From assembly GCA_030427255.1 (NCBI GenBank), contig JAUHWY010000006.1:1-64000 (forward strand): a stretch of 64,000 nt of DNA. Direction: 5' to 3'. Positions 1-64,000 of the stretch are shown piece after piece. A program made the translations under genes and the position numbers. Below the pieces are notes generated by a model, which saw only the letters and a list, made by a program, of their open reading frames with translations, did no database searches and was not told where the DNA came from. The DNA comes from Bacteroidia bacterium. Its GTDB lineage: Bacteria; Bacteroidota; Bacteroidia; CAIKAF01. The first letter of the stretch is position 1; every line of letters starts with the position of its first letter.

Positions 1-1846
1 AGGTCCAGGTGACTACCGTGGTGCCTTGGGCGTTTATGGGTAAAGATGCGTTGGTTGTTCCTGTAATTGTTCCGGCGCAGTTGTCTGTGGCGGTGGGTGG
101 GTTGAGGGTGGTTACTGCACATTCGGCCGTTACATCGGCAAGCGTAAGCTGGTCAGCTACGGGAGCGGAAACATCGTTTATTATGACGTTTTGGGTTTGG
201 GTGGAGGTATTGCCAAATCCATCAGCATAAGTCCAAGTTACCACGGTAGTTCCCGGGTTGGTTACGGGAAAAACCACATTGGGTATTCCGTTAAGTACTG
301 TACCGCAATTGCTTGTTGCTGTTGGAGGGGGTGGATTTCCTAAAGAGCACTGACCGCTCAAGTTGGGAAGGTTTGCTTGGCTAGGCGTGATTGTTGTTGG
401 ATTGCATTGGGCCAGTTTTTGAATAAAAAAATCAACGCTTCCAATGGAAGTTAAGTTAACGGTACCTCCTATTGGGTCGAAATTACCGGTACCCTCAAAG
501 TATCCCAAAGAAACCACGTCGTTTGCCTGATCAATGGCAACCGCTATACCTCTATCCTCCTGTGCCCCTCCTGACTGGGCAAGCCAATCAAAGTTTCCGA
601 GAGAGTCCAGTTTGAGCAGGAATACATCCCTCAAGCCACCTTGAGCCGTGTACTGAGCAATAGGCGGTCCGGGGTCAAAGTCTATGGTTCCGAAGAATGC
701 ACCTATCACATATACATTTCCGGCGGCGTCGGAAGAAATACCCTCCGAAAAAGAGGTATTGTTGGTAGGGTCACCAAAATTATGCACCCAGCCAAAGCCT
801 CCATTGGGATCCAAGCTTAAAACAAAAATATCCCTTCCATTACTATTGCTTGAAATGTTATTTACTCCAACCCCCGGGTCAAAATCGACGGTTTGGTCAA
901 ACTCCCCGGTCAGCAATATCCTATTGGAGTTGGTTAATTCAATAGCATTTGCAACAATAATTCCTCCCCCTGTTAAATGCCTCACCCAATTAAAATTACC
1001 TGAGCCATCTAAGTTTAAAACGAAAGCATCTGTTCCATTTGCGGTTAAAATAGCGTTTCCGGGTCCCGGGTCAAAATCAAGAGTAGAAGCAAAAAAACCG
1101 GTTAAAACAACCTCACCCAATGTATTTATTTCAATATCTACACCCCTTTCGCCCAAAGCACTTCCCATGGTTCGAGCCCAAATAAAATTGCCGGAGGGGT
1201 CAAGCTTTTGAACAAAAATATCTTGAGATCCCACAGAGGCAAAGCCTACAGAGGGGAAACCCGGATCAAAATCTACGATATTTCCGAAATAGCCTGTAAT
1301 ATAGACATTGCCTGCATTATCCAAGGCAAGTCCAAAGCTTTCATCATCGGTCGTACCTCCCGTCTGGGTAACCCACAGCAGGTTTCCATTGGGGTCTAAT
1401 TTAAGTACGAAAAAATCTTCACCCCCATTAGAGGTTAAATTTAGGGTTCCCGGGCCGGGATCAAAATCTACAGTTTCACGAAAAACTCCGGTCACATAAA
1501 CATTTCCTTGAGCATCGGTTTGAATTGCACGCCCCTCATCTGTTTGAATTCCGCCAAACTTTACCGCCCAAAGGAAATTTCCGGCCGCATCGTGTTTCGA
1601 AATAAATATATCATCCGATGAATTTGTGGTCGAGCTTAAAAAAAAGGTTCCCACTCCCGGGTCAAAATCAGCAGTCCACCTAAAGCCGCCGGTTGTGTAA
1701 ATGTTGTTTGAAGCATCTGTAGTGATATCTTCAGCAAGATCAATATTAATACCTCCTATACCAAAAGCCCAGTCAAAGCTTGGTTGTGCGCCTAGATTGC
1801 CCCCTATGAAGGTGAACACTGCGATACTTAATAGCCTAATTTTCAT
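1..1846 (-). CDS. Secreted SBBP beta-propeller / HYR-domain surface protein, C-terminus cut by window edge
   Basis: The reading frame is open from an ATG at 1846 to the left edge, giving 615 visible residues. A signal peptide (MKIRLLSIAV...GAQ) is followed by seven repeats of about 65 residues. Each repeat carries the motif DFDPG or a close variant (first at residues 60-64) and phrases such as GNVYVTG and LDPNGN, typical of SBBP (PF06739) propeller repeats. From about residue 478 two HYR/Ig-like repeats follow (PTATDNC, GTTVVTWTYADG). The repeats are also visible in the DNA as recurring cccgggtcaaaatc. Such proteins are exported, usually by the type IX system; the sorting tail would lie outside the window. 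The protein is probably surface exposed with an unknown ligand. Confidence 0.85.
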   Translation of the reverse strand, partial: MKIRLLSIAVFTFIGGNLGAQPSFDWAFGIGGINIDLAEDITTDASNNIYTTGGFRWTADFDPGVGTFFLSSTTNSSDDIFISKHDAAGNFLWAVKFGGIQTDEGRAIQTDAQGNVYVTGVFRETVDFDPGPGTLNLTSNGGEDFFVLKLDPNGNLLWVTQTGGTTDDESFGLALDNAGNVYITGYFGNIVDFDPGFPSVGFASVGSQDIFVQKLDPSGNFIWARTMGSALGERGVDIEINTLGEVVLTGFFASTLDFDPGPGNAILTANGTDAFVLNLDGSGNFNWVRHLTGGGIIVANAIELTNSNRILLTGEFDQTVDFDPGVGVNNISSNSNGRDIFVLSLDPNGGFGWVHNFGDPTNNTSFSEGISSDAAGNVYVIGAFFGTIDFDPGPPIAQYTAQGGLRDVFLLKLDSLGNFDWLAQSGGAQEDRGIAVAIDQANDVVSLGYFEGTGNFDPIGGTVNLTSIGSVDFFIQKLAQCNPTTITPSQANLPNLSGQCSLGNPPPPTATSNCGTVLNGIPNVVFPVTNPGTTVVTWTYADGFGNTSTQTQNVIINDVSAPVADQLTLADVTAECAVTTLNPPTATDNCAGTITGTTNASLPINAQGTTVVTWT

Positions 1847-2086
1847 CTGCGTATTTTTTACCCTGAATTGAAATCCTAGCCTAGATTTGCATCCTTACCC
1901 ATTGTATTGGATTCGATTAAGGCAATCAATGGAGCAACAGCTAAACCGATGGCCCTTTATACCATCAAAACTACAAATTCATATAGTGCTGAAAATCAAT
2001 ACGCCACGTTAATGTTCCATTGACATTAAACTACTGACGCTTGGTAGGAAAGGGCAAACAATTGGCAGAAGGAAGAGGCCTATCCA

Positions 2087-2836
2087 TTAGCTAAACCGAC
2101 TGATGAATTCACTTTTCCGGTGTCGACTAACTTTATGGGTGGTTCCATCGGGCATTTCTACGTAACCTCCATCACCCCTAATATAGCCTGTGATGTGTCT
2201 AAGACTTACAATGGTGCTTTGATGTATCCGAAAAAAACCATATTTCACTAATAAATCCTCATATTCTTTGAGGTTTTTACTGGTTGTCACTTTGGTACCA
2301 TTCTCCAAGATAAAGTGGCTGTAGTTTCTGTCTCCCTCCAAACGTAGGATAGATTCAATTTTCAAGACCTTGAACCCGTCCACATTAGCGACAATTAGCT
2401 TTTGGATTTCTCCATTTGACCCATAGTTTTCTACTAAAACCTTAACTTTTTTGTCAATATCTTTACTTTTCTCCTCAAACTGCTTTTGAAGCTTCTCAAT
2501 AGCGGACGCCAAGTCAGAGGCTTTGATTGGCTTTAATAAATAGCCAAAGGCACTAAATTTAAATGCTTCAATAGCGTATTCATTATATGCCGTTATAAAA
2601 ATCACTTCAAAATTTACCGTTTTGATTTGGCCCAACAAATCAAACCCGGTTCCACTTTTCATTTGGACATCAAGAAACACCAAATCAGGTTGAATTTCAG
2701 TGATTAGTTCCAAACCTGAATCTACATCATCCGCCTCTCCAATGATGGCAACTTTTGACCCAAACTTTTTCTCGATTAAATTGCGCAATAAAAATCGTGC
2801 ATCTTTTTCATCGTCTATTATTACTGCATGAATCAT
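2087..2836 (-). CDS. LytTR-family response regulator
   Basis: This 249-residue protein has an N-terminal receiver domain: the acidic pocket in IIDDEKDA, the phospho-acceptor Asp in LVFLDVQM, Thr in FITAY and Lys in LLKPI. A C-terminal LytTR DNA-binding domain follows (LRLEGDRNYSHF, RIHQSTIVSLRHI). It is the cytoplasmic output of a LytS/LytR-type two-component system. Its ATG overlaps the stop of the upstream histidine kinase by four bases, so the two are translationally coupled and almost certainly partners. The target genes cannot be read from the sequence; direct repeats bound by LytTR proteins were not recognised nearby. Confidence 0.93.
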   Translation of the reverse strand: MIHAVIIDDEKDARFLLRNLIEKKFGSKVAIIGEADDVDSGLELITEIQPDLVFLDVQMKSGTGFDLLGQIKTVNFEVIFITAYNEYAIEAFKFSAFGYLLKPIKASDLASAIEKLQKQFEEKSKDIDKKVKVLVENYGSNGEIQKLIVANVDGFKVLKIESILRLEGDRNYSHFILENGTKVTTSKNLKEYEDLLVKYGFFRIHQSTIVSLRHITGYIRGDGGYVEMPDGTTHKVSRHRKSEFISRFS

Positions 2837-4722
2837 AGGTTATTGGTTAAGGTTAGAGTAATCTTTGTTCCACCTGTTTCGATCCCCTCCACTTGCACAT
2901 TTGCCGATCCTCCCAGACGCTCTTGGGTAATCTGCATGCCCATGGAATTGCGTCCTGGGTTCTTATGTTTGCTTGATTCAATGCCGATTCCATTGTCGAT
3001 AATCTCACAAACAACCATCTTAGTATTCTTTTGATATACCTTAATTTGAATAGTGCCTGGAGTCTTTTTAGGAAGAATTCCGTGCCAAACCGCATTTTCG
3101 AGATAGGGTTGAAGAATTAAAGGAGGCACCATAAAAGACATCGCATCAAGCGCAGAGTCCATCTCGACTGAAAAACTGAATGCATGATCTGTACGGAGTA
3201 ATTCTAATTCCAGGTAGCCTTTGGCAATAGCCAACTCGTCTTCAAGGGAAATGGATTGCTTTCCACTGTTTTCGAGTATTCTACGCAAAAGTTGAGAGAA
3301 ATCAGCCATGTAATCGTTTGCCAGATCTTCCTTTCCCTCTACGTAAAGCCGCTGAATACTGTTTAGGCTATTAAATATAAAATGGGGGTTCATTTGAGCC
3401 CGAAGCGCTTTCTGTTTTAGTTTGTGCTGAATTATTTTAGCTTTTGCCCGTTGATTTCGGAAATAAAACAAGATGGCCAATATCAAAACCAAAAATGTGA
3501 ACACTGAAATGACAAGGATGGCCAAGTATAGCTTGTTTTTTTCCCTTACGTTAGCTTCCTTTTCTTTTAATATAGCTATTTGCCTTTCGTTTTCTCCTTT
3601 CTCAAATTTCGCTTCTAAAGTATTGATTTGAAGCCTTATGTTTTCTCCACTTATGCTATCCTTTAGCCCATGGAATTTTTCCAACCAAAAATAAGCTTTA
3701 GGGTATTGTCCAAGCAGTTTATATGCTTCCGCTAAGCCTTGGTAGGCCTGCCTAACTGTGGGGGCATGACCAATTTCCTTGGCTAAAGCTAAAGAGGAAT
3801 CATTGTAGGCTATTGCACCGGCGCCATTCTCCCTTATGAGTTCAATACCTCCAAGGTTATTGAATACGACAGCCGCCCCTCCTCGGTCACCTATGCTTTT
3901 GTAAGTGGCTAGCGCTTTTTTATAAAAGATGGCTGCACTATCCAGTTCTTGAACCTTATAATATTGATAACCTAAATTGTTGTAGATGTTCGCCTCCCTT
4001 TTTTTATCCTCAAATATTTTTGCTAACTCTAAGGCCTGGTAAGCAAATGATAGGGACTTTTCGTCTTGGCCTTGAACGCTATAAACCGCACTAATGCCGT
4101 TTAGCGGGCCTATCATTCCTAAGGAGTCCTGCAACTTTTGCTTTATTTCCAAAGATCTTTTGAAGTTGGTCAAAGCTTGATCGTACTGACCTAAACTATA
4201 GTGCAAATTACCAATATTATGATAGGCTATTGCGACGCCCTTATCGTTATCAATGCTCTTGTTTAAGGATATTGTTTCCTGATAATAAGCCAAAGCTTTT
4301 TCATAATCCCCTTGGTCGGACACTATATTGGCCATTCCATTCAAGCAAGCGCTTTGACCATTTATGTCGTTTAAAGAACTGAATATCTTTTTGCCTTCCA
4401 TTAAACAGGTCAAGGCGGAGTAGTATTCATTTTTAGAACTGTGGTATATACCATAATATCGGTACGACCAAGCTTCTCCCCACTTATGGTTGGCCTTTTT
4501 TGCCAAGGCATGGGCGCTATCCAAATAAAGCCTAGCTCCCTGGAGGTCTGACCTATAGGTTTCTTTAAAGCGCGTATTAAGCGCATACACTCTTATGGAG
4601 TCTTGTTGTAGCTGTTCTAAACTTTCTGGGCTAGGGCTTTGATTAAGACCACCGCAAGCCATGATACTGAACAGCAACGGTGCCACAGCAAAACTTTGAA
4701 TTCTATTTAAAGTATAAATCAA
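2833..4722 (-). CDS. TPR-containing LytS-type sensor histidine kinase
   Basis: This 629-residue protein starts with a lipoprotein-like signal (LLFSIMACGG), then six or more tetratricopeptide repeats (for example GDYEKALAYYQETISL and GQYDQALTNFKRSLEI). A short coiled-coil stretch comes next, then one transmembrane helix (YLAILVISVFTFLVLILAI). The kinase follows: His_kinase motif LRAQMNPHFIFNSLNSIQ with the phospho-acceptor His in NPHFIFN, and an ATPase domain with DNGIGIE. The TPR part would lie in the periplasm and sense a protein or peptide partner. It is co-transcribed with the LytTR regulator through an ATGA overlap. The signal could alternatively be a simple N-terminal anchor helix rather than a lipobox. 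Confidence 0.9.
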   Translation of the reverse strand: MIYTLNRIQSFAVAPLLFSIMACGGLNQSPSPESLEQLQQDSIRVYALNTRFKETYRSDLQGARLYLDSAHALAKKANHKWGEAWSYRYYGIYHSSKNEYYSALTCLMEGKKIFSSLNDINGQSACLNGMANIVSDQGDYEKALAYYQETISLNKSIDNDKGVAIAYHNIGNLHYSLGQYDQALTNFKRSLEIKQKLQDSLGMIGPLNGISAVYSVQGQDEKSLSFAYQALELAKIFEDKKREANIYNNLGYQYYKVQELDSAAIFYKKALATYKSIGDRGGAAVVFNNLGGIELIRENGAGAIAYNDSSLALAKEIGHAPTVRQAYQGLAEAYKLLGQYPKAYFWLEKFHGLKDSISGENIRLQINTLEAKFEKGENERQIAILKEKEANVREKNKLYLAILVISVFTFLVLILAILFYFRNQRAKAKIIQHKLKQKALRAQMNPHFIFNSLNSIQRLYVEGKEDLANDYMADFSQLLRRILENSGKQSISLEDELAIAKGYLELELLRTDHAFSFSVEMDSALDAMSFMVPPLILQPYLENAVWHGILPKKTPGTIQIKVYQKNTKMVVCEIIDNGIGIESSKHKNPGRNSMGMQITQERLGGSANVQVEGIETGGTKITLTLTNNL

Positions 4723-4733
4723 TTCGGTAGTAA

Positions 4734-4955
4734 TTCAGACTAAATATAGGCAATGCGTTTTCTTATAGCCGGCAGGCCGTAGGGTTGGTGGGGAATTACC
4801 TACCAAAGGCGGAACTGAATTATCGGCTGGGGCCTAAGGGAATTGGCTTTCAAGGATTACCGGAACACCAAAGCAGTTCCCTTGATGCCATAATGGCCTT
4901 GGGCTATGGTAGAGCACCCCATAAATTTGTAGGCCTTGCTTTGGCGTCCAATTAA
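4734..4955 (+). pseudogene. Start-less open frame of 73 codons, possible gene remnant
   Basis: The gap 4723-5080 contains no intact gene. On the plus strand one frame stays open from the stop at 4731 to a TAA at 4953-4955 and reads like protein (YLPKAELNYRLGPKGIGF, then LDAIMALGYGRAPH). It has no start codon near its beginning. The tail faintly resembles the C-terminal end of nitroreductase-like proteins (ALGYGRAP), but this is weak. It may be the 3' remnant of a deleted gene, or chance. The same stretch must also hold the promoter of the kinase on the other strand. Confidence 0.2.
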
Positions 4956-5080
4956 CTCACAGAAAAAGAAGCCTGTGCATATTGAATAAAAAAGCCAAGG
5001 ACTCCTATACCTTCAAGCCCAATTTTGTGCCGTCGGGTATCAGTAAACAATGACTATGCTTCTCTTGAAGAATACAAGAA

Positions 5081-6148
5081 TTACTCGATTGTCTGAACCC
5101 AACCAAAGCTATCCTCCAAAACACCTGTCTTAATTCCGCTGAGTGTTTTAGCTACTTTATTGGAAAACTGCCGTTCTTCCACCGGTGGCGGCGTAAAATC
5201 TTCCTCATCAATTCGGATGGACTCGATTTGAGCAATGGTGGCGGCGGTTCCTGCCCCAAAAAGCTCAGTCACAGATCCATCTCTTAAACCCTCTTGGAGC
5301 TCCGTAACTTTTATGCGCCTTGTTTCTACTGGGACACCCCAAGACTTTGCCAAACATAGAATAGAATCCCGAGTTACGCCGGACAAAATGGTGTCGCTTT
5401 CGGTGGTAGGCGTGTGCAGTACTCCGTTCTTCATGAAAAATAAATTCATTGTACCGCTTTCCTCCAAATACTCATGGCTTGCGGCATCGGTCCAAATAAG
5501 TTGACGAAACCCTTGTTCTTGGGCCAACTTGGCCGGGTATAAGGAAGCTGCATAATTGCCTGCGGCTTTAGCCGACCCGGTACCTCCGGAAGCTGCACGG
5601 GTATAATGTCGTTCCACCTTTACACGAATGGCACCTTGGTAATAGGCCTTTACGGGAGATGTCAAAATCATAAACCGATAAGTATCGGAAGGCTTAATGC
5701 CCAAATAGGCTTCTGTGGCAAACATAAATGGACGGATATATAAGGAATACCCCTCCGCAGGGTACACCCAATCCGAATCAAGAGCCAGCAGCTTATATAG
5801 CCCTTCCAAGAATAAAGGTTCCGGAAGTGTGGCCATACACATGCGTGTAGCGCTATGGTTTAAACGACGGGCATTCATTTCGGGTCTAAACACCCGTACT
5901 TTTCCATCGGCTCCTTTGTAGGCTTTTAGCCCCTCAAAAATGCTTTGACCATAATGAATGGCAGACATGGCAGGATCAAAACTCATAGGCCCGTATGGCA
6001 CGACCCTGGGGTCAACCCAGTTTTGACCATCAAAATCAACCACAAACATGTGGTCCGAAAAGGTTCGTCCGAAGGTAAGATTTTCCCAATCTACTGCCGA
6101 GGCTGCAGAGGGGTGCTTTACTTCAGTACGTATGCTATATGCGGACAT
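5081..6148 (-). CDS. ilvE: Branched-chain amino acid aminotransferase
   Basis: This 355-residue class IV PLP aminotransferase interconverts valine, leucine and isoleucine with their 2-oxo acids using glutamate/2-oxoglutarate in the cytoplasm. The PLP lysine is K194 in GSAKAAGNYA. Other family marks are HYGQSIFEGLKAY and FRPEMNARRLN near the N-terminus and EYLEESGTMNLFF before the cofactor phosphate site (FGAGTAA). Length matches the bacterial BCAT group II (about 355). It stands alone, with no other ilv or leu genes within 6 kb, and the start ATG at 6148 gives the expected N-terminus. Confidence 0.95.
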   Translation of the reverse strand: MSAYSIRTEVKHPSAASAVDWENLTFGRTFSDHMFVVDFDGQNWVDPRVVPYGPMSFDPAMSAIHYGQSIFEGLKAYKGADGKVRVFRPEMNARRLNHSATRMCMATLPEPLFLEGLYKLLALDSDWVYPAEGYSLYIRPFMFATEAYLGIKPSDTYRFMILTSPVKAYYQGAIRVKVERHYTRAASGGTGSAKAAGNYAASLYPAKLAQEQGFRQLIWTDAASHEYLEESGTMNLFFMKNGVLHTPTTESDTILSGVTRDSILCLAKSWGVPVETRRIKVTELQEGLRDGSVTELFGAGTAATIAQIESIRIDEEDFTPPPVEERQFSNKVAKTLSGIKTGVLEDSFGWVQTIE

Positions 6149-6284
6149 AAGGAAATTGGCTTTATTTTTAAGAGTGATAAAGATAGTCAGATTGACTCAA
6201 ACCGCTTGTAAGAATTAGCCTTCTCAAAAGGGGCATGTGGTTCATTTAATCTTTTTCTTGTTATATTTTGTTAACCTTTATAGC

Positions 6285-7058
6285 ATGAAACAAAAGCCAG
6301 GCATTCACCCCGACACCTTGAACCTTCTCAGTGCCATGATGGATCAAATTAGGCGCGTAGAAGGTCCATGGTCTGAGGCCGAATGTAAAAAGCTTAGTCA
6401 GCAGGTTGCCGAAACTTGGTTTACCTGGCGCCGGCTGGAGCTTCCGGACAACCACTTGCAAGGCATGCATCGGGAAGTAGTGGGCATACATCCCGGAATA
6501 CCTTTGCTCCCGGAAGAAAAAGACCAAGTGCTGGAGCAAAGCCTCAAACTCATTCGAAAAGCCCCCATGGAGCGGGGAAAGCCTACTGCTGCTAAAAGCC
6601 TTAGAGTGCTACGCTTGGTAGCGGGCTTTGGTTTGCTGGCTTTTGCCATTAGTCTTATTTTAAACATATACTGGATTTTTCAATACCAGAGCAGCAGTAG
6701 GACAAGTTTTGCTTCGCCTTCCGAACCGGAACGCAGGTACCAAGATTTATATGCCCGTTTTCAGGCCTTGGAAAACCAAACCCTGCGTCTGCTCCAACCT
6801 AACAATTACTTTTTTAATCTTTCTGACCCTTCGGGCTGGGCGCTTAAAGCCGTTTGGATCACCAACGATTCCGGACTACTGATTCACATAGACTCCTTCC
6901 CTTCCGAAGACGCTATGACCTTGCTCCAAGTGCCTCAAGACAGCCTTGATCCAATAACCATTGACACCCTTAATTCAGTAAAAGCGAAAGACTTGGTATA
7001 CTACCTGCCCTTGGCATCAAGGCCCGACAGCTTGCTACTCACTCCTCAAGGTTTATAG
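6285..7058 (+). CDS. Unknown single-pass membrane protein
   Basis: I do not recognise this 257-residue protein. The ATG at 6285 (MKQKPGIHPDTL) is preferred over an in-frame ATG at 6237, whose extra 16 residues are hydrophobic and AT-rich. A soluble, mostly charged N-terminal part of about 105 residues is followed by one transmembrane helix (about 109-133, LVAGFGLLAFAISLILNIYW). A short coiled-coil-like segment (RRYQDLYARFQALENQTLRLL) and a C-terminal domain rich in short strands come next. This layout is compatible with an anti-sigma-like or divisome-type anchor, but nothing proves that. It converges with the gene at 7070 with only 11 bases between them. Confidence 0.7.
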   Translation: MKQKPGIHPDTLNLLSAMMDQIRRVEGPWSEAECKKLSQQVAETWFTWRRLELPDNHLQGMHREVVGIHPGIPLLPEEKDQVLEQSLKLIRKAPMERGKPTAAKSLRVLRLVAGFGLLAFAISLILNIYWIFQYQSSSRTSFASPSEPERRYQDLYARFQALENQTLRLLQPNNYFFNLSDPSGWALKAVWITNDSGLLIHIDSFPSEDAMTLLQVPQDSLDPITIDTLNSVKAKDLVYYLPLASRPDSLLLTPQGL

Positions 7059-7069
7059 GCAGCCAAAGC

Positions 7070-7669
7070 TTATTTATCGCGCACAAACTCAAATTCAAGT
7101 TTAAGTCTCAATTGTCCTTCGCTATTTCGGTAAGGAACTTTTCGAACCTTAAGCGGACTACCTATGTTGTTGTACATCCATAAAACCAATAATAAGCGCA
7201 AAGCACAAAGCGCCCAAATAACATAGCTCCAATAGATGCCCGAAATCATGGAGGGCAGAATAAAAGACAGAAACAAAGAAAATGAGGCTTCTGCTACCAT
7301 TATGGCAAAAACGATACGTGTAAAGCGCGGAAGGCCCCAAACCCCTGCCAATAATAGGAACTGCAGCATACCCAAATACATGACCGGGCCAAAAGAGTAG
7401 CTTACAAAAAGCGTCCAAATACTGCAGGCTGACAAGACCAAAAAGTTCAAGGCCACCATTCCCCATAGCAAAAACAAAAAACCTTGTTGCTGCACACGCT
7501 CATGCCTCGTGGGCATGGCCGCAAGCAGTTTAGCTAAGGTTTTGGCCATAACGCGCTCGGTAGAAATCACTTCTTTATATACGGCCGACCTCGAATAGCC
7601 TAAGTCAAGCAACTGGTGAACCAACACGTTTAGTTCGTAATAAGAAATGCGGCCGGGCATCTTTTCCAT
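7070..7669 (-). CDS. Unknown four-helix membrane protein
   Basis: This 199-residue protein is not recognised. The first 60 residues are soluble and helical (ISYYELNVLVHQLLDLGYSR). Four hydrophobic helices follow (FLFLLWGMVALNFLVL; VMYLGMLQFLLLAGVW; IVFAIMVAEASFSLFLSFIL; YVIWALCALRLLLVLWMY) and the protein ends in a charged tail (LRLKLEFEFVRDK). It lies 8 bases downstream of the putative porin gene on the same strand, so rdgB, the porin and this gene are probably one transcript. No catalytic motif is visible. Confidence 0.75.
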   Translation of the reverse strand: MEKMPGRISYYELNVLVHQLLDLGYSRSAVYKEVISTERVMAKTLAKLLAAMPTRHERVQQQGFLFLLWGMVALNFLVLSACSIWTLFVSYSFGPVMYLGMLQFLLLAGVWGLPRFTRIVFAIMVAEASFSLFLSFILPSMISGIYWSYVIWALCALRLLLVLWMYNNIGSPLKVRKVPYRNSEGQLRLKLEFEFVRDK

Positions 7670-7677
7670 GCCTTAAA

Positions 7678-9636
7678 TTAATTAAAAAAGTTCCAAACTA
7701 CCCCAACTTGAATGGTACGATCTTGCATGGGGTGGTGAGGAGCAATAAAGTATGCATTACCCGTAAGACCTTGATTTACATGGCGTAATCTGAAAAAGAA
7801 GTATGCCGTCCGTATATGTGCTGCCACATAAAAATCAACAAAGGGATAGTTTCCGGTACTCACTTGTTGCTGCGCAAAATACCTGCCTGTAAACACATCA
7901 TAGCCCATGCCACTAAAGCCTGAAATATAGAACACATCCAAGCCTACCCTGAGCTCCAAGTTTTTCTTAAAAAAGCGATTGGTGTAACTTAAATCGGCAT
8001 GCGCGACTAAGTTGGGTAGTGGCATTTGATCGGTGCTACTGAATTGACCTAAAACAAACAGCCCTAAGTCAATAGGCCCTATACGTTGGTATTTAGAGGC
8101 TTCAGCAGAAAAAAGACTGGCAGAACCGGAGTTCTGTTCCGGAATGGCTTGAGCATTCCACCATACATAGTTTGTGAGCAAATGGGCTTGAACTCTTAAG
8201 CTTGCATCCCAACGTTTGGCATGTGCCGTTCCATCCAAACTCCATCGCAATGTTTTTCCAAAATCTTGTTGCCATACTTTGGCATTCGACAAAAAGTTTT
8301 GAGACAAAAAATCGGGTTCGCTCAAACGCACATCGGCTCTAAACTTAAAATCCAAGCCCTTCTCCCGGCCTAAACTATCTTTCCAATGCCATTGGGTTTC
8401 AAAAAAACCGGCAAGGTCGCCTTGATTAAATCCACTCAAGACAAAGGAGCCACCGGCATCTGCGCGTAAGCTTTTGCCTAAGTCAAAGCTAAGGCTTCCC
8501 GAAAGGTCAAAATGCTGACCCGAAGCTTGAACTCTTTGAACTTCTTGCAAGGTAGTATCGGCTTGCTGAAGGGTATCCAATGTGCTATACAAGCCATAAG
8601 CTATATGGCCTATTTGCAGGCTTAAAGGACTGCCGCTCAAGCTTTTTTTGTTGAGGTACATTTTAATTCCCACTTCATTTCGAAGCGTTTCGTAGCCCAA
8701 ACTATGTCTGCTTTGAAGGCTGTCCAACAATAAGGCCGGATAATAAGAGGTATCGGGAGCCTCGTCCGAAAATCGATCCTCAAAATTATCGTAGACCAAA
8801 GCGTGCACTAAGGTAAGCCGCCCACCGGTAACGCTTGAATCGTTGAGCTGCGGCAGTCCCCAAGGAGCCCAAACCTGTCGGAGTCCTGCCGTATTTCTAA
8901 ACCCCTGTCGCTGAGCTGCGCCAAATCTAACCGGATAGGTGCTCCGATTGGTATTGGGTAAAAAACTTCCATTGGCTCCAAACAGGCCGCCCAGAATTAG
9001 ACTTGAATCGTTTCTAAGTCCGCCATTTTCTTGAACGCCATGCGTGTTGTGGGTAAAATGGGCTGTGATTGCATATGTTCTGGCCTTGGATTGGTAGCGG
9101 GTCAACACTTGGGCATTGCTGTGCACCGCATCTTGTCTTTGGTAAAGGCCCACCGAGTTTTGATGCCTAAAGCGCAAACCGGCCTGCCAACCGGGAAGTA
9201 GGCTCTGGGTATGCAATGCCTGAAAATAATGTTCGCTTGCACTACCCAACTGGTAGGTCATTTGACTAAAAGGACGGGAAGTTTTGAAATAGGGTACCTC
9301 TTCGGGAAGGTATTGATTGGCCAAAAAAGCGGACCAACCCAGACGTGGTCCAATACCTTCTAAAAACTGAGGACGTAGGGGGTAAGCTGCGGTTCCTAAA
9401 TTCCCCAAAGAAGCATTCAGCCTTGCCGATTGCATGGCCGGATCTAAAAATCTAAACTGCCTCATGGTGAGTCGGATGGTGTCGTCTTTGAATTTCCCGG
9501 TAGATTCAAAAGAAGCATAATCGAGTACACGAACAGCCGAAGTATCGCCGGCGTCATCTACTTTAGATCGGCTTGAGTTTTGCGCCGATACAACAAAACA
9601 ATACAGGAAGGCAAAAACCGGGAGCAGGCTCCTCAT
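7678..9636 (-). CDS. Putative porin, outer-membrane beta-barrel (Porin_10-like)
   Basis: This 652-residue protein has a signal peptide (LLPVFAFLYCFVVSAQ) and a long beta-rich body ending in a terminal strand with aromatic last residues (IQVGVVWNFFN), as expected of an outer-membrane barrel. The order of segments (FLDPAMQSARLNASLGNLG, then KTSRPFSQMTYQLGSASEHYF, then SVGLYQRQDA and THNTHGVQENGGLRND) agrees with the Bacteroidota putative porin family PF14121. Its ATG overlaps the stop of rdgB by four bases, a coupling often seen in this phylum. Substrate is unknown; function as a channel is inferred from the fold only. Confidence 0.8.
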   Translation of the reverse strand: MRSLLPVFAFLYCFVVSAQNSSRSKVDDAGDTSAVRVLDYASFESTGKFKDDTIRLTMRQFRFLDPAMQSARLNASLGNLGTAAYPLRPQFLEGIGPRLGWSAFLANQYLPEEVPYFKTSRPFSQMTYQLGSASEHYFQALHTQSLLPGWQAGLRFRHQNSVGLYQRQDAVHSNAQVLTRYQSKARTYAITAHFTHNTHGVQENGGLRNDSSLILGGLFGANGSFLPNTNRSTYPVRFGAAQRQGFRNTAGLRQVWAPWGLPQLNDSSVTGGRLTLVHALVYDNFEDRFSDEAPDTSYYPALLLDSLQSRHSLGYETLRNEVGIKMYLNKKSLSGSPLSLQIGHIAYGLYSTLDTLQQADTTLQEVQRVQASGQHFDLSGSLSFDLGKSLRADAGGSFVLSGFNQGDLAGFFETQWHWKDSLGREKGLDFKFRADVRLSEPDFLSQNFLSNAKVWQQDFGKTLRWSLDGTAHAKRWDASLRVQAHLLTNYVWWNAQAIPEQNSGSASLFSAEASKYQRIGPIDLGLFVLGQFSSTDQMPLPNLVAHADLSYTNRFFKKNLELRVGLDVFYISGFSGMGYDVFTGRYFAQQQVSTGNYPFVDFYVAAHIRTAYFFFRLRHVNQGLTGNAYFIAPHHPMQDRTIQVGVVWNFFN

Positions 9637-10229
9637 GGCATATTTTCCAAACGTTTAAGATAATGCTCCATAGCACGCAAAGCTCTACCTCTATGCGATA
9701 TGGCATTTTTTTCCTCGGAATCGAATTCCGCAAATGTACGGCTGCCCCCTTCAGGCACAAACACAGGATCGTAACCGAAACCACCGCCACCTTTGGGTGC
9801 CTTATTGATATGACCGTCTACAGATCCCTCAAAAAGATGCAGGCAACCGTTAAGAAACAAAGCGATTACCGTGCGAAAACGTGCCTTGCGATCGTCCATT
9901 GGAGCCATCTCCAGCAGGAGCTTTTTCATATTATCTTCGGCTTTGGCCGTTTCGCCGGCATAGCGTGCAGAATATACTCCGGGTTGCCCACGAAGCGAAT
10001 ACACCTCCAATCCGGTATCGTCGGCAAATGCATGAAAACCGGTGGCCTTATAAAGTTGCTGTGCCTTTTCAGTTGCATTGGCCTCAAGGCTGGTTCCGGT
10101 TTCTGCTAAGTCGCCGGAATATCCGGCTTCTTTAGGGGTTAAAACACGAAAACCCAAAGGCTCTAAAATCTGTTTGGCTTCGGCTAACTTGAAGGGGTTT
10201 TGGGTGGCCATAACTAAGGTCTGCTCCAT
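9633..10229 (-). CDS. rdgB: XTP/dITP pyrophosphatase (non-canonical purine NTPase)
   Basis: This 198-residue Ham1/RdgB family enzyme hydrolyses dITP, XTP and ITP to monophosphates, cleaning the nucleotide pool. Diagnostic motifs are LVMATQNPFKLAEAKQIL at the N-terminus (substrate loop), FADDTGLEV with the catalytic acidic residues, GGGGFGYDPVFVPEG, and SHRGRAL at the end. Length is normal for the family. The stop codon overlaps the start of the downstream porin gene (ATGA), so the two are translated together. It is the first gene of a likely three-gene transcript. Confidence 0.95.
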   Translation of the reverse strand: MEQTLVMATQNPFKLAEAKQILEPLGFRVLTPKEAGYSGDLAETGTSLEANATEKAQQLYKATGFHAFADDTGLEVYSLRGQPGVYSARYAGETAKAEDNMKKLLLEMAPMDDRKARFRTVIALFLNGCLHLFEGSVDGHINKAPKGGGGFGYDPVFVPEGGSRTFAEFDSEEKNAISHRGRALRAMEHYLKRLENMP

Positions 10230-10456
10230 GCTTGCTTTTTTGCAAAGGTAAGGTCTACAAGAAGATTAGCCATGTGGGCGGTTGATTGAAAGCTAAACTA
10301 ATACAAGTCGAGCCCCTTGGTGCCTGCAAATCAAGCGGCAGTGATGGTTACGGTCTCCCTTTAATTATGGGGGGATTGCTTAATTCACAATCAATTTTCC
10401 TATTGTCGGGAAATTTTGGGGATCTGAAACCAAAGAAAGCACCTCTAGTTTAGGGA

Positions 10457-10605
10457 ATCCGGCGCAGGGATGGAGCGAGCTAGCTTGGCGCAGACCGGCC
10501 CCATTTGGGCAGGCCCGAGGAAGTGGCGCGCAGCAAACTACCGCAGGGCCATGCCCAAAGGGAGCCGGACAAGCCAACTAGCCGGGAGAGCCCGTTTGCG
10601 CCCCA
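10457..10605. repeat. GC-rich inverted-repeat element E1 (family A)
   Basis: The gap 10230-10614 holds no gene. Its GC-rich part forms a nested hairpin: GCTAGCTTGGC at 10479-10489 pairs with GCCAACTAGC at 10573-10582, and TTTGGGCAGGCC at 10504-10515 pairs with GGCCATGCCCAAA at 10547-10559. Its left end (CCGGCGC...GATGGAGC) and right end (GCGCCCCAA) match, on the opposite strand, the ends of the element at 39301-39453. It lies directly downstream of the SDR gene and may also act as its transcription end. Confidence 0.65.
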
Positions 10606-10614
10606 AAACAATAC

Positions 10615-11622
10615 CTATTTTTTGGCGTTTGCGTCCATCAAAAAGGCATTGGCAACACGCGCAATGGTTTGATTTATAGGCGTAAAACTAAACTCAAGGT
10701 AGTTCCGGATTTTGTCTGAGCTGTACATGTTTTCCTGCATGCTGTTGCTTACCATTTCGCGGCTGATGTTGGGTAGTCCGGGCAAAAAGCGGAGGTAGGG
10801 CAATAGGTTCAGCAAGGTTTTTCCGGCTTTTTTGCGAGGTGCAGGCTTACCTATTTCTGCTGCAATGGTGCTTAGGATTTGCATCCAAGAGGCATTTTCA
10901 CCGTTCAGGATAAACCTTTGATTGGTGCAGCGATTTAGGTACAGGGCATGCATGATGTGGGCTACATCCAGCACATCCACAAATCCGGAGGTGCCCGGAG
11001 GTGCAAAAGTCAGGCCCTCGTTTACTTGGGCAAATAATTTTCCGGTATTCTTGTTCCAATCGGGCACAGGTCCCAAAATAACGGAGGGGTTCACCACAAC
11101 CGCGTCAAGGCCCTCCTCTACTCCTCTCCACACTTCCAATTCGGCGGCGTATTTACTGCGGGCATATCCGGTGTTGGCCGGATCTTTTTTCCAGCTTCGA
11201 TTTTCGTTGATTTTTTCGGGCTTATTGCTTCGTCCTAAAGCGGCAATGCTGCTAACGTGGCAAAGCCATGCTTTTGGCCGGACGGCCAACATGGCGTTGA
11301 CCAGCCCGGCGGTTCCGCGTGCATTTACGTGCATCATGGCTTGGTGGTCCTTGCGGTAAAAAGACACCATGCCGGCAGTATGGAACACGGCATCTATGCC
11401 TTCCAGCGCCTTTTCGAGGTCAAACATGTCCAAAAAATCGCCTTCAAAAAGTTCAAAAGGCCAAGATTCGCTGCCCTCGGGCCAAAGTTTTTGCCAAAGC
11501 TGCAAATTAGCTTGTGGCCGCACCATAGCACGAACAGCCATACCGGAACTAACCAAATGCTGAAGCAAATGAGCACCAAGCAAACCGTTGGCACCTGTGA
11601 CCAATGCAGTAGGAACAGCCAT
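10615..11622 (-). CDS. NAD-dependent epimerase/dehydratase family protein (extended SDR)
   Basis: This 335-residue extended short-chain dehydrogenase has the Rossmann motif TGANGLLG (residues 9-16), a catalytic pair in YARSK, and AVFHTAGMVSF at the expected position. It resembles the dihydroflavonol-4-reductase/3-beta-HSD-like branch that is common in Bacteroidota, and reduces or epimerises an unidentified small substrate. The ATG at 11622 gives a start nine residues before the glycine motif, which is normal. It has no pathway neighbours: upstream is a divergent T9SS cargo gene and downstream a repeat element, so the substrate cannot be inferred. Confidence 0.88.
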   Translation of the reverse strand: MAVPTALVTGANGLLGAHLLQHLVSSGMAVRAMVRPQANLQLWQKLWPEGSESWPFELFEGDFLDMFDLEKALEGIDAVFHTAGMVSFYRKDHQAMMHVNARGTAGLVNAMLAVRPKAWLCHVSSIAALGRSNKPEKINENRSWKKDPANTGYARSKYAAELEVWRGVEEGLDAVVVNPSVILGPVPDWNKNTGKLFAQVNEGLTFAPPGTSGFVDVLDVAHIMHALYLNRCTNQRFILNGENASWMQILSTIAAEIGKPAPRKKAGKTLLNLLPYLRFLPGLPNISREMVSNSMQENMYSSDKIRNYLEFSFTPINQTIARVANAFLMDANAKK

Positions 11623-11819
11623 GGCTTAAAAATACGGAGGCGAAACTTAGAACCGTAAATAAAGCAAGGATTTTTAAGTTTTTCTAACCCAAATAAAACA
11701 GAACTAGGAAAACTAAGTAGAGGGTGTATTCTTTTTGGGCTGAAAATAAACCCCGAAAAAATGAAAAGCAGTGCAACGTTTTAAGCAATGGATTGTCTTA
11801 ATAACATAGGGACGAGTAT

Positions 11820-13280
11820 ATGTACCGCATACAAACAAAAAAAATGCCTTTTTTAGGCTTTTTGGGGTTATTAATAGGCTTTTGGGGCCAAAGCCGGTTG
11901 CAGGCAGGAGGAGGCGACATGCAAGGTCCCGAAACCGGTGTTCCGGCCTACAGTCTTTTCTATTCTATACCTGATGGACCCAATGGTTCCATTTACAGCC
12001 TCCATTACGACTCCTCCTCCAATATGTTGTACGCCGGAGGCTCATTTACCAGTTTTTTGTCGGGAACGACCCAAGGCGATGGCCATGTAGCTGCGCTAAA
12101 CCTAACAACCATGGAATGGGAAGAGGTAGGCGAAGGGCTAACAGGGGATGTTTACGATTTAATTATGTTTCAAGATACGCTGTATGCCGCAGGCTATTTT
12201 GAAGGACTTACCGGAATTCCCACAGGTGTTGCCAAACTAACCCCCAATGGCTGGAAGGCAGTAGGCTATTTAAACGATACGGTTTTTGTATTGCAAGAGT
12301 TTCAGGGAGCTCTTTATGCCGGCGGTAATTTTGTGCATAATGTGCCCGGCTTTGCCTTTATGCATTTGGCCAAATGGCAACAAAATCAATGGTCATCTCC
12401 TGGTTTTGCCTTTAACGACAGGGTGCGGGCCATGACCGTTTGGGGACAGCATTTGGTTATTGGGGGCGATTTTTCGCATGCCGGCATAGCAGAAGCAAAA
12501 CATATATTCATTTGGGATGGCCAATATGGCACGGCCATTGATGATCCGGGAGGTCCGGTGCATGCTTTGGCTGTCCACCAAAACAATCTTTGGGCCGGAG
12601 GCCCAATCGTTTCTGCTACGGACACCTTTGGCCTGGCCCTATTGGATACCCTTTACGGCTCCTGGGAAAACAAACTGTCCATAAACACTTTTAACCATAA
12701 CGGCACCTTGCCCGCAAGCACATTACACAGCATGGGGATTAAAACCCTTAGCGTTATTACCAACGAGCATCCGGATTTCCAGAGTCAGCATGTATTGTAT
12801 GCCGGCGGAAACTTTTTGTATGAACCTTCCCCTCAGGTTGGAAGGCGCGGAAAAAATGCAGCGCGTATGGATATGGTGCAAGGCATGCATGGAGATACTT
12901 GGGCCGACTCCACCATTTTTGAGGTAATTGAAGCCGATGGGAAAATATTTCTGGCCGGCGCATTTACCCAATTGAACGGGGTTAGCACCCAGTTCTTAGC
13001 CTATTCTATGCAGGAGGTTACGGGACTGGAAACAGCGGATTCCAATGACCCTTGGGTGCTTTTCCCCAATCCTAGCCAAGGCAAAGGTTTGTACTTAAAG
13101 ACTCCCGAAGGCATTGAGGCTTCGGTTCAAGTTCGATTGCTTGATTTGAGTGGTCGTGTGCTCTGGGAAGGTTTGTGGAATCATTCTACGCCACTTAAAG
13201 CAGCTGAGGCGCTCGAAAAAGGCATTTATTTGATTCAATTGCCAAATCATGGTCAACAATTTAAATGGATAAACAACTAA
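11820..13280 (+). CDS. Secreted propeller-like protein with T9SS type A sorting domain
   Basis: This 486-residue protein begins with a signal segment (FLGFLGLLIGFWGQSRLQAGG) followed by repeats of the type NMLYAGGSF / DTLYAAGYF / GALYAGGNF / LVIGGDF / HVLYAGGNF. These are kelch- or delta-60-like blades of a beta-propeller. The last 75 residues form a type IX secretion sorting domain (VLFPNPSQGKGLYLK, LLDLSGRVLWEG, KGIYLIQL). It is therefore probably exported through the outer membrane and anchored or released. The first blades contain a sequence suited to ligand display rather than catalysis; no enzyme motif is seen. Confidence 0.85.
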   Translation: MYRIQTKKMPFLGFLGLLIGFWGQSRLQAGGGDMQGPETGVPAYSLFYSIPDGPNGSIYSLHYDSSSNMLYAGGSFTSFLSGTTQGDGHVAALNLTTMEWEEVGEGLTGDVYDLIMFQDTLYAAGYFEGLTGIPTGVAKLTPNGWKAVGYLNDTVFVLQEFQGALYAGGNFVHNVPGFAFMHLAKWQQNQWSSPGFAFNDRVRAMTVWGQHLVIGGDFSHAGIAEAKHIFIWDGQYGTAIDDPGGPVHALAVHQNNLWAGGPIVSATDTFGLALLDTLYGSWENKLSINTFNHNGTLPASTLHSMGIKTLSVITNEHPDFQSQHVLYAGGNFLYEPSPQVGRRGKNAARMDMVQGMHGDTWADSTIFEVIEADGKIFLAGAFTQLNGVSTQFLAYSMQEVTGLETADSNDPWVLFPNPSQGKGLYLKTPEGIEASVQVRLLDLSGRVLWEGLWNHSTPLKAAEALEKGIYLIQLPNHGQQFKWINN

Positions 13281-13332
13281 AATAAATCAGCCATTATTTG
13301 ACGGGGCTCAGGGTAATGGTTAAATTAGGAGT

Positions 13333-13917
13333 ATGGACGGTTTGGAGCAAATTATTGCTGGTTGCCTCAAAAACAACCCTGCGGCTCAACGCAAGCTGTT
13401 CGACTACTATGCGCCCATTTTATTAGGTATTTGCTTTCGCTACAGCAGTTGCAAAGACGATGCCGAGGAAATATTACAACAAGCATTTATAAAGATCTTC
13501 TCCAAATTGGAGACGTTCGAACACCAAGGTTCTTTTGAAGGCTGGATGAAACGAATTACAGTAAATACCGCACTAAACTTTGTGAATCGATCGCAACGTA
13601 CCCTGTTTACCGAAGAGGTAAACGAGGTAGAAATTGCTTTCGGTGACGAGCCGGACGAAGCCTTAATTCGGGAAATGGAAAGCGAACGCTTATTCCGTTG
13701 CATCAGCCAACTGCCTGACGGCTACCGTCTGGTAATCAACCTTTTCGCTATTGAGGGCCTTAGCCATAAGGAAATTGGAGAAAAACTCGGAATTACCGAA
13801 AGTACTTCCCGTTCCCAATTTGCCCGTGCCAAATCGGCACTCAAAAAACTTTTAGAAAACGAACTGCAGCAAGATAATATTTACCATGGAGGAAAAACGA
13901 TTCGATATTCTGCGTAA
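13333..13917 (+). CDS. ECF-subfamily RNA polymerase sigma factor
   Basis: This 194-residue sigma-70 family protein has region 2 (FDYYAPILLGICFRYSSCKDD, AEEILQQAFIKIF, GSFEGWMKRITVNTALN) and region 4 with a helix-turn-helix (LSHKEIGEKLGITESTSRSQFARAK). There is no region 3, as in extracytoplasmic-function sigma factors. The downstream gene starts 32 bases before the stop of this one, so the pair is translationally coupled. By analogy with ECF operons, the partner may control sigma activity. No promoter for autoregulation was identified in the 52-base gap upstream. Confidence 0.93.
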   Translation: MDGLEQIIAGCLKNNPAAQRKLFDYYAPILLGICFRYSSCKDDAEEILQQAFIKIFSKLETFEHQGSFEGWMKRITVNTALNFVNRSQRTLFTEEVNEVEIAFGDEPDEALIREMESERLFRCISQLPDGYRLVINLFAIEGLSHKEIGEKLGITESTSRSQFARAKSALKKLLENELQQDNIYHGGKTIRYSA

Positions 13918-15535
13918 CAAGGCCGAGCGCTTTGAGGTGCAACCTTCGGAGCAGCTCTTCGACTCCATTTTGGAGCGCATGGCAGGGCAAAAACCCAAAC
14001 GCCGTTTTGGCTGGATTTGGGGCTCTGCAGGGCTTTCTGTTGCCGCCGGCCTTGCCGCTTGGCTCCTGTTCTTCCCTAACTCAAACAGGTCTACCGATGA
14101 ACTCGCCCTGCAAGCGCCGCAACAACAAGTTAACGAACCTAACCCAAGTCCTGCTTTAGAGCAGTTCCGGCAACAAGAATCCGGAAACTCCTTAGGCTCT
14201 GTTTCGAATACCACGAATGGTAGCCAGGCGGCTGGATTAGTAAACCTTGAAAACGCCCAAAATCAAAGTACCACTGAATCCGGCAGCTCTGCAACCGCTA
14301 AACCCAATACAACAGGCCTCGGTAATTCAAGTTTAAGCTTAGCCCAAGAACCTAAATCCCAAACGCAAGAAAGGACTAGGACTCAAAGGGCAAGCGAAAA
14401 CCCGGATTACAACACCCACCTCACCGAAAACGAAGCCGGCGAAGCAGCTTTTGACCTGGAAAGTCCAAACTCCGATGATGCCGGAATTCAAAAATCTGTT
14501 CCCGGTCGCACAAGCGATACCCGTGCACAAGCAAACAGAGGTTCTACGGCCGGACTCAAAAGCAAAAACAAAAGATCGGCCTCCGGTGAAGCTCCCAACA
14601 AAAAACGCAAGGGAGACGCCCATGGCCAAGCCCCTGATGTTGACCGTAAATTTGAAGAGCCCGTGGTTACCATCCCAGAAAGCGAAGTATTGAGGGTGGA
14701 ACCAGAGGTTCGTTTTCCTAAGCCCATGCTTGAGCCTTATTCGTTAAATCCGGTGTTTCGTCAACCTAAGTTTTCCCTGCGCGCATGGACAGAATTCTCT
14801 GCCTTCAGCGTAAATCAACGCCTCGCGAAATCCGAAGGCTTTGAAGGGAAAGAAAGTAGCCTACTCAATGCCGAACAACACCTCAACCAAAGAGAGGCCT
14901 TTAATCAACCAGATTTTGCCTTCAGTGCAGGAGCAGGCTTAGCCCTTAGCTATAAATGGGCCTTCTTTAAAACAGGAATGCAATACACCCAACTTAATTT
15001 TCAAGAGCAGGCGTTCAGTTTCAAGCATTACGGACAAACCGTGTATACGAACGTGACCGACACCTTGAATTTTACGAATGCCCATGGGGTAGATACTACC
15101 ATTTTGGTAAACCATCAGCAAGCGCATTTGGTGGATGCTGTCGATACAATTCGACACAACAACCGCTCTAGGGTAGAATACCTCCAAATCCCCTTGGTGA
15201 TGGGTGCGCGTTACGAGCGCGGAACTTGGTTTGCAGAAATCGAAGCAGGTGTGAACTTGTCCATTCGAAGCTCAGGAAATGCCTTGGGCTACATGCAGCC
15301 CGACGCATCCAATTTGGCTCCATTCAGCCCCCTTCAAAACGATCGTTGGAACGATTTTGGAATGGATTTAATCACCGGTGTTAACCTGGGTTGGAAATTT
15401 GCAAAACGCTGGGAAGCTGCCGCCGGATTTCGAATGCAATATGGCCTGCAATCTATTTACGACCAAAGCCATGTGCTTGATCAACGTTACCACATGATGG
15501 GTGGAACCTTATCCCTGCGCTATCGGATTAGGTAA
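13886..15535 (+). CDS. Sigma-coupled protein: inner-membrane anchor, long disordered linker, beta-barrel-like domain
   Basis: This 549-residue protein has three parts. Residues 1-45 are a short soluble segment (FDILRNKAERFEVQPSEQLF) like the cytoplasmic tail of anti-sigma proteins. One transmembrane helix follows (about 46-62, GSAGLSVAAGLAAWLLFF). Residues 65-270 are a low-complexity linker rich in Ser, Asn, Gln, Glu and Lys. The last 265 residues look like an eight-stranded outer-membrane barrel (FSAGAGLALSYKWAFFKTGMQY, WFAEIEAGVNLSIR, terminal GTLSLRYRIR). An anchor in the inner membrane with a barrel in the outer would span the envelope. Its start overlaps the ECF sigma gene by 32 bases. 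Function is inferred: a regulator or target of that sigma factor. Confidence 0.75.
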   Translation: MEEKRFDILRNKAERFEVQPSEQLFDSILERMAGQKPKRRFGWIWGSAGLSVAAGLAAWLLFFPNSNRSTDELALQAPQQQVNEPNPSPALEQFRQQESGNSLGSVSNTTNGSQAAGLVNLENAQNQSTTESGSSATAKPNTTGLGNSSLSLAQEPKSQTQERTRTQRASENPDYNTHLTENEAGEAAFDLESPNSDDAGIQKSVPGRTSDTRAQANRGSTAGLKSKNKRSASGEAPNKKRKGDAHGQAPDVDRKFEEPVVTIPESEVLRVEPEVRFPKPMLEPYSLNPVFRQPKFSLRAWTEFSAFSVNQRLAKSEGFEGKESSLLNAEQHLNQREAFNQPDFAFSAGAGLALSYKWAFFKTGMQYTQLNFQEQAFSFKHYGQTVYTNVTDTLNFTNAHGVDTTILVNHQQAHLVDAVDTIRHNNRSRVEYLQIPLVMGARYERGTWFAEIEAGVNLSIRSSGNALGYMQPDASNLAPFSPLQNDRWNDFGMDLITGVNLGWKFAKRWEAAAGFRMQYGLQSIYDQSHVLDQRYHMMGGTLSLRYRIR

Positions 15536-15553
15536 TGCAGCTCTGTTCCGGGC

Positions 15554-16867
15554 TTAATCCATGGCTTTGGCATAGCCCTCGCCAGTGAGCACAGCGGCTC
15601 CAATGCGATTGAGAATATTGAACAATCCAAAGTAGGTTCGATTTACGTAAATGGTATGCCTTGAACCTCTTGCGCTTCCATACTTTCTGGACCTTGGATC
15701 TTTGCCTAAGCTTTCTCCCAAAGCATTGATTTCTTTGAAATAGGCATCATCGCCAAAATCGAAACGCTTAGTATCGAAAGGCTTCCGCAATAAACCGCTA
15801 AGCCTCCTAAAGGAATCTATAAAAAAGGCCTTTTCTTCAGCACCGCTTTCTGCATGCAATATATCCAATCGCTGCAGGTTCCTTTCCATTACCTCATCGT
15901 CGGAAAGGTTGGAAGCGTCCAACATGGCAAAATAGGCATGATAAAAATCTTCAGGCACCTTTTTGGTACAGCCAAAATCAATGACTGCGAGTTCGTTATT
16001 TGGTGTTACCAAGAAATTTCCGGGGTGTGGATCTGCATGCAACCAGCGCAACTCATGCATTTGGTACTCATAAAAATCCCACATTTTTTGCCCCAAAGCA
16101 TTCCGGGTTTCGGCATCGTGCGCGCCGTCGACCCATTCCACCAAAGCTTGGCCCTCTATCCAATCCATTACAATTACCTTTTCCGAGGACCATTCCGGAT
16201 AATAATGCGGAAAAACCATGCCTTCTATGCCCCTACAAGCTTCGGTTAGGGCCATAGATTGCTCAATTTCCAGTAAATAGTCGGCTTCTTCTTGCAATTT
16301 GGCCTCTACTTCATCGAAATACGGCTTTATATCGGCTTCCTTCATATTCATGAGCCGCAAAGCAAATGGCTTAACCAGCTTGAGGTCGCTTTTGATGGAG
16401 TCGGCAACCCCCGGATACTGAATTTTTACAGCATAGGCCTTGCCGTCTTTCCAAGCGCGGTGCACCTGCCCAATACTTGCGGCATTTATGGCCTCCGGCT
16501 CAAACACATCAAAAATTTCTTGAGGGCTTTTGCCCACCGTTTTATTAAAAACTTGAGCAATCAAGGGCCCGGAGAGTGGAGGTGCCTTGTATTGCGATTG
16601 CCGAAACGCTTCGAAATACTCGGTAGGCAACAAATTTTTATCGCTTGCCAGCATTTGAGCCATCTTAAGCGCACTTCCCTTGAGCGAACTTAAGGTTTTG
16701 TAAATGTCCTCGGCATTGGCCTTGTTTAGCTCCGACCGGTCGGTGTCCGGATTCAGCGCCTTTTTGGCATAATATTTAAGGTAATTGGCACCTACTTTAG
16801 CACCTGTGCCCGCAAAACGCGTGGCACGCGCCACTTTGGAGCTGGGAATTCCGGACTGTGATTTCAC
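15554..16867 (-). CDS. ABC1/UbiB (COQ8/ADCK)-family atypical kinase
   Basis: This 437-residue protein carries the UbiB-family marks. They are a variant KxGQ motif, KMAQ at residues 68-71 (Gly replaced by Ala), INAASIGQVH near 127-136, the ATP lysine K148 in AVKIQYPG, HADPHPGN at 277-284, and the DFG metal site at 297-299. Family members act as ATPases or kinases supporting isoprenoid-quinone biosynthesis or lipid homeostasis. In menaquinone-using Bacteroidota the role is not settled. It overlaps the upstream TetR-fold gene by four bases, so the two act together. A C-terminal transmembrane segment is not obvious. Confidence 0.9.
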   Translation of the reverse strand: MKSQSGIPSSKVARATRFAGTGAKVGANYLKYYAKKALNPDTDRSELNKANAEDIYKTLSSLKGSALKMAQMLASDKNLLPTEYFEAFRQSQYKAPPLSGPLIAQVFNKTVGKSPQEIFDVFEPEAINAASIGQVHRAWKDGKAYAVKIQYPGVADSIKSDLKLVKPFALRLMNMKEADIKPYFDEVEAKLQEEADYLLEIEQSMALTEACRGIEGMVFPHYYPEWSSEKVIVMDWIEGQALVEWVDGAHDAETRNALGQKMWDFYEYQMHELRWLHADPHPGNFLVTPNNELAVIDFGCTKKVPEDFYHAYFAMLDASNLSDDEVMERNLQRLDILHAESGAEEKAFFIDSFRRLSGLLRKPFDTKRFDFGDDAYFKEINALGESLGKDPRSRKYGSARGSRHTIYVNRTYFGLFNILNRIGAAVLTGEGYAKAMD

Positions 16868-17517
16868 GACTGGCGGTAATTACGAAACAAAAAACGAGCA
16901 AAATCCAAGCCCTGATCCAAGGTACGGTTGGCTCCTAAATCAAAAATAAGGTTCACACTTCGCTCAATTGCTTCATCGCTTGAAGCAAAACCTTCGGAAT
17001 CATCGTTCATCCAAAAGTTTATTAAAAACAAAAACTGAACCCAGGCACCCTCGGCATAAAAGCGTTGCATATTGAACCGGGAGGGCAATTCCTCACGCTC
17101 CACGGCCTCCTCAGCCAAGGACCTGAAAAACTCCTTGAACGCATGTTTAAAATGCTTCCAATGAAGCAGTTTTGGCTCCCGTAAACTCCCGGCTGTGGCC
17201 AGCACAAAACTCCGATGGGGCAATGCGTCCTGAAAAAAAGTGAAGAAAAATGCCAAGGTCTTTTCGCGAACCGAATACTGACGAAACGTTTCGTCTTCAT
17301 GAAGCTTTTGAACCACTTCCTCAAACAACTGCTCCCAACAAGCTTGCTCTATTCTATCTAGGGACGAAAAAATCGGATATACCTGACCTTCGGACAAGTT
17401 GGAATCCCTACAAAAGGAAAGCATGCTCCCGGGCTTGTGGCCATTTCGCTCAAAATAAGCAACATACGCCTCCGTAATGTGCTCCTTGCCTATACTAACT
17501 TCCTGCGCTTCAGACAT
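16864..17517 (-). CDS. TetR-fold protein paired with UbiB-type kinase
   Basis: The ATG at 17517 (MSEAQEVSIG) gives 217 residues; an in-frame ATG at 17553 would add a cysteine-containing leader unlike the family. The first 60 residues resemble a TetR helix-turn-helix (ITEAYVAYFERNGHKPG, SFCRDSNLSEGQVYPIFSSLDRI). The rest is all-helical and rich in Phe and Trp, suggesting a hydrophobic ligand pocket. The stop overlaps the UbiB-family start (ATGA). It may repress its own operon, or act as a lipid-binding partner in the way COQ9, also of TetR fold, works with COQ8; the latter is inference. Confidence 0.8.
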   Translation of the reverse strand: MSEAQEVSIGKEHITEAYVAYFERNGHKPGSMLSFCRDSNLSEGQVYPIFSSLDRIEQACWEQLFEEVVQKLHEDETFRQYSVREKTLAFFFTFFQDALPHRSFVLATAGSLREPKLLHWKHFKHAFKEFFRSLAEEAVEREELPSRFNMQRFYAEGAWVQFLFLINFWMNDDSEGFASSDEAIERSVNLIFDLGANRTLDQGLDFARFLFRNYRQS

Positions 17518-17603
17518 AGTTTTGTTTTCAAAAAGAACGCAAAAGCCCCTCAAATGTTGGATGGCAGTTCCACGTTAAGGAAATTTAATAGAAAAATGAG
17601 TTT

Positions 17604-17801
17604 GGGGCGCCTTCTTCCAGAGCTTGTGCGTCTATTCTAACCGGCCCTTTCCTCCGGCGCCTGCCCCTCCAATGCACGCAGCTGCAAACCGGTGCGGGGG
17701 CTTCTAAGGTCGCCTCCACCCGGTGCAGCTGCGGCATTCGAGTGGGCAGGGCTCCTGCGGTTGGCCGGGGGCTCCCTAGGAAAATCACCCTCCACCCCCC
17801 C
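17604..17801. repeat. GC-rich inverted-repeat element E2
   Basis: The 508-base divergent gap between the TetR-fold gene and katG begins with this C-rich block. It starts TTGGGGCGCC like the other family A elements and contains a perfect 10-bp inverted repeat, CGCAGCTGCA at 17677-17686 and TGCAGCTGCG at 17724-17733, plus two copies of CCGGTGC. Weak open frames across it are compositional. The remaining 200 bases up to katG are AT-rich and presumably hold its promoter. Confidence 0.55.
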
Positions 17802-17933
17802 ATTTTGCGCGGTTAAAGCCAAAAAGCTGGATTATTAATCCAAAAAACAAGTTTCAAAACCCGAAATCGATCACAGGTCATTCACAATGAGAAACATAGA
17901 ATATTTTTTCTAAAAAAACACCATGCGGGCTAA

Positions 17934-17949
17934 GGTGACAAAAGTCACC
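17934..17949. promoter_or_regulatory. Inverted repeat upstream of katG, possible operator
   Basis: GGTGAC and GTCACC are separated by AAAA, 77 bases before the katG start codon, in an otherwise AT-rich promoter region. The symmetry and location suit a repressor or activator site for an oxidative-stress regulator. It could also be a small hairpin in the leader. No regulator gene of the PerR or OxyR type lies nearby. Confidence 0.3.
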
Positions 17950-18022
17950 GTACGCACGCAACACTGCAACATTTTGCCCGATTTAATGTATATTTTGCTG
18001 TAGTTACAACAAAACACCATAG

Positions 18023-20317
<2,295 letters not shown>

Positions 20318-20390
20318 CTAGGCTTGTTGGAGCAAGCCGGTGTCGGCTTAGCTCCGGGTGATGCCGCAAATCTGTAAAACGCGCACCTTA

Positions 20391-20436
20391 AAACCGTCGG
20401 TTTGGTTTTTCTCACACCAAACCGACGGTTTCTTTA
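20391..20436 (+). terminator. Rho-independent-like terminator after katG
   Basis: A perfect 15-bp stem, AAACCGTCGGTTTGG at 20391-20405 and its complement at 20417-20431, encloses an 11-base loop and is followed by ctttat. The stem lies 74 bases after the katG stop. A smaller stem (GGCTTG...CAAGCC) lies just before it. The stem closes with A-T pairs on its 5' side, so it could work weakly in the other direction as well. Confidence 0.8.
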
Positions 20437-20529
20437 TGGCTTTGCTTGTTTTTTTTGGCTCCATCCAAGGGAAACAATCCCTTAAAAAATTCAACAAAAA
20501 AGCCTATCTTATGGCAAAATTGTAAGGTT

Positions 20530-21132
20530 ATGAAATTTATGCTTTTGGCTACTTTGGCTTCGCTTTCTTTGGCATTTTACACCCTCGAAGAGGGTATAGG
20601 AATTGGAGACCCCATGCCTATGGCCGATGCAAAAATGAAAGACGTATCCGGCAAATTACTGAGCTTGCAAGACGTAAAAGGAGAAAAAGGGACCTTGGTG
20701 ATTTTTTCATGCAATACCTGCCCCTTTGTTATTGCAACCCAAGACAGATACCACGAAGTTGCCAAAATGGCCAAAGCCAATGGATTGGGATTAATGGTGG
20801 TAAACTCAAACGAGGCCCAACGAATGGGTGTTGACTCTTATGCTGCCATGCAAGACTATGCAAAAGACCAAAACTATTCCTTCCCTTATGTCTTGGATGA
20901 AAATCATGCCTTGGCAGATGCCTTTGGAGCAACTCGAACTCCGGATGTTTTTTTATTCGATGCGGAAGACAGGTTGGTTTACAAAGGAGCCATTGACGAC
21001 AGCCACAGAGATGCCGGTGCCGTTAAAGAAAAATTCCTTGAGAAAGCTATTAAACACCTAAGTCAAGGAAAGGCTATTGACCCTGCCGAAACAAAGGCCG
21101 TAGGTTGCACCATAAAGAGGGTATCTAAATAA
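20530..21132 (+). CDS. Exported thioredoxin-like / AhpC-TSA family protein
   Basis: The ATG at 20530 (MKFMLLATLASLSLAF) gives 200 residues beginning with a signal peptide; the longer in-frame start at 20446 would bury it. The thioredoxin fold carries a CxxC motif in FSCNTCPFV and the cis-Pro region in ATRTPDVFLFDAEDRLVYKGAIDD, as in redoxin-domain proteins of Bacteroidota. It probably acts in the periplasm as a disulfide or peroxide reductase. Placed just downstream of exported katG, though beyond its terminator, it may serve the same compartment. The Cys near the C-terminus (AVGCTIKR) is conserved in this subgroup. Confidence 0.85.
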   Translation: MKFMLLATLASLSLAFYTLEEGIGIGDPMPMADAKMKDVSGKLLSLQDVKGEKGTLVIFSCNTCPFVIATQDRYHEVAKMAKANGLGLMVVNSNEAQRMGVDSYAAMQDYAKDQNYSFPYVLDENHALADAFGATRTPDVFLFDAEDRLVYKGAIDDSHRDAGAVKEKFLEKAIKHLSQGKAIDPAETKAVGCTIKRVSK

Positions 21133-21169
21133 GTAAAGGTTCAAGGTCCGGTTTGTACATTTGCTGCCC

Positions 21170-21628
21170 ATGAGAGCAGTTATTCAAAGGGTACAACACG
21201 CCAGTGTGCACAGCGAAGGGCAGCGCCTTGGCGAAATCGGACAGGGAATGCTTATTTTGTTGGGTGTGGAAGAGGGAGATAGCTTTGACGACATCTCCCA
21301 CCTTTGCTACAAAATAGCCCGTTTACGCATATTTCCTGACAAACAAGGTCGCATGCAAAAAAGCATGCACGACCTCATGGATGTACGGTGCTTGGTGGTA
21401 AGTCAATTTACCTTGTTCGGTTCTGTTAAAAAAGGCCACCGCCCCTCCTTTACCCGCAGTGCAAAACCCGAATTTGCACGTATGATGTATGAAATATTCA
21501 TTAAGACTTTAGAAAAAGAAACCAATACCAAAGTGGAGCAAGGAGCCTTTGGTGCCGACATGCAGGTTGAACTACTGAACGACGGCCCTGTAACCTTACT
21601 TCTGGATTCCAAAATAAAAGACTTATGA
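21170..21628 (+). CDS. dtd: D-aminoacyl-tRNA deacylase
   Basis: This 152-residue protein removes D-amino acids, and glycine from tRNA-Ala, after mischarging. The start is the ATG at 21170 (MRAVIQRVQHASV), the normal DTD N-terminus; an upstream TTG in frame is not needed. Signature blocks are SQFTLFGSVKKGHRPSFTRSA and the Gly-cisPro-like loop NDGPVTLLLDS. TACATTTG at 21156-21163 resembles a Bacteroidota -7 box, which would make the message nearly leaderless. Its stop overlaps the next start (ATGA). Confidence 0.95.
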   Translation: MRAVIQRVQHASVHSEGQRLGEIGQGMLILLGVEEGDSFDDISHLCYKIARLRIFPDKQGRMQKSMHDLMDVRCLVVSQFTLFGSVKKGHRPSFTRSAKPEFARMMYEIFIKTLEKETNTKVEQGAFGADMQVELLNDGPVTLLLDSKIKDL

Positions 21629-21948
21629 CCCTGGCAGAAGCACAAAAAAAAGTAGACGATTGGATAGTAACCTATGGCAAACGCTATTTTTCAGAGCTTA
21701 CCAACATGGCTGTTTTAACCGAGGAAGTTGGCGAACTTGCTAGGCACATGGCCAGAACCTATGGTGAGCAATCGTATAAACCCGGTGCAGAAAAAACACA
21801 TTTGGCCGACGAAATGGCAGATGTCTTATGGGTATTAATTTGTCTGGCAAATCAAACAGGTGTAGATTTGACCGAAGCTTTTGAATCGAATTTAGTTAAG
21901 AAAACCGCAAGGGATAATACCCGGCACCTAAACAACCCTAAACTTTAG
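21625..21948 (+). CDS. MazG-like nucleotide pyrophosphohydrolase
   Basis: This 107-residue all-alpha NTP pyrophosphatase has the metal-binding EExxE motif in LTEEVGELARHM and the second ExxD motif in LADEMADVLWVL. It is a single MazG-like domain as in RS21-C6/dCTPase-type enzymes rather than the double-domain MazG of E. coli. It probably hydrolyses non-canonical or excess nucleoside triphosphates. It is coupled to dtd by a four-base overlap, and rimK starts 12 bases downstream, so the four genes are likely one operon. Confidence 0.9.
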   Translation: MTLAEAQKKVDDWIVTYGKRYFSELTNMAVLTEEVGELARHMARTYGEQSYKPGAEKTHLADEMADVLWVLICLANQTGVDLTEAFESNLVKKTARDNTRHLNNPKL

Positions 21949-21960
21949 CATTGTGCTCCC

Positions 21961-22869
21961 ATGAAACTTGGCATTCTTTCCCGAAACCCCAATTTGTATT
22001 CTACCCGAAGACTCGTAGAAGCTGCAAAACAGCGTGGCCATGAAATTAAGGTGGTTGATGCCCTTAGGTGCAATCTGGTCATGGAAAAACGGAATCCGAG
22101 AGTTTATTACCAAAACGATTACTTGGACCAAATAGAAGGAATAATACCTCGCATTGGAGCATCGGTAACTTTTTACGGCTCAGCTGTGGTACGCCAGTTT
22201 GAAATGCGTAAGGTGTTTACTGCGGTTGAGAGTCAAGCCTTGATTCGCTCCAGAGACAAGCTTAGAAGCCTTCAAATTCTAAGTAGAGCCGGAATTGGCT
22301 TGCCTAAAACGGTGTTTACCAATTTCGCCCGAAATATCGACGAAGTCTTAGAAGAGATTGGGTCTTTTCCGGTAGTAATTAAAATTTTAGAAGGCACACA
22401 AGGACTGGGTGTGGTTCTTGCCGAAAACAAGAATGCTGCCGTTTCTGTGGTAGAAGCTTTCCATAGCTTAAAAGTTAGAATCATTATTCAGGAATTCATT
22501 AAAGAAGCCGGTGGAGCCGACATTCGCGCATTGGTGGTAGACGGAAAAGTGGTGGGAGCAATGAAACGCCAAGCAAAGGAAGGTGAATTCAGATCAAATT
22601 TGCACCGAGGAGGAACCGCCGCAGTGGTCAGACTAAGCAATGAAGAAAAAGAAACCGCAAAAAATGCTGCAAAAGCCATGGGCCTCGGGATTGCAGGTGT
22701 TGATATGCTTCAGTCTAACCGAGGCCCATTGGTAATGGAAGTTAATTCATCGCCCGGCCTTGAGGGTATTGAAAAAGCCACAGGAAAAGACATCGCTTCT
22801 AAAATCATTCAATACATGGAGCGGAACCAATTCAGGCAGCGCATTCAAAAAGACCGGGTAAATGCCTAG
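21961..22869 (+). CDS. rimK: RimK-type ATP-grasp ligase (ribosomal protein S6 modification)
   Basis: This 302-residue ATP-grasp enzyme has the RimK N-terminal domain ([43 protein letters not shown]). The grasp domain contains [46 protein letters not shown] and the metal site [14 protein letters not shown]. RimK adds glutamate to the C-terminus of ribosomal protein S6, or to related acceptors. Length equals the E. coli enzyme; no fused RimB-like protease domain is present. It overlaps the following dehydrogenase gene by eight bases. Confidence 0.93.
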
Positions 22870-23833
22870 GCCGCTTAAGGTTCTTGAAGCAGACCCGCTA
22901 CACCCCAAAGCCATTGCACTTTTTAAAGAAGCTGGCTTTGAAGTTCATGCCTTAAAGCCCTATGGAAACCGTATGGCTCTCCTTGAGGCAATCGAAGAGG
23001 TAGATGTTCTGCTCGTTCGGAGTTCATTTCATGTCGACCATGAATTGCTTAAGCACGGTCTCAAACTCAAGTATATTGGAAGAGCAGGAGCAGGGATGGA
23101 GCAAGTGGACCTACAGGCCGCCAAGGACTTGGGCATTATTTGCTTCAATTCACCGGAGGGAAACAGAGATGCGGTAGCCGAGCAAGTCATTGGCATGCTG
23201 CTTAGTCTTTGGCAGCACCTTCCCAAAGCCAATAAAGAAGTTAGAGAGGGCATTTGGGACAGGATTAGCAATCGAGGCACAGAACTTATGGGCAAAACCG
23301 TAGGTATAATTGGCCTAGGAAATACAGGAACTCAACTAGCTAAAAAACTACAAGGCTTTGATGTAGAACTACTAGCAGTAGACCCTTACCGAAAAGACAT
23401 CTGGCCATCTTATGTGGAGCAGGTAAGTATGGAAGAGCTGTGCAGAAATGCCCATGTGGTGAGTTTTCATGTTCCTCTAACCCAAGAAACCAAAGGAATG
23501 GCATGCCGGGATTGGTACCAAAAACTACAACAAAAGCCGGTCATCATAAATACTTCCCGTGGCAAAGTAGTGCCCACCGAAGCTTTACTTGAAGCCTTGG
23601 AAAACAACCTAATTTCTGGTGCATGCTTAGATGTACTTGATTTGGAGGGGCTTGGATTTGAGCATGTAGGCTCTAAAGAAGGGGCAAAACTCTGGAGTCG
23701 ATTGGTGGAAAGACCCGAAGTGCTGCTCAGCCCACATACCGCGGGATGGACACACGAAAGTTGGGAAAAGATTTCAGTAATCCTGGCGCAAAAAATTCTG
23801 GAGGACTACTACCGAGGGGCAACCCCCTCTTAA
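22862..23833 (+). CDS. D-isomer-specific 2-hydroxyacid dehydrogenase (phosphoglycerate dehydrogenase-like)
   Basis: This 323-residue NAD-dependent dehydrogenase has the nucleotide motif GIIGLGNTG, the substrate-binding arginine in NTSRGKVVP, and the catalytic histidine in [13 protein letters not shown]. The acidic partner lies in [13 protein letters not shown], a departure from the usual LDVFE. It lacks the ACT domain of long SerA enzymes. It could be a short 3-phosphoglycerate dehydrogenase for serine, or act on another D-2-hydroxyacid. Its start overlaps rimK by eight bases, so expression is coupled. Confidence 0.85.
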
Positions 23834-23876
23834 AGAGCTGGTATTCCATAGCAAACGGATTAAGGCCTTACTTTAA

Positions 23877-25325
23877 TTAAGGTGCTTTGGAGACATCGTT
23901 TGCGGTGGATTCGGAAGTTCTACTTAAATCTAGGGCTGTCAATACGGCTGCCATTCCCCAAAAGGGAACAGATGCTTCGTCGGTATCTAAAAAATTATTC
24001 AAAAAAGCATGGATAAAATAAGTACCTAATCCTAGTAGAGCCGCATAAGCCAAAACTTGGCTAAGGCGATCGGCTCCCGGCCAAAAAATCACTCGGCAGC
24101 CCACCCAAATAAAGACAATTCCCAAAAGAATAAAACTTAGCATGCCCGGCAAGCCTTGCTCTGACAAAGGAAGCAGGTATTCAGAATGGGCGCTACCCAA
24201 AGAGCCAAAATTGGTGCTTATAATGGTAAGTTCGTTTGATCGCTGATATGGCGCATACTGAAAGGCGTAGGTTCCCGGCCCAAAACCCATGATAGGTTTT
24301 TCATTAAACATGCGAACAGCAGCTTTCCAGCGTAAAATACGTTCCAGATTGCTGGCATCACTAGAAATATTTGAAGCCGATTGAAAGTGCTGGCCAAAAT
24401 CCCCGCTAGATTCTTGTTTGTTTTGCTCCAAACTCATTATTATTTCGGTTTGAAACAGAAAAAAGAGACCTACAAGGGTAGCCGCTGTTCCTAAAACCAC
24501 TGTCCATCGGATTCTAAGAAGCATAATTATCCACAATCCCGCAGCTCCTATAACACTTAACCAAGCAGCCCTGCTGATGGAAAAAAACAAGCCTCCACAA
24601 ATAATTAAAGCCAAAAGCAGGGAAACAACTCTCCAGGTAGAAGACATGCGCGCAAAAAAGGTAAAGCCAAGCACAAAAGGCACAAACATGGCCAAAACGG
24701 CACCATAGTGGGTGTGATCGTTATAAAAGGGATCCATAACCCAATGTGCCGGCTGTTTCTCAAAATTAAACATGGCCAGGCGGTAAGTTGCATAAATTAC
24801 AATGCCGGCCAATGGAAGCACATACATCCAAAAAAAACGGGGGATATTTTTCCGGTTCAAAAACAGTTGAGTACCTAAAAAATAAAAAGCCGACACAAAC
24901 CAAATACGCGTTGCAGTGGCTTTGAGTGAGATTATGGGCATAGTGCTGGTGAAACTACTGAGCAGCATCCAACCAACATGAAACAGAACGGCCAAGGTAA
25001 TGGGGTGCTTCCAAAAACTTGAGGGAATCGACTTTTCTATAAACAGCTTAAAGTAAAAAAGCACGGTCATAAGAATTATCAAAGCCTCAGAGGGCAAGCT
25101 TAAGGCTGCTCCCAGATCTGACTCCTTTAATTCAATAGACAGCGGAGTAACTAATACCGTAAACAGAAAAAACTTATCGACGGAACTGATGAGCCATACT
25201 AGAAGAATAAGCCCAACAGGTATAAGGAAATACCAATAAAACTCCTGGTAGACAAACAGTCCTTGCAAGAGGGTAATAAGACCTGCAAAGATCCCAAACT
25301 TCCATTTCTGGCTAAGATCAAGCAT
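23877..25325 (-). CDS. O-antigen ligase/polymerase family membrane protein
   Basis: This 482-residue protein has about eleven or twelve transmembrane helices and a large periplasmic loop between residues 300 and 385. The Wzy_C/WaaL motif is visible as GFGPGTYAFQYAPYQRS and SLGSAHSEYLLPLSEQGLPGM, where the histidine of the HSEYL block is the conserved one. Such enzymes polymerise or ligate surface polysaccharide using lipid-linked substrates. It follows the chain-length regulator by four bases on the same strand. No glycosyltransferases are adjacent, so the pair probably serves a polysaccharide made elsewhere. Confidence 0.88.
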   Translation of the reverse strand: MLDLSQKWKFGIFAGLITLLQGLFVYQEFYWYFLIPVGLILLVWLISSVDKFFLFTVLVTPLSIELKESDLGAALSLPSEALIILMTVLFYFKLFIEKSIPSSFWKHPITLAVLFHVGWMLLSSFTSTMPIISLKATATRIWFVSAFYFLGTQLFLNRKNIPRFFWMYVLPLAGIVIYATYRLAMFNFEKQPAHWVMDPFYNDHTHYGAVLAMFVPFVLGFTFFARMSSTWRVVSLLLALIICGGLFFSISRAAWLSVIGAAGLWIIMLLRIRWTVVLGTAATLVGLFFLFQTEIIMSLEQNKQESSGDFGQHFQSASNISSDASNLERILRWKAAVRMFNEKPIMGFGPGTYAFQYAPYQRSNELTIISTNFGSLGSAHSEYLLPLSEQGLPGMLSFILLGIVFIWVGCRVIFWPGADRLSQVLAYAALLGLGTYFIHAFLNNFLDTDEASVPFWGMAAVLTALDLSRTSESTANDVSKAP

Positions 25326-25329
25326 GAGT

Positions 25330-26364
25330 TTACTCTTGAGCGTCTGCCGTTCTCTTCAACTGATGTTTATACCCTCGGTAATTTTGAAGGAAAATCAAGA
25401 AGAAAACACTCAAAACAAAGCTAAAGAAAGAAGCTCCAATGGCAATCAAACTTCGCTTGGGATATGTTTTGGAGTCGGCAGGGTACCCGTAGTCAATGGG
25501 CATGATTTGCTTAATGGAGCTTTCTGCATCGGCTTTTACTTCTTCAAGTTTTCTTTCCAACAAAATTTGTTGTTCGGTAAGCAATTCCAATTGTCCGGAA
25601 AGCGCTAAATAGGCCGAGCCATACTTAGCCAATGTGTCCAATTGGGCTTGAATAGCTCGTACACCTGCTTGGTTGTTTTTTGCTAATGCAGCTGCCAATT
25701 CCTTGTTGAGCACCTCTGATTGGCTTTCGTAGTCGTTAACGCCTTTTGCCCGAATGCTGCTCAAACTGTCTCCAATTAAATGAATCCGTTGCTCCATTTC
25801 TTCGTACTTGGTTTGAACCACTCTCAAACCTTCTGCAGCTCGTTCTCTTTGAATTCGGTTCTTAAGGCTGTCTAGCATAAACAACATGTCGTTGGCCATG
25901 CCTGCTGCCTTATTGGGGTCGGTATCTAAAACAGAAATTTCAACAGAGTTGTACTCCGTTCTTCGAAAGGAGATGTTCTCATTGAACTTTTTATACATTT
26001 TTGTATAAGCCTTTGGCGACTCTTCATTTATTTCGTAATGGTCCCAGAGGTTGTATTTTTTGACAATGAATTCTCGGATTTCATTGGCGTTTAGTATTTG
26101 AATGACCCGTTCGGCTTCTGACTCTTCTCCATAAACCAAAAAGTCTTTTCCAGAGCCACCCTTTACATCCATCAGGTTCGAAACCGATTGGGTAACGGCA
26201 GGATAAAAAACGGCGGTGCTCTTAAACCTTGGCTTAATGGTATAGCTGATTCCAAAGGCAAGCAAACCGCCTACCAAAGTTGTTATTCCAATGGGTTTCC
26301 ACCATTGCATTATAAATGCCATGAGTCCGTGCGAACTCGTGGAAAAACCTTGTTGCTCATTCAT
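25330..26364 (-). CDS. Wzz-type polysaccharide chain-length determinant protein
   Basis: This 344-residue protein has two transmembrane helices (near residues 20-42 and 300-325) flanking a long periplasmic region with coiled coil (AAEGLRVVQTKYEEMEQRIHLIGD...). A Pro-rich segment (YPKRSLIAIGA) precedes the second helix. This is the Wzz/PCP layout without a tyrosine-kinase domain, so it sets the chain length of a surface polysaccharide. It is followed four bases later by the O-antigen polymerase/ligase gene. The 296-base gap upstream of it contains no recognisable gene. Confidence 0.85.
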   Translation of the reverse strand: MNEQQGFSTSSHGLMAFIMQWWKPIGITTLVGGLLAFGISYTIKPRFKSTAVFYPAVTQSVSNLMDVKGGSGKDFLVYGEESEAERVIQILNANEIREFIVKKYNLWDHYEINEESPKAYTKMYKKFNENISFRRTEYNSVEISVLDTDPNKAAGMANDMLFMLDSLKNRIQRERAAEGLRVVQTKYEEMEQRIHLIGDSLSSIRAKGVNDYESQSEVLNKELAAALAKNNQAGVRAIQAQLDTLAKYGSAYLALSGQLELLTEQQILLERKLEEVKADAESSIKQIMPIDYGYPADSKTYPKRSLIAIGASFFSFVLSVFFLIFLQNYRGYKHQLKRTADAQE

Positions 26365-26660
26365 ACCATAAAAATATGCGCTAAAATAGGAAATAGCCAG
26401 AGACTAAATGGTTGGGAGGAGCTTGTTACTATCCTGCGCAACCCTTGGTAAATCTTTAACAAGCCCTAAGTTGACTTGTGGTTTACAATTATGCCTTTCC
26501 TTAAACTTTGCTGCTCGATATGCATTGCTCAACTCCTGAATTGGCTCTAAAAAACTACCAAGATTTGTGAACAGCCTAAACCTGTTGCACTAACATCTAA
26601 ATTGAGCTCAGGTAATAAACAAAAATATCAAATGTCCTTATTTTTTAATATCTTAGTAAG

Positions 26661-26981
26661 ATGAAGGTAGTTAGGATTTTGGCCATAGTGATGTTGCTTT
26701 TGGCTTTGTTTCCTATGTCTGAGGGTTACTACACCGTTTTAAGAGCTGTGGTAACAGGTGCGGCACTATTGGCCTTTTTTGAAGACTACCGTACCGGACT
26801 TACTTACCTTTCTATTGCTTGTTTGGCAGTGGTGGTGCTTTATAACCCTATTTCTTTGGTACATCTAAACAAAAAAGTGGTGTGGGTTCTTATAGACATG
26901 TGCACCATTGCGGTACTCATGTGGCCATGGATTCGAAACAAAAAAACGGGCCGGCGCTATCGGCAGCAAAGAACCGGGTGA
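26661..26981 (+). CDS. DUF6804-family small membrane protein
   Basis: This 106-residue protein has three to four short hydrophobic helices (ILAIVMLLLALFPM, AVVTGAALLAFF, YLSIACLAVVVLYNP, VVWVLIDMCTIAVLMWPW). The segment FPMSEGYYTVLRAVV with Tyr-Tyr-Leu/Val-Arg fits the DUF6804 family, whose role is unknown. The stop lies 11 bases before the start of the M1 peptidase gene, so the two may share a transcript, although no functional link is known. The C-terminus is strongly basic (KKTGRRYRQQR). Confidence 0.7.
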   Translation: MKVVRILAIVMLLLALFPMSEGYYTVLRAVVTGAALLAFFEDYRTGLTYLSIACLAVVVLYNPISLVHLNKKVVWVLIDMCTIAVLMWPWIRNKKTGRRYRQQRTG

Positions 26982-26992
26982 GGTACCGCTGC

Positions 26993-28864
26993 ATGAACCG
27001 CCTTACTTTCCCATTGCTATGGTTGTTTTTTAGTGTGCTTTGCGGGCAAAACACCTATGTGCCGGGCCTATCTAAAGCAAGGCCTGAAACGGATGTACAT
27101 TTTTGGCATCTTGAATTGGAGCCGCGGATGTCGGATGGGTATTTGCAAGGTTTTGTAGAAACCAGGTTTCAAGCCTTAGCTTCGGACAGTTTGCTATGCT
27201 TTGACCTACACGACAGCTTAAGGGTAGATTCGGCCATGGTCAATGGAAATATGGTTGCTTTTAGCAGGCCCGGAAATGGAAGTGTTTGTTTACAGCCTCT
27301 CCAAGAGATCCAGGCAGACAGCCATTACATTTCAGGAGTTTGGTACCAAGGCTTTCCACCCATGGGCACCGGACTAGGGGGCTATACGCACGCTGTTCGT
27401 AAAGGAAGTCCGGAAGTATGGACCTTATCTCAGCCTTTTGCCGGACATACCTGGTGGCCGGTGAAAGATGCTTTAGGCGATAAAGCAGATAGCCTGCGAT
27501 TGGTTATAAAAACAGATTCGTCTTACACCTCTGCAGCACCCGGCAGCTTAAGCCTAGACTCTGCCGGAAGAGAGGTTTGGATACACCGTTTCCCCATACC
27601 TGCTTATTTGGTGGCATTTTCTGTGGCAAATTATGTGCAGCTCAATGAAACTTGGAACCATAGTTGTGGCTTGCCTGTAGAGCTGTATCAGTTGGTGTAC
27701 CCGGACGATAGTGCCGATGTTGTTCGCGATACGAAATACTTAAGGGAATCCATGGAGTTTCTTTGTTCCTTTTTAGAACCCTACCCCTACTACCCTGAAA
27801 AATACGGGCACGCCCAATTTAGTCGAGGCGGAGGCATGGAGCACCCTACCATGAGTTTTATGGGAAGCTTTGGGTTTGAACTCACCATGCATGAACTGGT
27901 CCATCACTGGTTTGGCAATATGGTTACCTGTGGGTCTTGGGCCGACATTTGGCTTAATGAAGGTTTTGCTACCTATTTGTCGGGCATGGGTTTTGAGCGT
28001 TATTATCCGCAAGATTGGAAGTCTTGGAAAAGCAAAACCCAACAAAGTGTTTGGGAAAGTCCGGAAGGGGCCGTTTATGTGAAGGATAGCTTAGAAGTAT
28101 CACGCATCTTTTCAAGTCGCTGGTCCTACAAAAAAGCGGCCTTGGTATTGCATCAGCTCAGGTGGTGGATTGGAGACTCATCGTTTCAAGCAGGACTAAA
28201 ATACTATTTGAGCGATCCTGAATTAAGGTGGGGATTTGCTCAAACTAAGGATTTGAGGCAGCACTTAGAAGCCGCCTCAGGTAAGTCATTGGAACACTTT
28301 TTTACTACTTGGGTATATGGCGAAGGGTTTCCGGAATTGCATGCTAGATGGAAACAACAAGGTTTTCGGTCTTTAGAACTCCATTTGGAGCAAAGCCCTT
28401 CTGTGGCAGGTGGTCCGGAAACTTATCCCATTCCGGTGCGTATTTCTGTTATTGGCCCTGAAAGAGACAGCATAGTTGAGTTTCGATTAACAGGAAAAGA
28501 CAGTGTGTATGTTTTTGAATTCCCTTTCCCTGTAGTGCGTTGGGAACCCGACCCTGAAAAAGACATGCTGGCCAGATGGAAATCCATTGAAAAAATGGAA
28601 ACGGAGGCAGAGAACCAAGCATTGCTTTTTCCAAACCCCGGGCTACAGCCTCTTTTATGGATACCCATGATGGAGCAAAGTGTAGGTAACTACAAGTACC
28701 AACTCACCGACCTTAGCGGCCGAAGTCTTAGCCAATCTTTAGAAGCCATGCATGGCAGCCCCATTCAAGTCCCAAAAGACCTAAGCCCGGGAGTTTACCT
28801 TATTCATGTGCATAAAGACGGCATTCCCTTGGGTGTATTGAAGTGGGTAAAACCAAGTCCTTAA
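26993..28864 (+). CDS. M1-family metallopeptidase with C-terminal sorting-like domain
   Basis: The ATG at 26993 (MNRLTFPLLWLFFSVLCGQ) gives a signal peptide and 623 residues. The zinc motif HEXXH-X18-E is complete: H300, E301, H304 and E323 (HELVHHWFGN, LNEGFATY). The substrate N-terminus motif reads GGGMEH instead of GGMEN. The catalytic tyrosine is probably in RWSYKKAALV. The last 80 residues (LLFPNPGLQPLLW, LTDLSGRSLSQS, GVYLIHVHKDG) are a T9SS type A sorting domain, so it is an exported aminopeptidase. It sits just behind the DUF6804 gene. Confidence 0.92.
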   Translation: MNRLTFPLLWLFFSVLCGQNTYVPGLSKARPETDVHFWHLELEPRMSDGYLQGFVETRFQALASDSLLCFDLHDSLRVDSAMVNGNMVAFSRPGNGSVCLQPLQEIQADSHYISGVWYQGFPPMGTGLGGYTHAVRKGSPEVWTLSQPFAGHTWWPVKDALGDKADSLRLVIKTDSSYTSAAPGSLSLDSAGREVWIHRFPIPAYLVAFSVANYVQLNETWNHSCGLPVELYQLVYPDDSADVVRDTKYLRESMEFLCSFLEPYPYYPEKYGHAQFSRGGGMEHPTMSFMGSFGFELTMHELVHHWFGNMVTCGSWADIWLNEGFATYLSGMGFERYYPQDWKSWKSKTQQSVWESPEGAVYVKDSLEVSRIFSSRWSYKKAALVLHQLRWWIGDSSFQAGLKYYLSDPELRWGFAQTKDLRQHLEAASGKSLEHFFTTWVYGEGFPELHARWKQQGFRSLELHLEQSPSVAGGPETYPIPVRISVIGPERDSIVEFRLTGKDSVYVFEFPFPVVRWEPDPEKDMLARWKSIEKMETEAENQALLFPNPGLQPLLWIPMMEQSVGNYKYQLTDLSGRSLSQSLEAMHGSPIQVPKDLSPGVYLIHVHKDGIPLGVLKWVKPSP

Positions 28865-28886
28865 GAAAAAAGGGCTCCGAAAAATA

Positions 28887-29061
28887 GCCCCCCGGCCCGA
28901 CGGATGCCAACCACAGCAAGGCCCCGCAAGGGCTAACTGAGGAGGCTTTCCCGAGTTCGGGAAAGACCCCGGAAGTTTTGCCCATGCGTGGGTCTTGCAA
29001 AGGTTGGCAGAAGTAAAAGGCCGGAGAAGAATAACAGGACTTAAAACGGAGCCGGGGCCCC
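28887..29061. repeat. GC-rich inverted-repeat element E3 (family B)
   Basis: The element fills the gap between two convergent genes and ends exactly at the stop codon of the Omp85-like gene. Nested inverted repeats are CCGGCC (28892-28897) with GGCCGG (29019-29024), TGCCAACC (28905-28912) with GGTTGGCA (29002-29009), and a perfect central hairpin CTTTCCCGA-GT-TCGGGAAAG (28946-28965). Its ends (GCCCCCCGGCC and GGGGCCCC) and the inner CTGAGGAGGC are shared with the element at 53748-53919. Confidence 0.65.
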
Positions 29062-30741
29062 TCAAAACCTCGCCAAATAGCCAAAATGAAGCTTGGAACG
29101 ATTAAACCCTTCGGCTTGTTGCCCGCCAAAACCTAAAGCATAGTGTACTGCGAATTGTCCGGCGGCGGTTTGGAAGACCATGCCGGCCCCTGTCCCCAAA
29201 AGCCACTGAGCACTAGTTGCTTGTAGTGCTTCTCGTCCTTGCGGCCCGCCATCTACAAACAGCAAAAGCCAACTACCCTGCTCCAAAATGAAGCGGTACT
29301 CCAGGCTGCCAATGCCATACCAGCTCACAAATAGGCTCCGTTCATCGAATCCACGCAAGCTATGCAAACCACCTAATCGATGGCTTTGGTTGAGCAGCAA
29401 CTGTGGGTTATACAGCCAAAAGCCCTGAGCGCGCGTCAGTAAGGTCATGCGCTTACCGATGGGCCAAAAATAATGAAGGTCGAGGGATGCTTCGGTTTGC
29501 AGGGTTTGCTGTCGGCTGCCCACCAGCTGCGCTAAGCTGTCGGAGGGAAGGCTTCGCGTGCCGGTGCTCCAACGGCTGAGGAGTTGGTAGCCTCGGCGTG
29601 GGGTTACCGGGTCGTTGAGGTGGTTCAACCTGAGCTGAAGTCCAAACCCAAGGGCGGTGGCATCCGGACTATTGTTGAGTTGGGTCACTTGGCTATTGCT
29701 GAGCTGTCGGGCCTCGTCGTACTGAATAAAGGCAGAAAGGAAATCGTCGCCGCCGAGATGATAACTAAATCCGCCGCGCAGGTTGAGCTGGTAAAAGGCG
29801 GTGTCGATGCGAAAAAAGCTCAGGTTGCCTTCCAATCCAAAGCCTGTGCCGAACAAAAAGGGCGTGGCCATTTGAATTTCTAGCTGTTGGGTGGCCACTT
29901 GCAGGCGTTGCCAGTGGATTTGCAAGCGTTCGGCATAGCCCAGTAAATTGCGCAGCCGCAAATCCAGTTCTCCGGTAAGCAGCAGTTCTCCGGTTTGGTC
30001 GTTGGCCGGCATGAGTCCAAGAATACCGGTAAATGAGCTGGGCCGATTTTTTTCGGCGGAAAAGCCAATGCGTAGTTTTTGCTTTTGCCAGCGAAGCTCG
30101 GCAGGTCCTTTGAGCTGAACAAAGCCGGTTTGCTTGAGCTTGGCTTGTGCTTTGAGCAAGTCGCTGCTGCGGTATGGATTGCCTGGTCTAAGACCGGTAA
30201 TGCGGTACAAGGGGTTTGGCCGTAAGGCCTCTTTTGGGCTGAGGTTCACCGAGTCTATGAACACCTGCGGGCCGGGTTGCATAAAGGCATAAAACACTAA
30301 GGTGTCGGTGAGGTTTGTGTCGGTTTGGAGGTTTAATTTTGCAGCCGGATAGCCTAAATCGAGTAGTTGATTGAGCTGTTGACGTTTCCACAGGGTTAGT
30401 TGCTCATGTTTTTTTAACCGAAGGCTTTGGCTGAACTTAATCCATACAGCCGTTAGGCTATCGCCCGGAACTACGCGCCAATGTTCCCATTGAGGGCCAA
30501 GATAGGTATGGGCCCAAATGCTGTCACCTTGGACGTGTAAGGAATCTACCCCGGCCAAAAGGAAGCCCCGTTTTTGCCATTTTTGGGCTTTTTGATGGAG
30601 TTTTTGAGCGGCTTGTGCAGAATCTGAGGCAAAGAACCCTTTAGTGGGCCATTGGCTCAAAGGAGAGGGTTGCACCCACAGCTGTGCATGTATTGCCGTG
30701 GAGCACAGGATGGCCAAGAGGTATGTTAAGAAATTTGCCAA
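29062..30741 (-). CDS. Omp85/BamA-TamA family outer-membrane protein
   Basis: This 559-residue protein has a signal peptide (FLTYLLAILCSTAIHA), a periplasmic part with one or two POTRA-like modules (YRITGLRPGNPYRSSDLLKAQAKLKQTGF), and a C-terminal 16-stranded barrel. The Omp85 L6 loop motif appears as GGLHSLRGFDERSLF. The last residue is aromatic (FGYLARF). It is shorter than BamA (no five POTRA domains), so it is probably a TamA-like or BamA-paralogue transporter/insertase. The start overlaps the end of ung by 16 bases, and a repeat element abuts its stop codon. Confidence 0.85.
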   Translation of the reverse strand: MANFLTYLLAILCSTAIHAQLWVQPSPLSQWPTKGFFASDSAQAAQKLHQKAQKWQKRGFLLAGVDSLHVQGDSIWAHTYLGPQWEHWRVVPGDSLTAVWIKFSQSLRLKKHEQLTLWKRQQLNQLLDLGYPAAKLNLQTDTNLTDTLVFYAFMQPGPQVFIDSVNLSPKEALRPNPLYRITGLRPGNPYRSSDLLKAQAKLKQTGFVQLKGPAELRWQKQKLRIGFSAEKNRPSSFTGILGLMPANDQTGELLLTGELDLRLRNLLGYAERLQIHWQRLQVATQQLEIQMATPFLFGTGFGLEGNLSFFRIDTAFYQLNLRGGFSYHLGGDDFLSAFIQYDEARQLSNSQVTQLNNSPDATALGFGLQLRLNHLNDPVTPRRGYQLLSRWSTGTRSLPSDSLAQLVGSRQQTLQTEASLDLHYFWPIGKRMTLLTRAQGFWLYNPQLLLNQSHRLGGLHSLRGFDERSLFVSWYGIGSLEYRFILEQGSWLLLFVDGGPQGREALQATSAQWLLGTGAGMVFQTAAGQFAVHYALGFGGQQAEGFNRSKLHFGYLARF

Positions 30742-31421
30742 TGTATGGGCATTAGGCCGTGGTCTTCAAGATACTCATTGGCTTGAGAAAAGTGTCGGCA
30801 ACCGAGAAAACCGGTATGGGCCGAAAAAGGAGAAGGATGTGGTGCTTTAAGAATCAAATGCTTGGATTCATCAATGAGGCTTGCCTTGGATTGAGCAAAT
30901 TTACCCCAAAGTAAAAAAACCAGCGTGTCTTGATGTTGGGAAAGGCGGCGAATCACCTCATCGGTAAACGCTTCCCAACCTTTGTTTTGGTGAGAACCCG
31001 GCGCACCGGCGCGCACAGACAACATGGCATTGAGCAATAAAACCCCTTGGCGAGCCCATTGTCCTAAATGCCCATGGGAAGGAATGGAACAGCCCAAATC
31101 TTCGTGAAGTTCTTTGTATACATTTTTTAAAGAAGGTGGGACAGGCAGACCTGGAGGAACACTAAAGGAAAGCCCCTCTGCTTGCCCGGGGCCGTGGTAT
31201 GGATCTTGACCCAAAATAACCGCCTTCACCCGGTGAACAGGAGTTTCATTGAATGCTCTAAACATTAAATTTCCGGGAGGGTATATGGTGTGCTCCTTTT
31301 GTTCTTTTACCAAAAACTGCTTAAGTTGAGCAAAGGTTTCGGTCTGAAAAACATCGTGCAAGAGTTTGAGCCAAGAGGCCTCCAATTGAGGGTTTATTCT
31401 GATATTTTTTGGTTCGGACAT
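30726..31421 (-). CDS. ung: Uracil-DNA glycosylase (family 1)
   Basis: This 231-residue enzyme excises uracil from DNA. The catalytic loop GQDPYHGPGQAEGLSFSV carries the active Asp, VLLLNAMLSVRAGAPGSH is the uracil-binding region, and HPSPFSAHTGFLGCRHFSQAN holds the catalytic His and the DNA-intercalation loop. Length is normal. It is upstream of and overlaps the Omp85-like gene by 16 bases, an unusual pairing that suggests co-transcription without an obvious functional link. Confidence 0.96.
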   Translation of the reverse strand: MSEPKNIRINPQLEASWLKLLHDVFQTETFAQLKQFLVKEQKEHTIYPPGNLMFRAFNETPVHRVKAVILGQDPYHGPGQAEGLSFSVPPGLPVPPSLKNVYKELHEDLGCSIPSHGHLGQWARQGVLLLNAMLSVRAGAPGSHQNKGWEAFTDEVIRRLSQHQDTLVFLLWGKFAQSKASLIDESKHLILKAPHPSPFSAHTGFLGCRHFSQANEYLEDHGLMPIHWQIS

Positions 31422-31476
31422 ACTAGGTTCAAAAATAGTACGTTAATAAAAGTGCCCAATAAAATGGAAATAAACC

Positions 31477-31506
31477 TTGAAGGGCAACTAAAATGTTCTA
31501 AATTTG
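31477..31506 (+). promoter_or_regulatory. Bacteroidota-type promoter for the small lipoprotein gene
   Basis: TTG at 31477-31479 and TAAATTTG at 31499-31506 are separated by 19 bases, matching the phylum consensus TTTG-N19-TAnnTTTG. Transcription would start about 31513, some 20 bases before the ATG at 31534. Confidence 0.5.
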
Positions 31507-31533
31507 CTTTATTAATATACATTGAGTCCACAC

Positions 31534-31665
31534 ATGAAACGTGCCCTCCTTGCCTTTGGTTTATTTCTTTTTGTAGCAATTGGCTTCAGCTCTTGCAAAT
31601 CCGGCGAACATTGTCCCGCTTACGGCGAAGCACCTACCGAACAGGGTGTAGACAGAAAAGGCTGA
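31534..31665 (+). CDS. Small lipoprotein of 43 residues
   Basis: The frame reads MKRALLAFGLFLFVAIGFSS, then CKSGEHCPAYGEAPTEQGVDRKG and a TGA. It has a typical lipobox (FSSC, lipidated Cys at residue 21) followed by a 22-residue mature tail with one more cysteine in the motif CPAYG. Comparable tiny CPAY lipoproteins occur in many Bacteroidota, with unknown function. A good promoter lies 28 bases upstream. It ends one base before the stop of the convergent OsmC-like gene. The gene is easily missed because it is so short. Confidence 0.7.
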   Translation: MKRALLAFGLFLFVAIGFSSCKSGEHCPAYGEAPTEQGVDRKG

Positions 31666-31666
31666 A

Positions 31667-32092
31667 TTAGCCATTTCCCGAGATTTCTTCTTCAAATCGG
31701 TAATTAATCATTTGAATCAGCTCCGGATGCAATGAAAGTGCCACCGGACAACGCTCCATTGCGCCCTTCCATCTCAGCCATAGACGATTGGCTTCCAAAC
31801 CTTTAGGTAAATAAATGTCGATTTCCACCTTAGCTACTTTACGCGGTGAAGCATGCATGGACTTTTTAAGTTCGGCCTTTGCCCAAGCTAACTTTTCGCC
31901 GCTCTTTTCCATTTCAATTTCTAAAATGGTAAGCATACAAGCAGCCAAGGAGGCGGCAAGCAAATCGGTAGGCGAAAAAGCCTCTCCCTTGCCATGGTTG
32001 TCGATGGGTGCATCGGTTTCAATTTCGGCACCGGAGGCATGACAAAGCGAAAACCGTTTTTGCCCCTTGGAACTTAAGCGAATGGAAGCCAT
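31667..32092 (-). CDS. OsmC-family peroxiredoxin-like protein
   Basis: The ATG at 32092 (MASIRLSSKGQKRFSL) gives 141 residues, the usual OsmC/Ohr length. A longer frame adds 30 residues with no family resemblance. The reactive cysteines are C52 in LAASLAACMLTILEIEM and C115 in GAMERCPVALSL. The domain order (beta-sheet, central helix, beta-alpha) matches YhfA/OsmC-type organic hydroperoxide reductases. It likely detoxifies organic peroxides in the cytoplasm. It converges on the small lipoprotein gene. Confidence 0.9.
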   Translation of the reverse strand: MASIRLSSKGQKRFSLCHASGAEIETDAPIDNHGKGEAFSPTDLLAASLAACMLTILEIEMEKSGEKLAWAKAELKKSMHASPRKVAKVEIDIYLPKGLEANRLWLRWKGAMERCPVALSLHPELIQMINYRFEEEISGNG

Positions 32093-32186
32093 TTTTATTT
32101 TAAAGGTACGTGCTTTGCATGAATTCAAGCCTAACCTTAGGGACAAAGCAGGCTCAGGCTTTGGAGATGATTCCAAAGGCATTGCC

Positions 32187-32194
32187 TATCTTTG
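32187..32194 (+). promoter_or_regulatory. Possible -7 promoter box for lipA
   Basis: TATCTTTG matches TAnnTTTG exactly and lies 32 bases before the lipA ATG. A TTTG at 32160-32163 could be the -33 element, but the 23-base spacer is longer than the usual 19-21. Confidence 0.35.
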
Positions 32195-32226
32195 AACTCT
32201 ACCATTGAAACGATTGTTATATAGGC

Positions 32227-33111
32227 ATGGAAACAACTTCCACCCCCATAATACAAGGACAAGAACAAAGAGAACGGAAAAAGAAACCCGATTGGCTTCG
32301 CGTTAAGCTTCCAACAGGCAAAGAATATCGTGAAGTTAGGCAGGTAGTTAGCGACCATAAGCTGCATACCATTTGCGAAAGTGGCAACTGCCCGAACATG
32401 GGTGAATGCTGGGGCAACGGCACAGCCACCTTTATGATTTTGGGCAATGTGTGTACCCGGTCTTGCGGTTTTTGTGCGGTAGCCACCGGAAAACCTGCAG
32501 AGGAGGATCCTTATGAGCCTCTACGAGTGGCCAAATCCATAAAACTCATGGGGCTGAAACACGCTGTCATTACCAGTGTAGACCGCGATGATTTAAAAGA
32601 CGGCGGTTCTGAAATTTGGGCCAAAACCGTTGAGGTTACCCGCAAACTAAACCCCGGCATTACTATTGAAACCTTAATTCCTGATTTCCAAGGGAAATGG
32701 GAAAACTTGTCCAAAATTGTTGCGGTTAAACCCGAAATCGTATCGCACAATTTAGAAACCGTTAGGCGCCTTACGCGCATGGTGCGCATTCAAGCGCGGT
32801 ACGATCGGTCTTTGGAGGTTTTAAAACGCTTGTATGACGCAGGTGTTACTACTAAATCCGGTATTATGTTGGGCTTGGGAGAGTCGGACGACGAAATTTT
32901 GGAAACTTTGGAGGATATGAGGAGTGTAGGAGTGAGCATTGTGACCATGGGTCAATATTTGCAACCCACCAAGCAACACTTGGCAGTGCAGGAGTTTATA
33001 ACACCGGAAAAGTTTGCCTTATTGGGTGAGCAAGCCAAAGCTCTAGGGTTTACCCATGTGGAAAGCGGGCCTTTGGTTCGTTCCTCATATCATGCAGAAA
33101 AACATATTTAA
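32227..33111 (+). CDS. lipA: Lipoyl synthase
   Basis: This 294-residue radical-SAM enzyme inserts two sulfur atoms into protein-bound octanoyl groups to form lipoyl cofactor. Both cluster motifs are intact: auxiliary CX4CX5C at C50, C55 and C61 ([12 protein letters not shown]) and radical-SAM CX3CX2C at C76, C80 and C83 (CTRSCGFC). The C-terminal RSSYHA serine that ligates the auxiliary cluster is also present. The gene is monocistronic here; no lipB is adjacent. Confidence 0.97.
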
Positions 33112-33457
33112 AGCCTTTAGGAGGTTCTTGCTTTGTCTTTAAAGCATTCTGAGTCCCTTGGTTTATACCTATTTCGGCGGCAAAGCTGCCTTGACCAAGA
33201 CCTGAGGGTTGGTGTTGCAGCCGAGTCTTTGCATCCTCAGTTACCCTTAGTAAACTCGAGAATTTCGTTTGGGCAACGATTTAGCCTCATTGCTCTTCCT
33301 CCGCAGCCTGTGCACAGCTTCTTTGAAACCGGATTAAAAACTCCTAACGCTTGGTGTTGTAGCTGTGGTCACCATCTTTGAGTCAGGAACTTCGTCTTTA
33401 AAACAGCATAATTCAACGGTCTCCTTGTATATTTATGGGCATAAACAGCTTGCCCAT
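33112..33457. other. Intergenic stretch with an unconvincing 82-codon frame
   Basis: Between lipA and the PqiA-like gene the only open frame of note runs 33133-33381 on the plus strand (MSLKHSESLGLYLF to CCSCGHHL). It shows no signal peptide, domain or family resemblance, and its Ser/Leu/Arg-rich composition looks like non-coding sequence. No RNA gene or hairpin terminator was recognised. Confidence 0.3.
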
Positions 33458-33964
33458 ATGCGTTATATTCCTCTTATCGTTCACCTAGTTTCAATCTTAT
33501 TATGGATTCCGGGTATTTTTATGTATCCGATTGTATCCTTTGCCTTTAGCTTGGGCGGAGGGGGTGGTTTCTTTTCTTCCATGCTGGGTATGTCAGAAAA
33601 GGTAGAACTATCGGTATGGGAAAGCATAAAAGAGCTTGCTGCCTTGGAGCAATGGACGGTGGTACTCCTTATTTCCTTATTCTCTTTAGGCATACCCCTC
33701 CTAAAAGCCGTCTTGCTGTTTTATGTGCAACTTAAGCCTAATGGAGCCAAAACGGGCTCCATACGGAAAGGAGTGGCCTCGGTTTCTAAATGGGCCATGG
33801 CCGATGTATTTGCCGTAGGAATTATTATTGCAGGGTTAAGCAGTTTTGAAGCAGGGGCAAGCATAAAAGCCCAAACCGAAGCGGGCTTTTACTTTTTTGC
33901 CTCCTATGTATTGCTTTCTACCCTATCCGCTCAGCTTACGCTTAGGGCATCAAAATATTCTTAA
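33458..33964 (+). CDS. Paraquat-inducible protein A-like membrane protein
   Basis: The ATG at 33458 (MRYIPLIVHLVSILLWIPG) gives 168 residues with four transmembrane helices. The block KWAMADVFAVGIIIAGLSSFE, following a helix with PLLKAVLLFYV, is characteristic of PqiA domains. It is a single PqiA module without the cysteine pairs of the E. coli protein. PqiA proteins accompany MCE-type lipid transporters, but no MCE gene is visible here. The 3' end overlaps the convergent lipoprotein gene by 23 bases. Confidence 0.78.
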   Translation: MRYIPLIVHLVSILLWIPGIFMYPIVSFAFSLGGGGGFFSSMLGMSEKVELSVWESIKELAALEQWTVVLLISLFSLGIPLLKAVLLFYVQLKPNGAKTGSIRKGVASVSKWAMADVFAVGIIIAGLSSFEAGASIKAQTEAGFYFFASYVLLSTLSAQLTLRASKYS

Positions 33965-34373
33965 ACTCTCCGTTTAGGTCAATGGTATCTTGGTTGGTGT
34001 TCACCGCTTTTGCAGAAAAACTTCCGGAAAGTCGGCTGCTGCTAAGCTCGTCGAGGTTCACGTAGCCTTCAAAACTAAAGTAGCTGTTGTCTGCCAAAGC
34101 CGTATCCGGAATAAAAACCACCTTAGGCACCGTATCGGTAAGCCCGGTCATATTATAATTTCCAATAGAGTCCGGCACAGAAACTAAAACAGCAGTACCG
34201 TCATTATAGCCGGCAATTACCAAGTAGTCCCCTTCACGACGTGCCGAGGCCACATCAGAAGTAAAGCTTTCGCCATCAATGGTGGCTGTAAGAGAACCCA
34301 ACAGATCAGATGCTTCGCATGCCAGCAATAAGCTGGCCAAAGCAAGCGCAGAAAATAAGAGTCGGTTTTTCAT
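33942..34373 (-). CDS. Small exported lipoprotein (DUF6252-like)
   Basis: This 143-residue protein has a lipoprotein signal peptide (LLFSALALASLLLAC; lipidated Cys at residue 19). A compact beta-rich domain follows, beginning LTATIDGESFTSDVASARREGDYLVIAGY. This opening, a short domain where an embedded question of solubility to text recurs as ATIDGxxFxS, is typical of DUF6252-like lipoproteins in Bacteroidota. Function is unknown. It is 18 bases downstream of the S46 peptidase gene on the same strand, and its end overlaps the PqiA-like gene. Confidence 0.75.
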   Translation of the reverse strand: MKNRLLFSALALASLLLACEASDLLGSLTATIDGESFTSDVASARREGDYLVIAGYNDGTAVLVSVPDSIGNYNMTGLTDTVPKVVFIPDTALADNSYFSFEGYVNLDELSSSRLSGSFSAKAVNTNQDTIDLNGEFKNILMP

Positions 34374-34391
34374 AAAGGTGGTGTTTGCAGT

Positions 34392-36539
34392 TTATGGATA
34401 TACTAAGTCTAATTCGTCTACTAAATGTTTGCCATCCATCACTTTATCCATTACCCAGCACAAATAACGTGCGTCTACGGCAATATTCCGGCAACGCTCC
34501 GGGTCATACATTATGTCGCTCATGGTACTTTCCCAAGAGCGGTCAAAATTTAAGCCGATTAAATGGCCATCCGCATTGAGTACCGGACTTCCTGAATTTC
34601 CTCCGGTGGTGTGGTTAGAAGCCACAAAAGCTACAGGTAAGGATTTCCCTTTACCGTAGGGAGCAAAATCTTGTGCTTTAAGAAGCTCCACAAAACGTTC
34701 GGGCAAATGGAAGTCGGGATCGTTGGGCCGGTACTTTTGCAGAATCCCGGTGGTTAGGGTTTGCCAACCATAGCGAACCCCATCTGAGGGCTGATAGCCC
34801 TCCACTTTTCCATACGCCACCCTTAAGGTTCGGTTGGCATCTGGATAAAACCTCATTTTGCCACCTAAAACAGCCATAAGAGATTTCATGTAGGGACGCA
34901 TGAGGAGTTCCAACTCGGCCTCTGCAGTATTATGCGCCGGTACAATACGGGTTTGAATCGCCTTATAGATTCGATTGCTAAACAAAAGCAGGGGATCGGT
35001 GCTCAAGCGTTTAACCCCGTTGGGATAAAAGTCGGCAAGCACCTCTTCTAAGTCTTCGGGATGATTAAACACCGAGGACTCAAAAAGTTTCCGTGCAAAA
35101 GCCTCAGCGCCTTCCTTTTGGACATCAGAGGCTAAGTTCTCCGGCTGCAAATCCTTTGCGGTATGGTTCAAAAACACCGGCAACACAACTTCCAATATCT
35201 GGCGGTCTATAGCCGGCACATAGTTCTTATAAAAACTTTGGGTTTGCTGCTTTAGCTTTTCTACTTCGCCGTCTAAGGTGCCCTTGGCAGAAAGGGATTC
35301 GGCTTGCTCCACCAATTTCGAATAGTTTTGAGCAAAGCGTAGGATTTCCGGACCTGAATACAACAGCTCCAAGTAAAAGTTGTAGGCGGCCAGTAGTTGG
35401 CCATGCTCCTGATAAAAGCTTTTAAAACGGGTTAAGTGGCTCTGGTCGCCACCGGCCTGTACAAAGCCGGCCTCAAAAACCTGCCTTGCTTTAACGGCAT
35501 TGAGCTTTTTAAGGCCGCGGTTTTCTCCTATCCACTTTTTCCAATAATTCGCTACTCGGCTCTGCTTTGCCGCATACTTAATGCGCATTTCTTCGCTTTG
35601 CAGCATGGCCTTATTTATTACACTAAGGGCTTTTTCTCGTATTTCAATTCTTCCCGGATTGGTGGTTTGCATCAAAAGATCAATAGCTTGACTGGGTAAA
35701 TACTCTTCGGTTCTTCCGGGAAACCCGTAAACCAAAGTAAAGTCGCCTTGCTTTACACCTGCAAGACTAACTTTTAGAGAGCGATGCGGGCTGTAGGGTT
35801 TGTTGCTCATGGCATAGGGTGCCGGCTCATTGTTTTGGTTGGCATAAATCCTAAACACTGAAAAATCGCCGGTGTGGCGAGGCCACATCCAGTTGTCTGC
35901 ATCGTAGCCAAATTTACCTATATACGAAGGTGGGGCCATAACCAACCGCACATCTTCAAAGGTTTCAGTAACAAACAAAAAATACTGGTTGCCGTAAAAG
36001 AAAGGTTTTACCTCTGCTTTGTAATGACTTCCTTCTTCCGTTTGAACCACCATGCGCGTCATATTGCTTTGGATCACCTCCTGATTCAAGCTTCCGTCCT
36101 GATTTTCAGCACCGGCCAATACCGCTAGGGTTACATCCTCAATACGAACAATTCGGGTTGCGGTAAGTCCGGGATTGGGAATTTCATCCGCTCTGGTTTT
36201 AGCCGTGAATCCGTCGCGCAAATAATTTTTTTCTACCGAACTGTGGCGTTGGATGTATGAATATCCACAGTGATGGTTGGTCAGAAGTAGGCCTTCCGAA
36301 GAAATGATTTCCGAGGTACATCCGCCACCAAACAAAAATATGGCATCCTTAAGACTGCCTTCGTTAATGGAGTAAAGGTCTTCGGCCGAAATGCGCATGC
36401 CCATTTCTTTCATTTGAGCCTCATTCAACTGCTTGAGCAAAATGGGCAACCACATGCCCTCTACGGCAAAAAGCCGAATGGATGCAAAGAACCAAATGCC
36501 TAAAAGGGCAACAAACGATTTACTAAACAAAATGCGCAT
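34392..36539 (-). CDS. S46-family dipeptidyl-peptidase (DPP7/DPP11 type)
   Basis: This 715-residue secreted serine peptidase has a signal peptide and a chymotrypsin-like catalytic triad: His in LLLTNHHCGYSY, Asp in RHTGDFSVFRIY, and Ser in TTGGNSGSPVLNADG. S46 enzymes release dipeptides from oligopeptide N-termini in the periplasm for amino-acid feeding. The stretch GLNFDRSWESTMSD has Arg where DPP11 enzymes carry the acid-specificity arginine, which suggests preference for Asp/Glu at P1; this assignment is tentative. It precedes a small lipoprotein gene by 18 bases. Confidence 0.93.
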   Translation of the reverse strand: MRILFSKSFVALLGIWFFASIRLFAVEGMWLPILLKQLNEAQMKEMGMRISAEDLYSINEGSLKDAIFLFGGGCTSEIISSEGLLLTNHHCGYSYIQRHSSVEKNYLRDGFTAKTRADEIPNPGLTATRIVRIEDVTLAVLAGAENQDGSLNQEVIQSNMTRMVVQTEEGSHYKAEVKPFFYGNQYFLFVTETFEDVRLVMAPPSYIGKFGYDADNWMWPRHTGDFSVFRIYANQNNEPAPYAMSNKPYSPHRSLKVSLAGVKQGDFTLVYGFPGRTEEYLPSQAIDLLMQTTNPGRIEIREKALSVINKAMLQSEEMRIKYAAKQSRVANYWKKWIGENRGLKKLNAVKARQVFEAGFVQAGGDQSHLTRFKSFYQEHGQLLAAYNFYLELLYSGPEILRFAQNYSKLVEQAESLSAKGTLDGEVEKLKQQTQSFYKNYVPAIDRQILEVVLPVFLNHTAKDLQPENLASDVQKEGAEAFARKLFESSVFNHPEDLEEVLADFYPNGVKRLSTDPLLLFSNRIYKAIQTRIVPAHNTAEAELELLMRPYMKSLMAVLGGKMRFYPDANRTLRVAYGKVEGYQPSDGVRYGWQTLTTGILQKYRPNDPDFHLPERFVELLKAQDFAPYGKGKSLPVAFVASNHTTGGNSGSPVLNADGHLIGLNFDRSWESTMSDIMYDPERCRNIAVDARYLCWVMDKVMDGKHLVDELDLVYP

Positions 36540-36659
36540 ACCTCAATCCTTTGGTTTAGCGCAAAGTTGCCATTTTATTCTGAATTCTGATAGCCGACAC
36601 ATAGCTACTACTACCGGCCGGGGCACCTAAACCCTTACCGCCCTTAAACTTTCGTTGCC

Positions 36660-39218
36660 TTATTCAAACTCAAAATCATCGTTTGAGCGCACTCGATTTG
36701 GGTTTGGTCGCTCTGGCAAGGGGTCTTCGGCCTCTAAGGTGGTATCTTTCTTAAACAGGCCAAAATCGTCGCGCAATAGCGTTCTCAAGGTCTTTTTCTC
36801 CTCCTTTAAATCTTGTTTGATTTTTTGCACCGTAGAAGCCATATCGTAGCTAATTTTAGGATTGTCCATGGTACCCGTCATTTTTAAAAACAACCTGGCT
36901 CCTCCTTGGCTTTCCTCGAGCTCTCCAAACTCTTCCTGCTTGTTTTGCTTCAAAATGCGGTATTTACTTGCCAATAAGTCCTTAAGCAATAGGTTAAAAC
37001 GGTAATCTACCGTATTGTCGAATCCATGCCTTCCCGACAATTCCAGGTCTAAGGCACTGCTTCGAATATTCATGGTTGGAATAATGACTTCCGAATCGGC
37101 AATTTCAATATCGTTGGAAATGGTTTCGAAACGCACATCGTTGAGTTCCTCTAATTTTATAAAAGCAGAAAGGGCCTTTATAGGCTCAAACTCTCGTAAG
37201 CGGCCCTTTTTTATCTCCACGTGCGACCAGGCCACCGTTGCCGGCATATCGGGCGATAAATCCTGAGCTAAAGTGCCACTATACCTGGCCTTGGCGGTCA
37301 ATTTCCCTTCCACATGCTGGTGGCTCAGGCTATGCTGACCAAAATTCTCGGTGGCATAAAAAAGCTGTTGCACATTCACATCGTTCAAGCGGAGCTCACT
37401 CACCAAGGCAAAGCCGCCCTGTTCCAAAGCCCGCATTTGCCCATCCAAGCCCATGCTTCCTTCGCAGGCCAGTAGCTCTACCTCTTGCACATCCATCCTT
37501 CCCGGTCGAATCCAGGCCTTTCCTTGCACCTTTCTGGCCTTGAATTTTTGGTAACTGAACGCATCTATAGAAAAATCAGCACTCCCCTGCAAAAAACCGG
37601 GCAACATAAAGGCAGCCTCTGTTGCTTTGCCTCCCTCCTGTGTTTTCAACCACTCCTCCAGCAGCAATCGATCCATGTGTAGGCTGCCGTTCAACATGAG
37701 CAAAGGTGTTTGCCCCAAAACAAAGGCAGGTAGATTGTGGAGTTTGGCGGTCAAACGAAAGCTAGTGCTTTGACTTTTTCCACGCAAATCTTTGGTGTGG
37801 AATCCGGTCTTATCTAATTCCAACGCTCCATTCAATTCGCTTAACCCATAGCCCGATTTTGTCCAATCTAAAGACACCTGTTCCAACACCACTTTTCCGG
37901 TGCTGCTGCCTTCCAGCAACATAGAAGCACGCGACTGAATGGCGCCGTGGTATTCCAAATCCAAATGCGCCAAACCATGCATAGCCAATACGCTGTCAAC
38001 AGGCAAAAATTGCTCCCAATGGTGCAGGTCCAAAGTGCCCTGCAACCGCAAGTCTAAACGCTGAGGCTTTCCGTCTTCCCAAGCCAGGGAGGCCTTTATT
38101 GGCCTGCCTTCCATTAATGCAGTTAACTGTGGGATATCCAACCGCAAAGCGCCCTGCCCTTCCTTTTGAAGCGTGCCCTTAAAGCTAAGCCCCTCGAGCT
38201 CCAAACCGCTCTGCTTGTGGGTTAAAGCCCCCTCTTCTACCGCAAACTTCAGGTCAAACAAAAAGCTTTCGGCCTGGTTTATCGTTCCTTCCACACTTCC
38301 TTCGGCGGTGGCAAAGCCTTCTCCTTTGTAGTCTTCGGGCATCAATTGCCAATCCGGCGGCAGCAAAGCCAAGGCCTCGCTAATATTGGTCTTTTCGGTG
38401 GTGAAATTTAGCCCAAAACGTGGCTTTTCCTTACCCTCCCATTGGCCGGAAAACTTCACTCCCAACCCCGGTATTTCTATAAAACCCTCCTCTATAGCAT
38501 AGCGATTTTGTTCCAAATCCAAATTAAGAGATGCTTCCAAAAGCAAAGCCCTATCCTTAAACCAAGGATGCTTGGTATTTCCCAAAACCTGCAATTCACC
38601 TTGCCATTCCAAGCTCAACTCCCATTGCTCTTCTTCTACTCTACCCTTGGCAAACGCCTCCTCGGCATGCAATGCCAGCTTAAATGCTTTATCCACTTCC
38701 TCCCATTGAAGATCCATCGCATACAAAATGAGACCCCGTACCTCAAACTGTACCGGTTCCCCGCGGTCTGCCTCCGAGCTGTCGGCTTTCCAAATAGAAA
38801 AATTATTCTGTTCGGCACCCGCCGTGCGCACATTCAAACGGCCTTGGCGCAGTTCCAACCTGCGAACTGTATATTCCTGATATACAACATCCCAGATATT
38901 AAATTGCAAAAAAACATCCGCCGCCTCTAGCAACAAGCTATCTTCTCGAGCCAAGGCCCCAGCCTCGTAAGCCTTAACCTCTTGCAAATTAAGCGAAGCA
39001 AAAGGAAAACTATGCCAAACATCGACTTCGACCTCAGCAACCTCAATCCGGGCCGTCAAATGCCGATTCAATGAATCCAGCACATAAGCCTTAATATCGT
39101 CTTGAAAAACATAAACCAAGCCCAAGAGCACCGCCAGAAGAACCAGCACGGAACCCGTCGCCCAAAGCAAGGTCTTCCAAAGTCGACGCATCCATTTTTT
39201 TGCAACAGCATTTGGCAT
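36660..39218 (-). CDS. AsmA-like protein with N-terminal membrane anchor
   Basis: This 852-residue protein has one transmembrane helix near the N-terminus (ATGSVLVLLAVLLGLVYVF). A long beta-rich body with a repeating groove pattern follows (LDLELSGRHGFDNTVDYRFNLLL near the end). The DIKAYVLDSLNRHLTARIEVAEVEVDVWHSFPFASLNL opening is typical of AsmA/TamB-like proteins of Bacteroidota. Such proteins are bridge-like lipid carriers between the two membranes. The C-terminal 100 residues are charged. It lies alone, with repeat element E4 upstream. Confidence 0.85.
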   Translation of the reverse strand: MPNAVAKKWMRRLWKTLLWATGSVLVLLAVLLGLVYVFQDDIKAYVLDSLNRHLTARIEVAEVEVDVWHSFPFASLNLQEVKAYEAGALAREDSLLLEAADVFLQFNIWDVVYQEYTVRRLELRQGRLNVRTAGAEQNNFSIWKADSSEADRGEPVQFEVRGLILYAMDLQWEEVDKAFKLALHAEEAFAKGRVEEEQWELSLEWQGELQVLGNTKHPWFKDRALLLEASLNLDLEQNRYAIEEGFIEIPGLGVKFSGQWEGKEKPRFGLNFTTEKTNISEALALLPPDWQLMPEDYKGEGFATAEGSVEGTINQAESFLFDLKFAVEEGALTHKQSGLELEGLSFKGTLQKEGQGALRLDIPQLTALMEGRPIKASLAWEDGKPQRLDLRLQGTLDLHHWEQFLPVDSVLAMHGLAHLDLEYHGAIQSRASMLLEGSSTGKVVLEQVSLDWTKSGYGLSELNGALELDKTGFHTKDLRGKSQSTSFRLTAKLHNLPAFVLGQTPLLMLNGSLHMDRLLLEEWLKTQEGGKATEAAFMLPGFLQGSADFSIDAFSYQKFKARKVQGKAWIRPGRMDVQEVELLACEGSMGLDGQMRALEQGGFALVSELRLNDVNVQQLFYATENFGQHSLSHQHVEGKLTAKARYSGTLAQDLSPDMPATVAWSHVEIKKGRLREFEPIKALSAFIKLEELNDVRFETISNDIEIADSEVIIPTMNIRSSALDLELSGRHGFDNTVDYRFNLLLKDLLASKYRILKQNKQEEFGELEESQGGARLFLKMTGTMDNPKISYDMASTVQKIKQDLKEEKKTLRTLLRDDFGLFKKDTTLEAEDPLPERPNPNRVRSNDDFEFE

Positions 39219-39300
39219 AGGTCAAAATTGCGGCTTTTGCTTCATTAAAAGAAACAACGAAAAAGCTGCGCTTGGGGTATAAACCCATGATTTTTTATTT

Positions 39301-39453
39301 GGGGCGCTATTCCTGCTCTCGCAGGTAGTTTTTCCAAATCGGGTGGCAGCACTAAGCTTGCGGGGTCTTGCCCCATTAAGGGCAAGCCGCCGCAAGCCAA
39401 GTGCTGCCAAACCCTCTTTGTTCAAAAGCTACCTTGCTCCATCAGGGCGCCGG
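39301..39453. repeat. GC-rich inverted-repeat element E4 (family A)
   Basis: A 66-base hairpin at 39344-39409 has three stacked perfect stems: TGGCAGCACT/AGTGCTGCCA, GCTTGCGG/CCGCAAGC and CTTGCCC/GGGCAAG. The element starts TTGGGGCGC and ends GCTCCATCAGGGCGCCGG, one base before the LysE stop codon. Both ends match E1 (reverse) and, less closely, the element at 57305-57448. Confidence 0.7.
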
Positions 39454-39454
39454 G

Positions 39455-40093
39455 TTACACAAACTCTAACCAAGCCGTCCTTCCCAACAAAAAGATTCCA
39501 AAGCCTAGGAAAATTAGACCCAAGATTCGGTTCATCATAACCATTCTGCGTGGGGTGAAAAAGAATTTGAGCTTGCCTGCAAAATAAATTTTAAGCACGT
39601 CTAAGCCCAATAGGGTAATCAATGTGAGGGTAAAATGCCATTTAATTTGTTCCGGATTGTTGTTAAACTCTGCAGACACAAAGGCAAAAGTGCCCATCCA
39701 GAACAACATGACCGATGGATTAACTGTATTGTAAAAAAAACCTTCACCAAACAATTTAAGGTAGTTGCTTTTGCGCCCGCGCATCATATCTCTCACCTTT
39801 TTAGCTTCACGGTTTTTAGAAAACCATTTAAACAAACCCATGCCAATAAGCAAAACACCTCCGCCTAAGCTAACCCAGGTTATGATTTCGGGGTGGTCGT
39901 CCAAATAAGTTCCCAAGGAGTAAAACGCAAGCAAAATAAAGCCGGCATCGCTGGTAAGAATGCCCAGTTCCATGGCAAAAGTGCGCCAAAAACCTTCCCG
40001 TATGGATGTTTGAATTAGAGCAAACATCACAGGACCTGCAGCTACGCTGAGGGTAAGTCCCATTAGAATTCCGGTGGCAATCACTTGCGGCAT
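39455..40093 (-). CDS. LysE-family translocator
   Basis: This 212-residue membrane protein has six hydrophobic helices. The family start (ATGILMGLTLSVAAGPVMFALIQTSI) has the conserved SVxxGP motif. LysE/RhtB proteins export amino acids or related small polar molecules. It is 34 bases downstream of the GH3-family gene on the same strand and probably co-transcribed with it, so its cargo could be a GH3 product; that is an inference. The stop codon abuts repeat element E4. Confidence 0.88.
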   Translation of the reverse strand: MPQVIATGILMGLTLSVAAGPVMFALIQTSIREGFWRTFAMELGILTSDAGFILLAFYSLGTYLDDHPEIITWVSLGGGVLLIGMGLFKWFSKNREAKKVRDMMRGRKSNYLKLFGEGFFYNTVNPSVMLFWMGTFAFVSAEFNNNPEQIKWHFTLTLITLLGLDVLKIYFAGKLKFFFTPRRMVMMNRILGLIFLGFGIFLLGRTAWLEFV

Positions 40094-40127
40094 GAGGTCC
40101 GCAATTTACCAAAAGTCCGCCACACCA

Positions 40128-41675
40128 TTAGTTGCTCTGCTTGGCATTCAGGTATTGGTTCCAGCTTTCCAACTGCTTTTCCCTCAATACCCTTGGAAAT
40201 TTGTTTTGAGAACCCATTTTACCTTGTGCCTCCATCCAGCCGTAAAACAGCTCCGGCGATAGCAACTCTACCTTTACTTCTTTAAGTGCATGGGCGCGCT
40301 CCACCGCATAATCGTCGTTGAGAACTTTCAAATAAGCATCAATCTTTTCTGCTACTTCCTGGGCCGTAAACGGAATTTCACCTTGTACACCCAAATACCA
40401 TTTGTGTCCAAACAAATTGCCGATTTGTACCGGAACCACCGTAAATTCCGGAATCGAACAGTTGCACTCCTCCCCCAACATCTCCAAAGCCTTTATCATA
40501 TTGTCCACCGATAAATGCTCTCCACAAAGGCTCAAAAAGTGCTTGGTGCGTCCGGTAATAATTATTTCGCGGTGTGCCAAGGAGCTAAAGCGAATGGTGT
40601 CGCCAATCAGGTAACGCCAAGCTCCCGCATTGGTGCTGAGCAAAAGGGCGTATTCTTGCCCCTCCTGCACTTCATGAATGAGCAAAGGCCTTGGTATTTC
40701 TTTTTTAAGCTGCCCGTCCGGCTCAAAGTGCTCCGAGTCAAATGGGATAAATTCCAAAAAAATCCCATTATTCATTACCAACTCCATGCCTTTTACGTCC
40801 TTGCGGCTTTGATAAGCAATAAAACCTTCGCTGGCCAAGTAGGTTTCTAGGTAATGTACTTTTTTCCCCAATAGGCTTTCAAACGACTTTTTATAAGGCT
40901 CAAGAGCCACCCCACCGTAAATAAAAATGGAAAGGTTGGGCCACAACTCATGTATGTGTTTTAACCCATAGGTTTGAATGATGCGCTCCAATATGATTTG
41001 ATTCCAGGCCGGAACTCCTGTAATCATGCCAATGTCCCACTTAGGCGCATGCTTTACAATTTCTTCAATTTTTAGATTCCAATCCTTGAATTTGGCTATT
41101 TGTTTCCCCGGTTTGTAAAAAGGCGCAGTATAAAAAGGCATTTTGGCCTGACTAATTCCGCTTAAATCACCAATATAATGGTTGCCTACCCGGGTTAAGT
41201 CAGAAGATCCACCAACCACCAGCACTCCTTTTCTAAACAAGTCCTCGGGTAAGTCGTAGTTCACCAAAGAAAGAATTTGCCGGATAGAAGTTTTCCGGTT
41301 GGAACGAATCATGGAGTTGGTTATAGGCAACTGCTTAGAAGCAGAACCACTGGTGCCGGAACTCAAGGCAAAGTACTTTACACGACCCGGCCAGCACACA
41401 TTGGAGGCTCCTTGCAAACTTTTATGCCACCAAGACTCGTGAATTTGGTTGTAGTCAACCATAGGCACTCTTTCTTGAAAAGTGCGCAGTGGATCCGGAG
41501 ATGCCAATATGCTTCCAAAACCATAGTAGCTGCCAAACTCAGTCTGCTTTGCCTTGCGCAAAAGTTTTACAAGGGTTTTGCGCTGCATGGACTCAGGGGA
41601 AGCACTTCGTCTAACCCTATGCATGGTTTTGCGGAGCTTTAACGCACGTTTTACTACATTACCCAGCAAATCCAT
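40128..41675 (-). CDS. GH3-family acyl-adenylating amidosynthetase
   Basis: This 515-residue member of the GH3 (auxin-responsive promoter) superfamily shows adenylation motifs: ATP-binding SSGTSGSASKQLPIT, the middle block YLASEGFIAY, and NAGAWRYLIGDTIRF with the ATP-binding Asp. Plant GH3 enzymes join acyl acids to amino acids; bacterial members have few known substrates. Length is shorter than plant proteins but usual for Bacteroidota. It starts 10 bases after the pseudouridine synthase gene and precedes a LysE exporter, forming a three-gene unit. Confidence 0.9.
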   Translation of the reverse strand: MDLLGNVVKRALKLRKTMHRVRRSASPESMQRKTLVKLLRKAKQTEFGSYYGFGSILASPDPLRTFQERVPMVDYNQIHESWWHKSLQGASNVCWPGRVKYFALSSGTSGSASKQLPITNSMIRSNRKTSIRQILSLVNYDLPEDLFRKGVLVVGGSSDLTRVGNHYIGDLSGISQAKMPFYTAPFYKPGKQIAKFKDWNLKIEEIVKHAPKWDIGMITGVPAWNQIILERIIQTYGLKHIHELWPNLSIFIYGGVALEPYKKSFESLLGKKVHYLETYLASEGFIAYQSRKDVKGMELVMNNGIFLEFIPFDSEHFEPDGQLKKEIPRPLLIHEVQEGQEYALLLSTNAGAWRYLIGDTIRFSSLAHREIIITGRTKHFLSLCGEHLSVDNMIKALEMLGEECNCSIPEFTVVPVQIGNLFGHKWYLGVQGEIPFTAQEVAEKIDAYLKVLNDDYAVERAHALKEVKVELLSPELFYGWMEAQGKMGSQNKFPRVLREKQLESWNQYLNAKQSN

Positions 41676-41685
41676 ATCCTAGGTT

Positions 41686-42558
41686 TCATAACCGTTTTAG
41701 AAACACCACTTCTTCCGGAGTTAAATGTCGGGCTTGCCCTCGTTTTAGTCCTTTTTTGGTGAGACCTGCAAACCAAACTCTGTCTAATTTAACCACTCTA
41801 TAGCCCAAGTGTTCAAACATTCGACGCACAATTCGGTTCTTGCCGGAATGAATTTTCAAACCAATGTGTTTGGCATCTGCACCTTCTACTTGGTCTATTT
41901 CGTCGGGTTTAATGAATCCGTCTTCGAGCTTTAGGCCTTTTCGTAATGCCTCCAAATGCTCAGGACTTAGTCTTTTATCCAGTTCGGCATGGTAAATCTT
42001 GCCTACTTTTCCCGACGGATGCAGCAATTTGTCTGCCAAGCCTCCATCGTTGGTAAACAATAGCACCCCCGTGGTATTACGATCCAAACGACCCACCGGA
42101 TATACCCTTTCCTTGCAAAGCTCATGCACCAGGTGCATTACTGTTTTTCGATTGTTGGGGTCTTTGGTGGTGGTTATGTAGTCCTTGGGTTTATTGAGCA
42201 ATACGTATACGGGCTTTTCGCCCATAACACGCTTGTCGCCCAAGAGTACTTTATCTCCGGGCATCACCCGTAAGCCCATTTCTGTAACCACCTCTCCGTT
42301 GATGCTCACGGCCCCTGTTTTAATAAGCTCATCGGCTTCGCGCCTTGAACAAAGCCCTGCATTGGCCAAAAACTTGTTAAGACGCACGCCGGGACGGTCA
42401 GAGTCTTCACTTCCTCGTTTGGTTTTTAACTTTTTGGGCCTATTGGAAGGCCTGGCTCCACCGGATTTGTTCGCAAATGGCTTATTCCCCGTAGGTTTAT
42501 TCCCTCGAGGCGAGGAGGGACGAGAAGAAGAACCTTTAAATTTTTTATCTTGGGGCAT
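41686..42558 (-). CDS. RsuA/RluB-family pseudouridine synthase
   Basis: The likely start is the ATG at 42558 (MPQDKKFKGSS), giving 290 residues; an ATG seven codons earlier at 42579 is possible. An N-terminal basic disordered tail of about 60 residues precedes an S4 RNA-binding domain (VRLNKFLANAGLCSRREADELI). The catalytic domain has the active Asp in PVGRLDRNTTGVLLFTNDG. Enzymes of this family modify uridines in 23S or 16S rRNA; the Lys/Arg-rich extension is common in Bacteroidota RluB-like proteins. It heads a probable operon with GH3 and lysE. Confidence 0.9.
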   Translation of the reverse strand: MPQDKKFKGSSSRPSSPRGNKPTGNKPFANKSGGARPSNRPKKLKTKRGSEDSDRPGVRLNKFLANAGLCSRREADELIKTGAVSINGEVVTEMGLRVMPGDKVLLGDKRVMGEKPVYVLLNKPKDYITTTKDPNNRKTVMHLVHELCKERVYPVGRLDRNTTGVLLFTNDGGLADKLLHPSGKVGKIYHAELDKRLSPEHLEALRKGLKLEDGFIKPDEIDQVEGADAKHIGLKIHSGKNRIVRRMFEHLGYRVVKLDRVWFAGLTKKGLKRGQARHLTPEEVVFLKRL

Positions 42559-42688
42559 ATGGCGCTTTACTTTTTGCAAAAGTAGGCAAAAGGAATCGAG
42601 CCGTATTATGGAGTCTTACCAAAGGATGCCCCCACCTTGCAAAGAACTTAACCGATTTGAAACCGATTTAGACCCGGTATGCAACACC

Positions 42689-43042
42689 TTAAGGAAAGAC
42701 TGCCGGGAAATGGTGAAAAGTCACTCCGCCCTCCCTGTAGTTTACTATTACCAAGTCGAACCTATACTCTTTGGATTCGTTTTGTTGTTGAATAAACCTT
42801 TCGGCTTGCTCCAAAAGACTTTGCTGTTGCTTTCTGCTAGGTAGAGCCTCCTCTAAATTGGCCAATCCGTAGCGGGTTTTCACCTCTACAAAAACCAAAA
42901 ATTGGTCTTTGGCCAAAATTAGGTCAATGTCACCATGTCCTCGGGTCCAATTCTTATGGAGCAAGGTATATCCTTGTTGCTCCAACCATTGTGCAGCGGC
43001 CTCTTCGCCTTTGCTACCTGTTTGCTGTTTTGCCGTTTTCAT
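42689..43042 (-). CDS. YraN/UPF0102 endonuclease-like protein
   Basis: The ATG at 43042 (MKTAKQQTGSKGEEAAAQWL) gives 117 residues, the normal length; the frame extends 12 codons further upstream to 43078. The nuclease core is GHGDIDLILAKDQFLVFVEVKTRYG, with the Asp and E-x-K residues of the Holliday-junction-resolvase-like fold. Its role is not established; in several phyla yraN lies near DNA-repair or ribosome genes. It is separated from the pseudouridine synthase gene by 130 bases of plain sequence. Confidence 0.9.
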   Translation of the reverse strand: MKTAKQQTGSKGEEAAAQWLEQQGYTLLHKNWTRGHGDIDLILAKDQFLVFVEVKTRYGLANLEEALPSRKQQQSLLEQAERFIQQQNESKEYRFDLVIVNYREGGVTFHHFPAVFP

Positions 43043-43163
43043 GTTAAAAGCATTTAAACGGGCGGGGAAACGCAACAATTGGCAGGATTTTGGTGTCTAA
43101 ATATACAGATAAACGCCCAAAAAAGTCATTGCTCAAGTAGACCAAAGGCTATACTTTAGAAGT

Positions 43164-43349
43164 ATGAACCCAGTAGACACAAAAATACAAAGCAGTTCAT
43201 CGGTAAAGCCAAAGCGGCCGGAACGTGAGGTGGTATATTGGGGCTATTTAAACGGAAAAGCTACCCGCTTTGTGATTCGGTTTGATCCCGAAACGCAAAG
43301 CTATGTGCGGGTTCGCTACCGCAACGATGTCCCCGAGCGGATTTATTGA
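43164..43349 (+). CDS. Small protein of 61 residues, unknown
   Basis: The product starts MNPVDTKIQSSSSVKPKRPE, then forms a compact segment VVYWGYLNGKATRFVIRFD and ends YRNDVPERIY. The last 40 residues have alternating hydrophobic and charged positions like a small beta-hairpin protein, and codon use is similar to neighbours. It is not recognised. TACTTTAG, a near match to the phylum's -7 box, lies just before the ATG. The end overlaps the convergent SRPBCC gene by seven bases. Confidence 0.5.
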   Translation: MNPVDTKIQSSSSVKPKRPEREVVYWGYLNGKATRFVIRFDPETQSYVRVRYRNDVPERIY

Positions 43350-44374
43350 GCGCTTTGAACAGGCCAATAAATCCAAGTAATCCATTGTTCAGGATTTGGC
43401 TCTTTCTCCGGGTCGGTAACATACACTTCCATAGGAGGTCCGGCCTCCATGTACGCATGGTTTACCAAATGTATTTTCAGCGCTTCGTAGGCCTTATCCA
43501 TGGTTTCGTAGGGCCCACGATGTTCGGTAAACAAACAAGAAGTAGACTCCAAATCTCTAAATGAAGCATAACTGCTTTCGAAGGGTTCAGGAAAAGGCGA
43601 TTTAAATGCAATAGCTGCTTCCACATCGGAGGTGTCTTTTTGGTAGCTATGGTAAATAGCAGTTACCCAATGATTGCTGTCGGGCTTAAGTCCATTGGCA
43701 TACAATTGGGTATATAGCTCGGTGTACATACGTACAAAAGTTTGGTTCATTTCTTGACCTCCTGAAACGGTTTCGCGGTGTCCAAAAATGCGCAAAGCGG
43801 GGCGCTCCTCAGATCGAATATCGTAGGCAGGAACAGGTCCAAAGCCTTCAGCCATGCCCGCCATACTAAGCATGTTTTTCTGAAAGTCTTGTGCAATCTG
43901 TTCCTCCACATTGCCAAGTTTAAAAAAGAGACGAGAAATAAGGTTGGGAAGTTCAACCACATCTTGCCAAGTGATGGTAAGTTGCTCACCGGCGCTATTT
44001 AGCTCAATAAACCCATTGGATACCGAAGTCCAAGGCTCCATAAACTCCATGGTATATTCCAATTTTTGATTGGGAACCATATCGGTAACGGTAAGTTTGC
44101 CTTTTCCAACTTCTTTTCCTTCCCAAGCCATCCAAGCGCCTTTTCCTCTGGTATGCTCTGAGTAAGTGTATTTGGCTTTGGGGTCAGCTTTGCGCCATTC
44201 TGACCAAGCAGACCAGTTTTTCAGGTCATTGATGAGGTAAAATACACGCTGAGGGTCGGCTTTGGTAGTAACGGCTTGAGTAACCGTAGCCTTATTGGGC
44301 AAGATAGCCCCATAAATAAGTGCGATTGCCACCAATGCAACCAGAACCAGAACAAAATACTTCAGGAATTTCAT
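43343..44374 (-). CDS. Membrane-anchored SRPBCC + GyrI-like domain protein
   Basis: This 343-residue protein has one N-terminal transmembrane helix (FLKYFVLVLVALVAIALIYG). A polyketide-cyclase/SRPBCC domain follows (residues about 35-170; VFYLINDLKNWSAWSEW, YTMEFMEPWTSVSNGFIEL). The C-terminal domain is GyrI-like/effector-binding (residues about 190-340; FGHRETVSGGQEMNQTF, TEHRGPYETMDKAYEAL). Both domains bind small hydrophobic ligands. This combination is recurrent in Bacteroidota and lacks a DNA-binding part. The ligand is unknown. Repeat element E5 lies immediately upstream. Confidence 0.85.
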   Translation of the reverse strand: MKFLKYFVLVLVALVAIALIYGAILPNKATVTQAVTTKADPQRVFYLINDLKNWSAWSEWRKADPKAKYTYSEHTRGKGAWMAWEGKEVGKGKLTVTDMVPNQKLEYTMEFMEPWTSVSNGFIELNSAGEQLTITWQDVVELPNLISRLFFKLGNVEEQIAQDFQKNMLSMAGMAEGFGPVPAYDIRSEERPALRIFGHRETVSGGQEMNQTFVRMYTELYTQLYANGLKPDSNHWVTAIYHSYQKDTSDVEAAIAFKSPFPEPFESSYASFRDLESTSCLFTEHRGPYETMDKAYEALKIHLVNHAYMEAGPPMEVYVTDPEKEPNPEQWITWIYWPVQSAQ

Positions 44375-44415
44375 AAATTTAAATTGTAGGTTTAAAAAGA
44401 GCGTCGAAAAATCAT

Positions 44416-44577
44416 GCGGCAGGGGTGGAGCGGAATACCCGCCGAAACTGCAAGGTTGCAGCCCCTTAGGCGAGGATTTGGAGCTTTAGCAAAAACCCAA
44501 AGCCTTAGGGGCTGCCCTTGCGGTGAGGCGGTATGGAGGGACGACCCGGTGCTTTGCAGCCGCCCCAACCCTCACGC
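44416..44577. repeat. GC-rich inverted-repeat element E5 (family A)
   Basis: GCAGCCCCTTAGGC at 44458-44471 and GCCTTAGGGGCTGC at 44502-44515 form a 14-bp stem with one mismatch. The left end (GCAGGGGTGGAGCG) matches the E1 end GCAGGGATGGAGCG at 13 of 14 positions, and the right end reads as TTGGGGCGG on the other strand, like other family A elements. It fills the 245-base gap between two genes on the same strand. Confidence 0.62.
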
Positions 44578-44619
44578 AATAAGCACGAAAGCTACAAAAT
44601 AAAAAACGAAAAATCTAAC

Positions 44620-45867
44620 CTATTGGCCCCGGCGGATGGCTTCGACAGGTGCAAGCCGGCTGGCACTCCAAGCGGGGAAAATGCCGGCAACCAAGCCCAC
44701 AAAGGCAGCAATCCACAATCCGCTAATTATGTTGCTTATGCTCAATTGCATATCAAAAATATCCAAACTTCGAACGGCGTAGGCAACCAGAGCAACCAAA
44801 AGTAGACCAAGCAGTCCTCCCACGATGGATAAAGAAAGTGCCTCCATCATAAATTGCAAAAGAATAAAGCTGCGTTTAGCGCCCAAAGCCTTTTGTAGTC
44901 CAATAATTGGGGTGCGTTCGCGAACGGAAACGAAAAGGATGTTGGCGACTCCAAAGGCACCTACCAGAATGGCAATACCCCCAATAAATAAGCCCACGGT
45001 ATTGAGAATTCCGGTGAGGCTTGCACTTTGTTCTTGCAGAAGCCCCGACTCATTGAGTGCAAAATCGTCTTCTTCTAAGGGGTGAATTTTGCGTATGGCG
45101 CGCATGGCGCCTTTGAGTTCGCTCCGCAGGTAAGCAAGGGCAACTCCTTGTTTTGGCCGTGCCAAAATTTCGCGTTGGCGGTAACGCCCTCGCGTATTGA
45201 ACATGGATTTAAAGTTGGGGTAGGCAATATGCACCCGTTCGTCTTCGCCAAAATCAATAAGGCTTTGCCCCTTTTCTTCGAGCACTCCGATCACGGTGAA
45301 TTTGCCTGAGCCAATGCGAAACTCTTGACCTACAGCCTGACCTCCGGGAAACAGCATGCGAGCGACCTCGGAGCCAATAACGGCTCCGGGACTGCCTTGA
45401 GCGAGTTCGGCCTCATTAAAAAAACGTCCTTGATGGAGTTTAATGTCCAACACTTCTTTAATTCCTTCACTCAAACCTACGATGGTGGTGTTTTTCATGG
45501 AACGGTTTAGGTAGCTCAGCTGGGCATCGTCGTAGCTACGGAAAGACACATGAGCAAAAGACTCCACCCTATCGCGCAGCCACCGGGATTCTTTCTGACT
45601 TGGCTGAGGGCGGTTGATGTATTTCCACCAAGGTTGGTCAAAACCACCGGACCAAGGCCATTTCTGGACAAAAATCACATCATCTCCAAGGCTGGACAAG
45701 GATTGGTTAATTCCGCGCTGCAGCCCATCGACCAAAGTGTTGATGGAGATGATGAGAAAAATACCAATAACCATACCCAAAAGGGAGAGCAGACTACGCA
45801 ATTTATTGGCCGTAAGGCTTCGAAAGGCGAAACGAGCGGGCTCAAACAAAGTGTAGAAGATGCGCAT
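44620..45867 (-). CDS. MacB/FtsX-type ABC transporter permease
   Basis: This 415-residue protein begins with a transmembrane helix (LSLLGMVIGIFLIISINTLV). A MacB-like periplasmic core domain follows (residues about 45-260; VGLSEGIKEVLDIKLHQGRFF, VIGSEVARMLFPGGQAVGQEFRIG). Three C-terminal helices form the FtsX domain (IGGIAILVGAFGVANILFVSVRERTPIIGLQKALGA). It is the permease half of a mechanotransmission-type exporter. No ATPase or adaptor gene is adjacent in this window, so its partner must be elsewhere. It is divergent from purH. Confidence 0.92.
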   Translation of the reverse strand: MRIFYTLFEPARFAFRSLTANKLRSLLSLLGMVIGIFLIISINTLVDGLQRGINQSLSSLGDDVIFVQKWPWSGGFDQPWWKYINRPQPSQKESRWLRDRVESFAHVSFRSYDDAQLSYLNRSMKNTTIVGLSEGIKEVLDIKLHQGRFFNEAELAQGSPGAVIGSEVARMLFPGGQAVGQEFRIGSGKFTVIGVLEEKGQSLIDFGEDERVHIAYPNFKSMFNTRGRYRQREILARPKQGVALAYLRSELKGAMRAIRKIHPLEEDDFALNESGLLQEQSASLTGILNTVGLFIGGIAILVGAFGVANILFVSVRERTPIIGLQKALGAKRSFILLQFMMEALSLSIVGGLLGLLLVALVAYAVRSLDIFDMQLSISNIISGLWIAAFVGLVAGIFPAWSASRLAPVEAIRRGQ

Positions 45868-45912
45868 TTTGGGACAAAAATGGATAAAATCTTACTTGGA
45901 AAAATAAAAAAA

Positions 45913-45950
45913 CAGACCTTTGTGGCTCTTCGAAGGTACATCAAGGTCTG
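45913..45950. other. Inverted repeat in the purH leader
   Basis: CAGACCTT at 45913-45920 and AAGGTCTG at 45943-45950 form an 8-bp perfect stem with a 22-base loop, 28 bases before the purH start. It may be a leader hairpin or an operator for the divergent purH/permease pair. It does not resemble a known purine riboswitch. Confidence 0.25.
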
Positions 45951-45978
45951 CAAAAGCAGGCCTTAAAATTCATTAATT

Positions 45979-47496
45979 ATGGAAAGTATGCGTCCAAAAC
46001 GTGCGTTGTTGTCGGTATATTACAAAGACAAACTGGAGCCTTTGGCCAGGCAATTGCATGCCTTTGGCGTAGAGCTTATAAGTACCGGCGGTACCGGGAA
46101 ACAATTGGAATCATGGGGCTTACCTTGGACTGCTGTGGAAAAGCTAACCGGTTATCCGGAAGTTTTTGGAGGTCGAGTCAAAACCTTGCACCCTGTAATA
46201 TTTGGAGGTTTATTACAGCGCAGGAGCAATCCTCAAGACCTGCAAGATGCCCAAGCGCATGCTTTAGCTCCCATTGATTTGGTAGTGGTAGAATTGTACC
46301 CCTTTGCAGAAACGGTGCAACAGGGAGCCACAGCGCAAGAAATCATAGAAAAAATAGACATTGGTGGGGTATCGCTCATTCGAGCTGCGGCCAAAAACTT
46401 TAGCGATGTGCTTGTAATATCCTCTACTCAGGATGCGGACGAGCTTGCGGAGCATTTAAAGCAAAATACAGGAGAAAGCAGCTTAGCGTTTCGGCGCTCC
46501 ATGGCTGCGCGGGCCTTCCAACGGACTGCGGCCTACGATGCTCAAATTGAAGCCTGGTTTGCTACCGGCCAAGTGCTTAGCCACAGATTGGAAAGTCAGG
46601 ATTGGCAAAGCCTCCGATATGGTGAGAACCCACATCAAAAAGCCTTTTGGAAAGGACGAGCCGCAGACTGGTTTGAGGTTTTGAGCGGCAAACCTTTGTC
46701 TTTTAACAACCTCTTAGACCTAGAGGCAGGTTTGGACTTGCTGTCTGACGCAGGAGAAAATTCCTTGATGGTTCTAAAGCACAATGTGGCCTGCGGCTTT
46801 AGCAAGGCCATGGATGGCGTTGAAGCTTGGAAGGAGGCATTATCGGGCGACCCGGTAAGCGCATTTGGCGGAGTTATTATCAGTGGTCGCAAAATAACTA
46901 AAGCTATGGCTCAGGCCATGAACGAAGTATTCTTTGAATTATTAGCAGCGCCGGATTTTGAGCAGGAAGCATTGGAGGTTTTAAAAGAAAAGAAAAACAG
47001 GATACTGTTGCAGTTGACTCAGCAAGCCTCCTTTCCGGCGTGGAAACAAAAACAGCTGCTGGGAGGTGAATTGTGGCAAGAGCGCGACAATGGAATTCCG
47101 GAGGACCGCTTGGTTACCGGTCGATCCTTGAGCCAAGAGGAGACCAATGACCTTGCCTTAGCCAGGCTGTTGGTGAAGCATGCACGCAGCAATGCCATAG
47201 TAGTGGTAAAGAACCAAAAGCTCATTGGTACAGGCTCAGGACATGTAAGTAGAGTGGATGCCGCACGTTTTGCCCTACAAAAAGCCAAAGAGTTTGGGCA
47301 TGAGCTTAAGGGGGCGGTAATGGCCTCAGATGCCTTTTTCCCCTTTCCGGATTGCGTAGATTTGGCGGCTGAGGTGGGCATTAGCTGCATTTGGCAGCCG
47401 GGTGGCAGCGTGCGGGATCAAGCCTCTATTGATGCAGCAGAAGCGCATAACATAAGTATGGTAATGGGCGGTATACGGCACTTTCGGCATGGGTAG
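45979..47496 (+). CDS. purH: Bifunctional AICAR formyltransferase / IMP cyclohydrolase
   Basis: This 505-residue enzyme catalyses the last two steps of IMP synthesis. The N-terminal cyclohydrolase domain is MGS-like (ALLSVYYKDKLEPLARQL, ISTGGTGKQLESWG, GGRVKTLHPVIFGG). The C-terminal transformylase domain carries the Lys-His pair in VLKHNVACGFSKA and the end PGGSVRDQASIDAA...MVMGGIRHFRH. Length is normal. The 195-base stretch to mreB contains no gene. PurH is divergent from the ABC permease gene. Confidence 0.97.
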   Translation: MESMRPKRALLSVYYKDKLEPLARQLHAFGVELISTGGTGKQLESWGLPWTAVEKLTGYPEVFGGRVKTLHPVIFGGLLQRRSNPQDLQDAQAHALAPIDLVVVELYPFAETVQQGATAQEIIEKIDIGGVSLIRAAAKNFSDVLVISSTQDADELAEHLKQNTGESSLAFRRSMAARAFQRTAAYDAQIEAWFATGQVLSHRLESQDWQSLRYGENPHQKAFWKGRAADWFEVLSGKPLSFNNLLDLEAGLDLLSDAGENSLMVLKHNVACGFSKAMDGVEAWKEALSGDPVSAFGGVIISGRKITKAMAQAMNEVFFELLAAPDFEQEALEVLKEKKNRILLQLTQQASFPAWKQKQLLGGELWQERDNGIPEDRLVTGRSLSQEETNDLALARLLVKHARSNAIVVVKNQKLIGTGSGHVSRVDAARFALQKAKEFGHELKGAVMASDAFFPFPDCVDLAAEVGISCIWQPGGSVRDQASIDAAEAHNISMVMGGIRHFRHG

Positions 47497-47628
47497 ACCC
47501 AAAATTTAAGAAAATCAGGAGCAAAACAACCAAAAACCTAAGCTTAAACTCTAAAACATAAAAACAAAAAGAAGTCAACCATTTTGCCTTTTCGAGCAAA
47601 CAAAGCAAAGAATGCCCCGATTTTAATG

Positions 47629-47636
47629 TAGTTTTG
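47629..47636 (+). promoter_or_regulatory. Possible -7 promoter box for the mreB operon
   Basis: TAGTTTTG matches TAnnTTTG and would start transcription about 48 bases before the mreB start codon. No convincing TTG element was found at the right spacing. Confidence 0.3.
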
Positions 47637-47691
47637 TGAGGATTCTTCTGAGGAAGAGCATTTTTTTGTTGGATAGCTAATATTTGAGCCA

Positions 47692-48714
47692 TTGGGCCTG
47701 TTTGATTTTTTAACCCAGGATATTGCGATTGATTTGGGTACTGCCAATACCTTAATCATACACAACGACAAGGTGGTGGTAGACGAACCGTCGATTGTAG
47801 CCGTAGATCGTCGCACCAGTAAGGTAATTGCCATTGGCAAGGAAGCTTTATTAATGCATGGTAAAACCAATGCCAATATCGAGACCATTCGCCCTTTGAA
47901 AGATGGCGTGATTGCTGACTTTTATGCCGCCGAGGAAATGATACGGGGCATGATAAAAAAAATCAACGAGCGTAAACGCTGGGTAAAACCTTCCTTACGG
48001 ATGGTGATTTGCATTCCATCCGGCATTACCGAAGTAGAAAAACGGGCGGTAAAAGATTCGGCTGAACATGCCGGAGGTAAAGAAGTATGCCTAATTCACG
48101 AACCCATGGCCGCTGCTTTGGGCATTGGCATAAATGTAGAAGAGCCCAACGGCAATATGATTATTGATATTGGTGGAGGAACCTCTGAAATTGCAGTAAT
48201 CTCTTTGGGTGGCATTGTGTGCGATAAATCCATTCGGGTTGCCGGCGACGATTTAACCCACGACATTGAAGATTACATGCGGAGGCAGCACAACATTAAT
48301 ATTGGTGAGCGTACCGCAGAGCGTATCAAAATTGAAGTAGGAGCGGCACTTCAAGAGTTGGAAGAACCACCTGCAGACTTTGCGGTACATGGTCGGGACC
48401 TTATGACAGGTATTCCAAAAGAAATTACGGTGTCCTACCAAGAAATTGCCTTTGCCATAGACAAGACCATTTCAAAAATTGAAGCGGCCATACACTCGGC
48501 CTTGGAAATGACGCCCCCGGAATTGGCAGCAGACATTTTTAGAACGGGCATTTATTTGGCCGGCGGCGGAGCCTTATTGAGAGGTTTGGACACCAGAATA
48601 TCGCAAAAAACCAAACTCCCGGTACATATTGCAGAGGACCCTTTGCGTGCCGTGGCTCGGGGCACAGGTATTGCGCTCAAAAACATGGATAAATACTCTT
48701 TCTTGATCCGCTGA
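47692..48714 (+). CDS. mreB: Rod-shape-determining actin homologue MreB (TTG start)
   Basis: This 340-residue actin-like ATPase assembles under the inner membrane and guides the elongation complex. The start codon is TTG at 47692; reading MGLFDFLTQDIAIDLGTANT, it matches the conserved MreB N-terminus and no ATG is available. Phosphate and adenosine motifs DIGGGTSEIAVISLGG and YLAGGGALLRGL are present. It is the first gene of a five-gene unit mreB-mreC-mreD-mrdA-rodA, with mreC 13 bases downstream. Confidence 0.96.
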   Translation: MGLFDFLTQDIAIDLGTANTLIIHNDKVVVDEPSIVAVDRRTSKVIAIGKEALLMHGKTNANIETIRPLKDGVIADFYAAEEMIRGMIKKINERKRWVKPSLRMVICIPSGITEVEKRAVKDSAEHAGGKEVCLIHEPMAAALGIGINVEEPNGNMIIDIGGGTSEIAVISLGGIVCDKSIRVAGDDLTHDIEDYMRRQHNINIGERTAERIKIEVGAALQELEEPPADFAVHGRDLMTGIPKEITVSYQEIAFAIDKTISKIEAAIHSALEMTPPELAADIFRTGIYLAGGGALLRGLDTRISQKTKLPVHIAEDPLRAVARGTGIALKNMDKYSFLIR

Positions 48715-48727
48715 GTCCATACCCGGT

Positions 48728-49561
48728 ATGCAAAACCTACTGAAGTTCCTGTTTCGTTTTCGGCGCTTCCTCTTCTTTTTGGTTTTGCAAGGATTGGCTG
48801 TTTTTTTGATTTCCAAGCAATTTGCTTACCAAAGGTCGGTTGTAAACGATTTAACCTCCGGCCTAACAGGCTGGTTTTGGGGAGGCTACCAAGAAGCTGT
48901 ACAATACTTGCACTTAACCAAAGAGGTGGAGGCCTTAAGGAGGGAGAACGCCGAATTGCGTGGACATCTTCGCAGCTCCAAATATTTGGAATATGGCAAT
49001 TCCTGGGGGAAAGACAGCAGCTTAAATCAAGCCTACCGTTTTTTGCCGGCAGAAGTGCTCTACCTAAGTACGCGACAAGCCACCAATTATTTCACTTTAA
49101 ATGTAGGGCAAAAACATGGTGTACGCCCCAACATGGGCGTATTGGCCCCGGAGGGAGTTGTTGGAGTAATTACGCGGGTGAGCGACCATTTTTCGGGGGG
49201 AATTAGCTTATTGAATTCCGGAGGAGAAATGCAGCTTTCCGTTCAATTACGCAAAGAAGGACACTACGGCACCCTTGTTTGGGACGGAAACAACCCTTGC
49301 TGTGCTTGGGTAGAAAATGTAGGAAGCCATGTGGACGTTGCAAAAGGAGATACCGTAGAAACCAGCCTCTTGTCCACGCTTTTTCCTCCCGGCATTGCTG
49401 TGGGTACTGTGGACCACAGCGAAAGTCTGGGAAACGAACCGGGACAGCGCTTATACCTTAAATTATTCACCCACTTTGGGCGTTTGCATAGTGTGTATGT
49501 GGTCGACTATCTGCTGCAACAAGAAAAAGACAGCTTGGAGGAGGAAGTGCAAGGCTTATGA
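48728..49561 (+). CDS. mreC: Rod-shape-determining protein MreC
   Basis: This 277-residue protein has one N-terminal transmembrane helix (FLFFLVLQGLAVFLI), a coiled-coil segment (LTKEVEALRRENAELRGHL), and the two six-stranded periplasmic barrels of MreC (VGQKHGVRPNMGVLAPEGVVGVI, HFSGGISLLNSGGEMQLSVQL). It links MreB to PBP2 and MreD in the cell-elongation complex. The stop overlaps the mreD start by four bases. Confidence 0.95.
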   Translation: MQNLLKFLFRFRRFLFFLVLQGLAVFLISKQFAYQRSVVNDLTSGLTGWFWGGYQEAVQYLHLTKEVEALRRENAELRGHLRSSKYLEYGNSWGKDSSLNQAYRFLPAEVLYLSTRQATNYFTLNVGQKHGVRPNMGVLAPEGVVGVITRVSDHFSGGISLLNSGGEMQLSVQLRKEGHYGTLVWDGNNPCCAWVENVGSHVDVAKGDTVETSLLSTLFPPGIAVGTVDHSESLGNEPGQRLYLKLFTHFGRLHSVYVVDYLLQQEKDSLEEEVQGL

Positions 49562-50061
49562 AACAGACCGTCGGGCTTGTATTATCGGGCATCGTTTTTA
49601 TGCTCTTGGAACTGGGTTTGTTTAGCCGCATTTCTATGTCGCCCTTAGGGCCACTCATGATTTACCCCTTATTTCTATTTCGCTTACCCGCCACCATGCC
49701 CAAAGGCTGGTATCTATTTACAGGTTTTGGATTTGGACTTGTTTTAGACCTTTTTTTGCAGACCGGAGGCTTACATGCGGCAGCGGCCTCCGCCTTTTGC
49801 TTTTTTAGGCCTGCTGTATTTGGATTATATTTTACAAAAGACGACCTTGAGGATATGGGCAGACCAAGCATCACACGCATAGGCTTGGCAAAGTTTTTAC
49901 TCAATTTTGGCATTCTGGTGCTAATTCACCAATTGTTTTTTCATCTATATTCCATGTTTAGGGCAGACTTAATGGCCATACTTGCTCTTAAATGGATTAC
50001 AGGAAGCTTGCTTTCTTTAGTAGTTATGGTGCTTATTCACGGACTGTTTGTGCGTCGATAG
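49558..50061 (+). CDS. mreD: Rod-shape-determining protein MreD
   Basis: This 167-residue protein has five hydrophobic helices (GLVLSGIVFMLLELGLF, FTGFGFGLVLDLFLQ and others). It shares the FGFGLVLDLF signature and the position expected for MreD, an integral-membrane member of the elongasome. It overlaps mreC by four bases and is followed two bases later by the PBP2 gene, so all five genes are translated in tight succession. Confidence 0.92.
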   Translation: MKQTVGLVLSGIVFMLLELGLFSRISMSPLGPLMIYPLFLFRLPATMPKGWYLFTGFGFGLVLDLFLQTGGLHAAAASAFCFFRPAVFGLYFTKDDLEDMGRPSITRIGLAKFLLNFGILVLIHQLFFHLYSMFRADLMAILALKWITGSLLSLVVMVLIHGLFVRR

Positions 50062-50063
50062 TT

Positions 50064-51887
50064 ATGGAAAGCCGCCGATACATGTACTTTATAATGTTTG
50101 GCTTAGTGGCCTTCATTTTTCTAATTCGGCTATTCTTTCTGCAAGTTATAGACGACTCCTATAAAGCGGCGGCTGAAGGATACACCATTCGGCGGCTGGT
50201 TGACCACCCGGTTCGAGGAAATATTTTGGACAGAAACGGAGAAGTTTTAGCTACCAACGAGTTTGCCTACGACCTTATGCTTATTCCTGCCGAAACAGGA
50301 GAAGTAGATACCTTATTGCTGAGCTCCTTGACCGGGGTTTCTATGGAGGATTTTAGAATAGCTTATGCTAAAGTCGAAAGCAATTTAGAAAGCGGCCAAA
50401 ACCACAGCAAGCAACCTCAGGCCTTGGTTAGGGAACTTACCCTAAAATCTATGGCAGCCTTCAAAGAAAAAATGTACTTATTTCCCGGGTACTTTTTGAG
50501 CAAACGTTCGGTGAGGCGTTATCCTAACCCTACAGCAGCCCACGCCTTGGGCTACATTCGCGAGGCCGACAAAAAGGTGATTGAAAACAATCCCTATTAC
50601 CAGGCCGGTGACTATATCGGCGTAGCCGGTATTGAAAAATCCTACGAGGAGCTCTTAAGAGGCCAAAAAGGTGTTCGGAAAGTATATGTAGACGTTCGAA
50701 ACAATGAAAAAGGCCCCTTTATGCAAGGAGCTCTGGATACTGCTTCGGTAGCCGGGCATGACCTCACCACCACCCTTGACTTGTCCTTGCAAATGTTTGG
50801 AGAGGAACTCATGCAAGGCAAAAAAGGAGCCATTGTAGCCATTGAACCGGCAACAGGCGAAATTTTGGCCTTGGTTTCGGCACCCAACTACGACCCCAAT
50901 TGGATGGTGGGACGGAATTTACGGATGCATTATGGCGACCTCATGACCGACAAAAACCTACCTATGCTCAACCGGGCGGTTATGGACGGGTATCCACCCG
51001 GCTCAATTTTTAAAGTAATGAACGCCTTGGTTGGCCAACAAGAAGGCGTAATACACCGTAATACCGTAGTCCCATGCAGGGGTGGTTTCCGTCTTTCAGC
51101 TGCCCATACGGTTGGATGCCATGGCCACCCCGATGCCAATTTGCCCTTTTCCATAACCACCTCCTGCAACGCCTATTACTGCCATGTATTTAACGAAATC
51201 ACCAAAAAATACCCTACAGCAAGAGAAGGCTACAGCGCTTGGTACCAAAGGGCCAGGAAATTCGGGTTTGGCACCAATTTAGATTCAGACTTGCCGGAGG
51301 CCAAAGGGGGCTTGCTTCCGCCTCCTGAGTATTATGACAATAGATATGGAAAAGGCAGATGGCGCGGGCTAACGGTAATCTCTTTAGCCATAGGTCAGGG
51401 TGAACTCAAAGCCAATGCGCTCCAAATTGCCAATTTGGCCGTTATCGTTGCCAATAGAGGCTACTATATTACCCCACATATTGGAAAATCCGTCAAAGGT
51501 TCTTCGCTTTCTCAACAGCTGTTTAAACGACACGAAACTGGCATTGATACCGCACATTTTAAGGTAGTTTATGAGGGAATGTACGGCGCCGTGCATGGAG
51601 CAGGAGGTACGGCCCGGATTGCAAGAGTAGACAGTTTAACCATTTGCGGCAAGACTGGTACTGCTCAAAACCCCCACGGCAAAGACCACTCCGTTTTTAT
51701 GGCTTTTGCCCCTATGGATAATCCTAAAATTGCAGTAGGTGTTTTGGTGGAAAATGGTGGCTATGGTGCCACTTGGGCTGCACCCATTGCTTCCTTAATG
51801 ATAGAGAAATACTTAACCGACACCATTTCTCGAGCTTGGCTGCACGACCGCATCCGAAACGGTGTGCTAATCGACACCCTACAATGA
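50064..51887 (+). CDS. mrdA: Penicillin-binding protein 2
   Basis: The ATG at 50064 (MESRRYMYFIMFGLVAFIFL) is chosen over an upstream ATG inside mreD. This 607-residue transpeptidase has a short cytoplasmic tail, one transmembrane helix, a dimerisation domain (RGNILDRNGEVLATNEFAY) and the penicillin-binding domain. The catalytic motifs are SxxK with S314 and K317 (PPGSIFKV), SxN with S367-C-N369, and KTG beginning at K530 (CGKTGTAQNP). It cross-links peptidoglycan for cell elongation, with RodA as glycosyltransferase partner. Confidence 0.96.
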   Translation: MESRRYMYFIMFGLVAFIFLIRLFFLQVIDDSYKAAAEGYTIRRLVDHPVRGNILDRNGEVLATNEFAYDLMLIPAETGEVDTLLLSSLTGVSMEDFRIAYAKVESNLESGQNHSKQPQALVRELTLKSMAAFKEKMYLFPGYFLSKRSVRRYPNPTAAHALGYIREADKKVIENNPYYQAGDYIGVAGIEKSYEELLRGQKGVRKVYVDVRNNEKGPFMQGALDTASVAGHDLTTTLDLSLQMFGEELMQGKKGAIVAIEPATGEILALVSAPNYDPNWMVGRNLRMHYGDLMTDKNLPMLNRAVMDGYPPGSIFKVMNALVGQQEGVIHRNTVVPCRGGFRLSAAHTVGCHGHPDANLPFSITTSCNAYYCHVFNEITKKYPTAREGYSAWYQRARKFGFGTNLDSDLPEAKGGLLPPPEYYDNRYGKGRWRGLTVISLAIGQGELKANALQIANLAVIVANRGYYITPHIGKSVKGSSLSQQLFKRHETGIDTAHFKVVYEGMYGAVHGAGGTARIARVDSLTICGKTGTAQNPHGKDHSVFMAFAPMDNPKIAVGVLVENGGYGATWAAPIASLMIEKYLTDTISRAWLHDRIRNGVLIDTLQ

Positions 51888-53161
51888 ATCAGCGCATGCA
51901 AAGGGAACGAATTACCGGTAAAGCCGATGGCCTTCTGGTAATCATTTATGTGGTGCTTTGCCTTTTGGGTTGGCTTCATGTTTGGTCTGCCGCAGAATCT
52001 CAGGTTAGACCCTCGCCCTTTGATCCCGGTTATGAGCCCGGAAAACAACTGATTTGGATGGGCATTTGTACCGGTGTAGCCTTGGTACTTATGCTTTTGG
52101 ATACAAAAGTATTTCCTGCCTTTCGCAGCTTTGCTTACGCAGCCTCACTTGGACTTTTGGTTTTGGTGCTCATCATTGGTCAAGAAGTGGGAGGCAATAA
52201 AAGTTGGATTGTTTTGGGAAGCTCCATCAAAATTCAGCCCTCCGAATTTGCCAAATATGCCACCGCGCTCATGCTGGCCGGATTTATGTCTACCCAGCAA
52301 TTCAACCCTCGCATCAATAAGCATTGGTTCTTTGTGTTTGGGATTATTTTAATTCCCGCTATGTTGGTTTTGCTTGAAAAAGATACCGGTTCTACTTTAG
52401 TGTATGCCGGCTTCATATTGGCCTTGTTTCGCTTTGGACTCAACCGGGCTCTGCTCTTTTTAGGCCTTTTGGTGGCTGCGCTATTTCTTGCCTCTTTATT
52501 TATTACCCCTTGGTATTTGGTCTTGGGCTTGGTAACGGTTGCTGCTTTGGTTTGGTTCTTTGTTTTTAGGAAAAACAAACGGTCGCTATGGCCCATTTTG
52601 CTTTTAACCTTGGCACTTAGCGCCTTTACACTTGCCGGAAGATGGGTGTTCGACCATGTTTTACTACCCCACCAACAAACCCGTATCAAAGTACTGTTTA
52701 ACCCCGATTTAGACCCTAGAGGCAGCGGATGGAATGTAAACAACTCTAAAATGGCACTGGGCTCCGGTGGCTTGGCCGGCAAAGGCTTTTTGAAAGGTTC
52801 TTTAACCCAACTCAAATTTGTTCCCAAGCAGCATACCGACTTTATTTTTTCTGCCATTGGGGAGCAATGGGGATTCCTTGGAACCTCCTTTGTTATTTTG
52901 CTTTATCTGGGATTGTTGTATCGATTGGTTTGGAAAGCAGAAGCGCAAAGGTCCGAATTTGCTAAGGTATTTGGCTATTTGGTTGCCTGCATTTTGTTCT
53001 TCCACTTTTTCATGAACGTGGGTACTACCATTGGGTTGGCACCTGCGGTGGGTGTTCCTCTACCCTTTGTGAGCTATGGGGGTTCCAGTTTGCTCGGCTT
53101 TACCCTACTCTTGTTTACCTTTATTAAGTTGGATGCCCACAACAAAGAGGTGCTGCGGTAA
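51884..53161 (+). CDS. rodA: Rod-shape-determining SEDS glycosyltransferase RodA
   Basis: The ATG at 51884 overlaps the PBP2 stop (ATGA) and gives 425 residues with ten transmembrane helices. SEDS signatures are seen (GGNKSWIVLGSSIKIQPSEFAKYATALMLAG; KQHTDFIFSAIGEQWGFLGT; GVPLPFVSYGGSSLL). RodA polymerises glycan strands with PBP2. One long linker between helices (about residues 200-260) includes extra charged residues seen in Bacteroidota RodA. It ends the elongasome operon. Confidence 0.96.
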   Translation: MNQRMQRERITGKADGLLVIIYVVLCLLGWLHVWSAAESQVRPSPFDPGYEPGKQLIWMGICTGVALVLMLLDTKVFPAFRSFAYAASLGLLVLVLIIGQEVGGNKSWIVLGSSIKIQPSEFAKYATALMLAGFMSTQQFNPRINKHWFFVFGIILIPAMLVLLEKDTGSTLVYAGFILALFRFGLNRALLFLGLLVAALFLASLFITPWYLVLGLVTVAALVWFFVFRKNKRSLWPILLLTLALSAFTLAGRWVFDHVLLPHQQTRIKVLFNPDLDPRGSGWNVNNSKMALGSGGLAGKGFLKGSLTQLKFVPKQHTDFIFSAIGEQWGFLGTSFVILLYLGLLYRLVWKAEAQRSEFAKVFGYLVACILFFHFFMNVGTTIGLAPAVGVPLPFVSYGGSSLLGFTLLLFTFIKLDAHNKEVLR

Positions 53162-53231
53162 TTCCTTATTTGGCAACACATTCAATATACATTGCCTTTT
53201 ATTTAAAGTTAAATTGGTGTACTTTAGATGC

Positions 53232-53729
53232 ATGAAAACTATCCTAATTGCCTTAAGCCTAAGCTTATCCCTCAACCTTTTAGCCCAAGAATCCAAAGGA
53301 GAAATTATACTTTGGTGGAAAATACCCACTGCCTCGGCTTCGGACACCAGCTTTTCCGTTATTGGCAAACAATTGGATCCTGCGCCTTGGTGCAAAAACC
53401 TGGCAGACCGGTTGGGGCAAAGCCCGGAAACCGATGAATTAAGTTGGACCTTTTCGAACCTGACGGTTGAAGGGCTGGGAAGCGGATTGAGTTTGAGGGT
53501 TTGGGATGGCTTTTACACGTATAACCCAACAAAGAAAGAGACAAGGAAAGGAGTGTTTACTACTAAGGGGCAACGCGATAAGTTTCTTAAATCCTTGGCA
53601 AAAAGTGCTTCCAAACCAAACGAAAGTTTCCGAGCACCGAATTTCGATCTTCGGGATGCCTCCGGAAATTCCGTAATTGACAGCGGAATAAAAGCAAAAA
53701 GGTTCATGGATTGGTTAAACACTTTTTGA
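53232..53729 (+). CDS. Exported protein, paralogue of the downstream gene (unknown)
   Basis: The ATG at 53232 (MKTILIALSLSLSLNLLAQ) gives a signal peptide and 165 residues; longer frames run into rodA. The mature part contains GxGxxLxLxxxDGfy (GLGSGLSLRVWDGFYTY) and ends LRDASGNSVIDSGIKAKRFMDWLN. The same order occurs in the gene at 54069 (GLGQQLTLKISDGYFRN...VDGSGNEILRSRKQVKLFLDWLN). The two are tandem paralogues of no known family, probably periplasmic. TACTTTAG just upstream is a weak -7 box. Confidence 0.7.
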   Translation: MKTILIALSLSLSLNLLAQESKGEIILWWKIPTASASDTSFSVIGKQLDPAPWCKNLADRLGQSPETDELSWTFSNLTVEGLGSGLSLRVWDGFYTYNPTKKETRKGVFTTKGQRDKFLKSLAKSASKPNESFRAPNFDLRDASGNSVIDSGIKAKRFMDWLNTF

Positions 53730-53747
53730 CGAAACTCTTTGAAGAAT

Positions 53748-53919
53748 GGCCCCCGGCCATAAGCGAATGCCACCCAAGCAGGCGTCCATAGCGGGCGCCC
53801 TGAGGAGGCGACCACAGGAAGCCCCCGCAAGGGCTTGCCCGATATAGGACGATGCGCAGGTGGGCAGCAGCCCAATGGCCGTTCTGGAAGGTAATCCCAA
53901 TTTGGAAGCGGGGCCCCCG
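53748..53919. repeat. GC-rich inverted-repeat element E6 (family B)
   Basis: Starts GGCCCCCGGCC and ends GCGGGGCCCCC, enclosing CGGCCAT (53754-53760) with ATGGCCG (53875-53881), and shares the ordered blocks ATGCCAMCC and CTGAGGAGGC with E3 at 28887-29061. It lies 18 bases after the stop of the first paralogue; the remaining 150 bases up to the second paralogue are AT-rich and hold nothing else recognisable. Confidence 0.65.
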
Positions 53920-54068
53920 ACAAAAAAATCTCTACATAATTTTTATTATATATTTGATTTTCAGATATTTAACTTTTAAAAAATCTCTACATCGGCTTTT
54001 CTCAGCCCGCTTACCCTAATTCTGGGCAATGGAATCCTATTTTTGCCGTTTTAGTCTAAATTTAACCC

Positions 54069-54560
54069 ATGAAACATATCCCTTTTATACTGGTTTTGAC
54101 CCTATCCTCCGGGCTTTTTGCGCAGGGAAATGAGCATCCTTTCCATCTCATGGGCTGGAGCACCGAATCTACGGGTGACTCCACCTTCACCATATATGCC
54201 ACCGAGGAAAATGCAGAGGCTTGGAGCAACAAACTTGGCCAAATCTTAGGAATTACGACAGAGCTGAGCGATGGCCAATGGATTTTTCGCGGTCTCGAAA
54301 TTCAAGGTTTGGGGCAACAGCTGACTTTAAAAATTTCGGATGGTTATTTCCGCAATGGAGAAAAAACCGCAAATATGGGCTTTTATTATAAGCCCGCAGA
54401 TGCTAAAAGACACGAAAAACGAAAAGCTAAGGCCGAAGCCAAGGGTGAAACCCTGGTGCGCATAACGCATGCCCAACTAGTCGACGGTTCGGGAAACGAA
54501 ATCCTACGGAGTCGAAAGCAAGTAAAACTGTTTTTGGATTGGTTAAACAACCCACATTAA
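54069..54560 (+). CDS. Exported protein, paralogue of the upstream gene (unknown)
   Basis: This 163-residue protein has a signal peptide (MKHIPFILVLTLSSGLFAQ) and the same domain as the gene at 53232. Matching blocks are DSTFTIYATEENAEAWSNKL, LEIQGLGQQLTLKISDGYF and the end EILRSRKQVKLFLDWLN. A Lys/Arg/Glu-rich segment (RHEKRKAKAEAKGE) replaces the shorter basic loop of its sister. It is unknown. The gap to the convergent alaS is seven bases. The pair probably arose by duplication, with a repeat element between the copies. Confidence 0.72.
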   Translation: MKHIPFILVLTLSSGLFAQGNEHPFHLMGWSTESTGDSTFTIYATEENAEAWSNKLGQILGITTELSDGQWIFRGLEIQGLGQQLTLKISDGYFRNGEKTANMGFYYKPADAKRHEKRKAKAEAKGETLVRITHAQLVDGSGNEILRSRKQVKLFLDWLNNPH

Positions 54561-54567
54561 CAACCAC

Positions 54568-57192
54568 TTAGGCCTGGTCAGCCACCCAAGCCTTTGCCGC
54601 CTGCAAAGCCTCCGCAATGCCTTCGGGCCGCTTGCCCCCGGCATTGGCCAAAAAGGCTTGTCCGCCGCCCCCGCCTTGAATGTGGCTCGAGACTGCTTTA
54701 ATGAGTTGACGGGCATCCCGTCCCTGCTCCACCAAATCATCGCTGACAAAAGCCGTTAATCCCGCTTTGCCCTCTTGATTTGTGGCTATAAGGGCCACGG
54801 TTTGTTTCGCCTCTTTGCGCAATTCAAACATTAGGTCCCGAACCAAAGCCGGCGACAGTTTGGTTTGGGCTGCAATAAAACGAACCCCGTTAAGGCTGCT
54901 TGCCTGCGATTGCCATGCCTTAAGTTCCTCTTTAGCTGCCTGAGTCTGCAAGGATTCCAAATGCTGTTTCATTTGTTCTTGCTGTTCGAGCAATTGCTCC
55001 ACGGCACGAAGGGGCGTTTTGGGTTGCTTCAAGGTTTGGCCTATGGCCTTCCACTCGGCCTCTATTTCCTGAAGGGCCGCCTTAGCGCCTCGGCCGGTTT
55101 GTGCTTCTATTCTTCGAATGCCGGCCGCCACGGAACCTTCCGACACCAGCCGAAACAAACCAATGGCTGCCGTGCTTTGCACATGGGTTCCCCCGCACAA
55201 TTCCATAGAAAAACCGGGCTCAAACACAATCATACGCACGGTATCGCCATACTTTTCCCCAAACAAGGCCATAGCACCGGCATCCAGTGCCTCCTGAAAG
55301 GGTATGGAGCGGTGTTCCTCCAGCGGGTGGTTCTCTAAAATTTTCTCTTGCACTCGTTCCTCAATGGCCCTTAGGGTTTCTGGCTCAATTTTTCCGGGAT
55401 GCGAAAAGTCGAAGCGCAGGTAGTCGGGGTGCACCAAAGAACCGCGCTGCTCTACATGGGTGCCAAGGATTTCGCGTAAGGCGGCATGCAATAAATGCGT
55501 GGCCGAGTGGTTGCGAGCGGCATCCAAACGACGGACCTTGTTGACTTGAGCGCTAAAGTTTTCCTCAGGAAACTCAGGCAGTCGATCGGTCCAATGCACC
55601 AATAAATTGTTCTCGCGTTTGGTGTCCAACACCTGAATTTGCTCTTTGGAGGAAATCAATACGCCTTGGTCGCCCACTTGACCACCGCCTTCGGGATAAA
55701 AAGGGCTTTGATCGAGTACCAACTGAATGCCCTTTTTGCCTTTTTGGCTGACCTCCCTGTATTTTACAATGCGGCAATTGGGCCATTCGGTGGCATCGTA
55801 GCCAACAAAACGGCTTTCGGTGGCGGCCAGGAGTTCAATCCAGTCCCCGGCCTCTACTTTTCCTGCTGCGCGCGAACGGGACTTTTGCTCGGCCAGGGCT
55901 TGCTGAAACCCGGCCTCATCCACTCCATAACCGGCCTCCGAGGCAATAAGCGCGGTAAGGTCGTAAGGAAAACCAAAGGTATCGTAGAGTTCAAAGGCTT
56001 TTTCGCCGGAAACGGTAGCACCTGCCGGAAGCGTAGCAAACAGCTCATTGAGTCGGGACAAACCCGTTTCCAAGGTGCGCAAAAAGGCGGTTTCCTCCTC
56101 GAAAATCACCTCTTTAACAAAGGTTTGCTGCTTTTTCAACTCAGGGAAAGCGGCCCCGAGCGACTCAACCAAAAGTGGAACCAGTTGATGTATAAAAGGC
56201 TGCTTCAATTCCAAAAAACTAAAGCCATAGCGAATGGCCCGACGCAAAATGCGGCGAATTACATAACCGGCGCCGGTGTTGGATGGCAACTGCCCATCGG
56301 TAATGGCCAGCGCCACCGCCCTTAGGTGGTCGGCCACCACCCGCATGGCGATATCGGTGCTTTCGCTTTGACCATACCTATGCCCTGTGGCCTTTTCCAA
56401 GGCCTTAATGTAAGGTTGAAACAGGTCTGTATCGTAGTTGGAGCTTTTGCCTTGAAGCACCATGCACAACCGCTCCAAGCCCATGCCGGTATCAACATGG
56501 GTTTGAGGCAAGGGCTGCAAACTACCGTTGGCCAAGCGGTTGAATTGCATAAACACCAAATTCCAAATTTCTACCACTTGGGGATGGTCCTGATTCACCA
56601 ATGCCGCCCCGGGCGATTGTTGGCGCTCCATTTCGGGGCGAATGTCCACGTGAATTTCGGAGCAGGGACCGCAGGGACCGGTATCGCCCATTTCCCAAAA
56701 GTTGTCCTTTTTATTTCCGGGCAGCACCCGTTCGGCCGGCAATTTCTCCACCCAATAGGCTTTGGCCTCGCTGTCCTCGGGCAAATTCTCAGAAGGATCT
56801 CCCTCGAAATAAGTAGCATAGAGTTGCTCTTTGGGGATTTGGTAGACCTCCGTCAAGAGTTCCCAAGCCCAATCGATGGCCTCCCGTTTAAAATAATCGC
56901 CAAACGACCAGTTGCCCAACATTTCGAACATGGTGTGGTGGTAGGTATCCTTGCCTACCTCTTCCAAATCGTTGTGTTTTCCACTGACGCGCAAGCACTT
57001 TTGGGTATCGGCCACACGCGGGTGTGCAGGCGCTTCATGCCCGGTGAACCAATCTTTAAAGGGATTCATACCGGCATTGGTAAACATAAGGGTTGGGTCG
57101 TCCTTTAGCACCATTGGCGCAGAGGGAACAATCTTATGTTTCTTATTTTCAAAGAATTGCAAAAAAGTATCTCGCACTTGTTTGGCCTGCAT
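54568..57192 (-). CDS. alaS: Alanyl-tRNA synthetase
   Basis: The ATG at 57192 (MQAKQVRDTFLQFFENKKH) gives 874 residues and the usual AlaRS start; an ATG ten codons earlier is also in frame. The class II catalytic core has DPTLMFTNAGMNPFKDWF and GMGLERL. The editing domain has HSATHLLHAAL and the zinc motif CGGTH, and the C-Ala/DHHA1 domain ends GGGGGQAFLANAGGKR. It charges tRNA-Ala and deacylates Ser- and Gly-tRNA-Ala. It is not linked to other translation genes here. Confidence 0.97.
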   Translation of the reverse strand: MQAKQVRDTFLQFFENKKHKIVPSAPMVLKDDPTLMFTNAGMNPFKDWFTGHEAPAHPRVADTQKCLRVSGKHNDLEEVGKDTYHHTMFEMLGNWSFGDYFKREAIDWAWELLTEVYQIPKEQLYATYFEGDPSENLPEDSEAKAYWVEKLPAERVLPGNKKDNFWEMGDTGPCGPCSEIHVDIRPEMERQQSPGAALVNQDHPQVVEIWNLVFMQFNRLANGSLQPLPQTHVDTGMGLERLCMVLQGKSSNYDTDLFQPYIKALEKATGHRYGQSESTDIAMRVVADHLRAVALAITDGQLPSNTGAGYVIRRILRRAIRYGFSFLELKQPFIHQLVPLLVESLGAAFPELKKQQTFVKEVIFEEETAFLRTLETGLSRLNELFATLPAGATVSGEKAFELYDTFGFPYDLTALIASEAGYGVDEAGFQQALAEQKSRSRAAGKVEAGDWIELLAATESRFVGYDATEWPNCRIVKYREVSQKGKKGIQLVLDQSPFYPEGGGQVGDQGVLISSKEQIQVLDTKRENNLLVHWTDRLPEFPEENFSAQVNKVRRLDAARNHSATHLLHAALREILGTHVEQRGSLVHPDYLRFDFSHPGKIEPETLRAIEERVQEKILENHPLEEHRSIPFQEALDAGAMALFGEKYGDTVRMIVFEPGFSMELCGGTHVQSTAAIGLFRLVSEGSVAAGIRRIEAQTGRGAKAALQEIEAEWKAIGQTLKQPKTPLRAVEQLLEQQEQMKQHLESLQTQAAKEELKAWQSQASSLNGVRFIAAQTKLSPALVRDLMFELRKEAKQTVALIATNQEGKAGLTAFVSDDLVEQGRDARQLIKAVSSHIQGGGGGQAFLANAGGKRPEGIAEALQAAKAWVADQA

Positions 57193-57304
57193 AGCTCTAG
57201 CATTAATCCATTTTGCGGGCATCGGTTTCAGGGAGAAACTTACCCGGCAAGCCGCAAAGGTAGCGAACGAAACAGAGGAAATAAATGGAAAAGGGTGAGT
57301 TTTT

Positions 57305-57448
57305 GGGGCCTAATCCCGCTCTCGGCTTATAGTCTGTTTGTGTCCGCCCTTTGGGGCTAAACTTCGCCGTGGCTTGCTGGCGCTCCGCCCGGCTCAGTAA
57401 GCCCCAAAAGGCAGGCACTGCACAGAGCTACCGCCTCCATCGGGGGCC
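57305..57448. repeat. GC-rich inverted-repeat element E7 (family A)
   Basis: Upstream of alaS. It begins TTGGGGCCTAATCCCGCTCTCG and ends GAGCTACCGCCTCCATC-GGGGGCC, both close to the ends of E4 (GGGGCGCTATTCCTGCTCTCG and AGCTACCTTGCTCCATC). An inner stem TTGGGGCT (57351-57358)/AGCCCCAA (57400-57407) is perfect. The block lies in the 668-base gap between alaS and the transposase gene. Confidence 0.62.
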
Positions 57449-57460
57449 AAATCGTGTTCC

Positions 57461-57501
57461 AAAAATAAAAAGCCCTGATACGCATAAGAGGACCAGGGCT
57501 T
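57461..57501 (-). terminator. Intrinsic terminator on the minus strand
   Basis: AAGCCCTG at 57470-57477 and CAGGGCTT at 57494-57501 form an 8-bp stem with a 16-base loop. On the minus strand the stem is followed by TTTTTATTTTT, as in an intrinsic terminator. It would stop transcripts arriving from the REP/transposase side before they read into alaS. Confidence 0.55.
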
Positions 57502-57554
57502 CAATTTTAAAAATCAACGCATCAATGCGGCGCTGCTTTTTGTGCGGGTATTAT

Positions 57555-57641
57555 GAGACCATTGACGCGTTGCTATTCTGGCGGAGATCCTGTCCTGACG
57601 CTTCAGCAGGGCGCAGGAATTTGTAACGGATCAAAAATCTC
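57555..57641. repeat. REP/MITE-like element R1 with 19-bp terminal inverted repeats
   Basis: The ends GAGACCATTGACGCGTTGC (57555-57573) and GTAACGGATCAAAAATCTC (57623-57641) are inverted repeats that follow the same pattern as those of R2 at 61759-61929. The first 46 bases align with R2 at about nine positions in ten (shared TGCTATTCTGGCGG). A half copy, CAACGCATCAATG, lies just left at 57515-57527. The element is 220 bases before the transposase gene. Confidence 0.7.
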
Positions 57642-57860
57642 CATCAAAAGGCAAATAACTAAACGTTTATAATCGTTTATCAAACGCTTATGCGCCATAA
57701 AAACATCTCTAAAGTAGTAAATTACCACGGTTTCCTTTTTACCGGAATGGCTTAATTCAAAGGCGAAAAAACCAATATGGACAAATTTCAAGGGCCTTCA
57801 AATAAAATCTGAAAGCCTACGACAAATAAAACCACAAAATCCATCTTTAATTTAAACACG

Positions 57861-58505
57861 ATGCACATGCAACGTTTCAAAAACAAATACCGCATTCCCT
57901 CAAACCGAGCACCATTTTGGGATTATGGGTGGAAGGCCATGTATTTTATTACCATTTGTACCCAAAACCGCGCGCATTGGTTTGGAGAAATTACGAAAGG
58001 GGTTATGTATTTGTCTGAAATTGGACAAATCGCCCAAAATGAATGGTTAAAAACATTTGAAATACGACCCGATATGAATTTATGGATGGGTGAATATGTG
58101 GTAATGCCCAATCATTTTCATGCCATAATTGGGATAGGGGAAAATCAATTCAATAGGAAACGGGGCGCGCAACGCGGTAGAGACGCAATGCATTGCGTCT
58201 CTACAACCAACGCAAATGCGTTGACCACAATCAACGCAAATGCGTTGACCACAACCAACGCAAATGCCAAAACACATGCGCAAAAAACAAAAAACCTATT
58301 TGGCCCCCAATCCAAAAATTTGGGATCTATAATTCGTGGTTTTAAAATCGGTGTAAAGGTATCTGCCCAACAAATCCATTCCGATTTTGCGTGGCAATCG
58401 AGGTATCACGACCACATCATTCGAAATGAACGGGTATTTCTTCGAATCACGCAATACATAAAAAATAACCCCGCCCATTGGAAGAAAGATACATTCTACA
58501 GATAG
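57861..58505 (+). CDS. REP-associated tyrosine transposase (RAYT, TnpA_REP)
   Basis: This 214-residue Y1 transposase of the IS200/IS605-like family has the HUH motif HFH at 85-87 in VMPNHFHAII. The candidate catalytic tyrosine is in ITQYIKNNP (Y199). The blocks YFITICTQNRAHWFG and FAWQSRYHDHIIRNE are typical of Bacteroidota RAYTs. Between them, residues about 101-140 are a low-complexity insert (GRDAMHCVSTTNANALTTINANAL...) encoded by a palindrome and a tandem repeat, absent from the core fold. No IS-like ends flank the gene, so it is a single-copy domesticated-style transposase that may mobilise the nearby REP elements. Alternative ATG at 57867. Confidence 0.88.
   Translation: MHMQRFKNKYRIPSNRAPFWDYGWKAMYFITICTQNRAHWFGEITKGVMYLSEIGQIAQNEWLKTFEIRPDMNLWMGEYVVMPNHFHAIIGIGENQFNRKRGAQRGRDAMHCVSTTNANALTTINANALTTTNANAKTHAQKTKNLFGPQSKNLGSIIRGFKIGVKVSAQQIHSDFAWQSRYHDHIIRNERVFLRITQYIKNNPAHWKKDTFYR
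58177..58204. repeat. Perfect 28-bp palindrome inside the transposase gene
   Basis: GTAGAGACGCAATG followed by CATTGCGTCTCTAC reads the same on both strands. It is in frame within the RAYT gene and encodes GRDAMHCVST. Sequences of this GAGACGCAATGC type are common REP units in Bacteroidota and cyanobacteria. Confidence 0.85.
58203..58268. repeat. 24-bp tandem repeat, 2.75 copies, inside the transposase gene
   Basis: Units start at 58203, 58227 and 58251 and differ by a single base (ACAACC/ACAATC, then CAACGCAAATGCG). Each unit contains CAACGCA-AA-TGCGTTG, a small hairpin. The unit length keeps the frame and yields the peptide repeat TTNANAL. The core equals that of the outer elements R1 and R2. 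Confidence 0.85.
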
Positions 58506-58510
58506 CCGGA

Positions 58511-58639
58511 ATGGGTCAACGATGTCCTAATACAAACCTATTTATAAAGAATGTGCAAGAAAAACCGATACCCATGACCTATTCCACCAAACCGGTTTTG
58601 CAGCAGATGAAACAACACGCTAAGGTTAAGGCATTTTAG
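58511..58639 (+). CDS. Possible 42-residue open frame downstream of the transposase
   Basis: The 189-base gap after the transposase contains MGQRCPNTNLFIKNVQEKPI, continuing MTYSTKPVLQQMKQHAKVKAF to a TAG. It resembles protein in composition but matches no family known to me, and it has no promoter or signal peptide. It could be the C-terminal end of a lost gene or chance. Confidence 0.2.
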   Translation: MGQRCPNTNLFIKNVQEKPIPMTYSTKPVLQQMKQHAKVKAF

Positions 58640-58694
58640 AAAGGTTTGTTGACATTCGTTTCCAAGAAAACCTCCTAAAAAAGGTCAGCCCCGG

Positions 58695-59162
58695 TTAATC
58701 TTGGTGGGTTTGCTCATGGTTAGAACTCCTCCATTTCCAAACCGAAAATAATGCAAGGCATACTACCGAAATCAATGCAATATAATACCCACTACCCAAA
58801 CTAATTTGAATCATTCCCCGAATTTGTGCTGGGACTTCATCGTCTACCTGCCCGGAAAAAATCCCAAGGCAAACCATACATACCACCGGCCATACCATGG
58901 CCAATTTATCCAACAACGGTTTCTTTCCAAAACTCAAAACCAACGCAATTAAACCAACGGTATAAGTAAGGATAATCCAAATGTTGGGTTCCACATCGTT
59001 CTTTTCTCCACCGGCATCCAGGCTACTGCCGGTAATCATTTGATGGCCCCGAACCTCCTCCAGCACGTTGCCGTTGCAGGTGACCACTACAAAGGGCAAA
59101 AACATGGTAAACAGCAATACCAACCATCCGGCTTTGGGAAACAAAAGAAGAAATGTTTTCAT
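58695..59162 (-). CDS. Unknown membrane protein with four helices
   Basis: This 155-residue protein has hydrophobic segments (AGWLVLLFTMFLPFVVVTC; WIILTYTVGLIALVLSF; MVWPVVCMVCLGIF; YYIALISVVCLALFSVW) and a charged C-terminal tail (SSNHEQTHQD). It is not recognised. It is 11 bases downstream of the M23 peptidase gene on the same strand and may be its partner. The loop after the first helix contains a polar insert (GNVLEEVRGHQMITGSSLDAGGEKND) likely to face the periplasm. Confidence 0.65.
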   Translation of the reverse strand: MKTFLLLFPKAGWLVLLFTMFLPFVVVTCNGNVLEEVRGHQMITGSSLDAGGEKNDVEPNIWIILTYTVGLIALVLSFGKKPLLDKLAMVWPVVCMVCLGIFSGQVDDEVPAQIRGMIQISLGSGYYIALISVVCLALFSVWKWRSSNHEQTHQD

Positions 59163-59173
59163 GGGTATCAGGC

Positions 59174-60145
59174 TTAATCTAAAGCTTGTCCTTGGCTTTG
59201 GCTGGCTTTTAACAACTGCCTATGCTCCTCGGGACTAAGATCAGAATAGTAAAAATTAATAGGGTTTACTGCTTTGCCTTTGATGTGCACTTCGTAATGC
59301 AAATGCGGGCCAACGGATTTTCCGGTACTTCCTACCAAACCTATCAAATCACCGCGCTTTACCTTTTGCCCTTCTCGAACTTTAATGGCCGACAGGTGGG
59401 CATAAAGGGTACTGTAACCAAACCCATGTTGGATGCGCACGCAATTGCCGTAACCTGAGGTTTCGGACTCGGCGCTTAATACCTTACCATCGCCTGTAGC
59501 GTACACAGGAGTTCCTGTGGTGGCTACAAAATCCATTCCTGCATGGAACTTTCGTGTTTTGTAAATAGGGTCTATACGCTCCCCAAAGCCGCTAGCCATG
59601 TACTTGAGTTCGTTTAATGCCAAAGGCACAATAGCGGGAATGGAGCGAAGCATGACTTGTTTTTGTTGGGCCATTTGCCAAATCTCATCCAAAGACCTGC
59701 TTTGAATATACATTCTGCGGCTCAACCTGTCGGTTTTTTCGGATACCTCTGTCAACAAATCCGACAGTGGGTATCCTCTTAACTGGGCATACCTGTCCAT
59801 GCCCCCCACTCCGGCCTGTCTTACTTCCTTAGGTATGGGTTCTGTGGCAAAAATTGCACGATATACCACATTGTCGCGCTCTTCTAAATCATGCAAAACC
59901 GCTTCTAGGTTTCGGATTTTAAGGTTGAGGGTTTTTAGTTGCAGTTCTTGGAAAGAAATTTCGCGCTTCAACTGCTTTTCTTTGGGTGAGTCCAAGTACC
60001 TGTAGGCCACCAACAAAACGGCGGTGGCAAATACCATACCTGTAGCCAAACCAAAAATTAGCCGAAGCATTTTGCGCCCTATGCTTTCCTTATAGGGTTC
60101 GTACTTTAAGGTACGGGTATTGTAATGGTACTTTATTCGGGACAA
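59174..60145 (-). CDS. M23-family peptidoglycan endopeptidase with coiled coil
   Basis: This 323-residue protein has a short cytoplasmic N-terminus, one transmembrane helix (LIFGLATGMVFATAVLLVAYRYL), and a coiled coil (KEKQLKREISFQELQLKTLNLKIRNLEAVLHDLEE). The C-terminal M23 domain has the zinc ligands in HAGMDF and HLHYE (GPHLHYEVHIKGKAVNPINF). It resembles Bacteroidota homologues of the MepM/NlpD-like envelope proteins, cleaving or regulating cleavage of peptide cross-links. It is divergent from the glycine-rich gene with 56 bases between the starts. Confidence 0.92.
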   Translation of the reverse strand: MSRIKYHYNTRTLKYEPYKESIGRKMLRLIFGLATGMVFATAVLLVAYRYLDSPKEKQLKREISFQELQLKTLNLKIRNLEAVLHDLEERDNVVYRAIFATEPIPKEVRQAGVGGMDRYAQLRGYPLSDLLTEVSEKTDRLSRRMYIQSRSLDEIWQMAQQKQVMLRSIPAIVPLALNELKYMASGFGERIDPIYKTRKFHAGMDFVATTGTPVYATGDGKVLSAESETSGYGNCVRIQHGFGYSTLYAHLSAIKVREGQKVKRGDLIGLVGSTGKSVGPHLHYEVHIKGKAVNPINFYYSDLSPEEHRQLLKASQSQGQALD

Positions 60146-60201
60146 TTTGGGGCCTTATTGACTGCTAATAATGTAGTAACTTGGCACAAATTAGTGTTTT
60201 T

Positions 60202-61749
60202 ATGCGCAAGCTGAGTTCTGTATTCGCTCTATTTTTTCTTGTTTCTTGTCTCACAGCTCAAGCTCAAGGGGTTCGAATTGGGGCCTTGCCCGGACCACCA
60301 AGCTCTGATGCCGGTTTAGAAATAGACTTCAACGACAAAGGTCTTTTGTTGCCCAGATTAAGTACCGCCCAGCGCAACCAGATTTCAGGGCCCAACGACG
60401 GCTTGGTTATTTTCAATACTACCACCGAATGTGCCGAACTGTACGTCAATAATGGCTGGGTAACTATGGCTTGTGCCTGTACCCAAGCGCCCAATGCGCC
60501 AACCAACATTCAGTTCCCAAGCCCTTTGCCTTGTGTGGGAGATACCGCTGTTGCAGTGGTTGTTTCGCCTGTTTCCGGAGCAAATGGATATCAATGGACC
60601 GTTCCTTCCGGTCTTAGCATACGCTCAGGGCAAGGCAGCGACACCCTGCTGGTGGACATAACCGGCCCTGTTAATGGCAATGTGCAAGTAAGCGCCCAAA
60701 ACGGATGCGGCTTTTCTTCTCCCTACCTCCAGGTGTGGTCAATTCAAGCTCCTGATGCCGGCTTCACAACCAGTCCGGGAGTGGTTTCAGTAAACAATGC
60801 GGCTACCTTCAACCCCAACAGCAGTGGGCAACACCAATGGACCTTCAATTCAGGAACGCCTGCCAGCTCCGTAGCAAGCAACCCAAGTGTAACCTGGAGT
60901 CAAACCGGAACCTACACCGTAATTCATCAAATTACCGATGCCAATGGCTGCAGCAACAGCGACACCGTAGCCATTACCGTAAGCAATTGCCTTACAGGTG
61001 GTAATGTGACCTTTAATTATACAGGAAATATTCAAACATGGACCGTTCCTGCCGGGGTTTGCCAAGTGACTTTTGATGTTCGAGGCGCGCAAGGAGGAGA
61101 CGGAAGTGCCGGATCGGGTGGATTGGGAGCCCGCATGGTGGGTACAGTTACGGTGAATCCCGGCCAAACTTTTCAACTGTTGGTAGGCCAAAAGGGACAA
61201 AACAATCCTAGTAGTGGGGGGCACAGCGGCCAAAGCACCGGAGGTGGTGGCGGAAGCTATGTGGCAAGCAACGGACAAGCAGTGATTGTAGCCGGCGGCG
61301 GCGGCGGTGGTGGGGCTGTTTCGGGCGGTCTAAATGCGTCTACCTCGCCCAATGGTGTAAATGGCTCAGGTCCCGGAGGAGCTTCGGGAGGAACCAATGG
61401 CAATGGAGGTTCCAACAATGGAGGAATGAACTCCGGCCGCGGTGGCGGTGGCTTTTCAGGAAATGGACTAGCACCTCCCGGAGATAGTGCGGTGGGTGGC
61501 CCGGGCCAAAGCTTTACCAATGGTGGAGCCGGTGGAAGCAATGGTGGTCACGCAGGAGCCGGAGGCTTTGGCGGTGGCGGCGGTGGTGGAAACTATGGCG
61601 GCGGCGGCGGCGGTGGCTATTCCGGCGGTGGTGGAGGATCCTCCAATGGCTTTGGTGGTGGAGGCGGCGGCTCCTTCAATAGTGGAAGCAACCCAAGCAA
61701 CACGGCCGGCTTTCAATCGGGCAATGGCCAAATATTGGTTACCTGGTAA
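60202..61749 (+). CDS. Secreted PKD- and glycine-rich-domain protein
   Basis: The ATG at 60202 (MRKLSSVFALFFLVSCLTAQAQG) gives a signal peptide and 515 residues. The N-terminal part resembles a Bacteroidota trimeric-fibre style head (GLEIDFNDKGLLLPRLSTAQRNQI, GWVTMACAC). Two PKD-like Ig domains follow (VGDTAVAVVVSPVSGANGYQWTVPSG; TFNPNSSGQHQWTFNSG). The last 190 residues are a glycine-rich domain (VPAGVCQVTFDVRGAQGGDG... to runs such as GGGGGGNYGGGGGGG) ending in ILVTW. Such Gly-rich domains form plant-like or ALK-type beta-helical folds. A T9SS tail is not visible. Probably an outer-surface fibre or adhesin. Confidence 0.85.
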   Translation: MRKLSSVFALFFLVSCLTAQAQGVRIGALPGPPSSDAGLEIDFNDKGLLLPRLSTAQRNQISGPNDGLVIFNTTTECAELYVNNGWVTMACACTQAPNAPTNIQFPSPLPCVGDTAVAVVVSPVSGANGYQWTVPSGLSIRSGQGSDTLLVDITGPVNGNVQVSAQNGCGFSSPYLQVWSIQAPDAGFTTSPGVVSVNNAATFNPNSSGQHQWTFNSGTPASSVASNPSVTWSQTGTYTVIHQITDANGCSNSDTVAITVSNCLTGGNVTFNYTGNIQTWTVPAGVCQVTFDVRGAQGGDGSAGSGGLGARMVGTVTVNPGQTFQLLVGQKGQNNPSSGGHSGQSTGGGGGSYVASNGQAVIVAGGGGGGGAVSGGLNASTSPNGVNGSGPGGASGGTNGNGGSNNGGMNSGRGGGGFSGNGLAPPGDSAVGGPGQSFTNGGAGGSNGGHAGAGGFGGGGGGGNYGGGGGGGYSGGGGGSSNGFGGGGGGSFNSGSNPSNTAGFQSGNGQILVTW

Positions 61750-61758
61750 GCGTTGCAA

Positions 61759-61929
61759 GAGACTATTGATGCGCTGCTATTCTGGCGGCACACCTGCCCT
61801 GACCGCAGCGTCAGGTGCCTTTCTATTTGCCTGCGCCTTAATTTGCACCGACGCTGCGGTCGACATCTAAGGACCCCAGACGCCTTGGTCAGGGTTATAA
61901 ACTTGAAAACGCAACGCATCAAAAGTCTC
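61759..61929. repeat. REP/MITE-like element R2 (171 bp, nested inverted repeats)
   Basis: Terminal inverted repeats GAGACTATTGATGCGCTGC (61759-61777) and GCAACGCATCAAAAGTCTC (61911-61929) match over 19 bases with two mismatches. Inside, CCCTGACC (61797-61804) pairs with GGTCAGGG (61887-61894), and GACCGCAGCGTC (61801-61812) with GACGCTGCGGTC (61850-61861). The whole folds into one long hairpin. It shares its ends with R1 near the transposase and starts 10 bases after the glycine-rich gene. Confidence 0.75.
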
Positions 61930-61953
61930 TGAAAGAGAAAACTTAGAAAAATT

Positions 61954-62168
61954 GCCCCCCGCCCGGCAGAGGGCCCTGCGCAGCGGAATGGCACGTGTTT
62001 AGTAGCCAAGGGGCCTACGCACGCAAAAGAAAGTAGTAAATTAAAAACCTCGAGGCTGTTTTACCATGGAACGTTCATTTGCCCCGGTCGAGGAGGTGTA
62101 GCTTTGCGGAACCCCCGCAGGGCACCAAACACGCCATTGGGCAAGCAGGACCGCCGCAGGGGCGGTTA
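61954..62168. repeat. GC-rich inverted-repeat element E8
   Basis: After R2 the rest of the gap holds another GC-rich element beginning GCCCCCCGCCCGG. AATGGCACGTGTTT in its left part is complementary to AAACACGCCATT in its right part. Its start resembles family B elements, and CGAGGAGGTG replaces CTGAGGAGGC. The gap 61750-62230 thus contains two repeat elements and no gene. Confidence 0.5.
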
Positions 62169-62230
62169 GAATAAAAGATTTTCCTATGGAACAGGGCCCA
62201 AAAATCAAGCCCCTAGCAGAAAATTAAAGC

Positions 62231-62758
62231 TTAGAGTTCGCTTTTGAAATTTTGCATAAACTCCTCATAACTTTGGCTGAGGTAGGCGCCTGAGCCGAAG
62301 AATTTCATGATGGGTTCCAAGTCGTTGGGGCCTTTGAAGCCGGGAAGCGGTTGCAGAAGGTTCATATCTTTATCCAGAAAGACTAAGGTTGGGTAGCTTA
62401 GTTGTCCACCGGTGAGGGCAGCGGCGAGTTCGTGGTAACCGCGGCGACCTTGGGCTACAAACACATAATCGCGGCCTTTGAAATTGACTTTCTCGGCTTG
62501 CTCGGCATCGAATTTTACGGGATAAAAATGCGTGTTTAGGTAGGTAGCAATGTGTGGATTGGAAAAAGTTCGCTGGTCCATAACCTTACACCAGCCGCAC
62601 CAATCCGTGTACAAATCAATGATGACGGGACGCGGCTCCTTTTTATTGAGCTCTACGGCCTGGTCAAAGGTGTACCAATTGGGGGAGCTTGGGGCTTCGG
62701 TTTGGGCTCCCAGACTCAAAAAAGACAGCATAAATAAAACCAGCGAAAACGTTTTCAT
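62231..62758 (-). CDS. Exported thioredoxin-fold protein (thioredoxin_7-like)
   Basis: This 175-residue protein has a signal peptide (MKTFSLVLFMLSFLSLGAQ) and a thioredoxin fold with the redox motif WCGWC in DLYTDWCGWCKVMDQRTF and the cis-Pro loop LSYPTLVFLDKDMNLL. The order matches DUF255/thioredoxin_7 proteins (PVIIDLYTDWCGWCK; KGRDYVFVAQG). It would reduce or isomerise disulfides in the periplasm. It stands alone, 67 bases downstream of deoC on the same strand. Confidence 0.9.
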   Translation of the reverse strand: MKTFSLVLFMLSFLSLGAQTEAPSSPNWYTFDQAVELNKKEPRPVIIDLYTDWCGWCKVMDQRTFSNPHIATYLNTHFYPVKFDAEQAEKVNFKGRDYVFVAQGRRGYHELAAALTGGQLSYPTLVFLDKDMNLLQPLPGFKGPNDLEPIMKFFGSGAYLSQSYEEFMQNFKSEL

Positions 62759-62825
62759 AGCTTAATTATACGAAAATTTGAGTCCGGTGTTCGTGAAAAA
62801 GCTGTTAAAAACGATGGAAAAGGCT

Positions 62826-63599
62826 TTAAATGCCCGGCAAATCCTTGCTATAAGCTTCAATAACGGCGTTGGCCAATCCACTGGCACCAATCCGGAAATG
62901 GGCTGCGTCAATGTGGTCTCTGCCTGTTTCTGCCAAGTAAATATCCATATAGGTTTGAGCATCTTCCAAGGTTCGGATTCCTCCGGAGGCTTTAAAACCA
63001 CGTTGTTCTCCGTGGGCTTTTTCCCAGATATTCAGGGCGCGGCAAAAAATGGCCGCAGCGGTAGGGGTCGCCCCCAAATCGCTTTTTCCGGTGCTGGTTT
63101 TGAGGAAATCGGCACCGGCTTCGAGTACGGCATGTGCCGTTTCTCCAAGCAATAGCGGGTCGGCTATTTGACCGGACTCCAAAATAACTTTTAGGACTTT
63201 GCCGGCGCAAATACCTCTAACGGCTTGTACTTCCTTAAAGCAGGCTTGGGGCCCTTGCTCCAATAAAAGCCCCCGGTCAATGACCAAATCTATTTCGTCT
63301 GCTCCCCGGAGCACTGCGGCGCTCACCTCGTGCACTTTAAGGGGAATGCTTGCTTTTCCGGAAGGGAAGTTTCCGGCAACAGAAGCCACGGGAATGCCCA
63401 TGGGCCCAAACACCTCTTTGGCCGCTTCTACGTGGGTCGCATAGACACAAATTGCGGCCGGCACTAGCCTGCGGCCGGTGCGTTCGGCCACGCGTTGAAT
63501 GCGCCTGGACCATTCGCGCACATTGGCGGGGCTGTCTAAATCGTTGAGGGTAGTTATGTCTAAGGTGGCATAAAGCCGCTCCAGTCCTGCATTTGTCAT
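62826..63599 (-). CDS. deoC: Deoxyribose-phosphate aldolase
   Basis: This 257-residue class I aldolase splits 2-deoxyribose-5-phosphate into acetaldehyde and glyceraldehyde-3-phosphate. The Schiff-base lysine lies in DFLKTSTGKS and the second catalytic lysine in GFKASGGIRT; the Asp-Leu-Thr-like start is LDITTLNDLDS, and EIDLVIDRGLL carries the nucleotide/phosphate residues of the family. Length is standard. No other nucleoside-catabolism genes (deoA, deoD, cdd) are in the window. Confidence 0.95.
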   Translation of the reverse strand: MTNAGLERLYATLDITTLNDLDSPANVREWSRRIQRVAERTGRRLVPAAICVYATHVEAAKEVFGPMGIPVASVAGNFPSGKASIPLKVHEVSAAVLRGADEIDLVIDRGLLLEQGPQACFKEVQAVRGICAGKVLKVILESGQIADPLLLGETAHAVLEAGADFLKTSTGKSDLGATPTAAAIFCRALNIWEKAHGEQRGFKASGGIRTLEDAQTYMDIYLAETGRDHIDAAHFRIGASGLANAVIEAYSKDLPGI

Positions 63600-63681
63600 G
63601 GCACAAAAATACAGCTTTTGCCAAGGATTTGAAGCCGATGTGAGGCTTGGTATTACCTAAAGGAAATGCATAACCAAAGCC

Positions 63682-64000
63682 TTAGCTAAGGGATTCCGGA
63701 CAAAAACTCAATTTTAAATCAAATCCTTGGCCTTGGCCATGCCTTAAATAACCCAATTGATTGTGAAAAAACTGTAGGTTTTGGTGGCTGGTTTTGGGCA
63801 TGGGAATGTGGGTATGCCCATACAGCCACAAGCCTGGACAAAAAGTTTCCAACCGATTACCCAGGTCGGCACACAAGGCTTGTTGCATGGGGCCCCTTGC
63901 CGTTGAGGTAGGCAAAAGCGAGGGTAATGGCGCATGGTGGCTAAGGTAAATACGGGGCTGCGCGGACCTTTGAGCTCCCTCTTTCAACAAGAAACGGCAA
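63682..64000 (-). CDS. Calcineurin-like phosphoesterase, 5' end cut by window edge
   Basis: The frame is open to the right edge, so only the C-terminal 105 residues are visible. They contain YLSHHAPLPSL with the tandem histidines that bind the metal pair and WLYGHTHIPM, the last metal-binding motif (GHTH). The residues after it (NLQFFHNQLGYLRHGQ) match the end of metallophosphoesterase domains. The substrate (nucleotide, phospholipid or protein) cannot be said from this fragment. Confidence 0.8.
   Translation of the reverse strand, partial: CRFLLKEGAQRSAQPRIYLSHHAPLPSLLPTSTARGPMQQALCADLGNRLETFCPGLWLYGHTHIPMPKTSHQNLQFFHNQLGYLRHGQGQGFDLKLSFCPESLS

Follow-up and report, generated by a model that had tools for sequence, protein, structure and literature searches.

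A gene of the window (the 64,000-nucleotide stretch of Bacteroidia DNA analysed here) very probably encodes a subclass 2.4 RAYT into whose tolerant loop a REP was inserted as DNA, an event that has recurred among Bacteroidota. Judged by its motifs, family match and predicted fold, the ORF is an intact RAYT/TnpAREP of the subclass 2.4 (group 4) type with a Y1-transposase fold, and a putative REP-binding and REP-cleaving enzyme. The protein matched NCBIfam family NF047646 (REP_Tyr_transpos) with an E-value of 2.3e-15 and 56.7 bits, below the curated cut-off of 80, and this family was matched by 45 of the 45 proteins of alignment A4. No family was found for the window protein in a Pfam search, and a phmmer hit on Atg17 (E = 0.001) was discarded as low complexity. 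Within the HuH motif, NHFH (residues 84-87) fits the subclass 2.4 pattern NH[IFV]H, and YIKNNP fits the YIxNNP motif given for this subclass in PMC6006769; 10 residues lie between YIKNNP and the protein end, in keeping with the lack of a conserved domain after the Tyr motif that characterises subclass 2.4. Translation may start at the Met of 57867, which corresponds to the start of many homologues. A second, distant RAYT-like protein with a long C-terminal ERPDERPNERPDESR-type repeat is encoded elsewhere in the window's genome, G000 (L002, G000:C37:62734-63045).

Table 1. Features of the RAYT gene and its in-gene repeats, in positions of the window.
Feature	Position	Strand	Remarks
RAYT/TnpAREP gene, subclass 2.4 type	57861..58505	+	214 aa ORF
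HuH motif MPNHFH, residues 82-87	58104..58121	+	M, P, H and H columns invariant in alignments A1 and A4
Variable loop, predicted disordered, about residues 98-148	58152..58304	+	AlphaFold2 pLDDT and hypervariability in 106 homologues
Perfect 28-bp double-foot GTAG REP	58177..58204	.	Inverted repeat I1; read as GRDAMHCVST, GTAG in phase 1
24-bp tandem repeat, 2.7 copies	58203..58267	+	TRF score 123; encodes TTNANAL-type units
WQ motif, residues 178-179	58392..58397	+	Invariant in alignment A4
Catalytic Tyr motif YIKNNP, residues 199-204	58455..58472	+	Y199 and I200 invariant in alignment A4

For an AlphaFold2 model that combined the window protein with 44 homologues (mean pLDDT 81), the top PDB matches in Foldseek were ISDra2 TnpA (2xm3_A, E = 1.7e-5) and REP-bound TnpAREP (4er8_A, E = 3.2e-5). 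The hypervariable insertion of subclass 2.4, located between the strand that follows HuH and the helix behind it, is present in both the alignment and the model, in which pLDDT is 50-64 across the loop versus 90-98 in the core, and the predicted disordered stretch contains both the palindrome and the tandem repeat. The first-pass annotation had placed the insert between the HuH motif and the catalytic Tyr, where variable loops occur, and this placement agrees with the model and with the hypervariability of the region among homologues, the palindrome encoding about residues 106-115.

The palindrome itself, also described in the first-pass annotation, is present beyond chance expectation: when up to 3 mismatches are allowed, its 20-bp core has an expected count of 0.01 in 64 kb and was observed once. 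Its full sequence is GTAGAGACGCAATGCATTGCGTCTCTAC, also written GTAGAGACGCAATG/CATTGCGTCTCTAC; it opens with GTAG and closes with CTAC on a perfect stem, as in double-foot elements (5' GT[AG]G, 3' C[TC]AC, long stem), and its DNA fold has a z-score of -7.2. A weak symR match that Rfam placed on the hairpins (27.3 bits against a gathering score of 61) was discarded as chance pairing of a strong hairpin. A multiple-of-three spacing had been claimed for both the palindrome and the tandem repeat, which does not hold, since 28 bp is not divisible by three: the frame is kept by the 24-bp unit alone, and by the palindrome only jointly with adjoining bases. Genome-wide copies were counted by pattern searches. 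In G000, the exact 28-mer occurs once, one further perfect double-foot element is found at C42:54047, and a broader pattern, GTAGNGACGC-N6-10-GCGTC, has 25 matches on both strands, the window's own included, against 0 in the reversed control; the stretches inspected were mostly outside long ORFs. With a single exact copy and otherwise related GTAG-GACGC palindromes, no donor copy was seen. No REP-type palindrome beyond the internal one was found within 500 bp of the gene, which does not exclude subclass 2.4, as PMC6006769 places a REP within 1 kb of the large majority, but not all, of the genes of this subclass. A congener of the window's organism (G004) carries head-to-tail arrays of the GTAG REP GTAGCGACGCATCATCATGCGTC with a 33-bp period, open in several frames, at L199:2309-2661 (G004:C12:372808-373160; 11 copies) and L200:1326-1546 (G004:C13:366825-367045; 7 copies).

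The nature of the insert was examined in homologues, whose loop elements were sampled as GTRG-N20-CYAC strings, i.e. without selecting for palindromy. All 45 such strings were palindromes with at most 2 mismatches in 14. The first base of the foot fell in codon phase 0 in 24 cases and in phase 1 in 21, and never in phase 2, the phase in which GTAG reads as a TAG stop. Phase 0 gives the peptide VETxxxxASL and phase 1 RDAxxxVST, and five 28-mers occur in identical form in genes that read them in different phases. Across 30 distinct elements, 99.2% of the stem cells are paired and 7 of 12 stem pairs have changed on both sides, both far above shuffles and slid controls; some of the variation may have arisen because one REP took the place of another, and not by mutation of a resident element. 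A broken RAYT in genome G088 (L147:1246-1814, G088:C60) represents the outcome predicted by random-phase insertion followed by selection: the gene is split by a phase-2 REP, whose GTAG supplies the TAG that ends the first half, and the C-terminal half lies behind this premature stop in another frame. Together, the two phases, the identical 28-mers in both and the covarying stems argue for repeated insertion of DNA and against an ancestral peptide. On this comparative sequence evidence, the in-frame GTAG REP is a DNA insertion in the RAYT variable loop, one of the possibilities raised in the first-pass annotation. That annotation had named, as one finding that would count against it, an insert shared by unrelated genera as an ancestral domain. 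Inserts do occur in many genera, but they are read in two phases, their centres differ and identical 28-mers appear in both phases, so that this objection fails. The recurrent peptides RDAMHCVST and VETxxxxASL resemble a conserved motif, as would be expected of an ancestral protein segment that is palindromic through codon usage, but they are two readings of one palindrome; given also the identical 28-mers, the covarying stems and the same element outside genes, such a segment is extremely improbable and, by the use of identical elements in two phases, refuted.

The extent of the phenomenon was assessed in 106 non-redundant RAYT genes with both motifs, some of them close kin or from fragmented MAGs; they were gathered through class-level genome searches and from a set of 80 loci of named genomes. 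Of these homologues, 62 have a hairpin scoring at least 10 in the loop, 7 have one in the N-core and none has one in the C-core, and 78 of the 106 loops beat all 40 dinucleotide shuffles. Double-foot palindromes reached 2.2 per kb in the loop, compared with 0.22 elsewhere in the gene, 0.14 in the 500-bp flanks and 0.009 farther away, i.e. a loop density about 250 times that of distant DNA and about 15 times that of the non-coding 500-bp flanks; reversed-sequence controls gave counts of 0 in the loop, 0 in the rest of the gene, 2 in the flanks and 0 farther away. In 8 pairs from 5 loci, the loop REP and a flanking REP (within 500 bp) of the same locus agree in 11.1 of 12 central bases, a value reached in 1 of 2000 shuffles; REPs of different loci agree in 4.9. 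A tree of the homologues gave estimates of 30 gains and 11 phase changes, which are rough because many of its branches are weakly supported. A second in-protein position for REPs lies upstream of helix A, behind the FG motif that follows strand 2; it is used instead of the main loop in a short-loop clade (L018/L019, L023, L026 and L077), whereas L052, L073 and L142 have a REP near this site plus one in the main loop. A description of this second site was not found in the passages of PMC6006769 consulted. In one RAYT (L010, G001:C5:48461-49132), the loop has four REP copies 57 bp apart and is thus a REP-derived peptide repeat, and an additional REP at the 3' end of the gene is read as GRDALFCVSRR.

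The tandem repeat behind the palindrome has a different character. Both the repeat and its hairpin core, CAACGCA-AA-TGCGTTG, were located as the first-pass annotation had described them, the core at 58208-58223 and 58232-58247; the copies match at 95%, and this is the sole tandem repeat reported in the window. The view of the same annotation that the repeat, too, is REP sequence was not upheld, as no copy of the core was found outside the gene in G000 or five congeners, save in the G004 orthologue, where the repeat is diverged and decaying. As the core has no further copies in these six genomes of the genus, the 24-bp repeat is read, from sequence, as probably a local tandem duplication by slippage and not a REP. 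Replication slippage could then be thought to have produced the whole insert, palindrome included, as low-complexity sequence, since the repeat differs between G000 and G004 and lacks copies elsewhere, and the loops of homologues often contain tandem repeats at the peptide level. Slippage is indeed the best reading for the 24-bp repeat, but it is refuted for the palindrome, which belongs to a family of fixed 28-bp length and fixed feet found across genera and outside genes; as an account of the entire insert it is very improbable.

The orthologue in G004 (L009) has 88% protein identity to the window protein, an identical palindrome and the same M23-type peptidase gene downstream. Between the two orthologues, 25 codon differences are non-synonymous and 13 synonymous, a weak constraint that might point to a decaying pseudogene collecting debris, but the frame is open, all catalytic motifs are kept in both species and synteny to the same peptidase gene is retained, so that a pseudogene is improbable. 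Upstream of the RAYT gene, a block at window positions 57600-57860 is conserved (82%) in G004 only and contains a small antisense ORF (57603-57791) that is still recognisable there. Between the divergent alaS and RAYT genes, a strong hairpin is present at 57470-57501 (z = -3.6); another candidate at 57515-57573 was no stronger than shuffles (z = -1.1) and was set aside.

Whether the in-gene REP is maintained by selection was considered separately. It could be a cis element by which the RAYT binds its own DNA or mRNA and limits its expression, or a portable REP seed travelling with the gene. In favour of such a role are the enrichment of loop REPs over even the non-coding flanks, the REPs carried by a second surface loop in relatives, especially in the short-loop clade, and the strong mRNA hairpin (z = -8.2). 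A REP-like hairpin was also found within the gene or up to 300 bp away in 87 of 100 genes, and external REP-like hairpins accompany 22 of the 35 genes without an internal one versus 24 of the 65 with one (Fisher p = 0.02, kinship uncorrected). A stricter definition of inside and outside, however, gave p = 0.15, again uncorrected for kinship, and since neither test corrects for kinship, compensation between internal and external REPs stays a lead. Moreover, many intact homologues have no loop REP, and an unusual conservation of the palindrome between G000 and G004 was rejected, the identical 83-bp run having a p of about 0.09. The sequence data on self-regulation through the in-gene REP are at most suggestive, and no account of RAYT autoregulation was found in the literature searched; retention of the REP by selection as a cis element or seed is, on balance, unlikely. 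Similarly doubtful is the wider proposal that the subclass 2.4 ORF is a REPtron whose cognate REP is kept by selection in either of two tolerant loops at the protein surface, one following HuH and the other joining strand 2 to helix A. If it were true, the substrate of the enzyme would always accompany the gene and might feed back on its expression.

The favoured account is that DNA insertion placed a 28-bp double-foot GTAG REP in a disordered loop at the protein surface, which links the HuH-bearing strand to the following helix. The inserted REP would have survived because the loop is presumably dispensable and the GTAG fell outside the phase that reads as TAG, and the REP would have no dedicated function there. 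Such insertions recur across Bacteroidota RAYTs, and the 24-bp repeat behind the REP would have arisen by local tandem duplication. By analogy with the family, the insertion was probably made by the RAYT itself or came about through recombination with a cognate REP, since one is often found next to the gene. The gene of a mobile-DNA enzyme is here a recurrent landing site for the palindromes that the enzyme is thought to move. The identical 28-mers read in two phases cleanly demonstrate that new protein sequence is created by DNA insertion, and with the about 45 genes that have clearly delimited elements one could readily ask whether RAYTs move REPs at all and whether in-gene REPs regulate their host genes.

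Several known systems bear on these observations. GTAG-tagged REPs were described by the De Gregorio/Di Nocera group in 2013 as 20-40 bp stem-loops linked to RAYT genes, some of them inside ORFs, whose GTAG often provides the TAG stop of a neighbouring ORF (PMC3733652). The window element shares the GTAG foot, but the intragenic REPs of that study lie mainly in DNA repair and other genes, whereas the window REP lies in the transposase itself and, unlike them, is perfectly palindromic and has a foot at either end. Rickettsial palindromic elements (RPE), cited in the same paper, are likewise palindromic DNA in frame in coding genes, but belong to other sequence families and are not tied to RAYTs. 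The E. coli TnpAREP (4er8), which binds a GTAG REP hairpin, has the HuH-Tyr fold in common with the window protein but is of subclass 2.2, with single-foot REPs and no loop insertion. The closest counterpart is subclass 2.4 (RAYT group 4), which Quentin et al. 2018 (PMC6006769) describe as abundant among Bacteroidetes and Cyanobacteria. According to that paper, REPs occur inside tnpAREP genes of this subclass, generally between HuH and Tyr and without disturbing the frame, and include the 'double-foot' type, which has GT[AG]G at one end and C[TC]AC at the other. The in-gene REP of the window is a further instance of this phenomenon, which is not new, as in-frame REP insertions were reported there as a hallmark of subclass 2.4; what is added here is how common in-gene REPs are and the evidence that they are inserted DNA and not peptide. 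With its NH[IFV]H, WQ and YIxNNP motifs, its variable insertion between HuH and Tyr and its in-gene double-foot GTAG...CTAC REP, the window gene differs in nothing essential from subclass 2.4 as there described, and is set apart by having no close flanking REP and by the extra 24-bp tandem repeat.
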